Source: Aequorivita capsosiphonis DSM 23843
GTDB lineage: Bacteria > Bacteroidota > Bacteroidia > Flavobacteriales > Flavobacteriaceae
Assembly (NCBI RefSeq): GCF_000429125.1
Contig: NZ_AUBG01000014.1
Span: 1-64,000, forward strand
Direction: 5' to 3'
DNA length: 64,000 nucleotides
Shown here: in pieces, positions 1 through 64,000 of the stretch
Layout: every line of letters begins with the position of its first letter
Numbering within the stretch: position 1 is the first letter of the stretch
Made by a program: the position numbers and the translations under genes
Notes under the pieces: generated by a model
Seen by the model: only the letters and a program-made list of their open reading frames with translations
Database searches by the model: none
What the model was told of the DNA's origin: nothing

Positions 1-52
1 ACCATGATAAAATACTTTTTCAAGCAATTTATGAATCTTAAAAGTGTAAACT

Positions 53-86
53 ATGTCCCTTTAACTTTGTAAAGGATGTCCCTTTA
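53..86. repeat. Two direct ATGTCCCTTTA repeats
   Basis: The 11-mer ATGTCCCTTTA occurs at 53-63 and again at 76-86, separated by a short AT-rich spacer. Closely spaced terminal direct repeats are a habit of IS21-type insertion sequence ends, so this may be the edge of an element lying mostly outside the window. No transposase is visible here, so that reading is only a guess. Confidence 0.3.
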
Positions 87-103
87 CCGTACCTTGCTTA
101 CTG

Positions 104-232
104 GTAACGTTTGGTATAAGCGTAGTAGCGGGATTAACGTACTGATTTTTAATTTTATGGCTGAACTTTGTTTTATAAATTTATTTTTAATTAAGCCCTA
201 ACTCCGCTATTGCGTTTATACTCGTGTTAGGC
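104..232 (-). repeat. attC-like hairpin recombination site
   Basis: Arms at 113-131 and 204-222 form an imperfect 19-bp inverted repeat with about four mismatches or GU pairs, enclosing an AT-rich centre of about 70 bp. Read on the minus strand, the site opens with GCCTAAC (226-232), which fits the integron R-prime consensus RYYYAAC. It ends in GTTACCA (102-108), a degenerate GTTRRRY. It lies directly after the stop of the DGQHR gene, as an attC site follows its cassette gene. The hairpin is seen directly. Use by an integron integrase is inference, since none is in the window. Confidence 0.6.
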
Positions 233-243
233 AAAGTTTTTTA

Positions 244-2022
244 TCAGAAATATTCCTTATAAATGGCTTCTCCCATTTTTCGATATTGGCTAGATTTATA
301 TTTTTTAAATTCAAATTTGTTAATGTTCTTTAGCTTTAATTTGTAATTTTCAACTGTAGAAACTTTATTATTTTCTATTAGCAATCTCAAAATATTCAAT
401 ACGCCATTTATAAAAGTTACAGTTAGTAAACCTTTTGGATTTCCTGGACTATAAGTTTTCCATTGATCAGTATCCAAATTCCCTTTTAATGCTATTAATA
501 AATCTCTAATTTTTTCTACTGAGAACATTATGTAATCATCAAGTAAATCAAATTGATTATTATCTTTTTGTTTTAATTTCTGTTTATCGGGATGGTTCCA
601 AATAAAGTAAATACTATCTTTAGCCTTTATATCTTCAATTTTTATCAAAGGTCTTAATCCAAAACTAACGATTGAAGCGGTTTTAATTTTTCCCTTTTCG
701 TACCAATATTGTTCTATTAAATTTACTAGCGGACCACTTTTATTTAAACCTGTCAATATTCTTTTGCCAATTGCAACGGATGAAAATGGACTAATCATCA
801 ATTCTATTTCTTGTTTTAGTTGAGATTTTACATTGGTTTGATTAGAATTAATTTCTAAGAATAAATTGGCTTCAAATTTTAATCTTGCTTGCTTACTTTC
901 AACCTTAGGGAAAAGTATTCCTGTGACTAACAAATTTTGAATAGTTCGCATTTTAGATATCTTAGTCTCATATTGATCGTCTCCTTCGTGATAGGCATAA
1001 GTTCTGTGTTGTCCATCAATCAAACCAATAATATTACATTCGTCATTAATTTCGATTAAGGCCGGAGTCACTTCTGTTGCATTTTTCCCTATAAATTGAC
1101 CATTTTCATTTACTGAAAGAAGATTGTCTTCTTTGTCGTAGAGTTTGATTTTATCAATTGATATTGTAGAAATTATATTATTTATAAAAACTCTATTCTT
1201 TTCAGTTAAATATCTTCTCATACTGGATATTTTCTTAGCTTCAAACATACGCTGATAGTGACCAATATTTTCAATATCTCGCCAGCCGTTTTGTCTTAAA
1301 ACATATGATCTTTTAAGTAAAGAATCGGCATCTATATAAAATGATACTATTTTATAACCTTCATCAAAAGAGCTTTTTTCTTCTGGAAGTATGTGTCCTG
1401 AAAATTTATTAGAGGATCCTAATGATGAATTTTTAATATTTAAGCCGTAATCTTCAACTGGAATGTTTATAAATTCTAGAAATTCATATTTACTTGATTT
1501 TTTGATTACTTTAGTTAGACTTTTAAAGTACTGTACAATGTGGTAATCGAAAAATATCACATCAACTATTACATTTTTATGTTCTTCTGAAACGCTTTTT
1601 TTGGAACAATAAAGAATTTTTAATCTCAATTCATTTTTTGAATAATTACCGTTAATATTTTCTTCGTAGAACTTTTTGAAACTTTTTAGTTTTTCTTCAT
1701 TTAATAAAAAATCTATAAAAGTTCGCTTATCCTGATTGACTTTATCATAGAATATCTTTTTTGAGAATAAATGATCTTTAGGGTCGCCTATTGTATATTC
1801 TACTAGCAGAATAACATTTTCACTTATGAAAATGTCATCCATTTCTGTTTTCCGATTATCATACTCAAAATGCTTTCCATCAATATATGGCAATCTTTGA
1901 AAACCAATATTTTTCAGGATGGTTGAGACTTCATTTCTTTGATCCCTTTTTTCCTTTCTTACAGCCTTTTCTTGTGGAGAAAGTTTTTTCCTAGTTACTT
2001 TTTTTTTAGTTTTACCTTTAGC
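244..2022 (-). CDS. DGQHR-domain protein with nuclease-like N-terminus (DndB-like)
   Basis: This protein resembles the DGQHR family, which includes DndB of DNA phosphorothioation systems. The motif DGQHR sits near residue 336, followed by an EINSNQT segment typical of the family. Near residues 60-90 the pattern EMDD, LLVEYT and a nearby lysine pair resembles a degenerate PD-(D/E)xK nuclease core. The first ~25 residues are very Lys-rich. I start at the ATG at 2022, which lies 13 bases after the methyltransferase stop; an upstream start at 2055 would overlap that gene by 20 bases. Co-transcription with the methyltransferase points to DNA modification, restriction or its control. Nuclease activity is inference; the DGQHR assignment is firm. 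Confidence 0.8.
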   Translation of the reverse strand, partial: AKGKTKKKVTRKKLSPQEKAVRKEKRDQRNEVSTILKNIGFQRLPYIDGKHFEYDNRKTEMDDIFISENVILLVEYTIGDPKDHLFSKKIFYDKVNQDKRTFIDFLLNEEKLKSFKKFYEENINGNYSKNELRLKILYCSKKSVSEEHKNVIVDVIFFDYHIVQYFKSLTKVIKKSSKYEFLEFINIPVEDYGLNIKNSSLGSSNKFSGHILPEEKSSFDEGYKIVSFYIDADSLLKRSYVLRQNGWRDIENIGHYQRMFEAKKISSMRRYLTEKNRVFINNIISTISIDKIKLYDKEDNLLSVNENGQFIGKNATEVTPALIEINDECNIIGLIDGQHRTYAYHEGDDQYETKISKMRTIQNLLVTGILFPKVESKQARLKFEANLFLEINSNQTNVKSQLKQEIELMISPFSSVAIGKRILTGLNKSGPLVNLIEQYWYEKGKIKTASIVSFGLRPLIKIEDIKAKDSIYFIWNHPDKQKLKQKDNNQFDLLDDYIMFSVEKIRDLLIALKGNLDTDQWKTYSPGNPKGLLTVTFINGVLNILRLLIENNKVSTVENYKLKLKNINKFEFKKYKSSQYRKMGEAIYKEYF

Positions 2023-2035
2023 CATAAGTGAAAGT

Positions 2036-3328
2036 TTATAAGTAATCATTTTCATTTAAGTCAACACAAATCTTGCTTATGACTTTTATTTTAGGCGAAT
2101 TAAGATCAGCGTTTTTTACATATGAATACGTATTAGTTTTTGTGTAACCAAAATGATCTTTATTATTGAATTTTTTAGAAATTACAAATTTGAATATTGG
2201 CTCAATACCAAATTTCGATAAAGGTGCTTTGTTAATTAACTTTTTTGCTTCATTTAAAAAGATAGTTTCATCAATTTGTCCAATAATTTGATATTCCACT
2301 CGAAGTAGTTTGTTTTTTATCTTACTAGCTTCTTTTGGAACAACAAATATTTTAAAATTATCAAAGTCGATATTCTTCTCAATATTATTACCTAGAACAC
2401 GTGCAAATTTCAAGGACCTTAAATTAAGAATACGTTTTTCGAAATCTCCTTGATCTTTATTCTGAGAAAATTGATCATACTCTTTTCGATATTTAGAAAA
2501 TGTTTTTTCTAAATATTCTTCGAACATTGAAATGTATTTTTCATTTAATTCAAATCCAATATAATTTCTGTTCATATAGGCAGATTGTGATAGAACTGTT
2601 CCACTACCCGCAAAAGGATCAAGAATATTATCATTCTCATCGGTGCTTATTTGAATCATTGTTGCTACCATATCTTGGGGTAACGGACAAAAATGTCTGA
2701 TATATTCGTCTCCCCAAGAACCTTGAGTTGGAATAGGAAATTCCCAGACTTCATCTAAAGCCTTCCCTTTTGGATTATATCTTTCGGGATATTTTATCCA
2801 CCATTTCTTTAGTTGTGAAGTATCATAAACTCGAACGCTATCCTTATTGGATTTGTAATTTATGCTTTTCGAGAAGAATAAGATGTATTCAAATTTTCGT
2901 TGCATAAAGCCATTAGTGGACCAAGGAACTGTTTTATCTTTCTTCCAAATAATAACATCTTGTAAAAGCCAACCAACTTCTTTTAATTTGTCAGAGAGAT
3001 CAAATGGTAGTGTGATTACTTGATTATTTCGTTTAAACGTATCGATTATTATCCATAAAGTACCGTTCTCTTCTGTGATTTCAAATACACCTGCAAAAAT
3101 CGATTTTAAATCTTTCAAGTAATCTTCATAAGTTTGTCCGTAGCCTACTTGATTGTCAGAATCATAGTCTTTCATATCATAGTATGGTGGAGATGTAATA
3201 GTTGTAGTAACCTTTGTCTTAGACCCAATGGATTCCAAAATATTTCTAGCGTCTTGGTTATAGATTACGTTTAACAATTTTTTCTTAGTTTTCAATTTTA
3301 TATAATATATATGCTTTATTTTTTTCAA
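2036..3328 (-). CDS. Beta-class DNA methyltransferase (N4-cytosine or N6-adenine)
   Basis: This is a SAM-dependent DNA amino-methyltransferase. Motif IV, TSPPYY, is at residues 45-50 and precedes motif I, DPFAGSGT, at about 237-244, so it has the beta-class order. The SPPY form is more usual in N4-cytosine enzymes but does not settle the target base. About 150 C-terminal residues are unassigned and may hold target recognition. No ATG opens the frame: the first possible start is TTG at 3328, and TTG at 3277 (MLNVIYNQDA) looks like the natural N-terminus of the fold. The gene begins just inside the cassette core site at 3334-3340 and runs into the DGQHR gene. Confidence 0.88.
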   Translation of the reverse strand: MKKIKHIYYIKLKTKKKLLNVIYNQDARNILESIGSKTKVTTTITSPPYYDMKDYDSDNQVGYGQTYEDYLKDLKSIFAGVFEITEENGTLWIIIDTFKRNNQVITLPFDLSDKLKEVGWLLQDVIIWKKDKTVPWSTNGFMQRKFEYILFFSKSINYKSNKDSVRVYDTSQLKKWWIKYPERYNPKGKALDEVWEFPIPTQGSWGDEYIRHFCPLPQDMVATMIQISTDENDNILDPFAGSGTVLSQSAYMNRNYIGFELNEKYISMFEEYLEKTFSKYRKEYDQFSQNKDQGDFEKRILNLRSLKFARVLGNNIEKNIDFDNFKIFVVPKEASKIKNKLLRVEYQIIGQIDETIFLNEAKKLINKAPLSKFGIEPIFKFVISKKFNNKDHFGYTKTNTYSYVKNADLNSPKIKVISKICVDLNENDYL

Positions 3329-3333
3329 ATTTT

Positions 3334-3340
3334 GCCTAAC
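3334..3340 (-). repeat. Cassette boundary core site GTTAGGC
   Basis: GCCTAAC on the plus strand reads GTTAGGC on the minus strand, matching the attC core GTTRRRY. With its flank (3327-3340) it mirrors 226-239, sharing 13 of 14 bases in inverted orientation, so the two-gene unit lies between matching ends. The flank at 3341-3410 has a small TTTATATATAAA palindrome and two GACGTATATA repeats but no full attC fold. Confidence 0.5.
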
Positions 3341-3534
3341 ATTTATATATAAACCATCGACGTATATACAACATAAGAATGACGTATATATTCCTAATAT
3401 ATCCTCTTAAAATGTTAATCAAGCCAAATATAACAGAAATTCGCAATGCAAGTTTACGGAATACCACAATTGAGGTAAAATTTTTAGAGTTTTTTAAAGA
3501 AGAGCTAATAAAACCCTAAGAAGTCTCACAATTT

Positions 3535-4113
3535 TCACTTCATCCTCTTTCCTCCATTTATTATCCTTGAAACAATTCCTTTCTGGTCCGTGAGTTCCGC
3601 GATTATGATCCCTGATATATGGACTACAATAAATGCCACCAAATAATAAATTCCCAGCACGTGTACTTCTTCCAAGGGTTTTTTCCAATCTTTTGGACCC
3701 CATTCAATCAAAATACCGGTTATTAAGGATATTATAACACAGACATAAAAAATAAGATAAGTCCATTTTTGCATCTTTTGTTTTGTTGTCAAACCAGTGG
3801 TAAAGGGACTTTGAAAATTCATCTCCCCAAACAAGGGAAGTATAAAGCGGATGCTAAATAATCCCGTTAAAACGTAGCCTAAATAAATATGCCAGTCCCA
3901 CATAGGCTTTCTAATCTGTTTTGCTAAGACGATAAGCTGCTCACGCGAAAGGGATTGATCAGTACCACTGAGATACGCCCCAATGATATCTGCCATATTG
4001 TTTTTGTTCATCCAAGTCAACCGCAAAAAGATGGTGACCAACAGAAGCAGAAAAGTAATCGCCACTGCCCAATGGATGATTCGGTAAATTCTGGAATAGG
4101 TTGTTGTTTTCAT
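3535..4113 (-). CDS. Cytochrome b561-type membrane protein
   Basis: This is a four-helix b-type cytochrome of the cytochrome b/b6 or Ni,Fe-hydrogenase b-subunit type. Four hydrophobic helices (about residues 12-30, 77-95, 117-136, 152-172) carry histidines H14, H75, H151 and H165, a pattern suited to two b hemes. The family passes electrons between quinone and a redox partner at the inner membrane. No partner subunit lies next to it: upstream is the repeat block at 4252-4640 and downstream the methyltransferase cassette. The true electron donor is unknown. Length (192 aa) suits a complete protein. Confidence 0.75.
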   Translation of the reverse strand: MKTTTYSRIYRIIHWAVAITFLLLLVTIFLRLTWMNKNNMADIIGAYLSGTDQSLSREQLIVLAKQIRKPMWDWHIYLGYVLTGLFSIRFILPLFGEMNFQSPFTTGLTTKQKMQKWTYLIFYVCVIISLITGILIEWGPKDWKKPLEEVHVLGIYYLVAFIVVHISGIIIAELTDQKGIVSRIINGGKRMK

Positions 4114-4661
4114 CTATTATTATTTATTGTTATTTTTTATTAATATTCAAGAAAGGGAGGAATTGCAAAAAGCAAATTCCAAATACCAAATACCAAATAA
4201 CAAATTCAAAAAACAAAATTCAAAAAGTGTAGAGCAGTTAATGGACTTTGGTTTCGGTTTCCCTTCTATGTCGTGATTCGCTTCAGTCGTGGTTCAAACC
4301 ATCATTCGTCGCTCGTACTTCAACTTTCGTATTTCGTATTTCAACTTTCGCATTTCAATTTTTCGTCGTTCGTCGTTCCCTTCCCTTCAGTCGTGATTCC
4401 CTTCGGTCGTGGTTCAAACCGTCATTCGTCGCTCCTACTTCAACTTTCGTATTTCGTATTTCAACTTTCGCATTTTAATTTTTCGTCGTTCGTCATTCAT
4501 CGTTCCCTTCCCTTCAGTCGTGGTTCAAACCGACATTCGTCGCTCGTACTTCACCTTTCGTATTTCAAATTTCAACTTTCGAATTTCAATTTTTCGTCGT
4601 TCGTCGCTCGTCATTCGTCGTTCCATTCCATCCTAGTTCACAACGTCTAGACTCATCTGAA
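4114..4661. repeat. Low-complexity block with three copies of a ~120-bp repeat
   Basis: A non-coding stretch. Around 4165-4225 there are CAAATTCCAAATACCAAAT-like runs. From about 4252 to 4640 an imperfect repeat rich in TTCGT occurs three times; the anchor CTTC(A/G)GTCGTGGTTCAAACC begins at 4281, 4401 and 4512, giving periods of 120 and 111 bases. Open frames across it are repetitive Phe/Ser-rich artefacts and I do not call them. Its position between two minus-strand genes would allow transcription read-through, but no terminator is evident. Confidence 0.8.
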
Positions 4662-5828
4662 TCAATGACTATGCCCCCCGCCTCCTTCTTCTTGCAACAA
4701 AACAAAACCACCTTTGGTTAAAAAGCGGTCGTTTGCTTTAAATTGAGAAGCGTTTTCAATGGCTGTAAACCCATTGTAAGTGGTGCCGATTTTTACTGCT
4801 ACCGGATGGATTTCAAATTCGTCATCGGTTTCATTTTCAATTAAAAGCACAAAGTTTTTGCCTTCATTTTCCACTACCGCGTCTTCGGGAAGTGCCATAT
4901 GCTCTGAAGTGCCCGTTACAATTCCCGCTTCCACAAACATTCCAGCGGTGAAGTTTTGCTCATCTTTTTCGCCTATATGCCCGTGAATCATTGCATTTCT
5001 TTTGTTTGGATCAATGGAAGTGCCCACCAAATGCACCTTGCCTTTAAAAGTTTCTTTGGACGCTTCGGGTACTGTAAACAGTATTTCCTGATCCTTTTTA
5101 AGTTGGAGTAAATCCTTTTCAAAAACCTTTAACTCCAAGTGAATATGATCTGTATTCATAATTTCCATAATCTTATCAGCTGGCGAAACATAGGTGCCCG
5201 TGTTTACAAATACCTGCGTTACATTCCCGTCAATGGGACTGTAAATATTCACTTGTGAAACAATATTTCCAGCAGCAACGGAAGCTGGGTTTATGTTGAG
5301 CATTTCAAGGTTCTTTTTTAAGCTATTGCTCCGCGCCAAAGCCGTTTTATATTCGCTTTCTGCTTTTAGAAAACTTTTTTGCGAAGTGATTTTTTCGTCC
5401 ATCATTATCTGCTGCCGTTCGTATTCCGAATTAAGGTAGGAAAGTTGCGCCACGGTTTCTAAATAACTTTGTTGCATCGCGATAAACTCAGGGTTTTCCA
5501 GCGTTACCAAACGTTGCCCTTTCTTGACTTTATCGCCAATCAACAAAGGCGTGTTTTTTATATATCCACCGGAAAAAGCACTTATCACCGCACGACTATG
5601 TGGCGGCACGTCAATAATTCCGCTGGTTTGTACCGTTTCGGCAAAAGGTTTTTCTGCGAGTTTGCCTATCTCCATCGCAGCATTTTCAAATTGCGCTCGG
5701 GAAAGATGGATGATGTCGTCGTGAGATTCTCCTGCGGTTATTTCCGCCGTATCTCCTTCCTTTTCTGAATTGTTGCAGGCCGTTAAAACAAGGGCCAAAA
5801 GCAACAACAATGATTTTATATAGTTCAT
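4662..5828 (-). CDS. RND efflux periplasmic adaptor, CusB/CzcB family
   Basis: This is the membrane-fusion subunit of a heavy-metal tripartite efflux pump. A lipoprotein signal ends in LTAC with Cys18, so it is probably tethered to a membrane facing the periplasm. The order is a biotinyl-lipoyl-like hairpin domain (around residues 65-110 and 185-225), an alpha-helical hairpin between them (SYLETVAQLSYLNSEYERQQ region), then beta-barrel and membrane-proximal domains. The C-terminus ends in a Gly-rich GGGGHSH tail that could bind metal. It follows the CusA-TolC gene by 10 bases and is surely in the same operon. Cu/Ag versus Zn/Co/Cd cannot be decided from sequence. Confidence 0.9.
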   Translation of the reverse strand: MNYIKSLLLLLALVLTACNNSEKEGDTAEITAGESHDDIIHLSRAQFENAAMEIGKLAEKPFAETVQTSGIIDVPPHSRAVISAFSGGYIKNTPLLIGDKVKKGQRLVTLENPEFIAMQQSYLETVAQLSYLNSEYERQQIMMDEKITSQKSFLKAESEYKTALARSNSLKKNLEMLNINPASVAAGNIVSQVNIYSPIDGNVTQVFVNTGTYVSPADKIMEIMNTDHIHLELKVFEKDLLQLKKDQEILFTVPEASKETFKGKVHLVGTSIDPNKRNAMIHGHIGEKDEQNFTAGMFVEAGIVTGTSEHMALPEDAVVENEGKNFVLLIENETDDEFEIHPVAVKIGTTYNGFTAIENASQFKANDRFLTKGGFVLLQEEGGGGHSH

Positions 5829-5838
5829 AATTAATATT

Positions 5839-8800
5839 TTAAAGCGTTAAATAGTTGATAGCGATTACCGCTTGGTTGTAATTGTTTAGGTTTTCGAGAT
5901 ACTGCAGTTCAATTTCATAAGCGTTTTCAAGGCTTTGGATATATTGAAAGAAATCTATCTCGCCGTTTTTAAAACTGATATTCGCCGTTTTTAAAATTTC
6001 TTCGGAAAGTGATTTCCCCTCCGTTTCATAATATTTAAGGGCTTCTTCATATTTTGAAACCTCATTGAGCAACTGCGCTCTTCTGGAATTTAGGTGAACC
6101 TCATAATCTTCGGCTTGCCTTTGGCTGACGTCCGCTGCGATTTTCGAAGCCTTTATTTTTGAAGCGTTACCACTAAAAAACAAGGGGATTTTAAGTCCGA
6201 TCTGATACGCGTATAAATTCTGACTCAAGCCTGAATTACTACCCAAGGAATAAGAAAAACTGATATCTGGGAGCAGGTTTTGCTTTTCAAGACTGCGTTT
6301 TGCCTCAAAAAATTCATTCCTGTTATCATAATAATCTATGGCTGGATGGTCTTCCAAACCAAGCAGCGAAAGTTGCAGTTTTTCCAATGCCTGTTCTGAA
6401 ACCAACAAACTATCTTCAGACTGAACCACCGTTTTTAATCGTTCCATCGCAATCTGCACATCTTCTTTGATCTGCCTATAATCGGTTTCCAATTGTCGTT
6501 GTTTAGCACGGGCGGTTATTTTTTCCAAATAATTGGTTTCCCCAAGTTCAAACCGGCGCTCGGCGGCGTGGGCAAAATTCTGATATAAACTGTCCAGACT
6601 TTTATAAACACGCTCCTGATTTTTCTCAAATAGAAATTGATAATAGGCCGCTTCCACCAAACCTTGCGTTTTTCGTTGTTCTACTTCAAACTGACTGCTT
6701 TGCATTTCATATTGACGTTGGTTTACAGCTTTTTCAGCAAAATAAACCGTGGGAAACAGGATGCTTTGCTCTACCCCAAAAATGTTTAGTGGCATATTGT
6801 TTGGCCCCATATTATTTTCGTCAAACTCATAATACACCTTTGTTTTTTCGAAATTGAAAGCGCTTCCTATTAAGGCTTTCGCCTCGTCCTTTTGTAGTTC
6901 TGAAGCTTTTAGTCCGGCGTTGTTTTCCAAAGCCATTTGTTGTAAATCCCGCAAGGTTTTAGGATTTTGCTGAGCAAACCCCGTCACTCCAAGAAGTAGT
7001 AAGAGAAAGGTAATTGGCAAAGCCTTCCCAAGTTTTCTAGGTGATTTTTTCTTTTTATCAGAATCAAAAATCGAATACAACACTGGCAAAACGATCAAGG
7101 TCAATATAAATGCGCTCGCCATCCCACCGATTACTACGGTTGATAAAGGTCGTTGCACTTCGGCTCCCGCTCCAGTGGAAATCGCCATTGGCAAAAAGCC
7201 CAGCGCAGTAGAAGCAGCTGTGAGCAATACTGCCCGCAATCTATCCTTAGAACCTTGAATAATCATTTTGTTCGTGTCTTTCATCCCTTCTTTTTTAAGT
7301 TCCTTAAAGTGCTCTATCAAGATAATTCCGTTTAATACTGACACTCCAAAGAGCGCGATAAACCCAACGCCCGCCGAAATACTCAATGGCATATCTCTTA
7401 TCCACAATAACAACACGCCACCCACCGCAGATAACGGAATGGCCGAATAAATCAGCAGGGCTTCCTTAACGGAGCGCAGCCCGAAATACAGCATCACAAA
7501 AATTAACAACAAGGCGATTGGCACGGCTATGAGCAATCGTTTTTTCGCGCTTTCCAGGTTTTCAAATTGTCCGCCATAATCAATTGTATAGCCTACGGGA
7601 AGTTTTACGTTTTCGTCTATCACAGTTTGCACATCGTCTACAACGCTTTGTAAATCGCGGTTTCGCACGTTGACGCCCACCACAATTCTACGTTTTGTAT
7701 CGTCTCTGGAAATCTGTGCGGCACCTTTTGAATATTTAATTTCGGCCAGTTCACTTAAAGGAATTTTATTTCCAGAAGGAGTGTCCACATATAAGTTTTG
7801 CAAATGGGAGATATCATTTCTATGATCTTCGTCAAATCGCAGCACCAGATCAAAGCGCTTTTCGCCTTCAAAAACACTACCTGCAGCTCTACCCGCAAAC
7901 CCCATCGCAATGGTTTGGTTTAAATCCTCTATATTAAGTCCATAGCGTGCAATTTTTGCTCTATCGAATTTGACATTCATCTCTGGCAAACCGACTACTT
8001 TTTCCACGGTAATATCATCAGCGCCATCTATACCTTCAATCAACTCCTTAATCTCGCGAGCTTTTTTATCGAGTATATCCAAATCCTCTCCAAAAATCTT
8101 GATGGCAATATCGGCGCGAACCCCTGTAATAAGTTCATTAAAACGCATTTCAATAGGCTGACTAAACTCCACTTCCATACCTGGAATTACGGATAAAGCC
8201 TCCTTAAATTTATCTGCCAGTTCATTTTTGCTCTTGGCAGAAACCCATTCGCTTTTAGGCTTTAGCGTAACCATTACATCCGTTTGCTCCATAGACATCG
8301 GATCCGTAGGGACTTCCGCCGCTCCTAAGCGGGTTACTGCCTGATCTACCTCTGGAAAGTTATCAACCAGTATTTTTTCTATCTGGGTGGTTATTTCGAT
8401 AGTATTGCTCAGGGAAGTTCCCGTTTTTAATACGGGTTGAATCACAAAATCCCCTTCGTCCAAAGTGGGAATAAACTCGCTTCCCATCGTGGAAAAAACA
8501 AATCCGGTAATGATTAACATTAAAACAGCAATGCCTATTACTAATCGCTTAGCGCCCAAGGCCCAACGAATAATAGGATCGTAAACCCGATTGAGAAAGT
8601 TCATTATCCGAACCGAAATATTTTTCGGCGATACTTCCGTAGGTTTTAGAAACATAGCTGCCGCTACTGGCACATAAGTGAAGCACAACAACATTGTTCC
8701 CAGCATCGCAAAGCTGAAAGTCAGCGCCATAGGTCGGAACATTTTTCCTTCTACACCGCTCAAGGAAAGAATAGGGATAAAGACGATTAAAATGATCAAC

Positions 8801-10170
8801 TGCCCAAAAATGGCGGCATTCATCATTTTAGAGCTCCCTTTTTCAGCAATACTTTCTTGGGCAATCCTTCTCTCCGCGGGGGGAAGTGCCTTTAGTTTTA
8901 GTACGTTTCTGTTGATCTGAAAGGCTACAAATTCAACTATAATAACGGCTCCATCTACAATAATTCCGAAGTCAATTGCCCCTAAACTCATCAGGTTGGC
9001 ATCTAACTTAAACAGATACATCATTGAGAGGGTAAACAGCAGCGACAGCGGAATAACCGATGCCACAACCAAGCCTGATCTTAAATTCCCCAACAAAAGA
9101 ACCACCACAAAAATCACGATCAATATTCCCAGGATTAGGTTTTCGGCAATTGTGTGCGTGGTTCTCTCTATCAATTCACTTCTATCTACAATTGGGTTGA
9201 TATAAACACCTTCGGGCAGGGATTTCGAAACCTCTGCCACCCTTTTATGTACGGCGTCGATCACCTTATCAGAATGACCGCCTTTGATCATCATTATCTG
9301 GCCCATTACTTTTTCGCCTTCGCCATTCCCCGTAATAGCACCAAAACGCATCGCGCTTCCAAATTGCACTTTTGCAACGTCCTTTATATATATGGGAAAT
9401 CCATCTTGGGTTTTAACAGCGATATTTCCAATATCCTCAAGAGAAGTGACCAAGCCTTCCCCGCGAATAAAATAAGCTTGGTTGCTTCTTTCAATATACC
9501 CACCGCCTGAAATACTGTTGTTTTTTTCTAAAGCGGTATAGATTTCGCCCGCGGTAATGCCCATCGCATTGAGCTTATTCGTGTTTATGGCGACCTCATA
9601 TTGTTTTAGATTTCCACCCCAAGTGTTGACTTCCACGACTCCAGGAATTCCTGAGAGTTGTCTTTTAATAATCCAATCTTGGATGGTCCTAAGGTCGGTG
9701 AGGCTATACTTATCCTTATGTTCAGGCTCAACGTCCAGAATATATTGATAGATTTCTCCCAGACCTGTGGTAATCGGGCCCATCTGTGGCGTGCCAAATC
9801 CCTCTGGGATATTCTCGGCTGCAGATTGTATTTTTTCGGCGATAAGCTGCCGCGGCAAATACATTCCCATATTCTCTTCAAAAACGATGGTAACCACTGA
9901 AAGTCCAAATTTTGAAGTGGAACGGATCTCCAGAACGCCCGGTAAATTCGCCATCTCCAGTTCTACGGGATAGGTGATGAATTTTTCCATATCCTCGGTG
10001 GAAAGATTTCGCGAGGTGGTAATAACCTGAACTTGATTGTTGGTAATATCGGGCACTGCCCCGATGGAAATTCGGGTAAGTGAAAATATCCCGAAAACAA
10101 TGAGCGCCAAAGTGAACAGCCCAACAATCAGTTTATTTTTAATACTGAAATGAATGATTTTTGATAACAT
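5839..10170 (-). CDS. CusA/CzcA-type metal efflux RND pump fused to TolC-like outer-membrane factor
   Basis: At 1443 residues this is much longer than a normal CusA/CzcA (about 1040). Residues 1 to about 1035 are a complete heavy-metal RND pump, with TM4 carrying the proton-relay pattern DFGIIVDGAV near residue 400 and a second large periplasmic loop. After a basic linker there is a new signal-like hydrophobic segment (about 1047-1063) ending FAQQ. About 380 residues of TolC-like helical outer-membrane channel follow. Either the chain is cut after the second signal, or pump and channel are made as one polyprotein. Such fusions are known in Bacteroidota. The adaptor gene follows at 10 bases. 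Confidence 0.92.
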   Translation of the reverse strand: MLSKIIHFSIKNKLIVGLFTLALIVFGIFSLTRISIGAVPDITNNQVQVITTSRNLSTEDMEKFITYPVELEMANLPGVLEIRSTSKFGLSVVTIVFEENMGMYLPRQLIAEKIQSAAENIPEGFGTPQMGPITTGLGEIYQYILDVEPEHKDKYSLTDLRTIQDWIIKRQLSGIPGVVEVNTWGGNLKQYEVAINTNKLNAMGITAGEIYTALEKNNSISGGGYIERSNQAYFIRGEGLVTSLEDIGNIAVKTQDGFPIYIKDVAKVQFGSAMRFGAITGNGEGEKVMGQIMMIKGGHSDKVIDAVHKRVAEVSKSLPEGVYINPIVDRSELIERTTHTIAENLILGILIVIFVVVLLLGNLRSGLVVASVIPLSLLFTLSMMYLFKLDANLMSLGAIDFGIIVDGAVIIVEFVAFQINRNVLKLKALPPAERRIAQESIAEKGSSKMMNAAIFGQLIILIVFIPILSLSGVEGKMFRPMALTFSFAMLGTMLLCFTYVPVAAAMFLKPTEVSPKNISVRIMNFLNRVYDPIIRWALGAKRLVIGIAVLMLIITGFVFSTMGSEFIPTLDEGDFVIQPVLKTGTSLSNTIEITTQIEKILVDNFPEVDQAVTRLGAAEVPTDPMSMEQTDVMVTLKPKSEWVSAKSKNELADKFKEALSVIPGMEVEFSQPIEMRFNELITGVRADIAIKIFGEDLDILDKKAREIKELIEGIDGADDITVEKVVGLPEMNVKFDRAKIARYGLNIEDLNQTIAMGFAGRAAGSVFEGEKRFDLVLRFDEDHRNDISHLQNLYVDTPSGNKIPLSELAEIKYSKGAAQISRDDTKRRIVVGVNVRNRDLQSVVDDVQTVIDENVKLPVGYTIDYGGQFENLESAKKRLLIAVPIALLLIFVMLYFGLRSVKEALLIYSAIPLSAVGGVLLLWIRDMPLSISAGVGFIALFGVSVLNGIILIEHFKELKKEGMKDTNKMIIQGSKDRLRAVLLTAASTALGFLPMAISTGAGAEVQRPLSTVVIGGMASAFILTLIVLPVLYSIFDSDKKKKSPRKLGKALPITFLLLLLGVTGFAQQNPKTLRDLQQMALENNAGLKASELQKDEAKALIGSAFNFEKTKVYYEFDENNMGPNNMPLNIFGVEQSILFPTVYFAEKAVNQRQYEMQSSQFEVEQRKTQGLVEAAYYQFLFEKNQERVYKSLDSLYQNFAHAAERRFELGETNYLEKITARAKQRQLETDYRQIKEDVQIAMERLKTVVQSEDSLLVSEQALEKLQLSLLGLEDHPAIDYYDNRNEFFEAKRSLEKQNLLPDISFSYSLGSNSGLSQNLYAYQIGLKIPLFFSGNASKIKASKIAADVSQRQAEDYEVHLNSRRAQLLNEVSKYEEALKYYETEGKSLSEEILKTANISFKNGEIDFFQYIQSLENAYEIELQYLENLNNYNQAVIAINYLTL

Positions 10171-10325
10171 AATTAAATGATGACCTTAGAATTTCAACAT
10201 AAAAAAGGGGAATGTTGAAAAATTAAACTAGGATTATAGGTTTCAAACTGTCCAGAAATTCAGACAATGAAAAACGACTACAGATGTAGCTTAGAAACTG
10301 AATTCTAAACAATACTGCTATTTAA

Positions 10326-10724
10326 TTATGCAATTTTAGGGGGTTGAAAGATAGAAGCTCTTTCCAGGAAGTAATAAAGATCCTGATAGTAAAAATGTGG
10401 ATTGGCAGTATAAGTAACCACCGATTTTTCAAACGGAAATTCGTATCCCATTACTATTACTTCGGCCAATAGATGATTACAGTGATTATGCTGAAATGGG
10501 AGATTCTCGTGTTGCGATTTTTCATCTTGATGGCTTTTTTGATGCTCCGTTTTTAGATCGCCGTAGTGCTTTTCAAAAAAGGTAAAAAAATCATCACCAA
10601 ATTCTTCAGAATGAAATTTTGCGTGCTCTACCAAATCGTTAAGCATAAAAACATCAGACATACTAAGACCCACGCTTTGAACAAAGACGAGAAGGGAAAG
10701 CGATATGGCAACTAGAGTTTTCAC
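10326..10724 (-). CDS. Small exported His-rich protein of metal efflux operon
   Basis: A 132-residue protein with an N-terminal signal (about residues 1-20) and a His/Glu-rich centre (EHAKFHSEEF, KSHQDEKSQHEN, QHNHCNH), ending in FQPPKIA. Similar small His-rich proteins commonly open CusA-type operons in Bacteroidota; their job is not established, but metal binding in the periplasm is plausible. It begins at GTG (10724), 155 bases upstream of the RND gene and in the same direction. A perfect 9-bp-arm palindrome lies just upstream. The family recognition rests on context and pattern only. Confidence 0.7.
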   Translation of the reverse strand: MKTLVAISLSLLVFVQSVGLSMSDVFMLNDLVEHAKFHSEEFGDDFFTFFEKHYGDLKTEHQKSHQDEKSQHENLPFQHNHCNHLLAEVIVMGYEFPFEKSVVTYTANPHFYYQDLYYFLERASIFQPPKIA

Positions 10725-10731
10725 TTAGACC

Positions 10732-10754
10732 CCAAAAATATACAATATTTTTGG
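10732..10754. promoter_or_regulatory. Palindrome at start of efflux operon
   Basis: CCAAAAATA-N5-TATTTTTGG is a perfect 9-bp inverted repeat ending 7 bases before the GTG start of the His-rich gene. On the minus strand it includes TATTTTTG, which fits the Bacteroidota -7 box TAnnTTTG. An operator overlapping the promoter would place a repressor directly on the metal-efflux operon. The palindrome is seen; the regulator is not identified. Confidence 0.45.
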
Positions 10755-10886
10755 AATTGTATATGACTTGTGACAGCTTAGTATCTTAATTTTCGAGTTC
10801 CACAGTTTCCAAATCGGAAAAAATATCGACTCAAGTATAGCATTCGTCATCAATTAATTTTAACTTCGTAGCAATTCCTTCCAATT

Positions 10887-11543
10887 ATGACTATACACGA
10901 CTTCAGCAAAGAGAATTCCCTTATCAACAAATACATTTTGGAAGTTCGGGACGTATCAATCCAGAAAGACCGTATGCGTTTCAGAAGAAATATTGAGCGC
11001 ATTGGGGAAATTTTGAGCTACGAAATGAGCAAAACCTTGGAATACAGCTCGAAAACAGTACAGACTCCTTTAGGTGAAAAAACTGTCAACGTTCCCAATT
11101 CCGACATTGTTTTATGTTCCATTCTTCGCGCAGGAATTCCGTTGCACCAAGGAATTTTAAATTATTTTGACGGCGTTGAAAATGCTTTTATCTCTGCTTA
11201 CAGATACCATCCAGATGGTGGGGATGAATTTGAAGTACATATAAAATATCTGGCCTCCCCTTCTCTTGAAGGAAAGACCTTGATTCTTGCCGACCCTATG
11301 CTGGCAACAGGAAAAACACTCGAAAATGTTCTTAAAGCCTTTGAAAGTCACGGAACACCAAAACAAATCCATATAATCTCCATACTCGGCGCCAAACCCG
11401 GAATCGATCTCGCCGATATTATCTACCCTAAAAACACCCATTTGTGGATTGCCGCTGTTGATGATGCCCTTAATGAACGAGGCTATATTGTTCCCGGACT
11501 TGGCGATGCAGGGGATCTTTGTTATGGGCCGAGACTTGATTGA
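10887..11543 (+). CDS. upp: Uracil phosphoribosyltransferase
   Basis: It converts uracil and PRPP to UMP in pyrimidine salvage. The PRPP-binding loop DPMLATGKT is at residues 136-144, preceded by the SILRAGIPLHQGI segment (78-90) that shapes the uracil site. The C-terminus GDAGDLCYGP matches the uracil-binding end of the family. The length of 218 is normal. The gene stands alone on the plus strand, divergent from the efflux operon, with about 160 bases between them. Confidence 0.95.
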   Translation: MTIHDFSKENSLINKYILEVRDVSIQKDRMRFRRNIERIGEILSYEMSKTLEYSSKTVQTPLGEKTVNVPNSDIVLCSILRAGIPLHQGILNYFDGVENAFISAYRYHPDGGDEFEVHIKYLASPSLEGKTLILADPMLATGKTLENVLKAFESHGTPKQIHIISILGAKPGIDLADIIYPKNTHLWIAAVDDALNERGYIVPGLGDAGDLCYGPRLD

Positions 11544-11634
11544 TTGTAGACGGTAGTTTCTAGACGCTAACTTGAGTCAATTAATACCTTAAATAAAAAT
11601 CTCCGTGTCCTCCGTGCCTCTGTGGTTCTCCTTA

Positions 11635-12087
11635 TTAAACCCAAGGAAAAAATCTTCCTGATCTTTTTTTGTATTCTGAATAGTTTGGAAATTTTTCAAT
11701 GAGTTGTTTTTCCTCATAACGGGTTTTGAAGTAAAACAAAAGAAAAAGTAAAGTAGTAATAAGCAATCTATATCCAGAATCACTGATAATCGAATATCCA
11801 AAAAAAGCTAAAATAAGTCCCGTATAAATGGGATGGCGCACAAATTTATAAACCCCTGTTTCAATAAGTTTCGCTCCCGGCAACGGACTCGGGAATGGCG
11901 ATAAATTGACGTTGAGCTGCAATACCGCAACAACGGTTATTACAAATCCTAAAACAAAAATCCCCACGCCAAACCAAAATAGAATAGGTGGAAAAAGGAT
12001 TGTCATAGATTCAATATCAAATGTAAATGCTATAAATAGCAGGAATTGAAGTAAAACGAATACTATATCTTTAAATGGTATTTTCAA
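11635..12087 (-). CDS. Isoprenylcysteine methyltransferase-like membrane protein
   Basis: A small membrane protein with about four helices and the signature GVYKFVRHPIYTGLIL, characteristic of the ICMT/PEMT-like phospholipid or isoprenylcysteine methyltransferase superfamily. The C-terminal RYEEKQLIEKFPNYSEYKKR also fits. The substrate in bacteria is usually unknown. No ATG is available at the N-terminus; TTG at 12087 gives the complete first helix, so I accept it. The short downstream gap holds a CTCCGTGCCTCTGTGG-type repeat fragment near 11600. Confidence 0.8.
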   Translation of the reverse strand: MKIPFKDIVFVLLQFLLFIAFTFDIESMTILFPPILFWFGVGIFVLGFVITVVAVLQLNVNLSPFPSPLPGAKLIETGVYKFVRHPIYTGLILAFFGYSIISDSGYRLLITTLLFLLFYFKTRYEEKQLIEKFPNYSEYKKRSGRFFPWV

Positions 12088-12429
12088 TTTTGAATTCTAT
12101 TAATTATTTACTGATACTGCCACTGCCTACTGCCACTTATTTCCTCTCGCAAGGCTTCGATACAATTTTATGGAAGACAAATTCTGTGTTCTCGTTAAAA
12201 CTTGGTAACCATAAAATCACTCAGCCACCTTGAAAATTAAGTGTAATTAAATCACTCTAAATAATATCAAAATTCCAAATTCCAAAAGGCTAGACTAATG
12301 AATTAACTTCGCTTTCACTTTCCGCCCTGGTTCCTATTTCTTTTAAACGAAAAATCAAAGGTGCCTGAGTATTTTGAAAGCACTTTAAATAATAAAAAAC
12401 ACTAATTAATCTTCTAAGGCTTTCAAAAT
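12088..12429. other. Intergenic stretch with stem-loop repeat copy A
   Basis: No gene is seen. From 12361 on it contains the first copy of an 82-84-bp repeat that has further copies at 39903 and 50427. The remainder is AT-rich and unremarkable. Confidence 0.6.
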
Positions 12430-12442
12430 TTATCGAAGGCCC
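12361..12442 (+). repeat. 82-bp stem-loop repeat, copy A
   Basis: It begins GTGCCTGAGTATTTTGAAAG and ends TTTATCGAAGGCCC, with internal arms TTTTGAAAGC and GCTTTCAAAA that can fold into a hairpin. It is closely similar along its whole length to 39903-39986 and to the reverse complement of 50427-50510. Its right end overlaps the last four codons of the TPMT-like gene and supplies that gene's stop. Confidence 0.8.
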
Positions 12443-13020
12443 ATTATTATAAAAAGCTCATTACCCGCCCTCGACGGAATGGAATTATAGGCCGTTTCCA
12501 TTTTCTCGATTATAAAACTTTCTTCAAAAAGAGAGCGGTATTCCTGTTCATTACCGCCAAAAGGTGGTTTGTCATTATTTAGAGGAATATTAAAAAGTAA
12601 GCCCACCAATTTACCATTAGGCTTTAATATTTCGTGCATTTTTGAAGCGTAATCTTTTCGAAATTTAGGATCCTGGGCACAGAAAAAAGTCTGTTCTAAA
12701 ATAAGATCATAGGTTTCTTCTAAATCGTAAAAGTCGCGATGCAACAGATTTTCCTTGGGAAAAGAAGGAATTCGTTTTAATAAGTTTTCAAGTGGAATAC
12801 TGGAAATATCAACGACGGAGACATTCGTAAATCCTCTGTTAAACAGATATTCGGCTTCATAGGAATTACCACCTCCAGGAATTAGAATCTTTAATTCTTT
12901 GTTGGTGAGTTGATCGATATACTCTTTTAAAGGAATGGAAACATAGCCAATATCCCAACCCATATCACCAGCAGTATATTTCTTGCTCCAAAAGCTTTCG
13001 TCTAATTTCAAGTTATTCAT
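12430..13020 (-). CDS. TPMT-like SAM-dependent methyltransferase
   Basis: A class I methyltransferase of the thiopurine S-methyltransferase type. The N-terminus FWSKKYTAGDMGWDIG and SAM motif LKILIPGGGNSYEAEYL (about residues 43-59) are typical, as is EQTFFCAQDP for motif IV. The family acts on small thiol or selenium/tellurium compounds; the substrate here is unknown. ATG at 13020 is preferred over a TTG two codons upstream. The 3-prime end lies inside a dispersed repeat, so the last residues (GLR) are repeat-encoded. Confidence 0.85.
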   Translation of the reverse strand: MNNLKLDESFWSKKYTAGDMGWDIGYVSIPLKEYIDQLTNKELKILIPGGGNSYEAEYLFNRGFTNVSVVDISSIPLENLLKRIPSFPKENLLHRDFYDLEETYDLILEQTFFCAQDPKFRKDYASKMHEILKPNGKLVGLLFNIPLNNDKPPFGGNEQEYRSLFEESFIIEKMETAYNSIPSRAGNELFIIMGLR

Positions 13021-13150
13021 TTTCAAAGGGTTCTAACAAGGGTTTCAGGTTTCAGGTTTCAAGTTGCAGGATGCAGGTTAAAAGCAATAACTTTCTTGTT
13101 TCTATGCTCTTTGTCTCTTGTCCCTAAAAAAATAAACCACTCTCTCTCAA

Positions 13151-13220
13151 CTACTGACTACTGACTACTGACTACTGACTACTGACTACTGACTACTGAC
13201 TACTGACTACTGACTACTGA
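13151..13220. repeat. Heptanucleotide tandem array (CTACTGA)10
   Basis: Ten perfect copies of CTACTGA fill 13151-13220, between the cytochrome c gene and the TPMT-like gene. Partial relatives (ACTGAATACTG, GATCACTGATCACTGACT) occur at 36862-36890 and 50745-50790. The period is not a multiple of three, in keeping with a non-coding location. Copy number is probably unstable. Confidence 0.95.
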
Positions 13221-13258
13221 AAAATTAAATATCTCAAATTCCGTGCAATTCATTTTCT

Positions 13259-13759
13259 TTAGCTCTTTTTATCATTGGTATCCAATTTCTTCCCGTGCAT
13301 TTTGTTATAGTGTTCCTCAAACCAAACAGGTTCTTCAATTTTAGTATCGAACATATAATCGGCAATCTTTCGGATGCTTGACTCTGGGTAGAATTGATAC
13401 GGCATTAATCCAAATTTCTTAATAGCTCCTGGCATTTTCGATTTTTCTTCGGAAGGGCTTTTAGACCATGCCACCATATCATTGACAAAATCTTCTTTTG
13501 AAGTATCTTCTGAAATATAGTGCATTTTTATAGCCACCATTGGCGGAGCTGCCATATTATCTTCAGCGGCTTTTGGGCTATGACACGCGTAACAGTTGTT
13601 TTCCATCAATAGCTTTCCCGGATGTTCCTGAAAGACTTCCATTTCAGCATAGTCACTACTGTCGGCCATGGCCAAATAGTCCTTGCCATTGTTGTTGTTG
13701 TTGTTGTTGTTACAGGAAGCTAATAGAAGTACAGAAAATAACGTAAGAAATATCTTCAT
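13259..13759 (-). CDS. Cytochrome c-type lipoprotein
   Basis: A periplasm-facing heme protein. The lipobox LLASC places the acylated Cys at residue 16, followed by a run of eight Asn encoded by a GTT/AAC microsatellite. A single heme site CYACH lies at 56-60, and several Met residues downstream (KMPGAIKKFGLMP) could supply the axial ligand. It probably carries electrons near the respiratory chain or acts as a heme sensor-type domain protein. The Crp/Fnr-type gene lies just upstream in the same direction, but a gap of about 115 bases leaves co-transcription open. Confidence 0.8.
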   Translation of the reverse strand: MKIFLTLFSVLLLASCNNNNNNNNGKDYLAMADSSDYAEMEVFQEHPGKLLMENNCYACHSPKAAEDNMAAPPMVAIKMHYISEDTSKEDFVNDMVAWSKSPSEEKSKMPGAIKKFGLMPYQFYPESSIRKIADYMFDTKIEEPVWFEEHYNKMHGKKLDTNDKKS

Positions 13760-13873
13760 AATTTAAATATTTAGGCGGGAACACTTCAAAAATAAATTTA
13801 AATAACTTTTGTGGCAGTAACAAAGGTTACATTTCGAAAGCATTTTAAATGTTCAATTTAAAAAAATGATGTT

Positions 13874-14506
13874 CTAAAGTGAAATTATTTTGATGCTATT
13901 TCTAAAAAGTTCAATTTCACCTAAATTCTCCAGCTTTTTCAACAAACGCGAAATCACTACGCGCGAGGTGTTAAGCTCATAGGCAATCTCTTGATGTGTG
14001 GAATTGATTATAGTGTCTTTTGTTATCTTCTGCTTATTTTGAAGATATTTCACCAAACGCTCATCCATATTTAAAAAAGCAATGCTATCAATGGTTTCGA
14101 GCATTTCGGTTAAGCGTTCGTGATAGCTTTGAAGCACAAAATTGCGCCAGCTTTTGTACTTGCCCATCCACTCTTCCATTTTTTGAATCGGTACCATAAT
14201 CAAGATTGTATCCAGCTCTGCCATAGCACGGATCTCACTCTTTTTTTGTCCCAAACAACATGTCAAAGTCATAGCGCAAGTGTCACCACGTTCTAGAAAA
14301 TAGAGCAACAACTCGTCTCCATTATCATCTTCCCTTAAAATTTTAATAGCTCCAGAAATAAGAAGTGGCATAGACCGAACATAATCGCCAATCTCTATTA
14401 GCTTATCCCCTTCCTTTACCTCCTTTAAAGTGCCTACATTATTTATTTCTTCTAGAAGTGCATCCTCAAAAAGATGGGAGAAGTTATCCTTTAAATTATT
14501 CAGCAT
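13874..14506 (-). CDS. Crp/Fnr-family transcription regulator
   Basis: A 210-residue regulator with an N-terminal cyclic-nucleotide-binding-like beta barrel (about 10-125), a long linking helix, and a C-terminal winged helix with TSRVVISRLLKKLENLGEIE as recognition region. Two adjacent cysteines (TCC) occur in the barrel, but there is no N-terminal four-Cys cluster like that of Fnr, so an oxygen-sensing cluster is not supported. Bacteroidota have many such regulators, often next to genes for stress or redox. The neighbouring cytochrome c lipoprotein is a plausible target. Confidence 0.85.
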   Translation of the reverse strand: MLNNLKDNFSHLFEDALLEEINNVGTLKEVKEGDKLIEIGDYVRSMPLLISGAIKILREDDNGDELLLYFLERGDTCAMTLTCCLGQKKSEIRAMAELDTILIMVPIQKMEEWMGKYKSWRNFVLQSYHERLTEMLETIDSIAFLNMDERLVKYLQNKQKITKDTIINSTHQEIAYELNTSRVVISRLLKKLENLGEIELFRNSIKIISL

Positions 14507-14551
14507 TAGAAATTATTTATAGATTCGGATAGCTAAAATACAGCTTTTAGA

Positions 14552-15517
14552 TTACTTTTCTTTCGCCTCTTTCTTCTTCTGCCGCTCCAATTTTCTAAAA
14601 TATCCACGGAAGAAAAAATTGTGTTGCAAAGCCTCCATGTTTTGGTTTAGTTTTTCCGAAGCCTCCTTTATTTGAAGCATGGTGGAATCTATTTCCCTCA
14701 CAAAAGTTTCATCTTGCGTAAGATGATTAAGAGCGCCTTTTCCTGACTTTATTTCCTTTATATAAGCATCTAGACTTTCGGTCATCTCATTAACATCCTT
14801 ACTAGAATTTTCAAGATTGCTGAATACTGTTCTTATTTGATTTGCGGAAGCCGTATCGCTCAACAAAACTGCTGCAGCGCTTTCGTCATAGTTGACTTTT
14901 GAAATAATCTGATTGATTTTAGCCATAGCCACACCAGTTCCTTCCGAAGTCTTTCTGAGTTCAACAAGTGTTTGCTGAATGTTTTGCGCCATAATAGTGT
15001 CATTGATCAAGGTGCCTAAAGTACCTTTCCCCATCAAGATTTGTTTGGCTATTTTTGATAGATCTTCATTGGTTGTACTTAGGGTCTCAAGCATATCGTC
15101 CATGCTAACTTTATTGGATGTGTGAATGGTATCTCCTGAAACCACATTTGTTGCTTGCTGTTTATTTCCAGGGAAAATATTAACCACCATACTTCCAACC
15201 AAGCCATCGGAACTGACTGAAGCTTGAGCATCCTTTTTAATAAAATAAGCCGCCTTTTCGTCCACCGTCATTTCGATAGAAATCTCGCCTACCTGTATCA
15301 TTTCAATGTTGGATACCGTCCCAACGTTGATTCCTGAGTAGCGCACATTATTGCCTAATTGAAGCCCGTTTACATTATCAAAAACCGCATACAACTGAAT
15401 GTTTTTGCTAAACATATTCTGTCTTGATCCTATGAAATAAAGAGCAGCCACGAGAATTATAGTTCCCATGACCACAAATATTCCAACTCTTATTTTTTGT
15501 GAAGTTGATTTTGACAT
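14552..15517 (-). CDS. MCE-domain protein (MlaD-like substrate-binding subunit)
   Basis: This is the periplasmic lipid-binding part of an Mla-type ABC system. One N-terminal transmembrane helix (about residues 9-28) is followed by a single MCE domain (about 38-118, with VRYSGINVGTV and DGLVGSMVVNIFPG). A long helical, coiled-coil tail ends Lys-rich. ATG at 15517 is chosen because it lies 4 bases after the ATPase stop and opens directly on the helix; longer versions overlap the ATPase. It is the third gene of an mlaE-mlaF-mlaD operon, involved in phospholipid movement between membranes. Confidence 0.9.
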   Translation of the reverse strand: MSKSTSQKIRVGIFVVMGTIILVAALYFIGSRQNMFSKNIQLYAVFDNVNGLQLGNNVRYSGINVGTVSNIEMIQVGEISIEMTVDEKAAYFIKKDAQASVSSDGLVGSMVVNIFPGNKQQATNVVSGDTIHTSNKVSMDDMLETLSTTNEDLSKIAKQILMGKGTLGTLINDTIMAQNIQQTLVELRKTSEGTGVAMAKINQIISKVNYDESAAAVLLSDTASANQIRTVFSNLENSSKDVNEMTESLDAYIKEIKSGKGALNHLTQDETFVREIDSTMLQIKEASEKLNQNMEALQHNFFFRGYFRKLERQKKKEAKEK

Positions 15518-15521
15518 AACT

Positions 15522-16274
15522 TTAATTTTTAAAAAATGCTCGGGTCTGTGGATCGCTCGAATTTGAAAGCTCCTCAAAAGTACCCTCGGCATAATTGATT
15601 CCATCTACCAGCAAGATCATTCGGTTTGAAATAACCCGCGCGCAATCCACATCGTGCGTAATGATTAGGGAAGATGTGTTATATTGTTTTTGAATAGTTC
15701 GCATAAGCTGAATAATTTCGTATGCCGTAATAGGGTCTAAACCTGTGGTTGGTTCATCATACATAATAATTTTCGGCTTTAAGATCAACGCGCGAGCCAA
15801 GGCTACCCTGCGCTGCATTCCACCTGAAAGTTCCGAAGGCATCAAGTCAATAGCGTGCAAAAGTCCTACACTTTCAAGCGCTTCCGTTACCGATGCTTCG
15901 GTGCTCTGGAAATTTTCAACTTTATCCTTATGCCGCCTGAGTGGAAATTCCAGATTTTCACGAACTGTCATCGAGTCATACAATGCGCTACCTTGGAAAA
16001 GATATCCGATTTCAGTACGTAAAAAATCCAATTCCTCCTGCCCCATAGAAATAACATCTTGATCTTTAATGGTGATACTTCCGCTATCGGGTTGAATTAA
16101 ACCCACAATACATTTAACCATTACCGATTTCCCAGAACCAGATTTTCCCATGATAACGAGGTTCTCCCCTTCATAAAGTTCCAAGTTGAATCCTTTAAGC
16201 ACATGGTTATCACCAAAGCTCTTCTTAATATCTTTTAGCTGTAAAACAGGCTTTTTATTTTCTTGAGAATTCAT
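15522..16274 (-). CDS. MlaF-like ABC transporter ATPase
   Basis: Cytoplasmic ATPase of the Mla/MCE lipid transporter. Walker A GKSGSGKS is at 43-50, signature LSGGMQRRVALARAL around 148-162, Walker B IIMYDEPTTGLDP just after, and the H-loop at ITHDVDCARV. The sequence GMQRR in the signature is the form seen in MlaF/Ttg2A proteins. It abuts the permease gene with no gap and precedes the MCE gene by 4 bases. Confidence 0.93.
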   Translation of the reverse strand: MNSQENKKPVLQLKDIKKSFGDNHVLKGFNLELYEGENLVIMGKSGSGKSVMVKCIVGLIQPDSGSITIKDQDVISMGQEELDFLRTEIGYLFQGSALYDSMTVRENLEFPLRRHKDKVENFQSTEASVTEALESVGLLHAIDLMPSELSGGMQRRVALARALILKPKIIMYDEPTTGLDPITAYEIIQLMRTIQKQYNTSSLIITHDVDCARVISNRMILLVDGINYAEGTFEELSNSSDPQTRAFFKN

Positions 16275-17057
16275 TTATACTGTAAAAAATATATCGGTTA
16301 CAAAAACGGCGATAAAGTCAACTACAAACACTAACATAGAAGCATAAACTACTGCTGCGTTTGAAGCTTCTCCCACGCCAACGGTTCCTTTGGCACAATG
16401 ATATCCTTTGTAAGTTCCCACAAGGCCAATTGCGAAACCAAAGAAAAAAGTCTTTACGGTCGCTGGAAAAACATCACTAAATTTTAAAGCATCAAATGTT
16501 TGGTTAAAGTAAAGTGTAAAGGAGACGTCACCTTTTAGGTTTTCCACGATTGCTGAACCAACAAGTGCGACGGCATCACCCAAGATTACTAATAAAGGCA
16601 ACATAAGAGTGACCGCGAGAATTCTAGTTACAACTAAGTATTTAAACGGATTGGTGCCCGAAACTTCCATCGCATCTATCTGTTCTGTTACTTTCATGGA
16701 ACCCAACTCTGCTCCTATTCCTGAACCGATTCTTCCTGCGCAAATCAAGGCGATAATCACGGGACCAATTTCCCGAACTATGGAAAGACTGACCATTGAA
16801 GCCATCCACGATTCAGCCCCAAACTGCATCAAGGTGGGGCGCGATTGTAGCGTGAACACCAACCCTAAGATAAAGCCAGTAACTATCACCAACAACAAAG
16901 AGCGATTGCCCACATTATAACATTGGCGCATCAATTCCCTAACCTCAAAAGGTCTGCTGAACACTTCTCGAAAAAAGCGTCCTGCAAAATAGGTCATATC
17001 GCCAATTTCTGCGAAAAATGATTTGGTGCGGGCTAGTATGGTGTTTGATTTATTCAT
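16275..17057 (-). CDS. MlaE-like permease
   Basis: Inner-membrane permease of the Mla lipid transport system. It has five to six hydrophobic helices and the diagnostic MlaE segments EIGPVIIALICAGRIGSGIGAELGSM (about residues 95-120) and MKVTEQIDAMEVSG. It is the first gene of a tight three-gene operon. Its 260-residue length is standard. No MlaB or MlaC partner follows, as is usual in Bacteroidota. Confidence 0.93.
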   Translation of the reverse strand: MNKSNTILARTKSFFAEIGDMTYFAGRFFREVFSRPFEVRELMRQCYNVGNRSLLLVIVTGFILGLVFTLQSRPTLMQFGAESWMASMVSLSIVREIGPVIIALICAGRIGSGIGAELGSMKVTEQIDAMEVSGTNPFKYLVVTRILAVTLMLPLLVILGDAVALVGSAIVENLKGDVSFTLYFNQTFDALKFSDVFPATVKTFFFGFAIGLVGTYKGYHCAKGTVGVGEASNAAVVYASMLVFVVDFIAVFVTDIFFTV

Positions 17058-17205
17058 TTAAAAATAGGAAACTCAAATGTAAGTAGGTTTTTAGGGAATA
17101 GATATGATATAAATCAGCCTAGAGCGGTTATTGATTTAGGCAAAATTTTCACTATTGAAGAATTTAATAGATACTTTCTATTTCTGAAATATCCTTTTCA
17201 ATGTT

Positions 17206-18429
17206 TTATTTTTCACGGCTTTTTAAGGTAATAAGCGTTATCTCCGGTCGCATTCCCAGTCTTCCCGGAAATCCCAGCCAGCCCAATCCTCTTGTAACGT
17301 ATAAGTATTGATTTTTTAAATGATATAATCCTGCCCATCGTTTGTATTTATATTTTATAGGGCTCCACTGTTTTCCCATAATCTTGATTCCCGCTTGCAT
17401 TCCGTGGGTATGGCCCGAAAGTGTAAGCGCAATATCTGTGTATTTTAACACTTCTTCATCCCAATGGGAAGGATCGTGGGAAAGTAAAATTTTAAAGGGA
17501 ATAGCTTCCACTTCATTTAAGGCTTTAATTAAATCTCCATCCTGTCTGAAAGGCGGCAGTCCCCAATTTTCAATACCTATAATTGCAATGCTTTGATCAT
17601 TTTTTGATAGCGCAATTCCTTCGTTTAGAAGTAACTGAAAATCGATTTTACCGAAGAAATCTTTTATAGAATTAAAATTTTCGCTTTTGGCTTCTGGGGA
17701 ATCCCAAATACTGTAATCGCCATAATCGTGATTTCCCAAGATGGCATATTTTCCTTTTTTGGCGGATAATTTTCCTAGGACCTCATCCCAGCCGTTCAAT
17801 TCCCAAGAAAAATTATTTACTATATCTCCGGTGAATAAAATAAGGTCGGCATCCAATTCATTTATAATCTTAACTGCCCGTTCCAAAACCTTGTATCGAT
17901 ACCCGAAACTTCCAAGGTGAAGATCGGAGATATGGACAATTTTTAAATTATCAAAAGCCTTCGGCAGCTCTTTATGAGGAACAGTAACACGGTAAACTTT
18001 AAATTTATAGACCGCTTTAGAAACGGCATATACAATAACGAAAAAAGGAAGAAATCCCGCTATTAAACCTACGACGGGAACAATGATTAAAGAATCGGTG
18101 TCGGAGAAAATATAATTTGAAAAGTATAAAATGCTAACAACTATAACGAAGATGATTTTCGGAATAAAAGAAGAAATGGTTAGTCCGTATAATGAAGATA
18201 TCAGAGATTGTCTTCTAGTTACCGGCACAGAGTCCATTCGGATTTTAAGTGTTAAAATAGCAGTGACTAAGCCGATGGTAAAAGTCCAAAACAGTATATA
18301 AACAACCATTTTCACTATCGTAGAGTCAATAAACTGAGTGATGGATTGTAGCCAATAAAAAGTAAGCGCATCTACTCCCACAATAACGAGACACAACAAA
18401 AAGATTGCAAAAAGTGAATATGTACGCAT
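17206..18429 (-). CDS. Membrane-anchored metallophosphoesterase
   Basis: Four N-terminal helices (about residues 5-30, 40-62, 88-106, 114-140) are followed by a calcineurin-like phosphoesterase domain. Metal-binding motifs are complete: DLH at 169-171, GDIVNN at 201-206, GNHD at 232-235, SHDP around 317-320 and GHTHGM at 339-344. Relatives such as LpxH-like or YkuE/YaeI enzymes hydrolyse phosphodiester or pyrophosphate bonds, some of them in lipids. The C-terminal WLGFPGRLGMRPEITLI is typical of the YkuE/YaeI type. Substrate unknown. It is monocistronic. Confidence 0.88.
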   Translation of the reverse strand: MRTYSLFAIFLLCLVIVGVDALTFYWLQSITQFIDSTIVKMVVYILFWTFTIGLVTAILTLKIRMDSVPVTRRQSLISSLYGLTISSFIPKIIFVIVVSILYFSNYIFSDTDSLIIVPVVGLIAGFLPFFVIVYAVSKAVYKFKVYRVTVPHKELPKAFDNLKIVHISDLHLGSFGYRYKVLERAVKIINELDADLILFTGDIVNNFSWELNGWDEVLGKLSAKKGKYAILGNHDYGDYSIWDSPEAKSENFNSIKDFFGKIDFQLLLNEGIALSKNDQSIAIIGIENWGLPPFRQDGDLIKALNEVEAIPFKILLSHDPSHWDEEVLKYTDIALTLSGHTHGMQAGIKIMGKQWSPIKYKYKRWAGLYHLKNQYLYVTRGLGWLGFPGRLGMRPEITLITLKSREK

Positions 18430-19029
18430 TATTGGTTTTTATTATGGTGGCCACTATTTTTTTAGCTTTGCTTCACGCGTTGATAGCTAAATAAACTCTT
18501 TAGTATTGAATAAGCCAGCTTTAAAGTTCAACTTCAGTCTGGATTCTAATGTTTCGCTTTTATTCCTAAAAATAAAGAAATGAAGACTATTATTAAGCCA
18601 AGTACCAGTAATATTTTATTGGCCTAACACTTAAAAGTCCTTCCAAATTTTACCCGTAACCCCGAATCCCCAATCCCTCTTACGATGATAATGTTGAATT
18701 TGAGGAATAAATAATCTGGAAGATTCAGGGTTTTCGGAAGATTTTGAAGCCTGAGACGATTACAAATTTATTAACCCGTAAACCGTTGGCCACAGTTTAA
18801 ACCTGATAGGTTTCAAAAACCTGTCAGGTTTGGGATATTCACGGATCATTCTCAAGAGTTGTGTGTGGATTGAAAAAAAAAACAGAACTCCTTTCCTCCT
18901 TCGCTCATATTTCCCTTTTCAAATTTATCCTTTCTACTTTCTACTTTCATTTAAATATCTTCAATCCCGAATCCCCAATCTGTCATACTGAGCGCAGTCG
19001 AAGTACCGAATCCCCAATCCCTAAAATTA
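18430..19029. other. Gene-free stretch with short repeats
   Basis: No gene is seen. It holds two adjacent near-palindromes AACCTGATAGGTT and AACCTGTCAGGTT (18799-18831), repeated text of the CCGAATCCCCAATCC type (18660 and after 18960), and the fragment TGTCATACTGAGCGCAGTCG near 18980, which resembles dispersed repeats of other flavobacteria. Confidence 0.6.
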
Positions 19030-19872
19030 TTATTCTACTGCAGGCATTACCATAATTGGCACGTTGGTGTGATATACCATTTGTTTTACGACTGGTTTAA
19101 ACAAGAGGTTTTCAAAAAACGAATGTTTATTTTGAACCATAACCAGAAAGTTCACCTTTTGTTTTATTTGAAATCGCTCTACAGCCTCCACTAAATCTAC
19201 ATACTCCTCTGTATGAAAAATGTGATTATTATCTTTGATAAACTGTTCAAATTGACTTTTTAACTGCTCTTGTTTCGCACTTAAAGACTCACCGAAGTAG
19301 ATATTTAAAACATTAAGTCTCGCTTCATGGCTCGTACAAATAGACTTTAATTGCTTTAGACTCTTATTTTCCATAGAAAACTTAAAGTCCGTTGGAAACA
19401 GAATCTCTTTGGGTTTTTCATAAGAAAACTCGTCTGGGATCGCTATTACAGGACAGGTTACTTTTTTAATAGTAAACATAGTATTCGTTCCTAAAAATAC
19501 CTCCTTTGCTCCTGTCGCTCCTTTGGTTCCCATTATAATTATATCAATGTTGCGCTCCTTGACCACAGCTATAATTTCATTGACCAATAAATTAAAAGAA
19601 GATAATCTTATAAAAGTGTGCTTTGAGTTTTTAAATTTTGACTTTAGCTTCTCTTCTATTTCCAGCAATTCACTTTCTGAAGTCTTTCTTGTAATTTCCT
19701 CTATCATCATGGCCGATTGACCATTTACATATGCTGAAGTATTATATGCGACTGGTGTATATGTGTTGAGTAAATAGAATGTGCAGTCTTCATCTTGAAA
19801 AAGCTGCACGGCATACTCCATAGCGTTAAAAGCGTTCTGGGAAAAATCTGTTGGAAGCAATATGTTTTTCAT
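19030..19872 (-). CDS. Universal stress protein, tandem UspA domains
   Basis: Two UspA folds occur in one 280-residue chain. The first (1-148) keeps the ATP-binding signature GTKGATGAKEVFLGTNT at 115-131 (G-x2-G-x9-G-S/T type). The second (about 150-280) has lost the loop. This architecture is common in flavobacteria and its role in stress or stasis is poorly defined. The gene is alone; upstream, about 180 bases separate it from the divergent patatin gene. Confidence 0.9.
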   Translation of the reverse strand: MKNILLPTDFSQNAFNAMEYAVQLFQDEDCTFYLLNTYTPVAYNTSAYVNGQSAMMIEEITRKTSESELLEIEEKLKSKFKNSKHTFIRLSSFNLLVNEIIAVVKERNIDIIIMGTKGATGAKEVFLGTNTMFTIKKVTCPVIAIPDEFSYEKPKEILFPTDFKFSMENKSLKQLKSICTSHEARLNVLNIYFGESLSAKQEQLKSQFEQFIKDNNHIFHTEEYVDLVEAVERFQIKQKVNFLVMVQNKHSFFENLLFKPVVKQMVYHTNVPIMVMPAVE

Positions 19873-19995
19873 TTTGAAAGTGTTTATGTTAATACCTGTA
19901 AACAGCTAATTTAAATCACAAAACAGCATTTTACAATGACCTTAGTCATATCTGTCAATTTCTAAAAGTAGTTAGGCAATTGAAACTTAGATAAA

Positions 19996-20024
19996 TTGAC
20001 CTGACTTAGGATTTATTATCTTTG
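19996..20024 (+). promoter_or_regulatory. Bacteroidota-type promoter for patatin gene
   Basis: TTG at 19996-19998 and TATCTTTG at 20017-20024 are 18 bases apart, a full match to the Bacteroidota -33/-7 pattern TTG...TAnnTTTG. The start codon lies about 30 bases downstream. Confidence 0.7.
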
Positions 20025-20056
20025 GGTTTTATTAATTTGTTGAATCAATTGTCACA

Positions 20057-20836
20057 ATGAAAAATGTTGGTCTAGTACTATCAGGTGGAGGAGCACGCGG
20101 GGCTGCGCATATAGGCGCTTTAAAAGCTTTTGAAGAATATGGTATCTCTCCGACTCATGTTTCTGGTACTAGCATTGGAGCAATTGTAGGGGCTTTATAT
20201 GCGGGAGGCGTACATTGGTCCGAAATATTCAGTTTTTTTAAAGAAACCTCTATTTTTCATGCCAAGAGATTCGCCTTTAACAAACCCGGATTTATTGATA
20301 CCGAAAAGTTTTATGCGGATCTTCAAGTATTCTTTCCAAGAGATAATTTTGATGTTTTGGAAAAACCGTTATTTATTACCGCAACAAACGTGATATCGGG
20401 AAATTTAAAAATTTTTAGCAAGGGGCAGCTTATAAAACCCATTATAGCTTCTGCTTCTTTTCCAGGGGTTTTTACTCCTACCGAAATCAATGGTTCTTAC
20501 TATATCGATGGCGGAATACTAAACAATTTTCCAGTCGAGCCTTTGAAGAAACACTGTGATAAAATTATAGGAGTTTTTATTAATTCGCTAAAGAAAGTAA
20601 GTATTGACGATCTAAAACACTCCTATTCTGTAGCCGATAGAGCACTAAAAATTGGGGCTGCAGCAGAATCGAAATTAAAGTTTCCAAAATGCGATTTAGT
20701 TATTGCTCCTAAAGATTTGGGCAGCTATGGCATCTTTGGAATGAGTAACGCAGATACCATCTTTGAATTAGGCTATTCCGAGACAATAGCAGTTTTAAAG
20801 GAGAATGAAAATCTTTTGCGTAGTAATTCATTTTAA
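20057..20836 (+). CDS. Patatin-like phospholipase (RssA/NTE type)
   Basis: A serine lipase-fold hydrolase. The oxyanion loop GGGARGAAHIG is at 10-20, nucleophile elbow GTSIG at 37-41 with Ser39, and the catalytic Asp in YIDGGILNNFP (D151). Patatins hydrolyse acyl chains of phospholipids with a Ser-Asp dyad. There is no signal peptide, so it acts in the cytoplasm or at the inner face of the membrane. The downstream membrane-protein gene starts 5 bases after the stop, so they are co-transcribed. Confidence 0.92.
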   Translation: MKNVGLVLSGGGARGAAHIGALKAFEEYGISPTHVSGTSIGAIVGALYAGGVHWSEIFSFFKETSIFHAKRFAFNKPGFIDTEKFYADLQVFFPRDNFDVLEKPLFITATNVISGNLKIFSKGQLIKPIIASASFPGVFTPTEINGSYYIDGGILNNFPVEPLKKHCDKIIGVFINSLKKVSIDDLKHSYSVADRALKIGAAAESKLKFPKCDLVIAPKDLGSYGIFGMSNADTIFELGYSETIAVLKENENLLRSNSF

Positions 20837-20841
20837 AAACG

Positions 20842-21450
20842 ATGTGGATTAAACTAGGAATATTGCTCATCGGGTTTATACAAGCTGGATTATTGCCTCA
20901 CTTTGTACAAAAAGCATTAAAGCATGTTAGTTTTGATTTAAACAATCAGACGCTCAGTTTTTTTAGCAATAAAGATCTCTATGGCGAAAAATTTGTAAAA
21001 GGATATAAACGGCTACTTTTTGCAACGGCCATCCTCACCTATCTATTCTTTTGGCTTCTAACGGAATATTATGACCTTGGAGAATACCATAAGTTAATCC
21101 GGTATATCGATCTTGGTTTTGGATCATTGGCGCTGCTCGCATTTGTGCCTCATAATTTAAAGCCCTATAGTTTAAAAAGTCTCGCGCCATCTTTACAACG
21201 AATACTTCATAACCTGCTTGGAGTAGTAGTCTTTCTATCACTGCCAGCTTTAGTTGTTACTTTTCAAGTAGCAATTCTTCCCGAAGCCAAATTCCTTGGG
21301 ATCTCAGGAATCATTATAATCGGACTCACTGTGCTATCCGTCGCTCTTTCTATTTTTAAAAACGGGATTAATGGGGCGACAGAATTATTGTTTATCAACG
21401 GAATAAGTTTCTGGACTATCTATGTGACTATAATTACTTTTTTAAGTTAA
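20842..21450 (+). CDS. Unknown multi-helix membrane protein
   Basis: A 202-residue protein with about six hydrophobic segments (near 2-20, 50-70, 85-103, 120-145, 150-172, 180-200) and few charged residues. No family is recognised. It follows the patatin gene by 5 bases, which suggests a membrane partner or simply shared expression. Start ATG at 20842 is clear. Confidence 0.75.
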   Translation: MWIKLGILLIGFIQAGLLPHFVQKALKHVSFDLNNQTLSFFSNKDLYGEKFVKGYKRLLFATAILTYLFFWLLTEYYDLGEYHKLIRYIDLGFGSLALLAFVPHNLKPYSLKSLAPSLQRILHNLLGVVVFLSLPALVVTFQVAILPEAKFLGISGIIIIGLTVLSVALSIFKNGINGATELLFINGISFWTIYVTIITFLS

Positions 21451-21855
21451 ACCACTTTTCAATATGACCCTTTATGATGGTGGAAAGACAATAACCCTCT
21501 ATTAAGGTTTTAAAAGAGAATGAAAATGTATTAGGAAATAGTGAGTGTCTGGTAACTAATAGTTTATATCAACATCGCTTTCCAATCATCCAAATTGAAT
21601 TAAAGAAGTTGCCCGTCTTTTGATCTTTGGTTAGTTAATAGATCAAAAGGCTTAGGTTCTAATACCAATTAAACATTCAAATGTCGCATAAAATTAGTTT
21701 CTTTCCCGCCTGCCGGCAGCCAGGTTAACTCATCTGTTGTTATAAAAATCAATCGTAGGCTTTGACTATGCTCGATTTTTCTTCCTAAACTGAACTAAAA
21801 ATAATTCAAATTTTTAATACGACATTTAAAAAATCTAATTGGTATGATATTTCAA
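21451..21855. other. Intergenic stretch containing MITE-like element
   Basis: No gene is seen. The right half is an inverted-repeat element (21662-21845). The left half includes a stop-rich AT segment with no recognisable signal. Confidence 0.6.
21662..21845. mobile_element. MITE-like 184-bp element with inverted ends
   Basis: The left end ATACCAATTAAACATTC-AAATGTCG (from 21662) and the reverse complement of the right end (up to 21845), ATACCAATTAGATTTTTTAAATGTCG, agree at most positions over about 25 bases; similarity fades further in. Inside lie a GCCTGCCGGCAGCCAGG palindrome and a second weaker inverted pair. The size, inverted ends and lack of genes suit a non-autonomous transposable element. 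A target duplication is not clear. Confidence 0.5.
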
Positions 21856-22173
21856 TTAAGCGTTTTTCTTTTTTAATCTTTCTAGCTTATCTTCCATATC
21901 ACTAATGATATCTTCGGCTTTACCGCTCATATTTGCGACGGAATTTTTAATCTTTTTCTCAAATTCAGCTTTATTCTCGTTGGCTGTTTTCACAAGCTCC
22001 TTTTTGGCTTCGTTTAACCAATCTGAAACATCTTCCGTAGTATCGGCAGCCGCACGCTTTAGTTTCTTTCTAGTTTTACTCCCTTTATCAGGAGCATAAA
22101 GAATTCCCACTCCTACCCCGATCGCGACACCAGTTAATATTCCGATAAGCATTCCTCCATTGTTATTTTTCAT
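21856..22173 (-). CDS. YtxH-domain protein
   Basis: A 105-residue protein with an N-terminal glycine-rich membrane segment (GMLIGILTGVAIGVGVGILYAP, split here as residues 7-28) followed by KGSKTRKKL and a long charged amphipathic helix. This is the pattern of YtxH/gas-vesicle-like stress proteins. The function is not defined; general stress association is known in other bacteria. It is monocistronic. Its stop codon lies 11 bases from the MITE-like element. Confidence 0.8.
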   Translation of the reverse strand: MKNNNGGMLIGILTGVAIGVGVGILYAPDKGSKTRKKLKRAAADTTEDVSDWLNEAKKELVKTANENKAEFEKKIKNSVANMSGKAEDIISDMEDKLERLKKKNA

Positions 22174-22389
22174 GATATTGGTTTTTAAATTAGTTATTAT
22201 GATATAAAGTTAAGATGATAAAAGGCTTTACAAAATGATTTATGTCACTCTTATAAAATATTTATCTTTTTCTTATGATTCTGATGTGAAAAATTAAAAC
22301 TCACTCTCTCACCGGCAATCAACTCGCTACCCTCTAAAAAGTATTATAACATGAAATCAAATTGAAAGTCAATGTAGAATTAAACCTAA

Positions 22390-23154
22390 TCATAATTCAA
22401 GTTCAAGCTGAATGGGACAATGATCGGAACCGTAATAATCAGATAATATTTCAACCTGATTTATTTTGTCCATTAAAGGATTGCTGACCAAAAAATAATC
22501 AATCCGCCAACCTGTGTTTCTTTCTCTAGACTTAAATCGATAGCTCCAAAAAGTGTAAGCAACTTTCTCTGGATTGAAATGTCTAAACGAATCTACAAAA
22601 CCTATATTGAGAAGATTATCCATTCCGTCAATTTCTAATTGCGTATAGCCCGCAGTTTTGTTGTAGTTGGCTTTGTCGTTTTTAAGGTCAATCGCTTGAT
22701 GCGCAACGTTTAAGTCGCCACAGAGAATAACAGGTTTATCTTTTTCCAGATTTTTTAGATAAACCAGAAAATCTGCATCCCAAGTTTTTCTATAACCCAG
22801 CCTTACCAATTCACTTCCAGAATTAGGAACATAGGTGTTTACCAAATAGAAATCCTCAAATTCTGCACATAGAACGCGTCCTTCCGTATCGTGCTCCGCA
22901 ACGCCCATATCATAGGTTACAGCTATAGGTTTTGTCTTGCTTAAAATCGCAACGCCAGAATATCCCTTTCTTTCGGCAGAATTATAGTATTGATGATAAT
23001 CAGTTATTTTTGACAAAGCTTTCTCAACTTCGTCGTCTTGAGCTTTTGTTTCCTGAAGGCAAAGTACATCAGGATTCAGTTTAGAGATATCCTCAAAGAA
23101 ATCTTTTTTAGTTATTGCTCTTATGCCATTTATGTTCCAAGAGATTAGTTTCAT
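22390..23154 (-). CDS. xth: Exodeoxyribonuclease III
   Basis: An AP endonuclease and 3-prime exonuclease for base-excision repair. The catalytic residues of the family are present: N7 (SWNING), E35 (LQETKA), D147/N149 (GDLNVAH) and D244/H245 (SDHCPI). RIDYFLVS near 220 is also canonical. Length 254 is typical. It is monocistronic, with the acyl-CoA carboxylase operon upstream in the same direction. Confidence 0.95.
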   Translation of the reverse strand: MKLISWNINGIRAITKKDFFEDISKLNPDVLCLQETKAQDDEVEKALSKITDYHQYYNSAERKGYSGVAILSKTKPIAVTYDMGVAEHDTEGRVLCAEFEDFYLVNTYVPNSGSELVRLGYRKTWDADFLVYLKNLEKDKPVILCGDLNVAHQAIDLKNDKANYNKTAGYTQLEIDGMDNLLNIGFVDSFRHFNPEKVAYTFWSYRFKSRERNTGWRIDYFLVSNPLMDKINQVEILSDYYGSDHCPIQLELEL

Positions 23155-23223
23155 GGTTACTTTATCTTTTTAATTAGGAAGAATTATCGATGGAAATACG
23201 TCATCCATATTTCTGATTAAATT

Positions 23224-24765
23224 TTACAACGGAATATTCCCATGCTTTCGGTTTGGTCGCACTACATCTTTCGTTTCCAACATCGCAAACGCTTTCAACA
23301 ACTTTCTACGTGTTTCTCGTGGCTGGATTACCTCATCAATAAATCCACGTTGAGCAGCTTTAAAAGGATTAGCAAAAGTTTCTGCATATTCAGCTTCCTT
23401 TTCTGAAAGTTTTAGCTCTGGGTTTTCAGCTGCAGCAATTTCTTTTCTGAAAATAATCTCACTGGCGCCCTTTGCTCCCATCACAGCTATTTCAGCCGTT
23501 GGCCAAGCATAATTCATATCTGCGCCAATGTGCTTGCTGTTCATAACGTCATACGCGCCACCATAAGCTTTTCGGGTAATTACGGTTACTCTTGGCACCG
23601 TTGCTTCACTTAAAGCGTAAAGTAATTTCGCGCCGTTAAGAATAATCCCGTTCCATTCCTGATCGGTTCCTGGAAGAAACCCCGGAACATCTACCAAAAC
23701 CAACAGTGGAATATTAAAGCAATCGCAGAAACGTGTAAATCGCGCTCCTTTTTTGGAACTGTCCACATCTAAAACTCCCGCCAAACTCATCGGTTGGTTT
23801 GCGACTATTCCAATACTTCTACCGCCAAGTCGTGCAAAACCTACAATAATATTATCCGCGTAATCTTTGTGCACTTCAAAAAAGGAATCCTTATCTATTG
23901 TTCCTTCTATCACGTCGTGCATATCATATGGCTTGTTGGCAGAATCTGGTACGATAGTTTCCAATTCATCCCGAAACTCATCAGCAGCTTCAAACGGCAG
24001 TTTTTCAGTAGTGGTTTTATTGTTCTGCGGAAGGTAACTTAACAAGGTTTTTACCTGTTCTAAACAAACGATATCGTTCGCAGCAGTAAAGTGCGTAACG
24101 CCACTTTTGGTGGCATGCGTTTTTGCACCCCCCAATTCTTCCGAAGTTACATTTTCATTGGTAACGGTTTTTACAACGTTTGGTCCGGTAACAAACATAT
24201 AGCTACTGTCTTCCACCATTAATGTGAAGTCCGTCATTGCTGGAGAATAAACTGCTCCACCCGCACACGGACCCATAATGGCTGAAATCTGCGGAATTAC
24301 TCCTGAGGCTTGTACGTTTCTATAAAAAATATCCGCATAGCCGCCCAAAGATCGAACTCCTTCCTGAATACGTGCGCCCCCTGAATCGTTTAGACCAATT
24401 ATTGGAGCACCAACACTCACTGCGTGATCCATTATTTTACATATTTTCTCGGCGTGTGTTTCCGAAAGTGCACCTCCAAAAACCGTGAAATCCTGTGCAA
24501 AAACATATACCAATCGTCCGTTTATTGTCCCGTAGCCTGTAACGACGCCATCACCGTAATACACTTCTTTTTGCATATCGAAATCGGTGGTTCGGTGAGT
24601 TACAAGAATACCCATTTCTTCAAAAGAGCCTTCGTCAAGAAGATATTCTACGCGTTCGCGAGCTGTGAGTTTTTTCTTTTCGTGTTGTTTTGCAATTCGC
24701 TTTTCTCCGCCGCCCTTTTTTGCTTCGGAAATTATTTCTTGCAGTTTTTTGTTGTTGTCGGTCAT
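23224..24765 (-). CDS. Acyl-CoA carboxylase carboxyltransferase (beta) subunit
   Basis: It transfers CO2 from carboxybiotin to an acyl-CoA, most likely propionyl-CoA. Both crotonase-like halves are present, with acyl-CoA site [12 protein letters not shown] and biotin-side oxyanion region [13 protein letters not shown]. The pattern matches PccB/MmdA rather than AccD, since no zinc finger is present. The start is set at ATG 24765 (MTDNNKKLQ); longer frames run into the hairpin repeat at 24780-24839. It is third in the BCCP - biotin carboxylase - carboxyltransferase operon. Confidence 0.93.
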
Positions 24766-24779
24766 AGAATTAATTATTT

Positions 24780-24839
24780 CTTTGCGCCCTCTGCGTCTTT
24801 GCGGTAAAATTACACCGCAGAGCCGCAGAGAACGCAAAG
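24780..24839. repeat. Large hairpin between accC-like and carboxyltransferase genes
   Basis: Arms at 24780-24805 and 24812-24839 pair at roughly 22 of 26 positions (CTTTGCG, CTCTGCG and TTTGCGGT blocks) around a six-base AT loop. It resembles the CGCAGAG-type repeats found between genes in many bacteria. Being inside an operon it could reduce or stabilise downstream mRNA, but no T-tract follows. Confidence 0.75.
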
Positions 24840-24842
24840 TAT

Positions 24843-26285
24843 TTACTTCGGTAATCGAAGTTTTTCTGAATCTTTTAAATATTGTTGCAATGCGAAGAGT
24901 GCTGCTATTTTTGCCTCTTCTTCATTGATTGCCTGTAATTTTTCTTCGGAATAGTATTTCTTTACAAAGTTGGTGTCGAAATTTCCACTGCGGAAAGCTT
25001 CGTGTTCAAAGACAAACTTTCCAAACGGAAGTGTGGTGCTCACTCCTTCCACATCGTATTCCGCAATAGCTTCCAGCATTGTTTGCATCGCCTCGTTTCT
25101 AGTTTTTCCGTAGGTAATCAGCTTAGAAAGCATCGGGTCATATTGAATTGGCACTTGCATTCCTTCTGTAAACCCATCATCCACACGGATGTTTTTTCCG
25201 CTCGGTGGACGATAAACTTCCAATTTACCAACACTAGGCATAAAATTGTTTAATGGATCTTCAGCATACACACGGACTTCAAAAGCGTGGCCAGTGATTG
25301 TTAAATCTTCCTGAGCAAAAGCAAGTTTTTCGTTATTAGCAACTTTTATCTGCTGCTCTACCAAGTCCAGTCCTGTTATCAATTCGGTAACGGGATGTTC
25401 CACTTGTAAACGGGTATTCATTTCGAGGAAGTAGAAATTGAGTTTGTCATCCAAAAGGAATTCCACCGTTCCAGCGCCAACATAATCGCAGGCTTTTGCA
25501 ACTTTTATAGCTGCTTCCCCCATTTCTTTTCGCAATTCCGGAGTCAAAACCGAAGACGGAGCTTCTTCAACCACTTTTTGATGACGCCGTTGAATACTGC
25601 ATTCCCGTTCAAAAAGATGAACTGTATTTCCAAAATTATCAGCTAAAACCTGAATTTCGATATGTCGCGGGGAAGTAACAAACTTTTCAATAAAAACCGA
25701 ACCATCGCCAAAAGCATTTTCGGCTTCGCTGATAGCACGCTTCATTTGATCTTCAAATTCTTCGGCATTTTCAACAATACGCATTCCTTTTCCACCGCCA
25801 CCAGCTGATGCTTTTATAAGAATTGGAAAACCAATCTCTTTGGCGATTTCCTTTGCTGCACCAACATCTGTAATTGCTTCGGCAGTTCCAGGGACCATCG
25901 GGATATCGTATTCTTTTACGGCATCCTTTGCTGCGAGTTTGCTTCCCATGATACGAATTGCGTGCGATTTTGGGCCGATAAAAATCATTCCGCTTTTCTC
26001 TACACTTTCGCCAAAGTCAGCATTTTCACTTAAAAATCCGTAACCTGGGTGGATGGCATCAACGTTTAATTCCAAGGCAACTTTTATAATCTTGTCACCT
26101 AATAAATACGATTCATTGGAAGGTGGTGGACCTATACAAACGGCTTCGTCTGCATATTTTACGTGTGGTGCATCTCTATCTGCTTCGGAATAAATGGCAA
26201 CCGTTTTAATTCCCATATTTCGGGCGGTTTTCATTATTCTAAGCGCTATTTCGCCACGATTGGCGACTAATATTTTTTTAATCAT
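24843..26285 (-). CDS. accC: Biotin carboxylase subunit (AccC/PccA type)
   Basis: ATP-dependent carboxylation of biotin on the carrier protein. The ATP-grasp glycine loop AGGGGKGMR is at 161-169, and the catalytic region [14 protein letters not shown] starts at 288. Residues 1-120 form the biotin-carboxylase N-domain. The chain of 480 residues lacks the biotinyl domain, which is encoded separately just upstream with an 8-base overlap (26278-26285). The gene symbol reflects the fold; the complex is probably propionyl-CoA carboxylase. Confidence 0.93.
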
Positions 26286-26769
26286 TTGTCTCTAATTCAA
26301 TTAACAGCATTCCTTTATCCACCGTCTCACCTTTAGCGATGTTTACGGATTTTACAATTCCATCACGTGGTGCTGAAAGTGTATTTTCCATCTTCATTGC
26401 TTCCAGAACACAGAGGAAATCGCCTTTTTTTATTGTGTCTCCTTCGGAAACATTTACTTCCAAAATCAATCCAGGCATCGGAGCATTAATTTCATCTTCA
26501 ACCGAAGCATTCCCCAGAGAAAGTCCCATTTTAGAGATAAGCGCATCAAGTTGGTTTTCTAGCTTAACTTGATAACGATTGCCATTTATTGATACGGTGT
26601 AGCTTCGTTTAACATAATCTGCATCAAGAGTTTCAACCTCAACCGATTTGTTGTTATATATGAGATTGGATTTTTTATTGTCGGAAATAACATCAAGAGT
26701 TTCCAAATCTTTCGAAGTCATTGAAAATTCAAAATTATCATTGACAATCGCTTTATATTCTTCTGCCAT
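26278..26769 (-). CDS. Biotin carboxyl carrier subunit
   Basis: Carries biotin between the two catalytic subunits. The C-terminal biotinyl domain (about 92-163) has the motif EAMKMENT with biotinylated Lys126 and the preceding APMPG hinge. The N-terminal ~90 residues form a beta-rich domain like the BT (subunit-bridging) region of propionyl-CoA carboxylase alpha chains. It is the first gene of the operon. Split alpha chains of this sort are usual in Bacteroidota. Confidence 0.93.
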   Translation of the reverse strand: MAEEYKAIVNDNFEFSMTSKDLETLDVISDNKKSNLIYNNKSVEVETLDADYVKRSYTVSINGNRYQVKLENQLDALISKMGLSLGNASVEDEINAPMPGLILEVNVSEGDTIKKGDFLCVLEAMKMENTLSAPRDGIVKSVNIAKGETVDKGMLLIELETND

Positions 26770-27384
26770 AAATAGAAATTTTGATAAAGGTAATATTTGT
26801 GGAAAGATTATGCCAATAGGAAATCCTTATATATTAAAAAGGTGCCTAAAAGTTAGTCGTCTCCAACTACGGTTTACGACCCTCCTACGGCGGGCGGGCC
26901 ACTTCTGAAAGACGTAAAACATAAGTCCTTCACTCGGGACCGCCCAAGATCACGAACTTTATCTAACATGGAATTAAAGTACTGCCACGAATGGCACTAA
27001 TTAACACTAATACATTCTTTCTTGAAAATAGTGGCGCAAACGGGACGCTTTAGATTTCACGAATGAAACAGACTTTCAGTCTGTTTTGAATGTCTTATAG
27101 CATTAATACAGAGCGCTTTAGTCATATCTTTATCTTTACAAATATAAACCATTAAACATTAGGTTATTACAAAGTCAGTTAGATGATAGGCTTGCTCCCT
27201 GAATAATTTAAATTAAATCTTTTAAGTGCTTATAATCTTTTCGCTGAGATGAATTTTGTAATGTTTTTAATTGTTCACTAGTGACAAATAGTATTCTCTA
27301 CGGAATATTCGCGCAACTGGTCCGAACAAACTAATAGTCACTATTTCATAGAGATCACATGATTCAAATAATCTGATCTTTCAA
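26770..27384. other. Gene-free stretch with dispersed short repeats
   Basis: No gene is seen. It contains a CCTCCTACGGCGGGCGGGCC fragment (near 26880) related to ones at 39990 and 50565. A hairpin AACAGACT-TTC-AGTCTGTT (about 27067-27085) is nearly repeated at 37973. The remaining DNA is AT-rich. A promoter for the carboxylase operon probably lies at its left end but is not clear. Confidence 0.6.
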
Positions 27385-30300
27385 TTATTTTTTCGTTTTC
27401 GATTCCGATTCCGTTTTCGATTTCGGTTTCGGTTTCGTCCCGATAGCTATCGGGATCGTTTTCGGGATCGTTTTCGATTTCATCTGCTTTGTTTTAGCAA
27501 GCATCTTTGGCCTCAATTTATCTCTTACCCCAGTCAAGGCCGTTCTCAATTCACTTATCCGGGTTTCCAAATCTTTGTTCGGCTTATGAGCTCCGCCGTT
27601 TAAACCGGCAACTATATTAAGCGATCTGGTTAAAAAATCAAGATGTTCCAACTCCGTGGTTCTTTTTGCTTCGGAGCCGGCTTTTTGCCAGATCGTCTTA
27701 AAGTTTTGAATTACTTCTTCCCATTTTGCTTCTATTTTTTCATCTTCAATAACAAAGAGAAGGCATAAATCAATGTTTGACGAGGCAATCATGTCCCAAT
27801 AATCAAGATCTTCTACATCAGACTTTTCTTTTAATTCATTCTCTAGCTCAATAAGTGTTTCTTTTGCTTCAGAAAAAGTTCTCAATTTATATTTTTCCCC
27901 AGCTACAATAAATTCACCTCCATCTTTTATTGCTTCATTAAAAACCAATAAGCAAGCAATTTCTATAGAATTCACCAAAGAATAGGTTTTTTTTGAATTA
28001 AAGTCTTTGCTGTAAGCGCTCTCGTAATGGGAGATTGCCGTTTTATAGGCACTGATACGCTTTTTAGAATCGGGTGCCAACATAGCCAAACGTTTATGGA
28101 CACTTCCCAATAAATTATGACGTTCTGCCGTTTCTCCCGCAAATAGTAAAACACTAAGATCCTTCACTACATTTACTGTTTTTTGGTAGGCTTTCTTTTT
28201 GGAATTTGGATCGATTTCTTCGATATCAAAAACTTCCCTGATATATAATTTTGAACGTGTGTTGCAGTATTTTTCCATACAAGAAAAGGAGAAATCAGCA
28301 TTCTCCATTTTTAGCAACTCTTCATAATTCCCGGTAGCTTCAATATACATTGCTAATTCCTGATAGATTTTAGCCACTCGTTCTATAATTTGCGGAGTTT
28401 TTAAAACATCCCGCTCCACGGCCGCCATAATGGTGTTTAAATCTGCTAAATGATCTTTATCTTCTCCTGACTCCATCTGCAACTGATTGAGCAGGTTATC
28501 TAGATCAATCTCCGCCTCCTGTGGAACAATATATTTTGGAGACCAAGAACCTTTTCCACTGGAGATGCCTTTTAATTTAAAGAAAGGGTCTCCATAACAT
28601 TGATAGGCACCCCAAGTGTTATTTCCCGGATGTTTTTCGTAAATATAATTTCGAGCATTTTTCACGGCATCTCCAAAACTATATCCAGCGAACATACTGC
28701 TGTAAAAGACCTGTGCAAAATCTAATGCTGCCGCATCATTAACAGCCCATCCAGCGGCGATTACAGCTTTTACACCAATACTTATCAATTGGGTACCAAT
28801 GTTTGCTGCCAGCTTATATCTATCGCGATAAAATTTTTCATCTTCCGAATTAGTATATCCAAGATGACAACAGTTTACAAAGACGAGTTCAGGAACTACG
28901 GGCATCTGCTCTATTTCGAATACCGTTAGGAAGACATCCTTCCCGATAACCATCCCCGATTTTTTTGGAAATTTCGGATTAAAAACCCCATGCCCTGCCA
29001 AATGAATTATGGAATAATCATTACAGAAAAAATTCTTGACAATGCTTTCGGCATCTGTTCCAATGAGTTCGGTTGTAGGATAACCCACATTTCCCAAGGT
29101 GTCCTTAACCATCATTCCTTCTTCTCTGGCACCGGGCAATTGGGAAATAAAACCATTCAGAATAGGATCGGCAATAATCAAAGCGCCTTTTTCCGCAACG
29201 CGTTTTATATTAATTCTGTATTCCTTGGTGGATAACTGTCGGATCATTCCAGCATTGATGCAAAGTGGTTTGGCATTGGTAGTATTGTCCTGAAGCAATT
29301 CCCAGGGATAGGAAGCGGTTTTAGTATCCAAAATCCAGGAAATATTTCCTTTTTGCTTCAATTTCTCCTTTAAATTATTAGGAATCAATAACTCGAAAAG
29401 TGTTTTTGCCGTGCAGCTAGACCACTGATTATTGCTGGAAGCTTCTGATATAAATAAGTCTATTAACGGCGTGCTGCTGTAAAGTTCGTTCTCTTCTTCT
29501 CTAGAATCACCGGTGGAAGATCCAAAAACCATACTTGCAGGATTCCCTGTTTCCTCGTTGCCTTCTTTGTATTTAATGGTTATACGGTTCCACCAATCCT
29601 CCGCATTATCCAATGGAATTCTTTTTTGGATACCCAATAAATTTTTGATTCGCTTGTTGCCAATAATGATGTTGTAGGTTGAATTTTCTTTATTAGCAAT
29701 TTTATTGAGAATATACATACAGTTTAAGGCTCTGTTTGCGTATCGCTCCACAATTTCAATGTGTTGAACGGTTCTATAACTTTCATCGGATAGAATCTTT
29801 ATTTTTTCATTCGCTCGGTTCACCCCATCAATAATAGCTTTAATTGAACCTTCCACGGAAAGTCCACCATATCCTGTCGCTACAATTAAGGAGGAAACCC
29901 CAATCCCCTTTTTGGGAATCTCATCACCCCGAATGATTAACAAATAATTCAAAACACCTTGTTCTACCGATTTTGAAAGCTGAAAGGAGGTAAGCTGATC
30001 TGGTTCTCCCAGTCCTACTATAATTGCGCCTTCAAAGTCTGTAAAACTCCTTTTAACAAATATAGCATTGGTGCCAATTTCTCCTGGATAAAGCCCTAAT
30101 CTATGTTTTGCCGTTAGGCTACCGCCAAGATATTTGTCTATTGACTTTTCGGCGTATAGCACGCCATCATTTAAGAAATGCCCTGCAATAACAGGATATT
30201 CTATATAGCGTAAATCGCCATTGCTCACGGTAACCGTAAGTGGAATCTGGCTGCCCACAGGATCAATTTCATCTCCAAGTCCAAATATGGTTTTTTCCAA

Positions 30301-32913
30301 GCCGCTTTGGGAAAGATCGAAATCTATATCGGGTTCTGCACGGAATATTTCTTCCTCACCTCGTAATAAGGGTTTTGTATTTCGAAGCAATTTGGTTTGT
30401 CCGGTGGAAAGTATTTCCTCAATAGCATTAAAAAGATCCGGTTCATTGGCCAATGCTCCATGGGTTACACGCGAATAATAAACGGCATTGGCTTCCACAA
30501 GCTGTTTTGGAATCCCGGATGCCCAAGTTACACTTTGATCGCCTTCACTGGTATAAAGGAAATACAATTGTTTTTTCGGCGGAATTTCATCCAAATAATA
30601 CCCGCAAGGAGTCATTTTATCCTTCCCGGCGATATACACCATACTTGAATAATCTATTTCATCTCTTTTCTTCAGAATATTATCCCGATAGTTTTTAAAA
30701 TAATCCAGATCGGATTGAAGCGGTAATGGCCAATCGGATTGTCCGAAATAATTCCGCATATTCTTCCAGGTTTCCATTTTAGCGAAATCGTTTTTAGGGT
30801 CGGTTGTTAATGGCAACAAAGCCAATATTCCCGGGAATTGGGAGAACATTCTAAGCAGCCCTTTTTTGGTGTGGAAAAGATCCAATTTGCTCAGCTTTTG
30901 AATGATGGCATCTTCTCCGAATAACACTGAAGGAATTCTAAACGAACCCCCAAGCGGCGACCCAAGAAAGAGCATCCTAAAGCCTTTTGAAGCTTTTAAT
31001 TCTTGCCAAGTATCGTCGTGATTAAGAATAAAATCACGCGCCAAAAGTCCGCCCATCGAATGTCCGATGATTTTTATCGGCTGCCCTACTTTTAGCAGAC
31101 TTTTAATTTTTATGTTGAATTCACTCGCACATTCCGGAAGAGGTTTTCGCCAGTCAAAAGGAAATACTACAACATCATATTTACCCGAAAGCCATCTGTA
31201 AAGTTTGTAATACGAAGTTTTTACCACAGAATCTGCTACCACTTTGTTGACATTGGAATATCCCAATTTTATCAATCCGCCGGTAAGGATCCGTCCGTAA
31301 TGAAGCCATATTTCCTTATCTTTTTGTGTGAGGTTAGAGCCCATAATTCCAGGAAGCATAACCACAATCGGTTTGTTGCCTGAAGGTGGCGAAGTTGAAG
31401 GATATAGCTCACCAGATTCTATAAGTGCTCTATCGCTTCCGGGAATTTCATACTGCGGAATACATTTAAATCCGGGAATGAGTTCTCCTTCCACCGTTGT
31501 TAACACTAAGCCTATTGCTTCCCTAGTTTTATCATTTTCAAAATACTTTACGTGGTTTACCTCTGCCCCTTGATCAAAGAAATACTGAATGTTATCTTTT
31601 CGTCTAGCACCTAAATACATGGAATCTGTATTTACAACCAAATCATTTCGTTGCCAGTAGAACAATTTTCCTAGTATAACAAATAGCCCTTGCCCCGAAA
31701 AGCTCACTCTTCCATTTCCTGAAATAACCGCCAAGGGTTTTCCGCTAATTGCAGTTTCTGGTGAAGGATCGTTTAATATTTTTATAAAAGGAGATTCCGG
31801 GCGTTGCGCTTCCACACCTGGAAGTACATTTACATCATCCTTGCTTTCAACGGCTGCAGAGAGCAATTCTTTTAAAATATCACCAAACAAACCTCCAGAT
31901 ATGGTTATCAAATTAAAAAACACATTTAAGATATGATCCAATCGTTTTGAAGCCAATTTGGTTCCTGCGGCAGGACAGCCAACTCTTATAAATTTAGCAA
32001 CCCTTATATTTTTATCCCTAAAGATTTTGTTGAGCGCTTCTATATTCTCAATGTCTTCTTCCCTGTCGCCTTCTTTTTCCAGCAATGCGATGTGGCTGCC
32101 AGTAAATCCAATAGAAGAATCATCATTATCACTACTGTATTTATTTAAAATATCTCCTACGATTCCACCTCTGGAATGCGTAAGCAAATGCACTACGGAA
32201 TGATCCGGAAGCATTTGGGCAAGTTTTACAACGTTCAGCAATGGGCTTTCGGTAAGGGTTCTGTGTTGAAAAGCGAGTACGTTTTTACCGTAAGTTTGAT
32301 GTAGCGTATTCCAAGTGGGGGAAGCTTTTAAATCCTGAAACGCGCCAAAAGTATCTGAGTTTGTTCCATGGATAAATAGAAAAAACGGATTGTTGGAAGC
32401 TTTTCCATCAAAAACCCCAAATTTGAAGTCTCTGTCAACAGTAAACAGGCCAGCGCCTAGAGCCAAAAAGTCTTTTGGAATTACATTCGCCGGAATTTCA
32501 TTTTGTAAGTGTTTGTCTTCCAATTTTATTGAAAGCTCTGCCACTCCTTTCCCGATGGCCTTTTTTGCAAATACTTTTAAAAGTTTTACAGCTATTTTAC
32601 CAATAATTCCCCTTTCTGTTGCAGGCGCCTCTACCGAATCAGGCAGTACAAAAACATCGGGCTGCAGGTCGCGACTGCCAGGTGGTTTTAGAGCTGGATC
32701 GAGCTCTGGAAAAACCTCGTGCATGGTTGAAGCATCACACATCCAAGACGTACCATCATCAAGAACCAATTCCAATAACTTATCATTTTCTGCTAGTTGT
32801 ATTTCGTGTTGGTTGGAAGCATCTCTAAAACTGCCCTCCAAATTATACACTACAGCTCCTTCTTGGTCGGTTTCCTTTTTGCCATAAACCACGAGTTTTT
32901 TGATTGGTTCCAT
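27385..32913 (-). CDS. Giant protein: two alpha/beta-hydrolase domains plus CHAT protease-like domain
   Basis: An 1842-residue cytoplasmic-looking protein with no signal. In order: a beta-rich N-terminal module (1-100); a first alpha/beta hydrolase with FIHGTNSDTFGAF near 182 and nucleophile elbow THSRGG (S247); and a second, LCAT-like hydrolase with PGIMGSNL at 521 and GHSMGG (S619). Next is an unassigned alpha/beta region (about 870-1040), then a CHAT domain with HLAGHG (H1308) and NCCHLG (catalytic Cys probably C1349). A helical, TPR-like region (1420-1800) and a basic Lys/Thr/Ser tail follow. CHAT domains are caspase-related proteases used in bacterial immunity and cell-death modules. The gene is monocistronic. 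Function unknown; lipase-plus-protease effector is inference. Confidence 0.85.
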   Translation of the reverse strand: MEPIKKLVVYGKKETDQEGAVVYNLEGSFRDASNQHEIQLAENDKLLELVLDDGTSWMCDASTMHEVFPELDPALKPPGSRDLQPDVFVLPDSVEAPATERGIIGKIAVKLLKVFAKKAIGKGVAELSIKLEDKHLQNEIPANVIPKDFLALGAGLFTVDRDFKFGVFDGKASNNPFFLFIHGTNSDTFGAFQDLKASPTWNTLHQTYGKNVLAFQHRTLTESPLLNVVKLAQMLPDHSVVHLLTHSRGGIVGDILNKYSSDNDDSSIGFTGSHIALLEKEGDREEDIENIEALNKIFRDKNIRVAKFIRVGCPAAGTKLASKRLDHILNVFFNLITISGGLFGDILKELLSAAVESKDDVNVLPGVEAQRPESPFIKILNDPSPETAISGKPLAVISGNGRVSFSGQGLFVILGKLFYWQRNDLVVNTDSMYLGARRKDNIQYFFDQGAEVNHVKYFENDKTREAIGLVLTTVEGELIPGFKCIPQYEIPGSDRALIESGELYPSTSPPSGNKPIVVMLPGIMGSNLTQKDKEIWLHYGRILTGGLIKLGYSNVNKVVADSVVKTSYYKLYRWLSGKYDVVVFPFDWRKPLPECASEFNIKIKSLLKVGQPIKIIGHSMGGLLARDFILNHDDTWQELKASKGFRMLFLGSPLGGSFRIPSVLFGEDAIIQKLSKLDLFHTKKGLLRMFSQFPGILALLPLTTDPKNDFAKMETWKNMRNYFGQSDWPLPLQSDLDYFKNYRDNILKKRDEIDYSSMVYIAGKDKMTPCGYYLDEIPPKKQLYFLYTSEGDQSVTWASGIPKQLVEANAVYYSRVTHGALANEPDLFNAIEEILSTGQTKLLRNTKPLLRGEEEIFRAEPDIDFDLSQSGLEKTIFGLGDEIDPVGSQIPLTVTVSNGDLRYIEYPVIAGHFLNDGVLYAEKSIDKYLGGSLTAKHRLGLYPGEIGTNAIFVKRSFTDFEGAIIVGLGEPDQLTSFQLSKSVEQGVLNYLLIIRGDEIPKKGIGVSSLIVATGYGGLSVEGSIKAIIDGVNRANEKIKILSDESYRTVQHIEIVERYANRALNCMYILNKIANKENSTYNIIIGNKRIKNLLGIQKRIPLDNAEDWWNRITIKYKEGNEETGNPASMVFGSSTGDSREEENELYSSTPLIDLFISEASSNNQWSSCTAKTLFELLIPNNLKEKLKQKGNISWILDTKTASYPWELLQDNTTNAKPLCINAGMIRQLSTKEYRINIKRVAEKGALIIADPILNGFISQLPGAREEGMMVKDTLGNVGYPTTELIGTDAESIVKNFFCNDYSIIHLAGHGVFNPKFPKKSGMVIGKDVFLTVFEIEQMPVVPELVFVNCCHLGYTNSEDEKFYRDRYKLAANIGTQLISIGVKAVIAAGWAVNDAAALDFAQVFYSSMFAGYSFGDAVKNARNYIYEKHPGNNTWGAYQCYGDPFFKLKGISSGKGSWSPKYIVPQEAEIDLDNLLNQLQMESGEDKDHLADLNTIMAAVERDVLKTPQIIERVAKIYQELAMYIEATGNYEELLKMENADFSFSCMEKYCNTRSKLYIREVFDIEEIDPNSKKKAYQKTVNVVKDLSVLLFAGETAERHNLLGSVHKRLAMLAPDSKKRISAYKTAISHYESAYSKDFNSKKTYSLVNSIEIACLLVFNEAIKDGGEFIVAGEKYKLRTFSEAKETLIELENELKEKSDVEDLDYWDMIASSNIDLCLLFVIEDEKIEAKWEEVIQNFKTIWQKAGSEAKRTTELEHLDFLTRSLNIVAGLNGGAHKPNKDLETRISELRTALTGVRDKLRPKMLAKTKQMKSKTIPKTIPIAIGTKPKPKSKTESESKTKK
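27438..27455. repeat. Perfect 18-bp palindrome inside CHAT gene
   Basis: TCCCGATAGCTATCGGGA is its own reverse complement. It lies in a hexamer-rich (TTTCGA/TTTCGG) stretch that encodes the basic tail of the CHAT protein. A similar TTTCGATTTCGAT run is intergenic at about 40014-40043. Confidence 0.8.
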
Positions 32914-33652
32914 ATTATCAGGTATTAGGTTATTTTAAAAAATAGGTAAGCCTTTCTTTTGAATAAAAGTTTATATCACGGCATATAACACTCAGATACA
33001 ACAGCTTAAAGAACATTAAATATAAAGCTAAATTAATTAATTTAACTTTTAGCCACTGAAAATGAGTTAATTAAGTAAAAAGGGAGCTATTTGTGAGGAG
33101 ATTAAAAAGTTACGATATTTTTTTAAATTCCATTATAGTTTTAGCAACGGATTTTTTAAACGAAAAAATGAAGGTTTTTTACACCTTATGTTATAATTAA
33201 GCTTCCGGCTTTTTGATCGTAATTTTAGTATCTAACTGAAATCTAAATAAATAACAAAATTACTTCTGCAAAATATTATTGATTGGTAAGAAGGAAACTA
33301 TTTTGAAGGTTGTCTTTGGGTTTTTGATATATATCTACAAGGTCCAAAGGAGACCTTGCAGGAGTGGAATAATGACCTTGCAGGAAGATTCAAAAAAGAT
33401 CTTGCGGAATGTCCAAAAGAACAGCAATAAAATGCTGCGTTTTGCCTAGATTCCAAAGTGCAGCAATTGTATATCTTTGTTCACGGAAAATTTGGCTGAA
33501 ACAGCAATTTTTAGAAAGAAGAATAAGACAAATAATGTCCTTTCAAGGGTTGGAAGGAAAGACTCCTTTATTTATTCTGAAGAGGTTTAAAAAAGTATTA
33601 TTCTGCTAAAAGTTGCGTTTATAACTTGAACTTAGTACCCAAAACATCGCTT
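32914..33652. other. Long intergenic region with GACCTTGCAGGA repeats
   Basis: No gene is supported. From 33337 to about 33410 an imperfect tandem repeat of 22-24 bases recurs three times (GACCTTGCAGGA, GACCTTGCAGGA, GATCTTGCGGAA). A TATCTTTG -7-like box sits at 33472-33479 but lacks a well-placed TTG; if used it gives the TonB receptor mRNA a long leader of about 170 bases. Confidence 0.55.
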
Positions 33653-36013
33653 TTGAAAAAAATTCTGATTATTTTATTCTTCTTCGGAAGTATCTCTCTT
33701 TTTGCTCAAGAAAAATTCACGTTAAGTGGAACTATTTCAGAAGGAGCTTCTGGAGAAACTCTTTTTGGAGTGAACGTCATTATTCCTTCGCTACAAACCG
33801 GAACGGTTACCAATCAATACGGATATTACTCCATTACGCTTCCAGAGGGAGATTATGAAGTCTTTTTCAGCAGTATTGGTTTCGCTACACAAAAAACTCA
33901 AATTAGGCTTTCCGAAAATGTTAGACATAATCTGAAGATGGCTGAGGATACGGAAAGTTTGGATGAGGTTATTTTACAGGCAAATGGTGAAAAACTAAAT
34001 ATCAGAAGCTCGCAAATGAGCACCAATACGCTTTCTGCAAGTACCATTAAAAAGATTCCCGTGGTTTTAGGCGAAGTGGATGTAATCAAATCCATCACCC
34101 TCTTGCCAGGAGTTACCAGTGCAGGTGAAGGCGCCAGTGGTTTCAACGTTCGAGGCGGCGGTGCAGATCAAAATTTGATATTATTGGACGAAGCCACACT
34201 TTATAACTCTTCCCATTTGTTCGGTTTCTTTTCCGTCTTTAACCCAGATGCTATCAAGGATCTAACACTTTATAAAGGAGGAATTCCCGCACGATATGGC
34301 GGCCGCATTTCTTCGGTTTTAGATATTTATCAGAAAGATGGAAATAAGCGGGAATATCACGCCAGTGGCGGCATTGGCCTAGTTGCAAGTAGGCTGTTGT
34401 TAGAAGGACCAATTAAAAAAGATGAAGCCTCTTTTCTGCTTGGCGGTCGCAGCAGTTATGCACATTTATTTTTGCCGCTATTTGACAATGACAACGTTGC
34501 TTATTTCTACGATTTAAACACGAAGCTGAGCTATAACTTCGACAAAAACAATCGGTTTTTTCTCTCTGGTTACTTCGGAAGGGATGTTTTTGAAATCTCT
34601 GATACTTTTTCAAATAGCTTCGGAAATACAACCCTCAACTTACGCTGGAACCATTTATTTTCGGATAGATTATTTTCAAACCTTTCCTTAATTTATTCCG
34701 ATTATTATTACGGTTTAGAACTGAAATTTATTGAATTTGATTTTGATAGCGGCATCCGTAACTTCAATTTAAAATATGATTTCACCCATTATATTTCAGA
34801 CAATGTAGATTTACGTTATGGTATAAACAGTATCTATTATAAATTCAATCCTGGAAACGTAACTCCAACAACGGCGGATTCTGGAATAAACCCTTTTAAA
34901 CTCACCGATAAATACGCTTGGGAAAATGCGGTCTATCTAGATGCTGAAATAGATGTTTCAGATAAAATATCAGTGCAAGCAGGGCTTCGCTTATCAACAT
35001 TTAACCGTTTGGGGCAGGATGAGTTATTTGTTTATGAAAATGGAAACCCCATTCTTTACAATCCCAATTTAGATATTTATCAAAAAGCGAAACCAAGTGA
35101 TACCATTTCCTTCGGAAGAAGTGAAACCATTAAGTCCTTCGCCAATTTGGAGCCACGCTTTGCAATTTCCTATTTGCTAAATGACGATTCGTCCATAAAA
35201 GCCAGTTATAACCGGATGGCGCAGTATGTACACTTAATAAGCAACACCACTTCCCCCACTCCATTTGACATTTATGCGCCAAGTGGAAAATATATTGAGC
35301 CGCAAGTGGCAGATCAAGTGGCCTTCGGATATTTTAGGAATTTTAAGAATTATTCTTTGGAAGTGGAGAGCTTTTACAAAAAAGTTAAAAACAGGTTGGA
35401 CTATGTTGACGATGCCGATTTAATAGCTAACAATGCCGTGGAGCAAATTCTACTGAATGGGGAAGCTAGAGCTTATGGCCTCGAAATGCTCTTCCGGAAA
35501 AACACAGGAAAATTACAAGGTTGGATAGCATATACGCTTTCTAAAAGTGAACAACGAACTCCCGGAAGGACCGAATTGGAAACTGGTATTAATAATGGCG
35601 AATGGTACAATTCCCCTTGGGACAAAACGCACGATGTTTCCGTAACCGGACAATATGAGCTCTCTAAAAAATGGTCTTTTGGCGCAAATTTCATCTTTCA
35701 AACTGGGCAACCCACTACCTTTCCTATTGGACAGTATAAATACAATGGTTTGGTAGTTCCGGTTTATGAGGCACGAAATAGCAGTAGGCTTTCCGCTTTT
35801 CATCGTTTGGATTTGTCGGCCACGTGGACGCCCAAGCCCGAAAGCAAAAAGCGTTGGAAAGGCGAATGGGTTTTTAGTATTTACAATGCTTACAACCGAA
35901 AAAATGCGGCATCAATCTCTTTTCGGGAGAATACTGATATACGTCAAAACGAGGCAGTGCGGCTGTCTATATTTGGGATAATCCCATCGGTAACCTACAA
36001 CTTTAAATTTTAA
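33653..36013 (+). CDS. TonB-dependent receptor with CarboxypepD-like N-domain
   Basis: An outer-membrane beta-barrel importer. A signal peptide (KKILIILFFFGSISLFAQ) precedes a carboxypeptidase-regulatory-like domain (about 25-105), a plug domain with GFNVRGGGADQNLILLDEA, and a 22-strand barrel ending in Phe (VTYNFKF), as needed for Bam insertion. The frame has no ATG near the signal; TTG at 33653 gives a normal signal start, and TTG at 33626 is the alternative. The DUF4249 lipoprotein follows after 3 bases, the usual pair. Substrate is unknown. Confidence 0.9.
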   Translation: MKKILIILFFFGSISLFAQEKFTLSGTISEGASGETLFGVNVIIPSLQTGTVTNQYGYYSITLPEGDYEVFFSSIGFATQKTQIRLSENVRHNLKMAEDTESLDEVILQANGEKLNIRSSQMSTNTLSASTIKKIPVVLGEVDVIKSITLLPGVTSAGEGASGFNVRGGGADQNLILLDEATLYNSSHLFGFFSVFNPDAIKDLTLYKGGIPARYGGRISSVLDIYQKDGNKREYHASGGIGLVASRLLLEGPIKKDEASFLLGGRSSYAHLFLPLFDNDNVAYFYDLNTKLSYNFDKNNRFFLSGYFGRDVFEISDTFSNSFGNTTLNLRWNHLFSDRLFSNLSLIYSDYYYGLELKFIEFDFDSGIRNFNLKYDFTHYISDNVDLRYGINSIYYKFNPGNVTPTTADSGINPFKLTDKYAWENAVYLDAEIDVSDKISVQAGLRLSTFNRLGQDELFVYENGNPILYNPNLDIYQKAKPSDTISFGRSETIKSFANLEPRFAISYLLNDDSSIKASYNRMAQYVHLISNTTSPTPFDIYAPSGKYIEPQVADQVAFGYFRNFKNYSLEVESFYKKVKNRLDYVDDADLIANNAVEQILLNGEARAYGLEMLFRKNTGKLQGWIAYTLSKSEQRTPGRTELETGINNGEWYNSPWDKTHDVSVTGQYELSKKWSFGANFIFQTGQPTTFPIGQYKYNGLVVPVYEARNSSRLSAFHRLDLSATWTPKPESKKRWKGEWVFSIYNAYNRKNAASISFRENTDIRQNEAVRLSIFGIIPSVTYNFKF

Positions 36014-36016
36014 GGT

Positions 36017-36817
36017 ATGAAGAAGTTATTTGCGATAATACTATGTCTCGGAGTTTTAACTTCCTGTGAAGATGTAATTGATGTTGAATTAAATGAAGCC
36101 CCACCACGTCTTGTTGTGGAAGCAAATATCAATATTTGGGAAGACGGCACTGCAAACTCCTTGGTCCGGCTGACCACCACTGCCGCTTTCTTTGATAATA
36201 ACGTTCCCCCCGTTTCAAACGCCCTTGTAAGCATTATAGATGACAGCGGAAGGGTTTATCCTTTTACCTATTCTGAAAATGGGTTTTATGTAAGTAACCT
36301 TTCCCCACAATTAGAAACAGATTACACCTTAAAAATCATTTTTAATGATGAAACCTATTCAGCCACAGAGAGGTTGTATTCGGTTGCACCCTTAGAATTT
36401 GTAGAACAGCGCAACGACGGCGGTTTTACAGGCGAAGATATTGAGTTAAAGGCATTTTTTACGGATCCCGCTGGGGAAGATAATTTTTATTTTTTTGAAG
36501 GACTTTCAGATCGTGGTGACGTTTTGGATGTTTACAGCGACGCGTTTTTTGATGGAAATAGCATTTTTGCTTATTATTTAGTAGAAGATCTTGCTCCAGG
36601 TGACGACGTTCAATTCAATTTATACGGTGTTAATGAAGCATTCCACAACTTTATGTTTGTACTATTGCAACAATCAAATAATCAGGGAGGCGGTCCATTT
36701 GAAACCCAGCCTGCCACCGTTCGTGGTAATATTATAAATGAAACAAAAGCAGATGACTACCCACTTGGGTATTTCAGGATTTCTGAAGTTTCAACCCTCA
36801 ATTATACCGTGCAGTAA
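36017..36817 (+). CDS. DUF4249 lipoprotein, partner of TonB receptor
   Basis: Lipobox LTSC with acylated Cys17; the mature part begins EDVIDVELNEAPPRLVVEANI, the start pattern of DUF4249 proteins. These surface or periplasmic proteins are regularly encoded after TonB-dependent receptors of this class and probably help in substrate capture, although none is well characterised. The 3-base gap to the receptor gene indicates one mRNA. Confidence 0.88.
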   Translation: MKKLFAIILCLGVLTSCEDVIDVELNEAPPRLVVEANINIWEDGTANSLVRLTTTAAFFDNNVPPVSNALVSIIDDSGRVYPFTYSENGFYVSNLSPQLETDYTLKIIFNDETYSATERLYSVAPLEFVEQRNDGGFTGEDIELKAFFTDPAGEDNFYFFEGLSDRGDVLDVYSDAFFDGNSIFAYYLVEDLAPGDDVQFNLYGVNEAFHNFMFVLLQQSNNQGGGPFETQPATVRGNIINETKADDYPLGYFRISEVSTLNYTVQ

Positions 36818-36895
36818 AATAGCATAACTTTGCAAGACTTTATTTTGACGAAGACGAAACTGAACACTGAACACTGAATACTGAATACTGAAAAA

Positions 36896-37711
36896 ATGTC
36901 TTTTATAAAAACCACAGAATCTGATTCAAAATACAATCATTTGGAAAAAATGAGTGTTTCTGAATTACTTGAAAATATCAACAACGAGGACAAAACAATC
37001 GCGCATTCGGTGGAAAGATCCATTCCTCAGATTGAAAAGCTAACTAAAAAAGTTGTGGAACAACTAAAAGCTGGCGGCAGATTATTTTACCTTGGCGCGG
37101 GCACCAGTGGCCGTTTGGGGATTGTAGATGCCAGTGAATGTCCACCAACCTTTGGCGTATCGCATAACTTGGTAATCGCTTTAATTGCTGGTGGCGATAG
37201 TGCCATTAGGGAAGCCGTTGAGTTTGCAGAAGATTCCGAAGATCAAGGCGTCATAGATCTCCAAAAAGAAAATATTTCAAAAAATGATATGGTTATAGGT
37301 ATTGCTGCTTCCGGAACCACACCTTATGTTATTGGCGCATTAAAATACTGCAATGAAAACAACATCCCAACAGGTTGTATCACTTGCAATGAAGGAAGTC
37401 CTGTGGCAACAACCGCCCAATTTCCCGTTGTTGTAACCGTAGGGCCCGAATTTGTAACGGGAAGTTCAAGAATGAAAGCAGGCACTGCACAGAAACTAGT
37501 TTTAAATATGATTTCTACCACCGCCATGATTCAATTGGGGAAGGTAAAAGGAAACAAAATGGTGGATATGCAATTGAGCAACAATAAATTGGTCAATCGC
37601 GGCATAGGAATGATTATGGCGGAACTGGGAGTTTCTGAAGAAGAAGCAAAGACACTTTTACAAAAGCATAAAAACGTTAGAAACGCAATAAACAACTTTA
37701 AAAATGAGTAA
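36896..37711 (+). CDS. murQ: N-acetylmuramic acid 6-phosphate etherase
   Basis: It cleaves the lactyl ether of MurNAc-6-phosphate in peptidoglycan recycling. The SIS-domain signature is intact: LFYLGAGTSGRLGIVDASE around 61-79 and the phosphosugar site PEFVTGSSRMKAGTAQK. Length 271 is typical of the Bacteroidota form. TAACTTTG (36825-36832) is a good -7 box, about 64 bases before the ATG. The DUF6095 gene overlaps its end by 8 bases (ATGAGTAA). Confidence 0.95.
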   Translation: MSFIKTTESDSKYNHLEKMSVSELLENINNEDKTIAHSVERSIPQIEKLTKKVVEQLKAGGRLFYLGAGTSGRLGIVDASECPPTFGVSHNLVIALIAGGDSAIREAVEFAEDSEDQGVIDLQKENISKNDMVIGIAASGTTPYVIGALKYCNENNIPTGCITCNEGSPVATTAQFPVVVTVGPEFVTGSSRMKAGTAQKLVLNMISTTAMIQLGKVKGNKMVDMQLSNNKLVNRGIGMIMAELGVSEEEAKTLLQKHKNVRNAINNFKNE

Positions 37712-37931
37712 AAACCACACAGATTTTGACTTATTGAAAAAGGGTTTAAAGTTTATGGCTTTTGCATTGCCATTGCTTTTTTTGAGTCCTTACCTCCTTA
37801 CGCTGTCTTTTCTTAACAAAGAAACCTTTATGTTTTTCGTGTTTCTTTCCGTGGGAATAATTGCAGGCGCTGGCGCCATTTATCTTCTTTTTAAGGGAAT
37901 CAACACTATTATGAAGGGACTTTTTAATTGA
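37704..37931 (+). CDS. DUF6095 small membrane protein
   Basis: A 75-residue protein with two hydrophobic helices (about 15-34 and 42-62), of the DUF6095 type conserved in flavobacteria. It overlaps murQ by 8 bases, so translation is coupled. No function is known. Confidence 0.75.
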   Translation: MSKNHTDFDLLKKGLKFMAFALPLLFLSPYLLTLSFLNKETFMFFVFLSVGIIAGAGAIYLLFKGINTIMKGLFN

Positions 37932-37971
37932 GAAAACAGATGCGCAATTAGCATTGTTTTATTTCACTAAT

Positions 37972-37993
37972 GTAACAGACTTTCAGTCTATTT
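37972..37993. repeat. Hairpin repeat, second copy
   Basis: AACAGACTTTCAGTCTATTTTGAATG repeats, with one base changed in the stem, the hairpin at about 27067-27085. It may act as a weak terminator after the murQ operon, but the same sequence at 27067 is not after a gene end. Confidence 0.5.
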
Positions 37994-38161
37994 TGAATGG
38001 AATTTTCACATTATATAAAACAGTATACCTTCCTCCATTAATATGGCCAATTGAATATTCAGTTTGCCAGCAGTTTTAGATAATCTAAAATAAGTTTCTT
38101 TTAATTTGTATATTTTTTATAAAACGCTTATATTTAATTAGTTAACCTAAATCATTTCAAT

Positions 38162-38458
38162 ATGAAAGCTCTAACTAAAAAAGTTAAGACCGGAAAGATT
38201 AGCGGCTTTAACATCAAGCGAACGTCAAGTGTATTTAATGAGCGCCCAGAACCTTATTTAAAAATCCTTGAAGATGAGAACGAACTTTTAACGGAAGCGG
38301 ATATGATGCGAATCTTCCGAGTAAACCGTGTAACCTTGTACCGATGGCGCCTAAAGGGAATCCTTCCCTTTTTAAAAGTGAGCCGAAACGTGTATTATCT
38401 AAAACAACAGATTTGTGAAATATTACTCGCCAAATCTAGTGTTTTAATCGAGAGTTAA
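38162..38458 (+). CDS. Small helix-turn-helix protein
   Basis: A 98-residue protein. Residues about 40-90 (LLTEADMMRIFRVNRVTLYRWRLKG) form an excisionase/MerR-like HTH of the helix-turn-helix type 17 family, common in mobile elements and conjugation regions of Bacteroidota. The N-terminus is basic. A strong terminator follows. The DUF6266 gene is convergent downstream. It may regulate or be a leftover of an element; no integrase is present. Confidence 0.75.
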   Translation: MKALTKKVKTGKISGFNIKRTSSVFNERPEPYLKILEDENELLTEADMMRIFRVNRVTLYRWRLKGILPFLKVSRNVYYLKQQICEILLAKSSVLIES

Positions 38459-38480
38459 TACCCTAAACCCATTAAAAGCA

Positions 38481-38517
38481 AAAGACCCGCAGTTATTAAT
38501 TGCGGGTCTTTCTTTTT
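38481..38517 (+). terminator. Rho-independent terminator after HTH gene
   Basis: AAAGACCCGCA and TGCGGGTCTTT form a perfect 11-bp stem around an eight-base AT loop, followed by CTTTTTT. It ends the HTH transcript; since the stem is symmetric it may also serve the convergent DUF6266 gene. Confidence 0.92.
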
Positions 38518-38540
38518 TAGGTTCGTAGATCAACCTAATT

Positions 38541-39185
38541 TTAAACGGCCGTTACTTCCCCCAGATAGCTACTGGTGGCGACGCGTTTGTCTTCGGCATC
38601 CACAAAGGTTGCCCACGCTTGGATGGCCTGTCCAGACCAATACGGGGGCAAAGGAAGGTTTACCGACGTAGCATCCCGTGTGCCTGCAGGATTGAGGGTT
38701 TGATATTCCCCCAGGTTTTCTACAAAAAGCACCACCACCAATTGGTCATCGGCTTGTGCAAATCCCTGCCCACTATTGTCCGTATAGTCCAACTGCAATA
38801 GGTTCGTCGAAGGCGCTGTTAATGCAGGAGACTGCAAGCCGCTAAGGTCGCCTTTGCTAATGAGTACCTTTGGGTAGTCCATTACAAAGTCCGTCCCCAC
38901 TTCCAGCACTGCCTCCAGAATATGGTAGGAAGTGGCCAGATTAAACGGCGATTTGTCCTTTTGCTTCTTCCCGAAATACTTCCCTACAATAGGTTTAATC
39001 GGGTTTAAAAAACGGGCTACAAGGCCAAACCTTTCCCGTACCTTTCTTTGTTTATCCGTTGGAGTGCGATTCTCATCAACTTCAGGTACAGAACGCATCA
39101 CGTACTTCCCTCTCCAGCGTGCTCCTACCACGCTGCCTACTTTTCCACGGAATCCACCTAGGATTCCTTTTTTAAATGTTCCCAT
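38541..39185 (-). CDS. DUF6266 protein
   Basis: A 214-residue protein whose N-terminus GILGGFRGKVGSVVGARWRGK is the hallmark of the DUF6266 family, found in Bacteroidota often in multiple copies. The middle has LATSYHILEAVLEVGTDF, and the C-terminal half is beta-rich. There is no signal peptide or catalytic motif. Its function is unknown. It is convergent with the HTH gene across the terminator. Confidence 0.8.
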   Translation of the reverse strand: MGTFKKGILGGFRGKVGSVVGARWRGKYVMRSVPEVDENRTPTDKQRKVRERFGLVARFLNPIKPIVGKYFGKKQKDKSPFNLATSYHILEAVLEVGTDFVMDYPKVLISKGDLSGLQSPALTAPSTNLLQLDYTDNSGQGFAQADDQLVVVLFVENLGEYQTLNPAGTRDATSVNLPLPPYWSGQAIQAWATFVDAEDKRVATSSYLGEVTAV

Positions 39186-40096
39186 GATGTTATGGTTTTA
39201 AAGATTAATACTCCGTTAATTATCTAAATATAATGGCGCTTTTTTGTATTACCAAGAAGCTGCAACCAAGCGATACCATAAACTGCCTGAAACAACCAAA
39301 TGGCATACCATTGCAACCTCCTGTAACAAACCGGCATATTTATTGGGGTTTGCTCCCAGTTTGGTTGCAGATTGGTTCGAGAATACGTGCACTGTTTTTT
39401 TTTGGGAAACGTCTTTTCTAGAACGAGGGGCTACTTAGTGTGGAGAGATGAGTGGGTATGCCGTGGTATACTTGGGACGCGTAAAAGCGATATAAAAAAT
39501 GTCTTTTCAGTATTTGTTTTTGATAGATATTAGCTTCACGTTCGATATAGTTTACAATTTCGTTTTCCATTTGCGTCAACTTCATATTCATCTTCAAAAT
39601 CATGTACGCTTCTTCCCTTCAAATAATGTTAAAATAAAAAAACGAGTAATCTTTCATGGGAGAATGTTCAGTGTTAAGTATGAAATTTTGCACTTTCACG
39701 CCCTTTTCAAGAGAAAAAAGCAGCAATATTTAGTTGCTGTTGGCAGTTTATGCAGTAGTTTTTGGTCAGTTAAAAATTAAAAAAACTTGGCAACTTGGCA
39801 ACTTGACGGCCTTGCGAGACAAAAAATTGTTCTAAGAAAATTCGTGTATTCGTGGCCAACCCCCACGTCCTCTGCTATCCCAATTTCCTTTTCGTCTTTA
39901 GCGGTGCCTGAGTGTTTTGAAAGCCCTCCAAATAATAAAAATTACAAATCAAACTTTCTTGCTTTCAAAATGTATCGAAGGCTCGATTTCCCTCCTACGG
40001 CGGGCAGGTCTTTTCGTTTTCGATTTCGATTTCGATTTCGATCTCATCTCAACATAACAAGCCTCAAATTCACTACATTTGCCGAAAATATAAAAC
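39186..40096. other. Long repeat-rich gap without supported genes
   Basis: Over 900 bases hold only weak open frames. A 61-codon minus-strand frame at 39418-39603 starts plausibly (MILKMNMKLTQMENEIV) but has no recognisable family and low support. From 39775 there is AAAACTTGGCAACTTGGCAACTTGACG, partly repeated at 42147-42173, then stem-loop repeat copy B, a CCTCCTACGGCGGGCAGG fragment and a (TTTCGA)n run. A TACATTTG -7 box at 40074-40081 probably serves the ABC-F gene. Confidence 0.6.
39903..39986 (+). repeat. 84-bp stem-loop repeat, copy B
   Basis: GGTGCCTGAGTGTTTTGAAAG through GTATCGAAGGCTCGA, same orientation as copy A and inverted relative to copy C. Hairpin arms TTTTGAAAGC and GCTTTCAAAA are intact. 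Confidence 0.85.
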
Positions 40097-41977
40097 GTGA
40101 ATTATCTTTCAGTAGAAAATATATCCAAGTCTTTCGGGATGCGGGCTTTATTTGAAAATATTTCCTTCGGAATAAACGAAGGCCAAAAAATAGGTTTCGT
40201 CGCCAAAAATGGTACCGGGAAGACCTCCTTACTTAACATCATCGCCGGCAATGACAATGCCGATACAGGGAACGTGGTTTTTAGAAAAGGTCTTAAAATT
40301 GCCTATCTGCCTCAGGAACCAGATTTAGATCCTCAGTTAACGGTGGAGCAGACTATCTTTTCTGCAGACAATCCCATCTTGAAGATTATAGAGGACTATG
40401 AACACGCCCTTGAAAACCCAGAAGATGCGGAAGCCTTCCAAAAAGCATTTGATGCGGTAGACGCTCACAACGCTTGGGATTTTGAAACACGTTATAAACA
40501 AATTCTCTCAAAACTTAAGATGGACGACTTGCACGCCAAGGTTTCCAGCCTTAGCGGCGGACAGAAAAAACGGCTGGCACTTGCTAACGCGCTGCTCACC
40601 ACTCCAGATTTGTTGATTATGGATGAGCCGACCAACCATTTGGATCTTGAAATGATAGAATGGCTGGAAAACCTCTTCGCAAAGGAGAACTTCACCCTTT
40701 TTATGGTTACGCACGACCGTTATTTTCTGGAACGCGTTTGTAACGAAATCGTAGAGCTTGATGAGGGAATACTATATAGCTACAAAGGAAATTACAGCTA
40801 TTACCTCGAAAAAAGAGATGCGCGAATAGAAAACGAAGTATCAGAAACAGGAAAGGCAAAGCAACTTTTCAAAAAAGAACTGGACTGGATGCGCCGCCAA
40901 CCAAAGGCACGTACCACAAAAAGTAAAAGTCGAATTGAAGATTTTCACGAGATAAAAGATCGCGCCAGTAAACGAAGAAACGACCATCAAGTGCAGTTGG
41001 AACTCAATATGGAGCGCATGGGGACGAAAGTGGTGGAATTCCATAAGGTTTCAAAATCTTTTGGTGACAAAAAGCTATTGAATAATTTTGAGTATAACTT
41101 CAATAGAGGAGAAAGAATTGGTATTATCGGAAAAAATGGTACTGGAAAATCTACGTTTTTAAATATTCTTACTGGAGGTCTGCAACCGGATGCAGGAAAA
41201 GTTATTGTTGGCGACACCGTTCGGTTTGGCTACTATACTCAAAGTGGTATCAACATTAAAGACGGTCAAAAGGTTATAGATGTAATTCGTGAATTCGGTG
41301 ATTATATTCCGCTGAAAAAAGGGCGTCAGATCTCTGCTTCCCAACTTTTGGAACGCTTTCTTTTCGATCCTAAAAAACAATATGATTTTGTTGAAAAATT
41401 AAGTGGTGGAGAACGGAAACGTCTTTATTTGTGTACCGTTCTTATAAAAAACCCAAACTTCCTCATTCTGGATGAACCTACAAACGATTTGGATATTGTA
41501 ACTTTAAATGTTCTAGAAAGCTTCCTGTTGGACTTTCCGGGTTGTCTTTTAGTAGTTTCCCACGACCGTTATTTTATGGACAAGATTGTGGATCACCTTT
41601 TTGTGTTTAGAGGAGATGCTGAAGTAGAAGATTTCCCAGGAAATTATAGTGATTTCAGAAGCTATGAGGATAGCCAACCTACCGTAAAAAAAGAAATTGA
41701 AACCAACTCAAAATCAAAAAACGATTGGAAGGACAATAAAAAAGACAATACAACAGCCGTTAAGCTAAATTATAACGAACAGAAAGAGTTCGGGAAACTG
41801 GAGAAAGAAATTGCCAATCTCGAAAAAAACCGGGAAACACTCCAAAATAAATTCGCCACAGAAAATTGGGACGGCGCCGAAATTGACAAGCAATCCATCA
41901 AGCTTCAGGAAATCATTGATATGATAGAATCCAAAACAGAAAGATGGTTTGAACTGTCTGGGAAGATGGAAGGTTAG
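40097..41977 (+). CDS. ABC-F ATPase, Uup-like
   Basis: A soluble tandem-ABC protein, likely acting on ribosomes. Walker A sites are AKNGTGKT (36-43, with Ala in place of the first Gly) and GKNGTGKST near 345; both LSGG signatures are present (LSGGQKKRLALA, LSGGERKRLYL), and Walker B is MDEPTNHLD and LDEPTNDLD. The C-terminal coiled coil (about 550-626, LEKEIANLEKNRETL) is the Uup-type DNA/RNA-binding tail. Start GTG at 40097 lies 16 bases after a TACATTTG box. Uup/ABC-F assignment is firm; precise subfamily is likely. Confidence 0.92.
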   Translation: MNYLSVENISKSFGMRALFENISFGINEGQKIGFVAKNGTGKTSLLNIIAGNDNADTGNVVFRKGLKIAYLPQEPDLDPQLTVEQTIFSADNPILKIIEDYEHALENPEDAEAFQKAFDAVDAHNAWDFETRYKQILSKLKMDDLHAKVSSLSGGQKKRLALANALLTTPDLLIMDEPTNHLDLEMIEWLENLFAKENFTLFMVTHDRYFLERVCNEIVELDEGILYSYKGNYSYYLEKRDARIENEVSETGKAKQLFKKELDWMRRQPKARTTKSKSRIEDFHEIKDRASKRRNDHQVQLELNMERMGTKVVEFHKVSKSFGDKKLLNNFEYNFNRGERIGIIGKNGTGKSTFLNILTGGLQPDAGKVIVGDTVRFGYYTQSGINIKDGQKVIDVIREFGDYIPLKKGRQISASQLLERFLFDPKKQYDFVEKLSGGERKRLYLCTVLIKNPNFLILDEPTNDLDIVTLNVLESFLLDFPGCLLVVSHDRYFMDKIVDHLFVFRGDAEVEDFPGNYSDFRSYEDSQPTVKKEIETNSKSKNDWKDNKKDNTTAVKLNYNEQKEFGKLEKEIANLEKNRETLQNKFATENWDGAEIDKQSIKLQEIIDMIESKTERWFELSGKMEG

Positions 41978-41989
41978 ACAGAGGTTGCA

Positions 41990-42146
41990 GGTTTAGAGTT
42001 TAGAGTTTAGGGTTTAGGGTTTAGAGTTTAGAGTTTAGAGTTTAGAGTTTAGAGTTTAGGGTTTAGAGTTTAGGGTTTAGAGTTTAGAGTTTAGAGTTTA
42101 GAGTTTAGAGTTTAGAGTTTAGAGTTTAGAGTTTAGAGTTTAGAGT
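41990..42146. repeat. Heptanucleotide tandem array (GTTTAGA/GTTTAGG)
   Basis: About 22 copies of GTTTAGA with scattered GTTTAGG variants run without a break between the ABC-F gene and the aminotransferase gene. The unit resembles plant-type telomere repeat by chance. It may vary in length between strains and change spacing of the downstream promoter. Confidence 0.95.
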
Positions 42147-42209
42147 AAATTAAAAAAACTTGGCGACTTGACGTGCATCTTTCCCGATAAAACCACGATT
42201 TAATATAGA

Positions 42210-43394
42210 ATGAAAGAGGATTTTTATAAATATCAAGCACAAACTACATCGCATCCTTTGGCGATGGAGATTTCCCATGCAAAAGGGAGCTATATTTATG
42301 ACACTTCGGGAAAGAGGCATCTTGATTTTGTAGCTGGAGTTTCGGCCTGCACTTTGGGACATTGCCACCCCAGAGTGGTTTCAGCAATAAAAACCCAGAC
42401 GGAAAAATATTTGCACGTTATGGTATATGGCGAATATATTCAAGCGCCCACGGTACAACTTGTAAAATTGCTTTCTGAAAATCTTCCTGAAAGTCTAAAC
42501 ACTACCTACTTAGTAAATAGCGGCACCGAAGCCGTTGAAGGGGCTTTAAAGTTAGCGCGCCGAGCAACCGGAAGAACCCAATTCTTGTACGCAAACCACG
42601 CTTACCATGGTAACACTATGGGCTCCATGAGTGTTATGGGTTTTGAGGAACGTAAAAATGCATTCAAACCTTTACTACCAGACTGTTTCCCCGTAAACTT
42701 CAACGATGAGGCAGATCTTCAAAAGATAACTTCGGAAACCGCAGCCATTCTTTTGGAAACCATTCAAGGCGGAGCAGGCTTTATTCAGCCGGAACATGAT
42801 TATTTAAAAAAAGTACGCCAGCGTTGTGATGAAACGGGAACTCTTCTCATTTTAGATGAAATCCAGCCGGGATTTGGTCGAACCGGGAAGCTCTTCGCCT
42901 TTGAACATTTCGGGATTGTGCCAGATATATTGGTTATGGGCAAAGGAATGGGCGGCGGACTGCCAATTGGTGCCTTTACTGCTTCCCATCAGGTTATGAA
43001 ACTGCTTCAAGAGAACCCAAAACTAGGGCATATCACCACTTTTGGCGGAAACCCTGTCATTGCTTCAGCTGCTTTGGTCACCCTTCAGGAATTGACAGAA
43101 ACTGACATCATTAAAGAAACACTTCAAAAGGAAAAGCTTTTTAGAAAACTTCTAAAACATCCCTTAATAAAAGAAGTTCGCGGTAAAGGCTTGATGTTAG
43201 CGGCAATCATGGAAACGCCAGAGATTGCTTCCGAAGTAATTCTAGCCTGTAAAGACCGCGGATTGATACTTTTTTGGCTTCTTTTTGAAGGCCGAGCAAT
43301 CCGAATTACCCCTCCGCTTACAATCAGCAATGACGAAATTACAGAAGGCTGCAAAATACTGCAAGACGTTTTAAACAATATTCAAAGCTATTAA
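42210..43394 (+). CDS. Class III PLP-dependent aminotransferase
   Basis: A fold-type I omega-aminotransferase (acetylornithine/GABA/ornithine type). The PLP-binding Asp is D216 in LILDEIQPGFGRTG and the Schiff-base Lys is K245 in VMGKGMGGGLPIG. N-terminal VSACTLGHCHPRV and NSGTEAVEGALKLAR are also conserved. It is not in an arginine or lysine operon, so the substrate cannot be told. Length 394 is complete. The heptamer array lies upstream. Confidence 0.9.
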   Translation: MKEDFYKYQAQTTSHPLAMEISHAKGSYIYDTSGKRHLDFVAGVSACTLGHCHPRVVSAIKTQTEKYLHVMVYGEYIQAPTVQLVKLLSENLPESLNTTYLVNSGTEAVEGALKLARRATGRTQFLYANHAYHGNTMGSMSVMGFEERKNAFKPLLPDCFPVNFNDEADLQKITSETAAILLETIQGGAGFIQPEHDYLKKVRQRCDETGTLLILDEIQPGFGRTGKLFAFEHFGIVPDILVMGKGMGGGLPIGAFTASHQVMKLLQENPKLGHITTFGGNPVIASAALVTLQELTETDIIKETLQKEKLFRKLLKHPLIKEVRGKGLMLAAIMETPEIASEVILACKDRGLILFWLLFEGRAIRITPPLTISNDEITEGCKILQDVLNNIQSY

Positions 43395-43477
43395 TTCACT
43401 GCAACTACTTTGATTCCAGTATTTTATGTCGTATCTTTCTGTTGATAAGTCCGTTAACAAGAAACACGGCATAGGAA

Positions 43478-43506
43478 TTGAACTTATATATTCATTATTA
43501 TCTTTA
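43478..43506 (+). promoter_or_regulatory. Promoter-like site for TPR gene
   Basis: TTG at 43478-43480 and TATCTTTA at 43499-43506 are 18 bases apart, one base off the TAnnTTTG consensus. The ATG lies 28 bases downstream. Confidence 0.55.
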
Positions 43507-43534
43507 AATAAGAAGAAACCGTTAAAATCTGCTT

Positions 43535-44935
43535 ATGCAATTAAGTTCAAATGAACATAACAACTTCTCGCTGGAAAGATTCGAGTCTATGTTGAAAACC
43601 AACAGCGTTCTATTTTTTGATTCGGAAGAATTTGAAGAAATAGTGCACCATTATCTCGAAAACGGAAAGATTGCGCTGGCCAAGAAAGCTACTAAATTAG
43701 GCTTGGAGCAACATCCATCTTCCACGAACCTGAAGCTTTTCCGAATAGAAATGTACATTTTCGAGAATAAATTGGACATCGCCGATGAACTTTTGGACGA
43801 CCTGCATTTGCTGGAACAGAGCAATGAGGAGATTTATATTCAAAAAGCAAATATTTTTTCACGTCGCGACAAACATTCCGAAGCAATCCAACTTCTAGAA
43901 AAAGCTTTGGAAATAACGGATGATGAAGCAGACGTACTTTCCCTACTCGGCATGGAATATCTTTTTATGGAAGATTATGTTCACGCCAAATATTACTTTA
44001 TGAAGTGTTTGGAAGAAGATCAAGAGGATTATTCTGCTCTATTTAATATTATCTATTGCTTTGAATTTCTTGACGAATATGAAGCAGCCATTGAGTATTT
44101 AAACGATTTTCTGAACAAAAACCCCTATTGTGAAGTGGCTTGGCATCAACTGGGCAAGCAGTATTATGAACTTAAAGAATACAAAAAAGCACTCGCCGCC
44201 TATGACTTTGCTATCATTAGCGACGATCGTTTTATCGGCGCCTATCTTGAAAAAGGAAGGGTACTTGAAAAGTTGAAAAAATATGTTGAGGCTATTGAAA
44301 GCTATTCTATAACTTTAGGTTTGGACGATCCTACTTCCTACGCTTTGTTGCGCATTGGAAAATGTTACGAAAAATTGGGCAATGCCGAAATGGCAATTCA
44401 ATTTTATACAAAATGTGTAAAGGAAGACACCTTATTGGACAAGGCTTGGATAGCAATTACCGATTTCTACATCAAAAGAAAGCAGTTTCAAAAAGCACTT
44501 TACTATATTGAAAAAGCAATCAGTATTGATGCTGAAAATGTGCATTACTGGAAGCGATATGCAAAAATCAGCAACAAATTAAGCCTTTATGAAGAAGCTG
44601 AAGTAGGCTATAGAAAAACCTTGGAACTTGGGAATTATGAGATGGAAACGTGGATTACCCGTGGTGATATTCTTACCAATTTAGGTGAATTTGAGGCTGC
44701 CGTAAATAACTTTAACCAAGCTATGGAATTCTATCCAGAAAATGCCGAACTAGAATACAGACTTTCAGGACTTTACTACACATTAAGTGAAAATGATAAA
44801 GGCGCATTTCATTTAAAAAATGCCCTTAAATCTGAACCAGAGTTTTTAATGATTATCGAAGAACTTTTTCCACAAGTATTCCATCTAAAGACGGTAGTTG
44901 AAATAATCAAAAAACACAAAAATCCTTCACTTTAA
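43535..44935 (+). CDS. Tetratricopeptide-repeat protein
   Basis: A 466-residue, almost wholly helical soluble protein with about twelve TPR units, for example AWHQLGKQYYELKEYKKAL and AIQFYTKCVKEDTLLDKAW. There is no signal peptide or enzymatic domain. Such proteins are scaffolds. It has its own promoter, and the first DUF368 gene follows after 35 bases, so they may be co-transcribed. Widely conserved in flavobacteria; role not known. Confidence 0.88.
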   Translation: MQLSSNEHNNFSLERFESMLKTNSVLFFDSEEFEEIVHHYLENGKIALAKKATKLGLEQHPSSTNLKLFRIEMYIFENKLDIADELLDDLHLLEQSNEEIYIQKANIFSRRDKHSEAIQLLEKALEITDDEADVLSLLGMEYLFMEDYVHAKYYFMKCLEEDQEDYSALFNIIYCFEFLDEYEAAIEYLNDFLNKNPYCEVAWHQLGKQYYELKEYKKALAAYDFAIISDDRFIGAYLEKGRVLEKLKKYVEAIESYSITLGLDDPTSYALLRIGKCYEKLGNAEMAIQFYTKCVKEDTLLDKAWIAITDFYIKRKQFQKALYYIEKAISIDAENVHYWKRYAKISNKLSLYEEAEVGYRKTLELGNYEMETWITRGDILTNLGEFEAAVNNFNQAMEFYPENAELEYRLSGLYYTLSENDKGAFHLKNALKSEPEFLMIIEELFPQVFHLKTVVEIIKKHKNPSL

Positions 44936-44970
44936 ATTACGTATTTTTGGGGTTTTAGCAAAATTAGCTT

Positions 44971-45966
44971 ATGCCTCAAAGAAATTTCCTCCAGTATTTA
45001 ATTGTAACCGCTAAAGGCCTTGCCATGGGCGCTGCTGATGTAGTGCCAGGAGTTTCTGGCGGAACGATTGCCTTTATCTCGGGTATCTACGAAGAACTTA
45101 TTGAGACCATTCACAACATTGATCTAGGTTTTTTTAAAATCTGGAAAAAAGACGGGTTTTCAAAAGCTTGGAAACACTATAACCTCGCTTTTTTATTGGC
45201 TCTCTTTTCGGGAGTTTTTATAAGTATCCTCTCCCTTGCAAAATTGATTACTTGGCTTTTGGAAGCCTATCCCATAATGGTTTGGTCGTTTTTCTTCGGC
45301 TTGGTAATAGCGAGTATTGTTTATGTGGGGAAACAGATTAGCAGCTGGCGGGGGGCTGTAATTATTTTTCTTATTCTCGCTTCGGGTCTCTCCTACCTTA
45401 TCACTATTGCAGATCCCATTGGCTCTCCTGAAAGTATTTGGTTTCTTTTTTTAGCTGGTTTTATCGCTATTATAGCAATGATACTTCCGGGAATTTCAGG
45501 CGCCTTTATCCTATTGCTTTTAGGTGCTTATACCGCCGTGATTGGCATAGTAACCCAACTGACCGAGGGACTGGCAACCTTAAACAGTTCGATGTTTTTA
45601 CAAGCATTAGGAAAATTACTTATATTCGGAGTTGGTGCTATTGTAGGCTTAAAAGTATTTTCCAAAGCATTAAATTGGATGTTTAAACACCACGAAAATT
45701 TAACCCTCGCGGTTCTCACTGGGTTTATGATTGGCGCCCTTAATAAAATATGGCCCTGGAAAGAAGTATTGCAATACAGAACAAACCACGCCGGGGAGCA
45801 GATTCCTTTTATTGAAAGAAGTATTCTCCCACAAAACTATGACAGTAACCCACAGATTTTATATGCTGTAGTCTTTGCTATTATTGGGTTTTTAACCATT
45901 TTCCTTTTAGAGAGATTTGCAGATAACAATAAAACACCCGAACCGCTAACGAAGAATGAAGCTTAA
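44971..45966 (+). CDS. DUF368 transporter (polyprenyl-phosphate flippase family), copy 1
   Basis: An integral membrane protein with eight to ten helices. The two inverted GxxPGxSGG-like motifs of DUF368 are present: MGAADVVPGVSGGTIAF near residue 16 and MILPGISGAFILLLLG near 171. DUF368 proteins have been reported to translocate undecaprenyl phosphate (PopT), recycling the lipid carrier for wall and O-antigen synthesis. A paralogue follows at once. Confidence 0.88.
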   Translation: MPQRNFLQYLIVTAKGLAMGAADVVPGVSGGTIAFISGIYEELIETIHNIDLGFFKIWKKDGFSKAWKHYNLAFLLALFSGVFISILSLAKLITWLLEAYPIMVWSFFFGLVIASIVYVGKQISSWRGAVIIFLILASGLSYLITIADPIGSPESIWFLFLAGFIAIIAMILPGISGAFILLLLGAYTAVIGIVTQLTEGLATLNSSMFLQALGKLLIFGVGAIVGLKVFSKALNWMFKHHENLTLAVLTGFMIGALNKIWPWKEVLQYRTNHAGEQIPFIERSILPQNYDSNPQILYAVVFAIIGFLTIFLLERFADNNKTPEPLTKNEA

Positions 45967-46026
45967 TCCAGATGACGCATCTAGCAACCGAAAAGCTGGT
46001 TTTGAATATCAAATTTTGAATTAAAA

Positions 46027-47052
46027 ATGTACGAAAATCGCTCCCTTTCCGATAAAACTTGGCTGGTACTGAAGGGATTGGCGATGGGCGCTGCCAACAA
46101 AGTTCCCGGCGTATCAGGCGGAGTGGTGGCTTTTGTGGCAGGATTTTATGAAGAGTTTATTTACTCACTGCAAAAAATAAACAAAAAAGCATTTAAGCTT
46201 CTGATTGGCGGTAGATTTAAAAGCTTATACCAATACACCAACGGACAGTTTTTATCGCTATTGATCTTAGGAATGATCATCAGTTACTTCAGCATTTCTA
46301 AGATCTTAGACTACTTAATTGTCCATTACGAATTATACGTTTGGAGCGCTTTCTTCGGAATGATAATAGGGTCCATTTATTTTATTGCAAAAGATTTTGG
46401 CAGTTGGAATCGCAAGTATTTGGCCTATCTACTTTGCGGAGTAATTGCGGGAGTTGGTATCAGTTTTCTGGAACCAGCAAAAGAAAACAGCAACCTGATT
46501 TTTGTGTTTTTCTGCGGAATTATCAGCGTCTCGGGAATGACTTTACCAGGTCTTTCCGGCTCCTTTATCCTGATACTTTTAGGAAACTACGTGTTACTCC
46601 TAGTTGATTCAGTAAATGCACTTTTTGACACTTTTGCCAATATATTTCAATGGGATTTTAGTTGGGTCTATAATCCGGAGCGTATCGAACTTTTAAAGGT
46701 TCTAAGTGTTTTTTCCATGGGTTCTTTGGTTGGTTTGGTCTCGCTTTCACATTTATTGGCCTACGTTCTTAAACGTTTTAAAAAAGCAACTTATGCGGTT
46801 ATCATTGGGTTTATTGCCGGTTCATTAGGTGTAGTTTGGCCGTGGAAAAAGGAAATATATGAAGGTTTTGATTCTTTTGGAAAACCCTTGTTGGATGCAA
46901 ATGGCAGAAAAATAATTACAGGTTATGACCGGTTTTTTCCTTCGGAATTTAGCAAGGAAACCATGCTTGCCATCGTTTTTATGATCATTGGCGCCCTGAT
47001 TGTTCTAAGCTTGGATTGGTACGACAACCTTAAAAACAAACCACATGTCTAA
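46027..47052 (+). CDS. DUF368 transporter, copy 2
   Basis: A 341-residue paralogue of the preceding gene with MGAANKVPGVSGGVVAF near residue 20 and MTLPGLSGSFILILLG near 172; the two proteins share overall helix layout but have diverged strongly. Two adjacent copies are common in flavobacteria and may form a heterodimer or serve different carriers. It overlaps aroE by 8 bases. Confidence 0.88.
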   Translation: MYENRSLSDKTWLVLKGLAMGAANKVPGVSGGVVAFVAGFYEEFIYSLQKINKKAFKLLIGGRFKSLYQYTNGQFLSLLILGMIISYFSISKILDYLIVHYELYVWSAFFGMIIGSIYFIAKDFGSWNRKYLAYLLCGVIAGVGISFLEPAKENSNLIFVFFCGIISVSGMTLPGLSGSFILILLGNYVLLLVDSVNALFDTFANIFQWDFSWVYNPERIELLKVLSVFSMGSLVGLVSLSHLLAYVLKRFKKATYAVIIGFIAGSLGVVWPWKKEIYEGFDSFGKPLLDANGRKIITGYDRFFPSEFSKETMLAIVFMIIGALIVLSLDWYDNLKNKPHV

Positions 47053-47776
47053 ATACGGACTACTGGGCAGAAACATCAGCTACTCTTTTTCAAAAAAATA
47101 CTTTTCTGAAAAATTCAAAAGAGAAAATTTAGCGCATTCGTATGAAAATTTTGACATTTCTTCCATAGAATTATTTCCGAAGATTATTTCTGAGACTAGC
47201 AACCTCAAAGGTTTAAACGTTACTATTCCATATAAGGAAACAGTAATTGAATTTTTAGATAAATTAGATGAAGATGCCGAAAAAATCGGAGCCGTGAATA
47301 CCATAAAAATCGCCAGTAACAAAAAACTGATAGGCTACAACACGGATCATTTTGGGTTCCGAAAATCTCTTGAATCCTTCTTACCTCTTCAGAAAAAAAC
47401 GGCGTTAATACTTGGTACGGGTGGCGCATCAAAAGCGGTTGCGTTTGCACTTAAAAACTTAGGCTTCAGTTTCAAATTTGTAAGCAGGACAACATCTTCA
47501 GAAACACTCACTTATTCAGATTTAAACCAATCCATTATTGAAGACCACTTGTTGATAGTTAATTGCACACCGCTGGGAACTTCTCCAAATATTGCGGATT
47601 GCCCACCTATCCCCTATCAATATTTAACCGAAAACCACCTTCTTTATGATCTTATCTACAACCCCGCGGAAACTACATTTCTAAAACTGGGAAAAAATCA
47701 ACAATCCCAAACCCTTAACGGGTTGGAGATGTTGAAAATACAAGCGGAAAAAGCCTGGGAGATTTGGAATTCATAA
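47045..47776 (+). CDS. aroE: Shikimate dehydrogenase
   Basis: It reduces 3-dehydroshikimate to shikimate with NADPH in aromatic amino-acid synthesis. The catalytic pair K64 (TIPYKE) and D101 (NTDHFGF) is present; the nucleotide loop LGTGGASKAV and the C-terminal GLEMLKIQAEKAWEIW match. At 243 residues it is slightly short, as usual in Bacteroidota. The start overlaps the second DUF368 gene, so expression is coupled. Confidence 0.94.
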   Translation: MSKYGLLGRNISYSFSKKYFSEKFKRENLAHSYENFDISSIELFPKIISETSNLKGLNVTIPYKETVIEFLDKLDEDAEKIGAVNTIKIASNKKLIGYNTDHFGFRKSLESFLPLQKKTALILGTGGASKAVAFALKNLGFSFKFVSRTTSSETLTYSDLNQSIIEDHLLIVNCTPLGTSPNIADCPPIPYQYLTENHLLYDLIYNPAETTFLKLGKNQQSQTLNGLEMLKIQAEKAWEIWNS

Positions 47777-47878
47777 AATTGATGTAAAAACATTCAAAAA
47801 GATGCTGTGTGCTTTGCCATTTGCACAGTTGTTAGTATATTGACGCTCAAAGAAAAATGAACTTAAACATTGAAACAA

Positions 47879-50200
47879 ATGTCCGACGAAAAATTGCCGC
47901 AAGAAGAAAACGAAAAAGAAATCCCTACAACAGATACTCCTCAGGACTCTCAAACTACTTCTGAAAACCCTGAAGTTCCAAAGGAAGCTTCTGAAAAAAC
48001 CGAAACCGAAATTACTGCAGAAGAAAACTCAGTAGATGACGCAAATACAGAAAGGCCTTCTCCTGCTGAAGCTTCGGAGGACGATCCATCCTACGCTAAA
48101 GCTTCGGAGGACGAAGGTCCATCCTACGCTAAAGCTTCGGAGGACGAAGGGGGGGATGGTGTTGAGGAAGCGATGCTTGCTGAAAAGAAATCAGTAGCGG
48201 ATAAAGAATCGACAGAAGCAACTTCTAACGAAAAGATTGAAGCTTCGGAGGATGATCCATCCTTCGCTAAAGCTACGGAGGGTGAAGACCCATCCTTCGC
48301 TAAAGCTACGGAGGATGAAGACCCATCCTTCGCTAAAGCTACGGAGGATGAAGAGGAGGTAGAATCTTCGGAAGATGATGAGGAAGATGAAGATCCGTCC
48401 TACGCTAAAGCTTCGGAGGATGAAGAGGAGGTAGAATCTTCGGAAGATGAGGATGAAGAAGGGGACGATAGCGAAGAAAAAGCTCAAAAAGATTACAGTA
48501 CACTTTCAAAAAAAGAATTAGTTGCTGCTTTGGACACACTTCTAAAGTCCAAAAAAATACAAGAATTAAAACACGATGTTGAGGAAATTCGTTCTGAATT
48601 TAACAGTCAGTTTAATGAAGAATTAGAGCAGAAGAAAGAAGAGTTTCTTGCGGAAGGGGGAAATATCATCGACTTCCACTACACTACTCCACTTAAAAAG
48701 GATTTTAATTCACTTTATTTCGACTATAAAGAAAAACGCAACAACCATTATAAAACCCTTAAAAAGGATTTACAGTCCAACTTAGATAAGCGATGGGAGT
48801 TAATTGAAGAACTCAAGAGCCTTTTAAACACAGAGGAAAATATTAACACCACTTACAAGCATTTTAAGGATATTCAAGAAAAATGGCATCTTGCAGGAGC
48901 AATTCCACGAGACAAATACAATACGGTTTGGAATACATACCATCATCACGTGGAAAATTTCTACGATTTTCTTCACCTAAACCGTGAATTCCGTGATCTG
49001 GATTTTAAACACAACTTAGATGCCAAATTAAAGCTAATTACCCGTGCCGAAGAACTTGCACAGGAAGCAAACGTAAATAAGGCATTCCGCGAATTACAGA
49101 TGCTCCATAAAATGTGGAAAGAGGAAATTGGGCCTGTTGCCAAAGAATATCGCGACGAAGTTTGGGATAAATTTAGCGATGCCACAAAAGTGATCCACGA
49201 TAAGCGCCAAGGACAATTGGCCGAAATGGAAAAAGACTTTGAAGATAATTACGAAAAGAAAAAACAGCTTGTTGAGGAAATAAAAAAAGCAACCGAGGAG
49301 GCTAAACCAAGTCATCAATGGTGGCAAAATGCCATTAAGAAAACACAGGAATTTCGGGATGCTTTCTTTAATACAGGTCGCGTACCTAGAGCCAATAACA
49401 AAGAAATCTGGAAAGCTTTTAAAGATGCTACCGGAAACTTTAACCATCAAAAAAACAGCTTTTATAAAAATCAGAAAAAGGAACAGTACACCAATTTGGA
49501 AAAGAAACGGGAGTTGATAAAAACTGCCGAAGAGAACAAAGACAGTGAGGATTTTGATGTTACAACCCCTTTGATGAAAACTATTCAAAACGATTGGAAA
49601 AATATTGGTCACGTACCCCGAAAGGATAGTGATAAAATATGGAAACAATTTAAAAAAGCTTGTAACCATTACTTTGACCGCGTTCACGCAGAAAAAAACC
49701 AAGCCAATAAAGAAGAGGTTGTTCATTTAGAAGCTAAAGAAAAAATGCTGGAACAACTGGGTTCATTTGAACTTAGCGGCGATCATAAAGCTGATATAAA
49801 ATCCATCAAGGAAAACATTACCGCTTGGAAAAATATTGGACGTGTTCCCTACAACAAACGTAATATTGAGCAAAAATTCAATAAGATTCTAGACGGACTA
49901 TTTTCTAAATTGGATTTAGGTAAAAAAGAAACTGAGCTTATCAAGTTTGATAACAAACTAAACACGCTCGTCAACAGAGAAGATGATCGAAAATTAAAGA
50001 ACGAACATTTCTTTATTTCAAAAAAGATTGACGAAACCAGAGACGAGATACGCCAACTGGAAAATAACTTAGGCTTCTTCCGTCACGTAGATGACGACAA
50101 TCCAATGGTAGTTGAAGTTAATAAAAACATTGATCGCCATAAAGAACAACTTGAGGTTTGGAAAGCAAAGCTTTCGAAAATCAAGGAAGTTAGAGAGTAA
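47879..50200 (+). CDS. DUF349 protein with repeat-derived acidic N-terminus
   Basis: The C-terminal ~550 residues carry several helical DUF349 repeats (WHLAGAIPRDKYNTVWNTY, WKNIGHVPRKDSDKIWKQF, WKNIGRVPYNKRNIEQKF). The first ~210 residues are highly acidic and built partly from six copies of a PS(Y/F)AKA(S/T)E(D/G)E unit. That unit is a translated short DNA repeat, TCC(T)(A/T)CGCTAAAGCT(T/A)CGGAGGA. I start at ATG 47879; the TTG three codons upstream is unlikely. Function of DUF349 proteins is unknown; the acidic part is probably disordered. A terminator follows. Confidence 0.88.
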   Translation: MSDEKLPQEENEKEIPTTDTPQDSQTTSENPEVPKEASEKTETEITAEENSVDDANTERPSPAEASEDDPSYAKASEDEGPSYAKASEDEGGDGVEEAMLAEKKSVADKESTEATSNEKIEASEDDPSFAKATEGEDPSFAKATEDEDPSFAKATEDEEEVESSEDDEEDEDPSYAKASEDEEEVESSEDEDEEGDDSEEKAQKDYSTLSKKELVAALDTLLKSKKIQELKHDVEEIRSEFNSQFNEELEQKKEEFLAEGGNIIDFHYTTPLKKDFNSLYFDYKEKRNNHYKTLKKDLQSNLDKRWELIEELKSLLNTEENINTTYKHFKDIQEKWHLAGAIPRDKYNTVWNTYHHHVENFYDFLHLNREFRDLDFKHNLDAKLKLITRAEELAQEANVNKAFRELQMLHKMWKEEIGPVAKEYRDEVWDKFSDATKVIHDKRQGQLAEMEKDFEDNYEKKKQLVEEIKKATEEAKPSHQWWQNAIKKTQEFRDAFFNTGRVPRANNKEIWKAFKDATGNFNHQKNSFYKNQKKEQYTNLEKKRELIKTAEENKDSEDFDVTTPLMKTIQNDWKNIGHVPRKDSDKIWKQFKKACNHYFDRVHAEKNQANKEEVVHLEAKEKMLEQLGSFELSGDHKADIKSIKENITAWKNIGRVPYNKRNIEQKFNKILDGLFSKLDLGKKETELIKFDNKLNTLVNREDDRKLKNEHFFISKKIDETRDEIRQLENNLGFFRHVDDDNPMVVEVNKNIDRHKEQLEVWKAKLSKIKEVRE
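48082..48430 (+). repeat. Six coding copies of a CGCTAAAGCT repeat
   Basis: The core (TAC or TTC)GCTAAAGCT(T or A)CGGAGG recurs six times in frame: two Tyr/Ser-type units near 48090-48145, three Phe/Thr-type units near 48260-48345 and one Tyr/Ser-type unit near 48398. The unit is itself partly palindromic around AGCTT. Variation between units suggests separate insertions or slippage and conversion. Confidence 0.85.
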
Positions 50201-50210
50201 TAAAACTTAA

Positions 50211-50243
50211 AAATGCCGGATGAAAATTCGGCATTTTTTTTTA
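50211..50243 (+). terminator. Terminator after DUF349 gene
   Basis: AAATGCCG and CGGCATTT form an 8-bp stem (50211-50218 with 50229-50236) followed directly by a run of T. It lies 10 bases after the stop codon. Confidence 0.88.
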
Positions 50244-50426
50244 CAATTGCGGGTGGCATATTTCTTGGATTTGGAAGAATAGCGTTGCGGAGGGCTGCGG
50301 ATTTATTACCACGAATTCACGAATTTTCTTTGAATATTTTCTTCTCTCGCAAACCAGCCTCCGGCAGGCAGGGACGCCATGTCGCAAAGTATATTTTCAA
50401 CTACCGACTCCCAACTGAAATTGAAA

Positions 50427-50510
50427 TCGAGCCTTCGATACATTTTGAAAGCGAGAAAGTTTGATTCTTAATTTTTATTATTTGGAGTGCTTTCAAAACA
50501 CTCAGGGACC
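50427..50510 (-). repeat. 84-bp stem-loop repeat, copy C (inverted)
   Basis: The reverse complement reads GGTCCCTGAGTGTTTTGAAAG to GTATCGAAGGCTCGA and matches copy B at nearly every position. Confidence 0.85.
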
Positions 50511-50795
50511 TTTGAAGGTCGAAATTTGTTTTTTTGGATTTTGGAACCTGCCCGTCTGGTTTACCCGCCGTAGGAGTGCAGGCGGTTTTGCTCTTTGGAA
50601 TTTGGTTTTTGGAGCTTTTTGTTGTTTGCTTTTTGAATTTTTATCCTTTGGTATTTACCTGCCCGTCCGGCAGGCGAGTTTGGAATTTGTCATTTGGAAT
50701 TTTTAGTTTATAAACCTTAAATCTGGAACCTTGAATAATCTACTGCCAACTGAATACTGCGATTTCTTTCACTGATCACTGATCACTGACTACTA

Positions 50796-51569
50796 CTACT
50801 TACTTTTAGCTTCATTCCAATAAACATCCATCTCAGCCAAAGTCATATCTTTTAAAGATTTATTCATTTCTTTCGCCTTGACTTCTAAATACTGAAAGCG
50901 TTTTATAAATTTTTTATTGGTTCGTTCCAATGCGTTTTCAGGGTTTACTTTTAGGAAACGGGCATAGTTTATCATGGAGAAAAGAACATCTCCAAATTCG
51001 GCTTCAATCTTATCTTGGTTGTTTTCATTGATTTCGTGCTGCAACTCTCCCAGTTCTTCCTCCAACTTTTCAAAAACTTGTTGGGGCTCTTCCCAATCAA
51101 AACCTACCCCTGCAACTTTTTCTTGAATTCGGCTGGCTTTAACCAATGATGGTAAAGATTTCGGAACACCTTCCAAAACGCTATTTTTACCCTCTTTTAA
51201 TTTCAAATTCTCCCAGTTCCGCTTTACTTCTTCTTCATCTGCAACCACAACATCACCATAAATATGAGGATGGCGGGAAATTAACTTTTCACAGATGGAA
51301 TTACATACATCGGCAATGTCAAAATCTTTGGTTTCACTACCAATTTTTGCGTAAAAGACAATATGTAAAAGCACATCACTTAATTCTTTTTTTACTTCAT
51401 CCAGATCGTTTTCCAAAATAGCATCGCCCAACTCATAAGTTTCCTCAATAGTTAAGTGCCTTAGCGTTTCCATCGTTTGCTTTTTGTCCCACGGGCATTG
51501 CTCCCGCAGTTCGTCCATGATGGTCAATAATCTATCAAATGCTTGTAGTTGTATTTTGCGTGAGTTCAT
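50796..51569 (-). CDS. mazG: Nucleoside triphosphate pyrophosphohydrolase
   Basis: It hydrolyses (d)NTPs to monophosphates, a house-cleaning role. Two MazG domains are present. The first has CPWDKKQTMETLRHLTIEE near residue 20-40, with metal-binding EExxE/ExxD in EETYELGDAI and KKELSDVLLHIVF; the second has KLEEELGELQHEI and EAEFGDVLFSMINYARF. Length 257 is normal. A terminator lies upstream, between it and the DUF5606 gene, so it has its own promoter. Confidence 0.94.
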   Translation of the reverse strand: MNSRKIQLQAFDRLLTIMDELREQCPWDKKQTMETLRHLTIEETYELGDAILENDLDEVKKELSDVLLHIVFYAKIGSETKDFDIADVCNSICEKLISRHPHIYGDVVVADEEEVKRNWENLKLKEGKNSVLEGVPKSLPSLVKASRIQEKVAGVGFDWEEPQQVFEKLEEELGELQHEINENNQDKIEAEFGDVLFSMINYARFLKVNPENALERTNKKFIKRFQYLEVKAKEMNKSLKDMTLAEMDVYWNEAKSK

Positions 51570-51708
51570 GGTATGCTGTGATTCGTTAATGTGAGGATTG
51601 TGATTTGTGAGTTACACCAATTAATCATTCAAATATAATTGGCACTACAAAGTTTGTCATTTACCGCCAATTCTCGAATAAATTTGATGGCTAACTTTTC
51701 AAAAAGAG

Positions 51709-51744
51709 AAAATCCCTTAAACCATATTGGATTAAGGGATTTTT
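51709..51744. terminator. Terminator after DUF5606 gene
   Basis: AAATCCCTTAA and TTAAGGGATTT form a perfect 11-bp stem with an 11-base loop, with T-rich DNA on both sides, so it could act in either direction. It lies downstream of the minus-strand DUF5606 gene. Confidence 0.85.
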
Positions 51745-51779
51745 AGAATAAATTGAATTAAGCAATAAAATACCTAATA

Positions 51780-52340
51780 TTATTTTTTGCGTGCAGCAGT
51801 ACTTTTTGCTGTGGCGCCTTTTTTGGCAGAGGATGCTTTAGGTGTTGCTGATTTTGGCGCAGCAGCCTTTTTAGGCATCACTTCCTTTTTTTCTTTAGAT
51901 TTTACATCTGCTTCTGATCCTTCATCGGCAGTTGATGATTTTTCTTCTTTTGGTGCAGAGAAATCTGTAAGACCGTTTTTCACAAGCATATTGTACCATT
52001 GTACAACCTTTTTGATGTCGCTTACATAAACTCGATCCTCATCATAATCTGGCATAATCCCAAAGAAAAATTCTTCAAGTTCTTCCTTTGGAACTTTGTG
52101 GTTTATGGTTTCCTTACCTTCTTCTTTTTCAGAAATCTTTTTGAAAACCTCACGAAGTGGTACTTCTTCTGTCAACGTATAGATTGCGATCTCAGAGAGC
52201 AAGCTAACGTTATGACGACCACTTACATTAATGGTTTTGCCATCTAGAAGAGACTCTGCTATAAAACCAGCACGGGTCTGTGATTTAAGTTTATAAAGAC
52301 CGGGCTTGCCGGCGATTGAAAGCACTTTTTCTAAGCTCAT
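51780..52340 (-). CDS. DUF5606 protein with basic tail
   Basis: The N-terminal ~125 residues (LEKVLSIAGKPGLYKLKSQT, FFFGIMPDYDEDRVYVSDIKKVVQWYN) are DUF5606, conserved in Bacteroidota. A Ser/Glu-rich linker leads to a Lys/Ala/Pro-rich tail (KKAAAPKSATPK type) like histone-H1-like tails, which may bind nucleic acid. The function is unknown. It lies just downstream of peptide deformylase in the same direction, with a gap of 65 bases. Confidence 0.88.
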   Translation of the reverse strand: MSLEKVLSIAGKPGLYKLKSQTRAGFIAESLLDGKTINVSGRHNVSLLSEIAIYTLTEEVPLREVFKKISEKEEGKETINHKVPKEELEEFFFGIMPDYDEDRVYVSDIKKVVQWYNMLVKNGLTDFSAPKEEKSSTADEGSEADVKSKEKKEVMPKKAAAPKSATPKASSAKKGATAKSTAARKK

Positions 52341-52405
52341 AAAATTCTTTTATAAATTTCTAACGCTTGCAAATATCTTTGGTTTCATTGATATACACAA
52401 GTCTG

Positions 52406-52996
52406 TTAACGTTTCTTTTTTGCATTTGGAAATTTCATTCTATAATCAATACTCACTTTCCCTTTAGAAATGTTGCTTAGCTTACTTTTTATTAAACGTT
52501 TTTTTAATGGGGAAAGCTTATCAGTGAATAGAATACCCTCTATATGGTCATATTCGTGCTGTATTATTCGAGCAACAATGCCTTTAAAAGTTTCTTTGTG
52601 TTTTTTAAAATTTTCGTCAAAAAACTCAATTACAATTTCCGGCTGACGAAAAACATCCTCACGTACATCGGGAATGCTTAAACATCCCTCGTTGAACGCC
52701 CATTCATCACCAGACTCCTCAACAATACGGGCATTGATAAAGACTCTTTTAAACGTGGCTAAAAAATTCCGTTCTTCTTCCGTAAGATCTTCATCGTCCC
52801 CAAAAGGAGTTGCATCTACTATAAAAATACGAATAGGCAAATTTACTTGCGGAGCCGCAAGGCCAATACCACGCGCTTCGTACATGGTTTCGAACATATT
52901 TTCAAGCACCGCATCCAACTTTGGATACTCCTTGGTTATTTCTTCGGTTTCTTTTCTTAAAACGGGATCCCCGTATGCAACAATTGGTAAAATCAT
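52406..52996 (-). CDS. def: Peptide deformylase
   Basis: It removes the N-formyl group from new proteins. All three motifs are intact: GIGLAAPQ (43-50), EGCLSIP with metal ligand C105, and QHEYDH with H147, E148 and H151. The 196-residue length suits the Bacteroidota type with an insertion of acidic residues near 67-75. ruvX lies upstream in the same direction, probably one mRNA with DUF5606. Confidence 0.96.
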   Translation of the reverse strand: MILPIVAYGDPVLRKETEEITKEYPKLDAVLENMFETMYEARGIGLAAPQVNLPIRIFIVDATPFGDDEDLTEEERNFLATFKRVFINARIVEESGDEWAFNEGCLSIPDVREDVFRQPEIVIEFFDENFKKHKETFKGIVARIIQHEYDHIEGILFTDKLSPLKKRLIKSKLSNISKGKVSIDYRMKFPNAKKKR

Positions 52997-53139
52997 TATA
53001 TTATCTATTGTTATTTTTTATTCTTTATTAAAATCGAACTTTATCTTGAAAGTAGCCTAATTCAAATAATTCTTTCCAGTAACCTATTTCACGTCTACTG
53101 TAAACTGCCATCGCTACTGTAAACTCTTTCTTCTTTCTT

Positions 53140-53550
53140 CTATAAATTATAAAGATATTCCTGAAGAATAATCGTCGCACTAATCTCATCAACCAAGGCT
53201 TTATTTCGTCTTTGTTTCTTTTTCAGGCCGCTGTCTATCATGGTTTGGAAAGCCATTTTGCTGGTATAGCGTTCATCAACTCGTTTCACTTCTAAGTCGG
53301 AAAATATATTGGAAAATTTCTTTAAAAATTTTTGAATTTCTTCTTCGATGCTGGAATGGGTCCCATCTTTTTGCTTTGGTTCGCCTACTAAAATCAGCTC
53401 TACTTTTTCTGAAGCGATATATTTCTTCAAAAACTCCATCAATTCAGAAGTTGCCACGGTAGTCAAACCTGAAGCAATTAACTTCATTTCGTCTGTAATG
53501 GCAATGCCTGTGCGCTTGCTGCCGTAATCCAAAGCCAAAATTCTTCCCAT
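53140..53550 (-). CDS. ruvX: RuvX/YqgF RNase H-fold nuclease
   Basis: A putative Holliday-junction resolvase also linked to rRNA 5-prime processing. It has an RNase H-like fold with LALDYGSKRTGIAI (Asp8), VGEPKQKDG, VDERYTSKMA and a C-terminal DEISATIILQEYL supplying the last acidic residues. Length 136 is standard. It is the first gene of ruvX-def-DUF5606. Confidence 0.93.
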   Translation of the reverse strand: MGRILALDYGSKRTGIAITDEMKLIASGLTTVATSELMEFLKKYIASEKVELILVGEPKQKDGTHSSIEEEIQKFLKKFSNIFSDLEVKRVDERYTSKMAFQTMIDSGLKKKQRRNKALVDEISATIILQEYLYNL

Positions 53551-53727
53551 ATCGAATGCAAAAATAAGGGTTTAGGAAATAGTATGCTAAAAATCGCTAC
53601 TTAATTGAATTGGAGGTTTTATATTTGTGGAAAATGGAAGCATGAAACCCGACTTGAAGAAACAAGACAGAAAAGTCTTTGTTGTCAGTCTTAGCTCGTG
53701 CCTCCCTATAATCTTGATTCAAAAAAA

Positions 53728-54543
53728 ATGACCGAACTCCAACAAACTATAGAAAAAGCCTGGGAAGACCGTTCCCTACTTACCGAAACCGAAACAATAG
53801 TCGCCATTCGCGAAGTAGTTAATCTTTGTGACAGCGGTAAACTGCGCTGCGCAGAACCAACTCAAGATGGGTGGAAGGTGAACGAATGGGTTAAAAAAGC
53901 AATCGTTCTGTATTTCCCTATTCAAAAAATGAAGACTATGGAAGTAGGGATTTTTGAATATCACGATAAAATTCCATTAAAATCTGGTTATGAAGCCAAG
54001 GGAATCCGTGTAGTGCCTCATGCTGTTGCAAGGCACGGCGCTTACATTTCCAGAGGCGTCATCCTCATGCCTAGTTATGTAAACATTGGGGCTTATGTAG
54101 ACGAAGGCACGATGGTAGATACTTGGGCTACTGTGGGTAGCTGCGCACAAATCGGTAAAAACGTACACCTAAGCGGTGGCGTGGGTATTGGTGGCGTATT
54201 AGAGCCATTGCAAGCTGCACCTGTAATTATTGAAGACAATGCTTTTATCGGCTCCCGTTGTATTGTGGTTGAAGGTGTTCGCGTGGGTAAAGAAGCCGTT
54301 TTGGGCGCCAATGTAGTGCTTACTGCTTCCACAAAAATTATAGATGTAACTGGTGAAAATCCGGTAGAAATAAAAGGATATGTCCCAGATCGTTCCGTAG
54401 TTATTCCGGGAAGCTATACCAAAAAATTTCCCGCTGGGGAATATCAAGTTCCTTGTGCGCTGATTATTGGTAAGCGAAAGGAAAGTACCAACTTAAAAAC
54501 ATCGTTAAATGATGCTTTGCGCGAATATAGCGTGGCAGTATAA
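53728..54543 (+). CDS. dapD: Tetrahydrodipicolinate N-succinyltransferase
   Basis: The succinylation step of lysine/diaminopimelate synthesis. An N-terminal helical domain (1-100) is followed by a left-handed beta-helix of hexapeptide repeats (for example VNIGAYVDEGTMVDTWATVG and ENAFIGSRCIVVEGV-like units) and the C-terminal YTKKFPAGEYQVPCALIIGKR. ATG at 53728 starts the family-typical MTELQQTIEKAW; a GTG at 53698 adds ten unlikely residues. TATATTTG at 53620-53627 is a good -7 box. Confidence 0.95.
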   Translation: MTELQQTIEKAWEDRSLLTETETIVAIREVVNLCDSGKLRCAEPTQDGWKVNEWVKKAIVLYFPIQKMKTMEVGIFEYHDKIPLKSGYEAKGIRVVPHAVARHGAYISRGVILMPSYVNIGAYVDEGTMVDTWATVGSCAQIGKNVHLSGGVGIGGVLEPLQAAPVIIEDNAFIGSRCIVVEGVRVGKEAVLGANVVLTASTKIIDVTGENPVEIKGYVPDRSVVIPGSYTKKFPAGEYQVPCALIIGKRKESTNLKTSLNDALREYSVAV

Positions 54544-54601
54544 AATTAATATGACTAATTTTAAAAAAAATAACAACTGACTTTAAACTAAAATAGAAAT
54601 C

Positions 54602-55114
54602 ATGAAAAAACTATCGACGCTAGTTCTACTTTTAATTACATTTTCCGTTTTTGCACAAAAAGACACCACTCCAACGGATAGCTTTACTGTAAACGGAGCA
54701 CTGAAAAAAGAACTTAAATTCAGTCTAACCGATATTGAAAAGTATCAACCAAAAATAATCGATGAAGTTTCAGTTACAAATTATAAAAATGCGTCTGGAA
54801 GTACTGCAAAACAGATGAAGGGAGTTTTGGCAAAAGATATTTTAAAAGGGCAACAGTACAATTCCCAAAATCCAAAAGTACAAAGTGAATACACTATCAT
54901 CTTTAAAAACGCAGCTGGTTCTAAACTAGTTTATTCTTGGGATGAGCTATTTAATTCTAGCCTTGGAGATTCTGTTTATATTATTACTTCAAATGATGGG
55001 AAAATGCTAAGCGATATGAAGGATCGGATTTTAGTAATATCAGCTTCCGATTTGAAAACAGAACCTAGCTTTATTAAAAACTTGAGTGAAATTACAATTC
55101 AAAAAGAAAATTAA
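54602..55114 (+). CDS. Exported protein resembling molybdopterin-binding (YedY-type) fold
   Basis: A 170-residue protein with a signal peptide ending VFAQ (about residue 18). The mature part (FTVNGALKKELKFSLTDIEKY, MKGVLAKDIL, DGKMLSDMKDRILVISASD) follows the layout of the oxidoreductase molybdopterin-binding domain. The Mo-ligating Cys is absent, so it is probably a cofactor-less relative that binds something else. It follows dapD by about 60 bases but may have its own promoter. Fold assignment is tentative. Confidence 0.65.
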   Translation: MKKLSTLVLLLITFSVFAQKDTTPTDSFTVNGALKKELKFSLTDIEKYQPKIIDEVSVTNYKNASGSTAKQMKGVLAKDILKGQQYNSQNPKVQSEYTIIFKNAAGSKLVYSWDELFNSSLGDSVYIITSNDGKMLSDMKDRILVISASDLKTEPSFIKNLSEITIQKEN

Positions 55115-55193
55115 GAAAGCACAGAGCGACATCTAGTTTTAAATGATTAGACTTATTATAGGGTTTAGATTTACTCCTTTCAATTAAGTTTAA

Positions 55194-55943
55194 TCATTTT
55201 TTTCTTCTTCGTAGCTTCTTGCTATTTATTTTCTTTTGAAATTGTCGGCTATATTTCGACATCAGCGCATAAGTTTCGTCATAACTTTTGCCGTAAAGTT
55301 GGGCGTATTCAGTAGCCATCACCTTAATCATTGTTTTTGAAAGCCATAACCTTCTAAAATTGTGCATTCGTGCATTACAATCCATCGGTTCAAAACGCAT
55401 TCGGTTTAAATCAATTAAATAGAATTCGTAGTTGTCGTTTCCGCGATCCACAATCAGCGTATTTCCTGGGGAATGGTCCAAAAAGTTCACGCCATTTTCG
55501 TGTAATTTAAAAGTGAATTGCGTAAACTGTCTTAAAATTTCGTCTCTATTTTCAAATTTCGGATTGTGTATTAATTCCCTGAAATCAAAATCGTAGCTAA
55601 GGTGTTCACTTACGTAAAAACTCTCTTTCAGACCTCCTGAAAACACCTCCAAATAAGCAACAGGAAAAGGAGTTTTTATTCCAAAGTCAATCAACTTTGA
55701 AGCATATTCAAAAGATCGTTTCGCCTTACTCTTCCGAAGAAATTCATATACTAAGGATTGAAACGCATTCGGAGTTTTAAACTTCTTGACGTTGACAGAG
55801 CTACCGTCAAGGTCTATTCTTTTTATCACATTTCGTTCCCCTTGGGTAACATATTCTCCCTTTTCTGAAAAATTGTGAAACACATCTCTTAGCTTTGCAG
55901 CCAATTGTGCGTAATTTGGGTGAATTTCAAAATTCTCTCGCAT
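55194..55943 (-). CDS. Kdo/LPS-kinase-like protein (InaA family)
   Basis: A small protein kinase-like fold. A Lys pair in VNVKKFK is the probable ATP Lys, the catalytic loop is FLDHSPGNTLI, and the metal Asp lies in LIDLNRMRF. This DxxxxN/D pattern fits the lipopolysaccharide kinase (WaaP/KdkA) clan, which phosphorylates Kdo or heptose in the LPS core. The start at ATG 55943 is chosen over an upstream TTG. The C-terminus is strongly basic. It opens the LPS block and is divergent from the GT9 gene. Confidence 0.85.
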   Translation of the reverse strand: MRENFEIHPNYAQLAAKLRDVFHNFSEKGEYVTQGERNVIKRIDLDGSSVNVKKFKTPNAFQSLVYEFLRKSKAKRSFEYASKLIDFGIKTPFPVAYLEVFSGGLKESFYVSEHLSYDFDFRELIHNPKFENRDEILRQFTQFTFKLHENGVNFLDHSPGNTLIVDRGNDNYEFYLIDLNRMRFEPMDCNARMHNFRRLWLSKTMIKVMATEYAQLYGKSYDETYALMSKYSRQFQKKINSKKLRRRKK

Positions 55944-56093
55944 TTGTAAAGAAGATATTAGCAAAAAAGGTATTTTGCGAAGGTAATCTTTTAAAATCCT
56001 CGTCCCAAGCCTAAGGGGGGAGATTTTAATAACAAAACAACACTCCCGTTATAGTGAACAAGGATCGGGCGATGGTCTGAGCTGACAATATTT

Positions 56094-57170
56094 ATGAAGA
56101 AAATACTCGTAATACAAAATAAAAGAATTGGTGATGTGCTAATAAGCTCTGTTATTGCTAATAACATAAAGAAGGTTTTTCCTAAAAGTGAAGTCACCTA
56201 TTTTGTTTATGAATACACTGCGGGTGTTTTGGAAAACAACCCCAATATTGACCGTATTATTGCCGTAAAAGAAAATGAACTTAAAAATTATTCCACCTTT
56301 TTTCAAACCATTCTCGATATAAATAGAGAAAATTTCGACATTATTTTTGATCCGTATTCCAAGTTGCAAAGTAGGCTTATGTGCCTTTTTTCTCGCGCTG
56401 AATACCGAATTGGATTGAAACGTGCTCACAAGGAATTAAAGTTTCCTTTTTACACGCACCCCATTAGTTTGTTGGAAAACCGTTCCAAAACTTGTGGCAA
56501 GGCAATCGAGGATAGAATCAATATGATCACTTCAGTTTTTGAATTGATAGACCCCGAATTTACTCCAAAAATATACTTAACAGAAGAAGAGAATAACTAC
56601 AATCGAATCGATTCGCTCCAGAGACCGATAATCATGCTTGGCATTTTGGGTAGCACACCGCAAAAATCAATGCCATATGAATATATGGTTGAAATAATAG
56701 ATTTTATAACCAAAAATTATCAAGGTACCGTTCTCTTTAACTACATGCCAGATCAAAAAGCAGAAGCCCTTAAGGTTTATGAAATGTGTGAAGATAAAGA
56801 CCAGATCAACCTAGATATTTACGAGGACAACATTCGTGGATTTATAAAGTTGATAAATAAATGTGATCTTCTGGTTTCAAACGAAGGTGGCAGTGTCCAT
56901 ATAACAAAAGCAGTCAATACGCCTACTTTCACCATTTATTCACCCTACGTAAACAAAGAGCATTGGTCAAGTTTTGAAGATGAAAATCAACACGACTCCA
57001 TACATTTATTAGAGGAAAAACCGGATCTTTTCAGCAGTTTTACTTTGGAAGAACGAAGATCCATTGAAGAAGATCCAAACGCGCTTTACAAAGAATTGAC
57101 ACCAGAAATGATTCTTTCTAAATTGAAACCGTTCCTGGAGCATCATTTAAAAACGCATTCGAAAACATAA
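56094..57170 (+). CDS. Glycosyltransferase family 9 (heptosyltransferase-like)
   Basis: ADP-heptose:LPS heptosyltransferase type. The N-terminus KRIGDVLISSVIANNIKKVFP and the C-terminal donor site VSNEGGSVHITKAVNTPTFTIYSPY are the two hallmarks of GT9. It is cytoplasmic, acting at the inner face of the membrane on the LPS core. It neighbours a Kdo-kinase-like gene and GT2 genes. The exact sugar is unknown. Confidence 0.9.
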   Translation: MKKILVIQNKRIGDVLISSVIANNIKKVFPKSEVTYFVYEYTAGVLENNPNIDRIIAVKENELKNYSTFFQTILDINRENFDIIFDPYSKLQSRLMCLFSRAEYRIGLKRAHKELKFPFYTHPISLLENRSKTCGKAIEDRINMITSVFELIDPEFTPKIYLTEEENNYNRIDSLQRPIIMLGILGSTPQKSMPYEYMVEIIDFITKNYQGTVLFNYMPDQKAEALKVYEMCEDKDQINLDIYEDNIRGFIKLINKCDLLVSNEGGSVHITKAVNTPTFTIYSPYVNKEHWSSFEDENQHDSIHLLEEKPDLFSSFTLEERRSIEEDPNALYKELTPEMILSKLKPFLEHHLKTHSKT

Positions 57171-57265
57171 AATTTTGGAGACGTCTTCTGAAATTTCAAA
57201 GTGAAATCTACAGATTCTAAAGATGAAATGCTTTTTATAGATTTAAAATAAGACGTTGAAATAGC

Positions 57266-58087
57266 TTACTCTTTTACAATCCCAAACTGGGTCCATTTCT
57301 TTTTCTGCTCGCGCGTTTGCTTACGAATTGCCTGATTTTTATCAATCGATTCCTGATTTTTATATCCTCTAGGATGATCTAAGTGCAAAACCACGGCATT
57401 ATAGCGAATCTGTTTACTTTTTATCCCCAAATTTGTTAGCCGCTCCCCGAGTTCGCGATCTTGCCCGCCGTACTGCATACGTTCGTCAAAACCATTTACC
57501 GCTAGTATATCTGCTTTCCATCCTGAAGAGTTATGACCGTTCCAACTGGGATTGGTAGGCGTAAAAGAATTTAATAGATCGGAACTTATAATCCCAGAAT
57601 CCAATTTATTGTTACTAAAGGAGTATTTCAAACCGAGATTCTTTAACCATGAAAGACGAAAACATTTTTCGGTATAAATATCTTCTTTTGTTATTGTTTC
57701 TGAAATATTCATGGGAAGCATAAAATAACCTCCTGAAAGAAAATAACCTTCTTCTCTATATTTAACGTGTTGCTCCACAAAATCTTTTCGTGGAATACAA
57801 TCGCCGTCGCTCATAATTATATATTCGGTAGTGCAATGTAAAGTGGCCTTGTTGAGAATTTGCGATTTCTGAAAACCTTTGTCCTCATGCCATACATGGA
57901 TTATTGGGTAAAAAACCTCCTCTTGCATAATTTTAAGCAATTCTCTCGTCTCCTCATTAGAGCCGTCATCCGCTATTACCACTTCAAATTGCCTATAGGT
58001 TTGATTATTATAACCATACAACACTTTCTCCAGCCAATCGGTGGAATTGTAGGTACTTATAATAATAGAGGTATCTAATTGCTTCAT
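57266..58087 (-). CDS. Glycosyltransferase family 2 with galactosyltransferase-like C-domain
   Basis: A GT-A enzyme. N-terminal SIIISTYNSTDWLEKVLYG and the acceptor/metal motif MSDGDC are followed by a C-terminal NGFDERMQYGGQDRELGERL, the C-domain seen in GT2 proteins such as chondroitin polymerase. ATG at 58087 gives the expected short N-terminus. The gene at 61745 is its paralogue, with the same DGSSE/DKGF and EDSEL features. Confidence 0.9.
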   Translation of the reverse strand: MKQLDTSIIISTYNSTDWLEKVLYGYNNQTYRQFEVVIADDGSNEETRELLKIMQEEVFYPIIHVWHEDKGFQKSQILNKATLHCTTEYIIMSDGDCIPRKDFVEQHVKYREEGYFLSGGYFMLPMNISETITKEDIYTEKCFRLSWLKNLGLKYSFSNNKLDSGIISSDLLNSFTPTNPSWNGHNSSGWKADILAVNGFDERMQYGGQDRELGERLTNLGIKSKQIRYNAVVLHLDHPRGYKNQESIDKNQAIRKQTREQKKKWTQFGIVKE

Positions 58088-58282
58088 ACCTGCAAATATA
58101 AAGTTATTTATCAAGTTGGCTTAGGTTTAAAAAAGTTGTAATTTCGAAAAAATAAAAATGCCACATCCGAAGCTTCGGGACACGAATAATTTGAGAAAGA
58201 CTTACAAGGTTTTAGAAATCTTTCAGGATATAGGATATTCGTGTATTTGCCTGTCAACAGTCAGATTTGTCGATAATAAAAT

Positions 58283-59020
58283 ATGCCGAAACTCACAGTA
58301 ATCATACCTACCTTCAACGAAGAAGCCTATTTGGAAGATGCGCTTTTCTCAGTTTCCTTTGCCGATGAGATCATTATTATTGACTCCTTCAGTACTGATA
58401 AAACCCCAGAAGTCGCCAAAAGATATGCTACGAAATTTCTACAACGAAAGTTTGATAACTTCTCGAATCAGAAAAACTTCGCATTAAAAGAAGCAACTGG
58501 AGATTGGGTGCTTTTTGTAGATGCCGATGAGCGCGTTACACATTCCTTGGAAGCGGAAATCCTAGAATCCATAGAAAACCCCAAACACGCTGGTTACGTA
58601 ATAAATTTCCCGCATTTCTATATGAATCGGTTTCTGTATCATCACAGTGACGATGTTTTACGTCTTGTAAAACGCGAAGGTGCTCATTTTACGGGAACAG
58701 TTCATGAAAAATTACACTGCAATGGCAGTGTTGGCAAGCTGCAAAATAAAATGCTCCATTTTACTTATAAGGGTTTGCGCAATTACATCAATAAAAAAGA
58801 ATCTTATGCCTGGTTTCAAGCCGAAAACCTTTTTGAAAAGAACAAAAAAACAACCTGGTTTCACTTAGTTTTTAAACCTGGGTACCGGTTCTTTAGTTCC
58901 TACATCATAAAAGGCGGATTCCGAGATGGTATTCCTGGATTAACCGTTGCCGCAGTTAATGCTTATGGAGTTTTTCAACGCTATGTAAAATTGTTGTTGC
59001 TTCAAAAAGGAATGCGATAA
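58283..59020 (+). CDS. Glycosyltransferase family 2, WaaE/KdtX-like, copy 1
   Basis: A 245-residue GT2 with TVIIPTFNEEAYLEDAL, VDSFSTDKT, FVDADERV and the segment RKFDNFSNQKNFAL, which is typical of the LPS core beta-1,4-glucosyltransferase WaaE family. The C-terminus has an amphipathic region with FHLVFKPGYRFFSSYIIKGG, probably for membrane contact. The gene at 59852 is a close structural paralogue. Confidence 0.9.
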   Translation: MPKLTVIIPTFNEEAYLEDALFSVSFADEIIIIDSFSTDKTPEVAKRYATKFLQRKFDNFSNQKNFALKEATGDWVLFVDADERVTHSLEAEILESIENPKHAGYVINFPHFYMNRFLYHHSDDVLRLVKREGAHFTGTVHEKLHCNGSVGKLQNKMLHFTYKGLRNYINKKESYAWFQAENLFEKNKKTTWFHLVFKPGYRFFSSYIIKGGFRDGIPGLTVAAVNAYGVFQRYVKLLLLQKGMR

Positions 59021-59087
59021 AGCCCCCTAACCCCCGAAGGTGGAATTCAATGGGGTTCTGCCCATCTGTGAGGATGTTGGTTGTGGT

Positions 59088-59792
59088 CTAAAACAATTTT
59101 CCAAACCGAATTTTCTGTCTAAACTTCAATAATGACCACTCTCCTTTAACGTCTATTCTTTCAATTTCATAGGGTTTCTTAAAGGGAAATTGGTTTATTC
59201 GGTTGCCAATTCGCAGGCCAAATTGAATTCCGTTTTGCTGCATTATCTCATTAAAGATTTTGTTACGCTCTTTGTCCTTTGGGAACTTCCCGTAAGGATA
59301 AGCCAAGGCAGGAGAAAAGTTTAGTTCATTCACTGAAACAAATTCTATGCATCGGCGCGTATCGGCTTCTATTTCGGCATTTGAAAGCTCCGTGTATTTT
59401 TTATGATAAAAAGAATGAAAACCGAGTTCCACGATTTTAGGGTCCAATGACTTTAATTGTTTTAAATCCATTATTTCCAAAGAAGAAGTATTCCAGCTAT
59501 CTGTCTTACTAAGAAAGTTTAAAGGCACAAAAAAAGTGGCTTTCAGCTTGTATTTTTTCAACAAAAGAAGCGCAAGTTGCATTTGACTCACGTAGGCATC
59601 GTCAAAAGTAATGACTATGTTTTTCCCTTCGGGTAACTCCTTTAAATGCAATAATTCCTCTAAATGGTAGCTTTTGTAATTATTTTCTGATAAATATTTA
59701 AATTGCTTTTCTAGGCTTTTCACAGAAATGGTCAAATCCTTTCCATCTTCAAGACTAACATCGTGGTACATTAAAATAGGTAGTTTCGCCAT
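59088..59792 (-). CDS. Polysaccharide deacetylase-family protein
   Basis: A NodB-type carbohydrate deacetylase. LPILMYHDVS begins the domain, the catalytic/metal Asp pair lies in VITFDDAYVSQM, a second motif is LGFHSFYHKKYTELS, and PALAYPYGKFPKD gives the third. ATG at 59792 is chosen because the longer frame reaches over the divergent GT2 start. It probably trims N-acetyl groups of the surface saccharide made by this block. Confidence 0.88.
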   Translation of the reverse strand: MAKLPILMYHDVSLEDGKDLTISVKSLEKQFKYLSENNYKSYHLEELLHLKELPEGKNIVITFDDAYVSQMQLALLLLKKYKLKATFFVPLNFLSKTDSWNTSSLEIMDLKQLKSLDPKIVELGFHSFYHKKYTELSNAEIEADTRRCIEFVSVNELNFSPALAYPYGKFPKDKERNKIFNEIMQQNGIQFGLRIGNRINQFPFKKPYEIERIDVKGEWSLLKFRQKIRFGKLF

Positions 59793-59851
59793 AACAGTTT
59801 TCAATTTTATCCCTGTAAAATTATTACTTTTACGCAAATTACAAACCATTC

Positions 59852-60613
59852 TTGGAAAACCCTACAAAAATCTCCGCGCTGGCCATCACCCTCAACGAAG
59901 CCCACAACATTGAAGCTTACCTTAAAGGGCTTTGGTTTGCTGATGAAATTGTGATCGTAGATTCCTTTAGTAGCGATGAAACCGTGGCTTTGGCTTCAAA
60001 ACACGAAAAAGTTAAGGTTTACCAACGTAAATTTGATAATTTTTCTTCTCAAAAAAACTTTGCCATTTCAAAAGCAAACAATGATTGGGTTACATTCTTT
60101 GATCTGGATGAGGAAATAACGCCGGCCGTGGCTATGGAAATTTTACAAGTCTCAAAAAAACCAAAGGCCATTGCTTACTTTGTGAAACGCGATTATAATT
60201 TTATGGGAAAACGCATAAAATACAGCGGCTTTCAAACGGACTATGTCATTCGGTTTTTTAATAAAAATAAGTGTCGTTACAACTCAAACCTCGTTCACGA
60301 AACTATAGATGCCAATGGCAAAACAGAAAAATTGAGCCACAGTGTGCCGCACCACACCTATAAGTCTTTTGATCACTACACAGGAAAACTCCACCAATAC
60401 AGTGAGCTACAGGCCAAAATGCTTTACGAAAAAGGCAAGAAGCCCACGCTATATCATTTCCTTTTTAGGCCATGGTATCGATTTTGGCATCAATATGTAA
60501 TTAGGCTGGGAGTTTTGGATGGAAAAGAAGGTTTTATTCTAGCCTATGTAAGTGCGTTTTCAGTTTTTAAAAGGTATGTAAATCTTTGGCTTTTATATCG
60601 AAAAATAAATTGA
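59852..60613 (+). CDS. Glycosyltransferase family 2, WaaE/KdtX-like, copy 2
   Basis: A paralogue of the 58283 gene: ISALAITLNEAHNIEAYL, VDSFSSDET, RKFDNFSSQKNFAI. The DxD-like motif reads FFDLDEEI, a change from the usual DADE. There is no ATG before the first beta strand, so TTG at 59852 must be the start or very near it. The CDP-glycerol transferase-like gene follows after 3 bases. Confidence 0.88.
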   Translation: MENPTKISALAITLNEAHNIEAYLKGLWFADEIVIVDSFSSDETVALASKHEKVKVYQRKFDNFSSQKNFAISKANNDWVTFFDLDEEITPAVAMEILQVSKKPKAIAYFVKRDYNFMGKRIKYSGFQTDYVIRFFNKNKCRYNSNLVHETIDANGKTEKLSHSVPHHTYKSFDHYTGKLHQYSELQAKMLYEKGKKPTLYHFLFRPWYRFWHQYVIRLGVLDGKEGFILAYVSAFSVFKRYVNLWLLYRKIN

Positions 60614-60616
60614 ACT

Positions 60617-61750
60617 ATGAATGGAAAACATAAGATTGCTATAATATTCCTGGATGAGATCCATCACATTTATCATTTTGTCAGTGTGGCCGTGGAACTT
60701 GCCAAAAACAATGAAGTACATATTTTAACGCATCCCGCATCACATAAAGTACTTCACGACTCTCTGAAAACGCTTCATGGCGAAAATGTAATAGTTGAAA
60801 ACCTACCTACTGCCTCCTTTCGGGCTTTTACCGATAAACTAAAAGGAAGAAGTTTACCGCGAAAAGGTTTTTGGATAAAGAAATATCAAAGCTATATTCT
60901 GAATAATTTTGACGCTGTTATATTTACAGATTATTTTCATCACTATCTTTTAAAAGCACGAGGGAATAGAAACATCAAGTTCATCTTTACGCAACACGGT
61001 ACGCCAGGAAGAGCCTACGCATACTCAAAAGACACATTGGATTTTGATTTTCTACTTTTGTGTGGAAAATTCCATTACGAAAACCTAAAAAGTTTGGATC
61101 TTTTGAAAAGTGATCATAAAATTACAGGTTATCCTAAATTTGATGCGCTGGAGAAAATTCGAACTGACACTATATTTTCAAATTCTAAGCCCACAGTGCT
61201 TTATAATCCCCATTTTTCACCGCCATTTTCATCTTGGCACTTTAATGGTCCTGAAGTATTGGAGTTTTTTTATAATTCAAATCAATACAATCTCATTTTT
61301 GCGCCCCATATTAATCTTTTCAATAAGGTGGGAGGAGATAATAGTTCTGTTATCCCAAAGAAATACTTCACCGCCGAGAATTTTTATATAGACTTGGGCA
61401 GTGAAAAAAGTGTGAATATGACTTATGTTAATCAGGCTGATATTTACTTAGGCGATGTTTCCAGTCAAGTTTTTGAATACATGGTCAATCCTCGGCCTTG
61501 TATATTCTTAAATCCAGAAAACATTGAGTTTAAAGACGACATAAATTACCGCTTTTGGAAATGTGGCGACGTGATAAGCGCCACCAATGAACTAGAAGAT
61601 GCCTTGAAAAATGCTTCAAAAAACTTTGAGGAAAAATATAAACCGATTCAGGAAAAAATGAATTCGGAAAATTATTATACCCAAGAAGGTTCCACTGCTT
61701 CCGAAAGAGCTTCAAAGGCAATTACCGAATATTTAGACAGGAGTTTATAG
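60617..61750 (+). CDS. CDP-glycerol glycerophosphotransferase-like protein
   Basis: A GT-B-fold enzyme of the TagF/TagB-like clan. The core motifs are TQHGTPGRAYAY (about 133-144), ITGYPKFDAL, and YLGDVSSQVFEYM with IFLNPENIEF. In Gram-positive bacteria the family polymerises glycerol-phosphate; in Bacteroidota it sits in capsule/LPS clusters and probably transfers a polyol-phosphate or related group. It forms an operon with the GT2 gene before it and overlaps the stop of the convergent GT2 gene by 6 bases. Confidence 0.85.
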   Translation: MNGKHKIAIIFLDEIHHIYHFVSVAVELAKNNEVHILTHPASHKVLHDSLKTLHGENVIVENLPTASFRAFTDKLKGRSLPRKGFWIKKYQSYILNNFDAVIFTDYFHHYLLKARGNRNIKFIFTQHGTPGRAYAYSKDTLDFDFLLLCGKFHYENLKSLDLLKSDHKITGYPKFDALEKIRTDTIFSNSKPTVLYNPHFSPPFSSWHFNGPEVLEFFYNSNQYNLIFAPHINLFNKVGGDNSSVIPKKYFTAENFYIDLGSEKSVNMTYVNQADIYLGDVSSQVFEYMVNPRPCIFLNPENIEFKDDINYRFWKCGDVISATNELEDALKNASKNFEEKYKPIQEKMNSENYYTQEGSTASERASKAITEYLDRSL

Positions 61751-62530
61751 ATATTTATCGATCCCGCTTCTGCACCATTTGCTATTTTCGGCTATCGATT
61801 TCTCCTGAATTTCATCGTTGGTCTCAAAACGACTTTGGTCTTTTATTTTATGCCAGATATGATATACAATTCCACGATACCTTAGCCTTCGTCCTTGCAC
61901 CCCATTATTCATCATCCTTATTATCAGTTCTGAATCTTCTCTTCCCCATCCCTCAAATTCCTCATTGTATCCGTTAACAGCGATCACATCACACTTCCAA
62001 AAGGAAACATTACATCCTCGCATTTTTCCAGAGAGCTCATTGGTGATTTTGTAGAGATTGCTCAGTGCGGGAACACGAATATTCCGGGTTCGTTTCTTTA
62101 TTCCTTTGTCAAAAAAATTGAACTTAATTTTTTGTGAAGCGAATAGCTGTGGAAGAAACTCCTCTTGAATATTCACACGACTTCCAAAAAGATAAACATT
62201 AGTTTCTGCCAATGCCTTGTGATCACGAATAAAATCCTTGTGCATTATGCAATCGCCATCTACTTGAACAATGTATTCACCTTTTGCTGCGGCAATGGCT
62301 TTATTCAAAATAACAGCCTTCCGAAAACCTTTATCCTCGTGCCATAGGTGATGAATTGGCACGACCAACATTTTTTTAAATCGCTCGATAAGTTCTCGAG
62401 TTGCTTCCGAAGAACCATCATCCGCAATCAATATCTCATTCGGCGGTTCAGACTGGTTACTAACACTAAGCAGAACAAGTTCCAATGCTTCCGGCCAGTT
62501 ATATGTTGATATTAAAAGAGATGTTTTCAT
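61745..62530 (-). CDS. Glycosyltransferase family 2 with galactosyltransferase-like C-domain, copy 2
   Basis: A paralogue of the 57266 gene with SLLISTYNWPEALELVLLS, QVDGDCIMHKDF and C-terminal GRMRGCN... VNGYNEEFEGWGREDSELIIRM features (the last is the GWGxED motif). Both copies share DDGSSE and HLWHEDKGFRKA segments. It is likely to add hexose or hexosamine to the core saccharide. Confidence 0.9.
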   Translation of the reverse strand: MKTSLLISTYNWPEALELVLLSVSNQSEPPNEILIADDGSSEATRELIERFKKMLVVPIHHLWHEDKGFRKAVILNKAIAAAKGEYIVQVDGDCIMHKDFIRDHKALAETNVYLFGSRVNIQEEFLPQLFASQKIKFNFFDKGIKKRTRNIRVPALSNLYKITNELSGKMRGCNVSFWKCDVIAVNGYNEEFEGWGREDSELIIRMMNNGVQGRRLRYRGIVYHIWHKIKDQSRFETNDEIQEKSIAENSKWCRSGIDKYL

Positions 62531-62885
62531 AAAAATTTAAAGTATATTCCAAATTGTCATGGGTATATTAACCAATTTTCGATTCTACATTCCGAAATCT
62601 ATTTTAGGATTAGCCTAGGTTTATTGCTGGCAGAAAAATTATAGGTATCAATTTTCGATACATTTCCCAAAATTGCTATTATGTTATATTTTCAACCCAC
62701 AAAAAGAATGATTGGTCTCACAAATATATAGTAAATTTACCGACCATATCTTGAAGTAAATTCATTGATTATTGCGTCGTCGAGTCTTGTCCAAGATAAA
62801 AAGCATTCCAAAAATAAAGATAATTAGTGAGTCGAGAAAAGGTTCATCCAATTCTAAAATCACGAATAAAAAACGAACCCTACAG
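62531..62885. other. AT-rich spacer
   Basis: No gene, hairpin or promoter could be supported in this stretch. A longer start for the tsaC-type frame (TTG at 62772) adds 38 basic residues with no family match, so I treat it as untranslated. Confidence 0.5.
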
Positions 62886-63446
62886 ATGAAAACTGAAATT
62901 GAAAACGCCCTTACAACCCTAAAAAGAGGCGGTCTCATCCTCTACCCTACTGATACTGTTTGGGGAATAGGTTGTGATGCAACAAATGCCGAAGCTGTGG
63001 AAAAAGTTTTTCAGCTTAAAAACAGAAGCGATAAAAAATCTTTGATCTGCCTAGTAAGCGATTTCAAAATGCTCAACGAGTATATTGAAGATGTGCCGGA
63101 AGTGGCCTATGATATTCTGAAATACGCAAAAAAACCAACGACCATTATTTACGACGACCCCATTCGCGTAGCCGAGAACATTATTGCAGAAGATAATTCG
63201 CTAGCCATGCGAGTTGCAAAGGATGATTTCTGCAAGAAGTTGATAAAGAAATTTCGCAGACCTATTGTTTCCACCTCGGCAAATATTAGCGACGCCAAGA
63301 CTCCACAAAGCTTTGCCGAAATAGACCCTTTAATTTTGGAAGGCGTAGACTATGTTGTAAATTTGCACCACGAAAAAAAATCGGGAAAGCCCTCGGCGAT
63401 TATTAAGTTGAAAAATGATGGAAGCGTGAAGGTGATCCGGAAGTAA
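62886..63446 (+). CDS. tsaC: Threonylcarbamoyl-AMP synthase (YrdC/Sua5)
   Basis: It makes threonylcarbamoyl-adenylate for t6A modification of tRNAs reading ANN codons. The YrdC domain is complete: LKRGGLILYPTDTVWGIGCDA, KNRSDKKSLICLV, LAMRVAKDDFCKKLI and STSANISDAKTP. ATG at 62886 yields 187 residues, the normal size for the short form without the Sua5 domain. Alone on the plus strand. Confidence 0.92.
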   Translation: MKTEIENALTTLKRGGLILYPTDTVWGIGCDATNAEAVEKVFQLKNRSDKKSLICLVSDFKMLNEYIEDVPEVAYDILKYAKKPTTIIYDDPIRVAENIIAEDNSLAMRVAKDDFCKKLIKKFRRPIVSTSANISDAKTPQSFAEIDPLILEGVDYVVNLHHEKKSGKPSAIIKLKNDGSVKVIRK

Positions 63447-63626
63447 GTCATGCCACAAATGCACGAATGATTTTGGAGTATGTGGAATATTGAATACTCA
63501 CTAATGTTCAAAGATGAAAAAGCGAATAATGCATAAACGGTCTTGGAGAGTGAGTAGATAAGAATAAATAGGGATATTTAAAACGAGAATCGCCGAGAAT
63601 TATCGATCTTTTAAAATTAGAATATT

Positions 63627-64000
63627 ATGAACAACATAATCTATAAAAAAGAAAGTTATGATATAGTAGGATGCTTGTTTGATGCATAATAATCTTGGAG
63701 GTGGGTTTTCTGAAATAGTGTATAAAGATGCGTTGGAGTATGAGTTTAAATCATAAAACATCAATTACGAAAGAGAGAAAATGTATTCTGTGAAATATAA
63801 AGACATAGTTCTCCCCCATAAATTCTACGCAGATTTTGTGGTTATGGATAAAATTATTCTCGAAATAAAGTCGATAAAAACGTTCCACGACAAACATTTC
63901 GCCCAGTGTATAAACTATTTAAAAGTATCAGAATGTAAACTTGCACTTTTGATCAATTTTCATAGAGATTTTTTAAAATATAAAAGAATTGTACTCTAAA
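63627..64000 (+). pseudogene. Decayed GxxExxY protein gene
   Basis: Joining two frames gives a GxxExxY-family protein: MNNIIYKKESYDIVGCLFDA, then after a frameshift at about 63685 NNLGGGFSEIVYKDALEYEFKS, a TAA stop, then NINYEREKMYSVKYKDIV and FYADFVVMDKIILEIKS to the end at 63999. The conserved GGGFSEIVY (GxxExxY) and the nuclease-like D-(E/I)xK in ILEIKS are both visible. The family is of PD-(D/E)xK type with unknown function. The two lesions show it is not expressed as a full protein. Confidence 0.8.

Follow-up and report, generated by a model that had tools for sequence, protein, structure and literature searches.

A 1842-residue Bacteroidota protein combining two lipase-fold hydrolases, a macro domain, a CHAT protease and a TPR-S array: a candidate effector of bacterial conflict

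The window, a 64,000-nucleotide stretch of the Aequorivita capsosiphonis genome, carries on its reverse strand, at 27385–32913, one open reading frame with an ATG start, whose product of 1842 amino acids joins two serine hydrolases to a macro domain, a CHAT caspase-like protease and a helical TPR-S array. All four Pfam domains occur in 116 of the 120 homologues listed, out of 1426 found, and a spurious open reading frame is ruled out by these homologues together with purifying selection. The protein has the look of a self-destruct or defence device contained in a single gene. We consider it probable, at roughly 0.58, that it works on its own in the cytosol as an effector of bacterial conflict, in anti-phage defence or programmed death, with a phospholipase output controlled by a macro-CHAT-TPR gate.

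Domain architecture and catalytic residues

The preliminary description, made before any database search, had proposed a 1842-residue protein with two serine hydrolases and a CHAT domain, and in this the open reading frame, Pfam and AlphaFold agree (Table 1). Pfam places DUF7379 (PF24096) at residues 179–260 (E 9.8e-28; 97.8 bits against a cut-off of 33), LCAT (PF02450) at 581–721 (E 7.6e-10), CHAT (PF12770) at 1168–1442 (E 5.7e-25; 88.8 bits against 24) and TPR-S (PF20308) at 1523–1649 (E 1e-9; 39.3 bits against 27.6). Structure prediction by domain, which that description had recommended, returned two lipase folds for residues 1–870 (pLDDT 88, pTM 0.87) and, for residues 844–1842 (pLDDT 83, pTM 0.72), a model that includes a CHAT/separase fold. 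Among NCBIfam models HetF alone matched, below threshold, and PADLOC has no whole-protein model and gave a weak match on CHAT only.

Table 1. Features of the gene and its product, with positions in the window
Feature	Position	Strand	Basis
Whole gene, 1842 aa: N-terminal domain, hydrolase 1, hydrolase 2, macro domain, CHAT, TPR-S	27385..32913	-	ORF, Pfam, models
Residues 1-100, beta-rich N-terminal domain without assigned family	32614..32913	-	model DSSP; no Pfam match there
Residues 101-137, conserved basic/hydrophobic stretch before hydrolase 1	32503..32613	-	model and alignment
Residues 171-480, hydrolase 1 (DUF7379, lipase fold)	31474..32403	-	
S247, putative nucleophile of hydrolase 1	32173..32175	-	conservation
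Residues 513-837, hydrolase 2 (LCAT/lysosomal PLA2-like)	30403..31377	-	
S619, putative nucleophile of hydrolase 2	31057..31059	-	conservation
Residues 844-868, linker between hydrolase 2 and macro domain	30310..30384	-	model and alignment
Residues 887-1081, macro-fold / PepA (M17) N-terminal-like domain	29671..30255	-	
Residues 1143-1450, CHAT caspase-like protease	28564..29487	-	
H1308, predicted catalytic His of CHAT	28990..28992	-	82/82
C1349, predicted catalytic Cys of CHAT	28867..28869	-	82/82
Residues 1463-1811, helical TPR-S array, ASK1 central-regulatory-region-like	27481..28527	-	

Profile, serine nucleophile and fold all fit hydrolase 2 to the LCAT family, its closest relative being lysosomal phospholipase A2, followed by LCAT and Tle4. 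PLA2G15, LCAT and Tle4 are single lipases of the lysosome, plasma and type VI secretion respectively; identity to them is 18–22%, and here the same chain also carries another lipase and a protease-sensor module. The likeness to Tle4 would suit lipases released against other cells, in allolysis or predation, and not against self, which we regard as very improbable: by eye there is no signal peptide or secretion gene, and the protein opens with a conserved start and then a beta domain.

The preliminary description had missed one domain. In the C-terminal model, residues 887–1081 adopt a peptidase M17 N-terminal/macro fold. The M17 N-terminal profile (PF02789) matches this domain in 23 of the 49 members scanned (best E 4.7e-7), the window's own copy giving no match at E up to 0.1; in sequence it is nearest to PepA N-domains. 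A PDB profile search with the macro domain alone found only an aminopeptidase (E 0.085), and one with residues 844–1842 returned only TPR, other helical or designed proteins, and no CHAT. The helical C-terminus, for which a sensory role had been suggested, holds up as a probable sensor: it is a TPR-S array resembling the central regulatory region of the eukaryotic kinase ASK1, a helical-repeat match that may reflect just a common arrangement.

Conservation was assessed across 82 sequences, comprising the window protein and those of 81 loci, about 30–87% identical to it; L021–L024 among them are second copies of genomes already included, and two sequences are truncated at the N-terminus. S247 (THSRGG) is kept in 80/80 sequences where the position is present, and D424 and H454, its proposed partners, in 82/82; S619 (GHSMGG) is kept in 79/82, and of its proposed partners D792 in 82/82 and H818 in 79/82. 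CHAT H1308 and C1349 are each kept in 82/82. The four principal residues lie where the preliminary description had put them, homologues retain them, and the three predicted catalytic motifs are not chance matches. The replacements S619 to G and H818 to Y occur together in three Chitinophaga loci (L098, L099 and L100), which appear to be a single clade whose hydrolase 2 is naturally inactive; the residues of hydrolase 1 and of CHAT are still intact there.

Upstream of hydrolase 1, the stretch 101–137 (R101 80/80, K110 75/82, F115 75/82) could be a membrane contact. Residues 844–863 of the linker after hydrolase 2 have pLDDT under 50, and P848 (75/82), R851 (76/82), F865 and D866 (62/82 each) are conserved in it. 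We treat 844–868 as a candidate place for cleavage in cis; it has no strictly conserved cleavage motif in the 82-sequence alignment. A site of the ExxR type, the separase-like cleavage motif, was considered there and dropped, not being conserved.

All segments are under purifying selection in the window protein and ten close relatives, nine of which are Aequorivita or clade members and one labelled Gelidibacter. Median dN/dS was 0.063 for the N-terminal segment, 0.044 for hydrolase 1, 0.040 for hydrolase 2, 0.070 for the macro domain, 0.032 for CHAT and 0.109 for TPR, from the 24–34 of 55 pairs usable per segment, the others being saturated.

Distribution and genomic site

The architecture is fixed yet patchily distributed. 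Whole-genome searches found the gene in 14 of 28 species of the genus (12 copies as a single frame, one split between two contig ends and one interrupted), a fifteenth match being a weak CHAT match only, and gave long matches in 14 of 299 genomes of the family, its own included. At E below 1e-30, 6/395 genomes of a class sample (one match partial) and 8/395 of a phylum sample (three partial) were positive, the window's own genome being counted in each; the gene is thus present in about 1–7% of wider samples. With a macro-CHAT-TPR relative (P0145) as query, 18/244 genomes matched in the family of L070 (Pinibacter; Chitinophagaceae). A scan of named genomes found 478 stretches, of which 80, making up 75 distinct loci, were used. 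One metagenome-assembled genome (L014/L016/L062) has the copy broken into two frames, by decay or assembly error. A housekeeping role, a distribution that the preliminary description had named as refuting its reading, is rejected on this patchiness, seen even among close relatives.

Within the Aequorivita clade the gene keeps one site. A biotin carboxyl carrier gene adjoins it in 14/14 genus species having it, and is also near it in Cochleicola and Ulvibacter. Presence follows descent, since the 14 species lacking the gene are those whose carrier genes score lowest against the window's carrier gene, the border being nearly tied (65% identity where the gene is present, 66% where it is absent). 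In five of six gene-less species examined, the upstream gene, lipoprotein-like by eye, stands directly beside the carrier gene, so that nothing but this single gene is lost; in the sixth, that place is taken by other genes. Flanks of the window compared with relatives are shared downstream and not upstream. The pattern fits an old, one-gene unit kept vertically in this clade.

None of the window's neighbour genes scanned is a defence partner. PADLOC found no match for eight of ten window genes; a patatin (20057–20836) matches CBASS phospholipase models at E 1e-13 and an ABC-F ATPase (40097–41977) several ATPase models at E 6e-37, both of which we read as family-level. The nine neighbours scanned for TIR had none, so that no TIR was found in the same operon, where Thoeris has one; the genome's three TIR_2 genes all lie on another contig. 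No CD-NTase was present among the neighbours scanned, no Cas model among the matches of ten neighbours, and no CRISPR-like array in a repeat scan of the window. Three repeats of other kinds were noted: a tandem 7-mer GTTTAGA/GTTTAGG at 41991–42151, after the ABC-F gene; 33-nt repeats within a predicted open reading frame at 48050–48453; and a tandem ACTACTG at 13136–13226.

The housekeeping genes at this site, together with descent, speak against the effector reading, as do the absence of a defence partner among the neighbours scanned, PADLOC's lack of a model for the whole protein and a linker that has no strict motif. The site and descent would suit a lipid-metabolism or envelope-remodelling enzyme tuned by proteolysis, with defence neighbours hitchhiking in variable regions, as would the many relatives that stand alone. 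We think such an enzyme unlikely, given its patchiness among close relatives and its CHAT and TPR-S domains, which are typical of conflict proteins.

Genes beside the homologues

Across 73 loci outside the Aequorivita clade, 32 genes on the same strand stand no more than 100 bp away, and 23 of them were looked up singly. Eleven of these, in ten loci, are of conflict type: a caspase C14 (L061), TIR and nSTAND1 (L077), LRR-Roc-TIR (L083), a CAP12-type TIR (L115), STALD (L108), a TIR (L119), weak TIRs below cut-off (L121, L125), a DUF4062 just over cut-off that overlaps the gene start as called (L063), and a KAP NTPase (L140). The remainder are SNF2, PG-binding, CHAP, VanY, RDD, Na/H exchanger, DUF5995, ParA-like and response-regulator-like proteins, or unknown. 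No partner gene common to the loci was found, only clade-specific ones. The earlier view that there is no obvious partner hence stands for the window and most loci, and fails in those relatives where TIR, caspase, DUF4062, STALD or STAND genes adjoin. As to the defence context it had asked after, conflict-type neighbours occur in some relatives; the window's clade has no direct defence link.

Several arrangements recur among these neighbours. In L076 (15027–19049) and L079 (15078–19097) an SNF2 helicase lies 10 bp downstream of the core; these helicases probably account for the two members that PADLOC matches to DpdE/ZorD-like models. TIR and ParA-like NTPase genes, the latter assigned by Pfam on the L082 copy, stand beside the core in two genera (L082 and L119) in different order, possibly as a conserved cassette. 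In a diverged subfamily (L133, L134, L135, L136, L139) a protein of 410–411 aa follows 3–12 bp downstream, and the copy scanned, that of L133, has a peptidoglycan-binding domain; proteins of 116–119 and 534–538 aa come next in four of the five loci, the latter FAD-binding in L133.

TIR genes were sought with a local profile built from 20 TIRs of these genomes (E below 1e-3). Among 86 loci, 14 of which came from the Aequorivita site group and in which some species may occur twice, nine TIR genes lay within 500 bp, all co-oriented (L058, L063, L077, L083, L115, L118, L119, L121, L125), and 13 more lay farther out in eight loci, on either strand. Twelve loci fetched later, with limit and profile fixed, had none within 500 bp (0/12), giving 9/98 in total and absence in 89/98. 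TIR_2 of Pfam has 163 matches in the 59 host genomes (about 326 Mb), and six of the nine near TIRs are seen at Pfam level (five by hand-matched positions, namely L058, L063, L077, L083 and L118, and L119 by look-up) where 0.03 would be expected under a Poisson model, a figure that is descriptive because the 500-bp limit was chosen after seeing the data. The TIR link therefore holds in some lineages, and most lack it. PADLOC tallies for near (32) and far (100) neighbours, compared on the commonest 25 of 66 and 25 of 41 families, did not separate the two: the near list was filled by helicase models with two members each (the SNF2 helicases of L076 and L079), and the far list includes a ThsB-like TIR and a phospholipase effector. 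By Pfam, no TIR or caspase is among the commonest 25 of 229 families in the far set.

For the lipid or envelope enzyme, the 13 TIRs in the outer flanks count in its favour; they and the PADLOC tallies also weigh on the effector reading. Against the lipid or envelope enzyme, TIR density peaks in the first 500 bp, with nine in that 1 kb per locus and 13 in the rest. The near TIRs also invite a Thoeris-like scheme, in which binding of an ADPR-type signal to the macro domain would turn on CHAT and the lipases, the signal being made by a TIR in cis in some genomes and in trans elsewhere. Its nine of nine co-oriented TIRs, the TIR-like DUF4062 at the gene start in L063, the macro fold and the TIR_2 genes elsewhere in the window's genome argue for it; the 89/98 loci without a TIR within 500 bp and the 0/12 of the later set, both of which also weigh on the effector reading, and the closeness of the macro domain to PepA N-domains, which are not known to bind ADPR, argue against it. 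We hold this scheme to be doubtful. ThsA macro domains bind ADPR/IAD (PMC11204291), and PMC12847820 summarises type II Thoeris as His-ADPR with a macro effector and type IV as N7-cADPR with a caspase-like protease. TIRs beside a macro and caspase-like protein may recall these two types, the former with its TM-macro ThsA; the window differs in having no TIR partner and in joining macro and protease in one protein with lipases. A preprint (PMC13174449) describes DUF4062 as a TIR-like NADase in phage defence.

Proposed mechanism and known systems

For the self-contained effector, we infer phospholipase activity, gating, trigger, cis-cleavage and an anti-phage role. The lipases are likely the output: two lipase-fold hydrolases, the second phospholipase A-like, would attack membrane phospholipids from inside. 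Macro domain, CHAT protease and ASK1-like TPR-S array would form the gate, with CHAT as the presumed switch and the macro and TPR-S domains as sensor candidates, the macro domain being the part most likely to sense a small molecule. At rest the lipases would be kept inactive; the trigger, either a small molecule (NAD-derived or a nucleotide) bound by the macro domain or a protein bound by the TPR array, would activate CHAT, whose cut in cis (for example in the flexible 844–868) or of a target would free or activate the lipases. A more specific chain, taken jointly, seems unlikely: that the macro domain, with an ASK1-like array attached, reads a TIR-made NAD-derived signal, the TIR adjacent in some species and in trans in others, and switches on CHAT, which unleashes two phospholipases that dissolve the membrane.

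Membrane phospholipid attack as probable output is shared with the CBASS phospholipase effectors CapV and CapE; here the enzyme is an alpha/beta hydrolase, there patatin-type, and no cyclase is among the neighbours scanned. Csx29 (the TPR-CHAT of type III-E Craspase) and SAVED-CHAT likewise hold a CHAT fold and a TPR or ligand sensor in one chain; unlike them, CHAT here precedes TPR, lipases are fused, and the window has no CRISPR-like array. TPR-S was reportedly treated by Burroughs et al. in 2015. A 2012 survey (PMC3501461) includes a Chitinophaga pinensis metacaspase fused with a GDSL lipase and an amidase, likewise protease and lipase in a single protein; ours has CHAT in place of metacaspase and LCAT/DUF7379 in place of GDSL, and the survey's passages on the fusion name no macro or TPR-S. 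According to PMC8195603, ASK signalosome components derive from bacterial conflict systems; in the searched text of that paper and of PMC7159879, TPR-S and CHAT are absent as domain terms. A hypermutation paper (PMC10907252) has CHAT and TIR as effector domains and one protein with both. An open-access literature search returned no recognised description of the architecture; within that literature the combination appears to be undescribed, though each part is known.

Bacterial immunity is known to use CHAT proteases, TIR/macro signalling and phospholipase effectors separately; their domain types are here fused in one conserved Bacteroidota protein. If the effector reading is true, membrane lysis under protease control would gain a compact model, and an executioner would be seen joined to an ASK1-like regulatory array in a bacterial protein. 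The question it makes testable is whether CHAT activates a covalently attached lipase, and on which signal.
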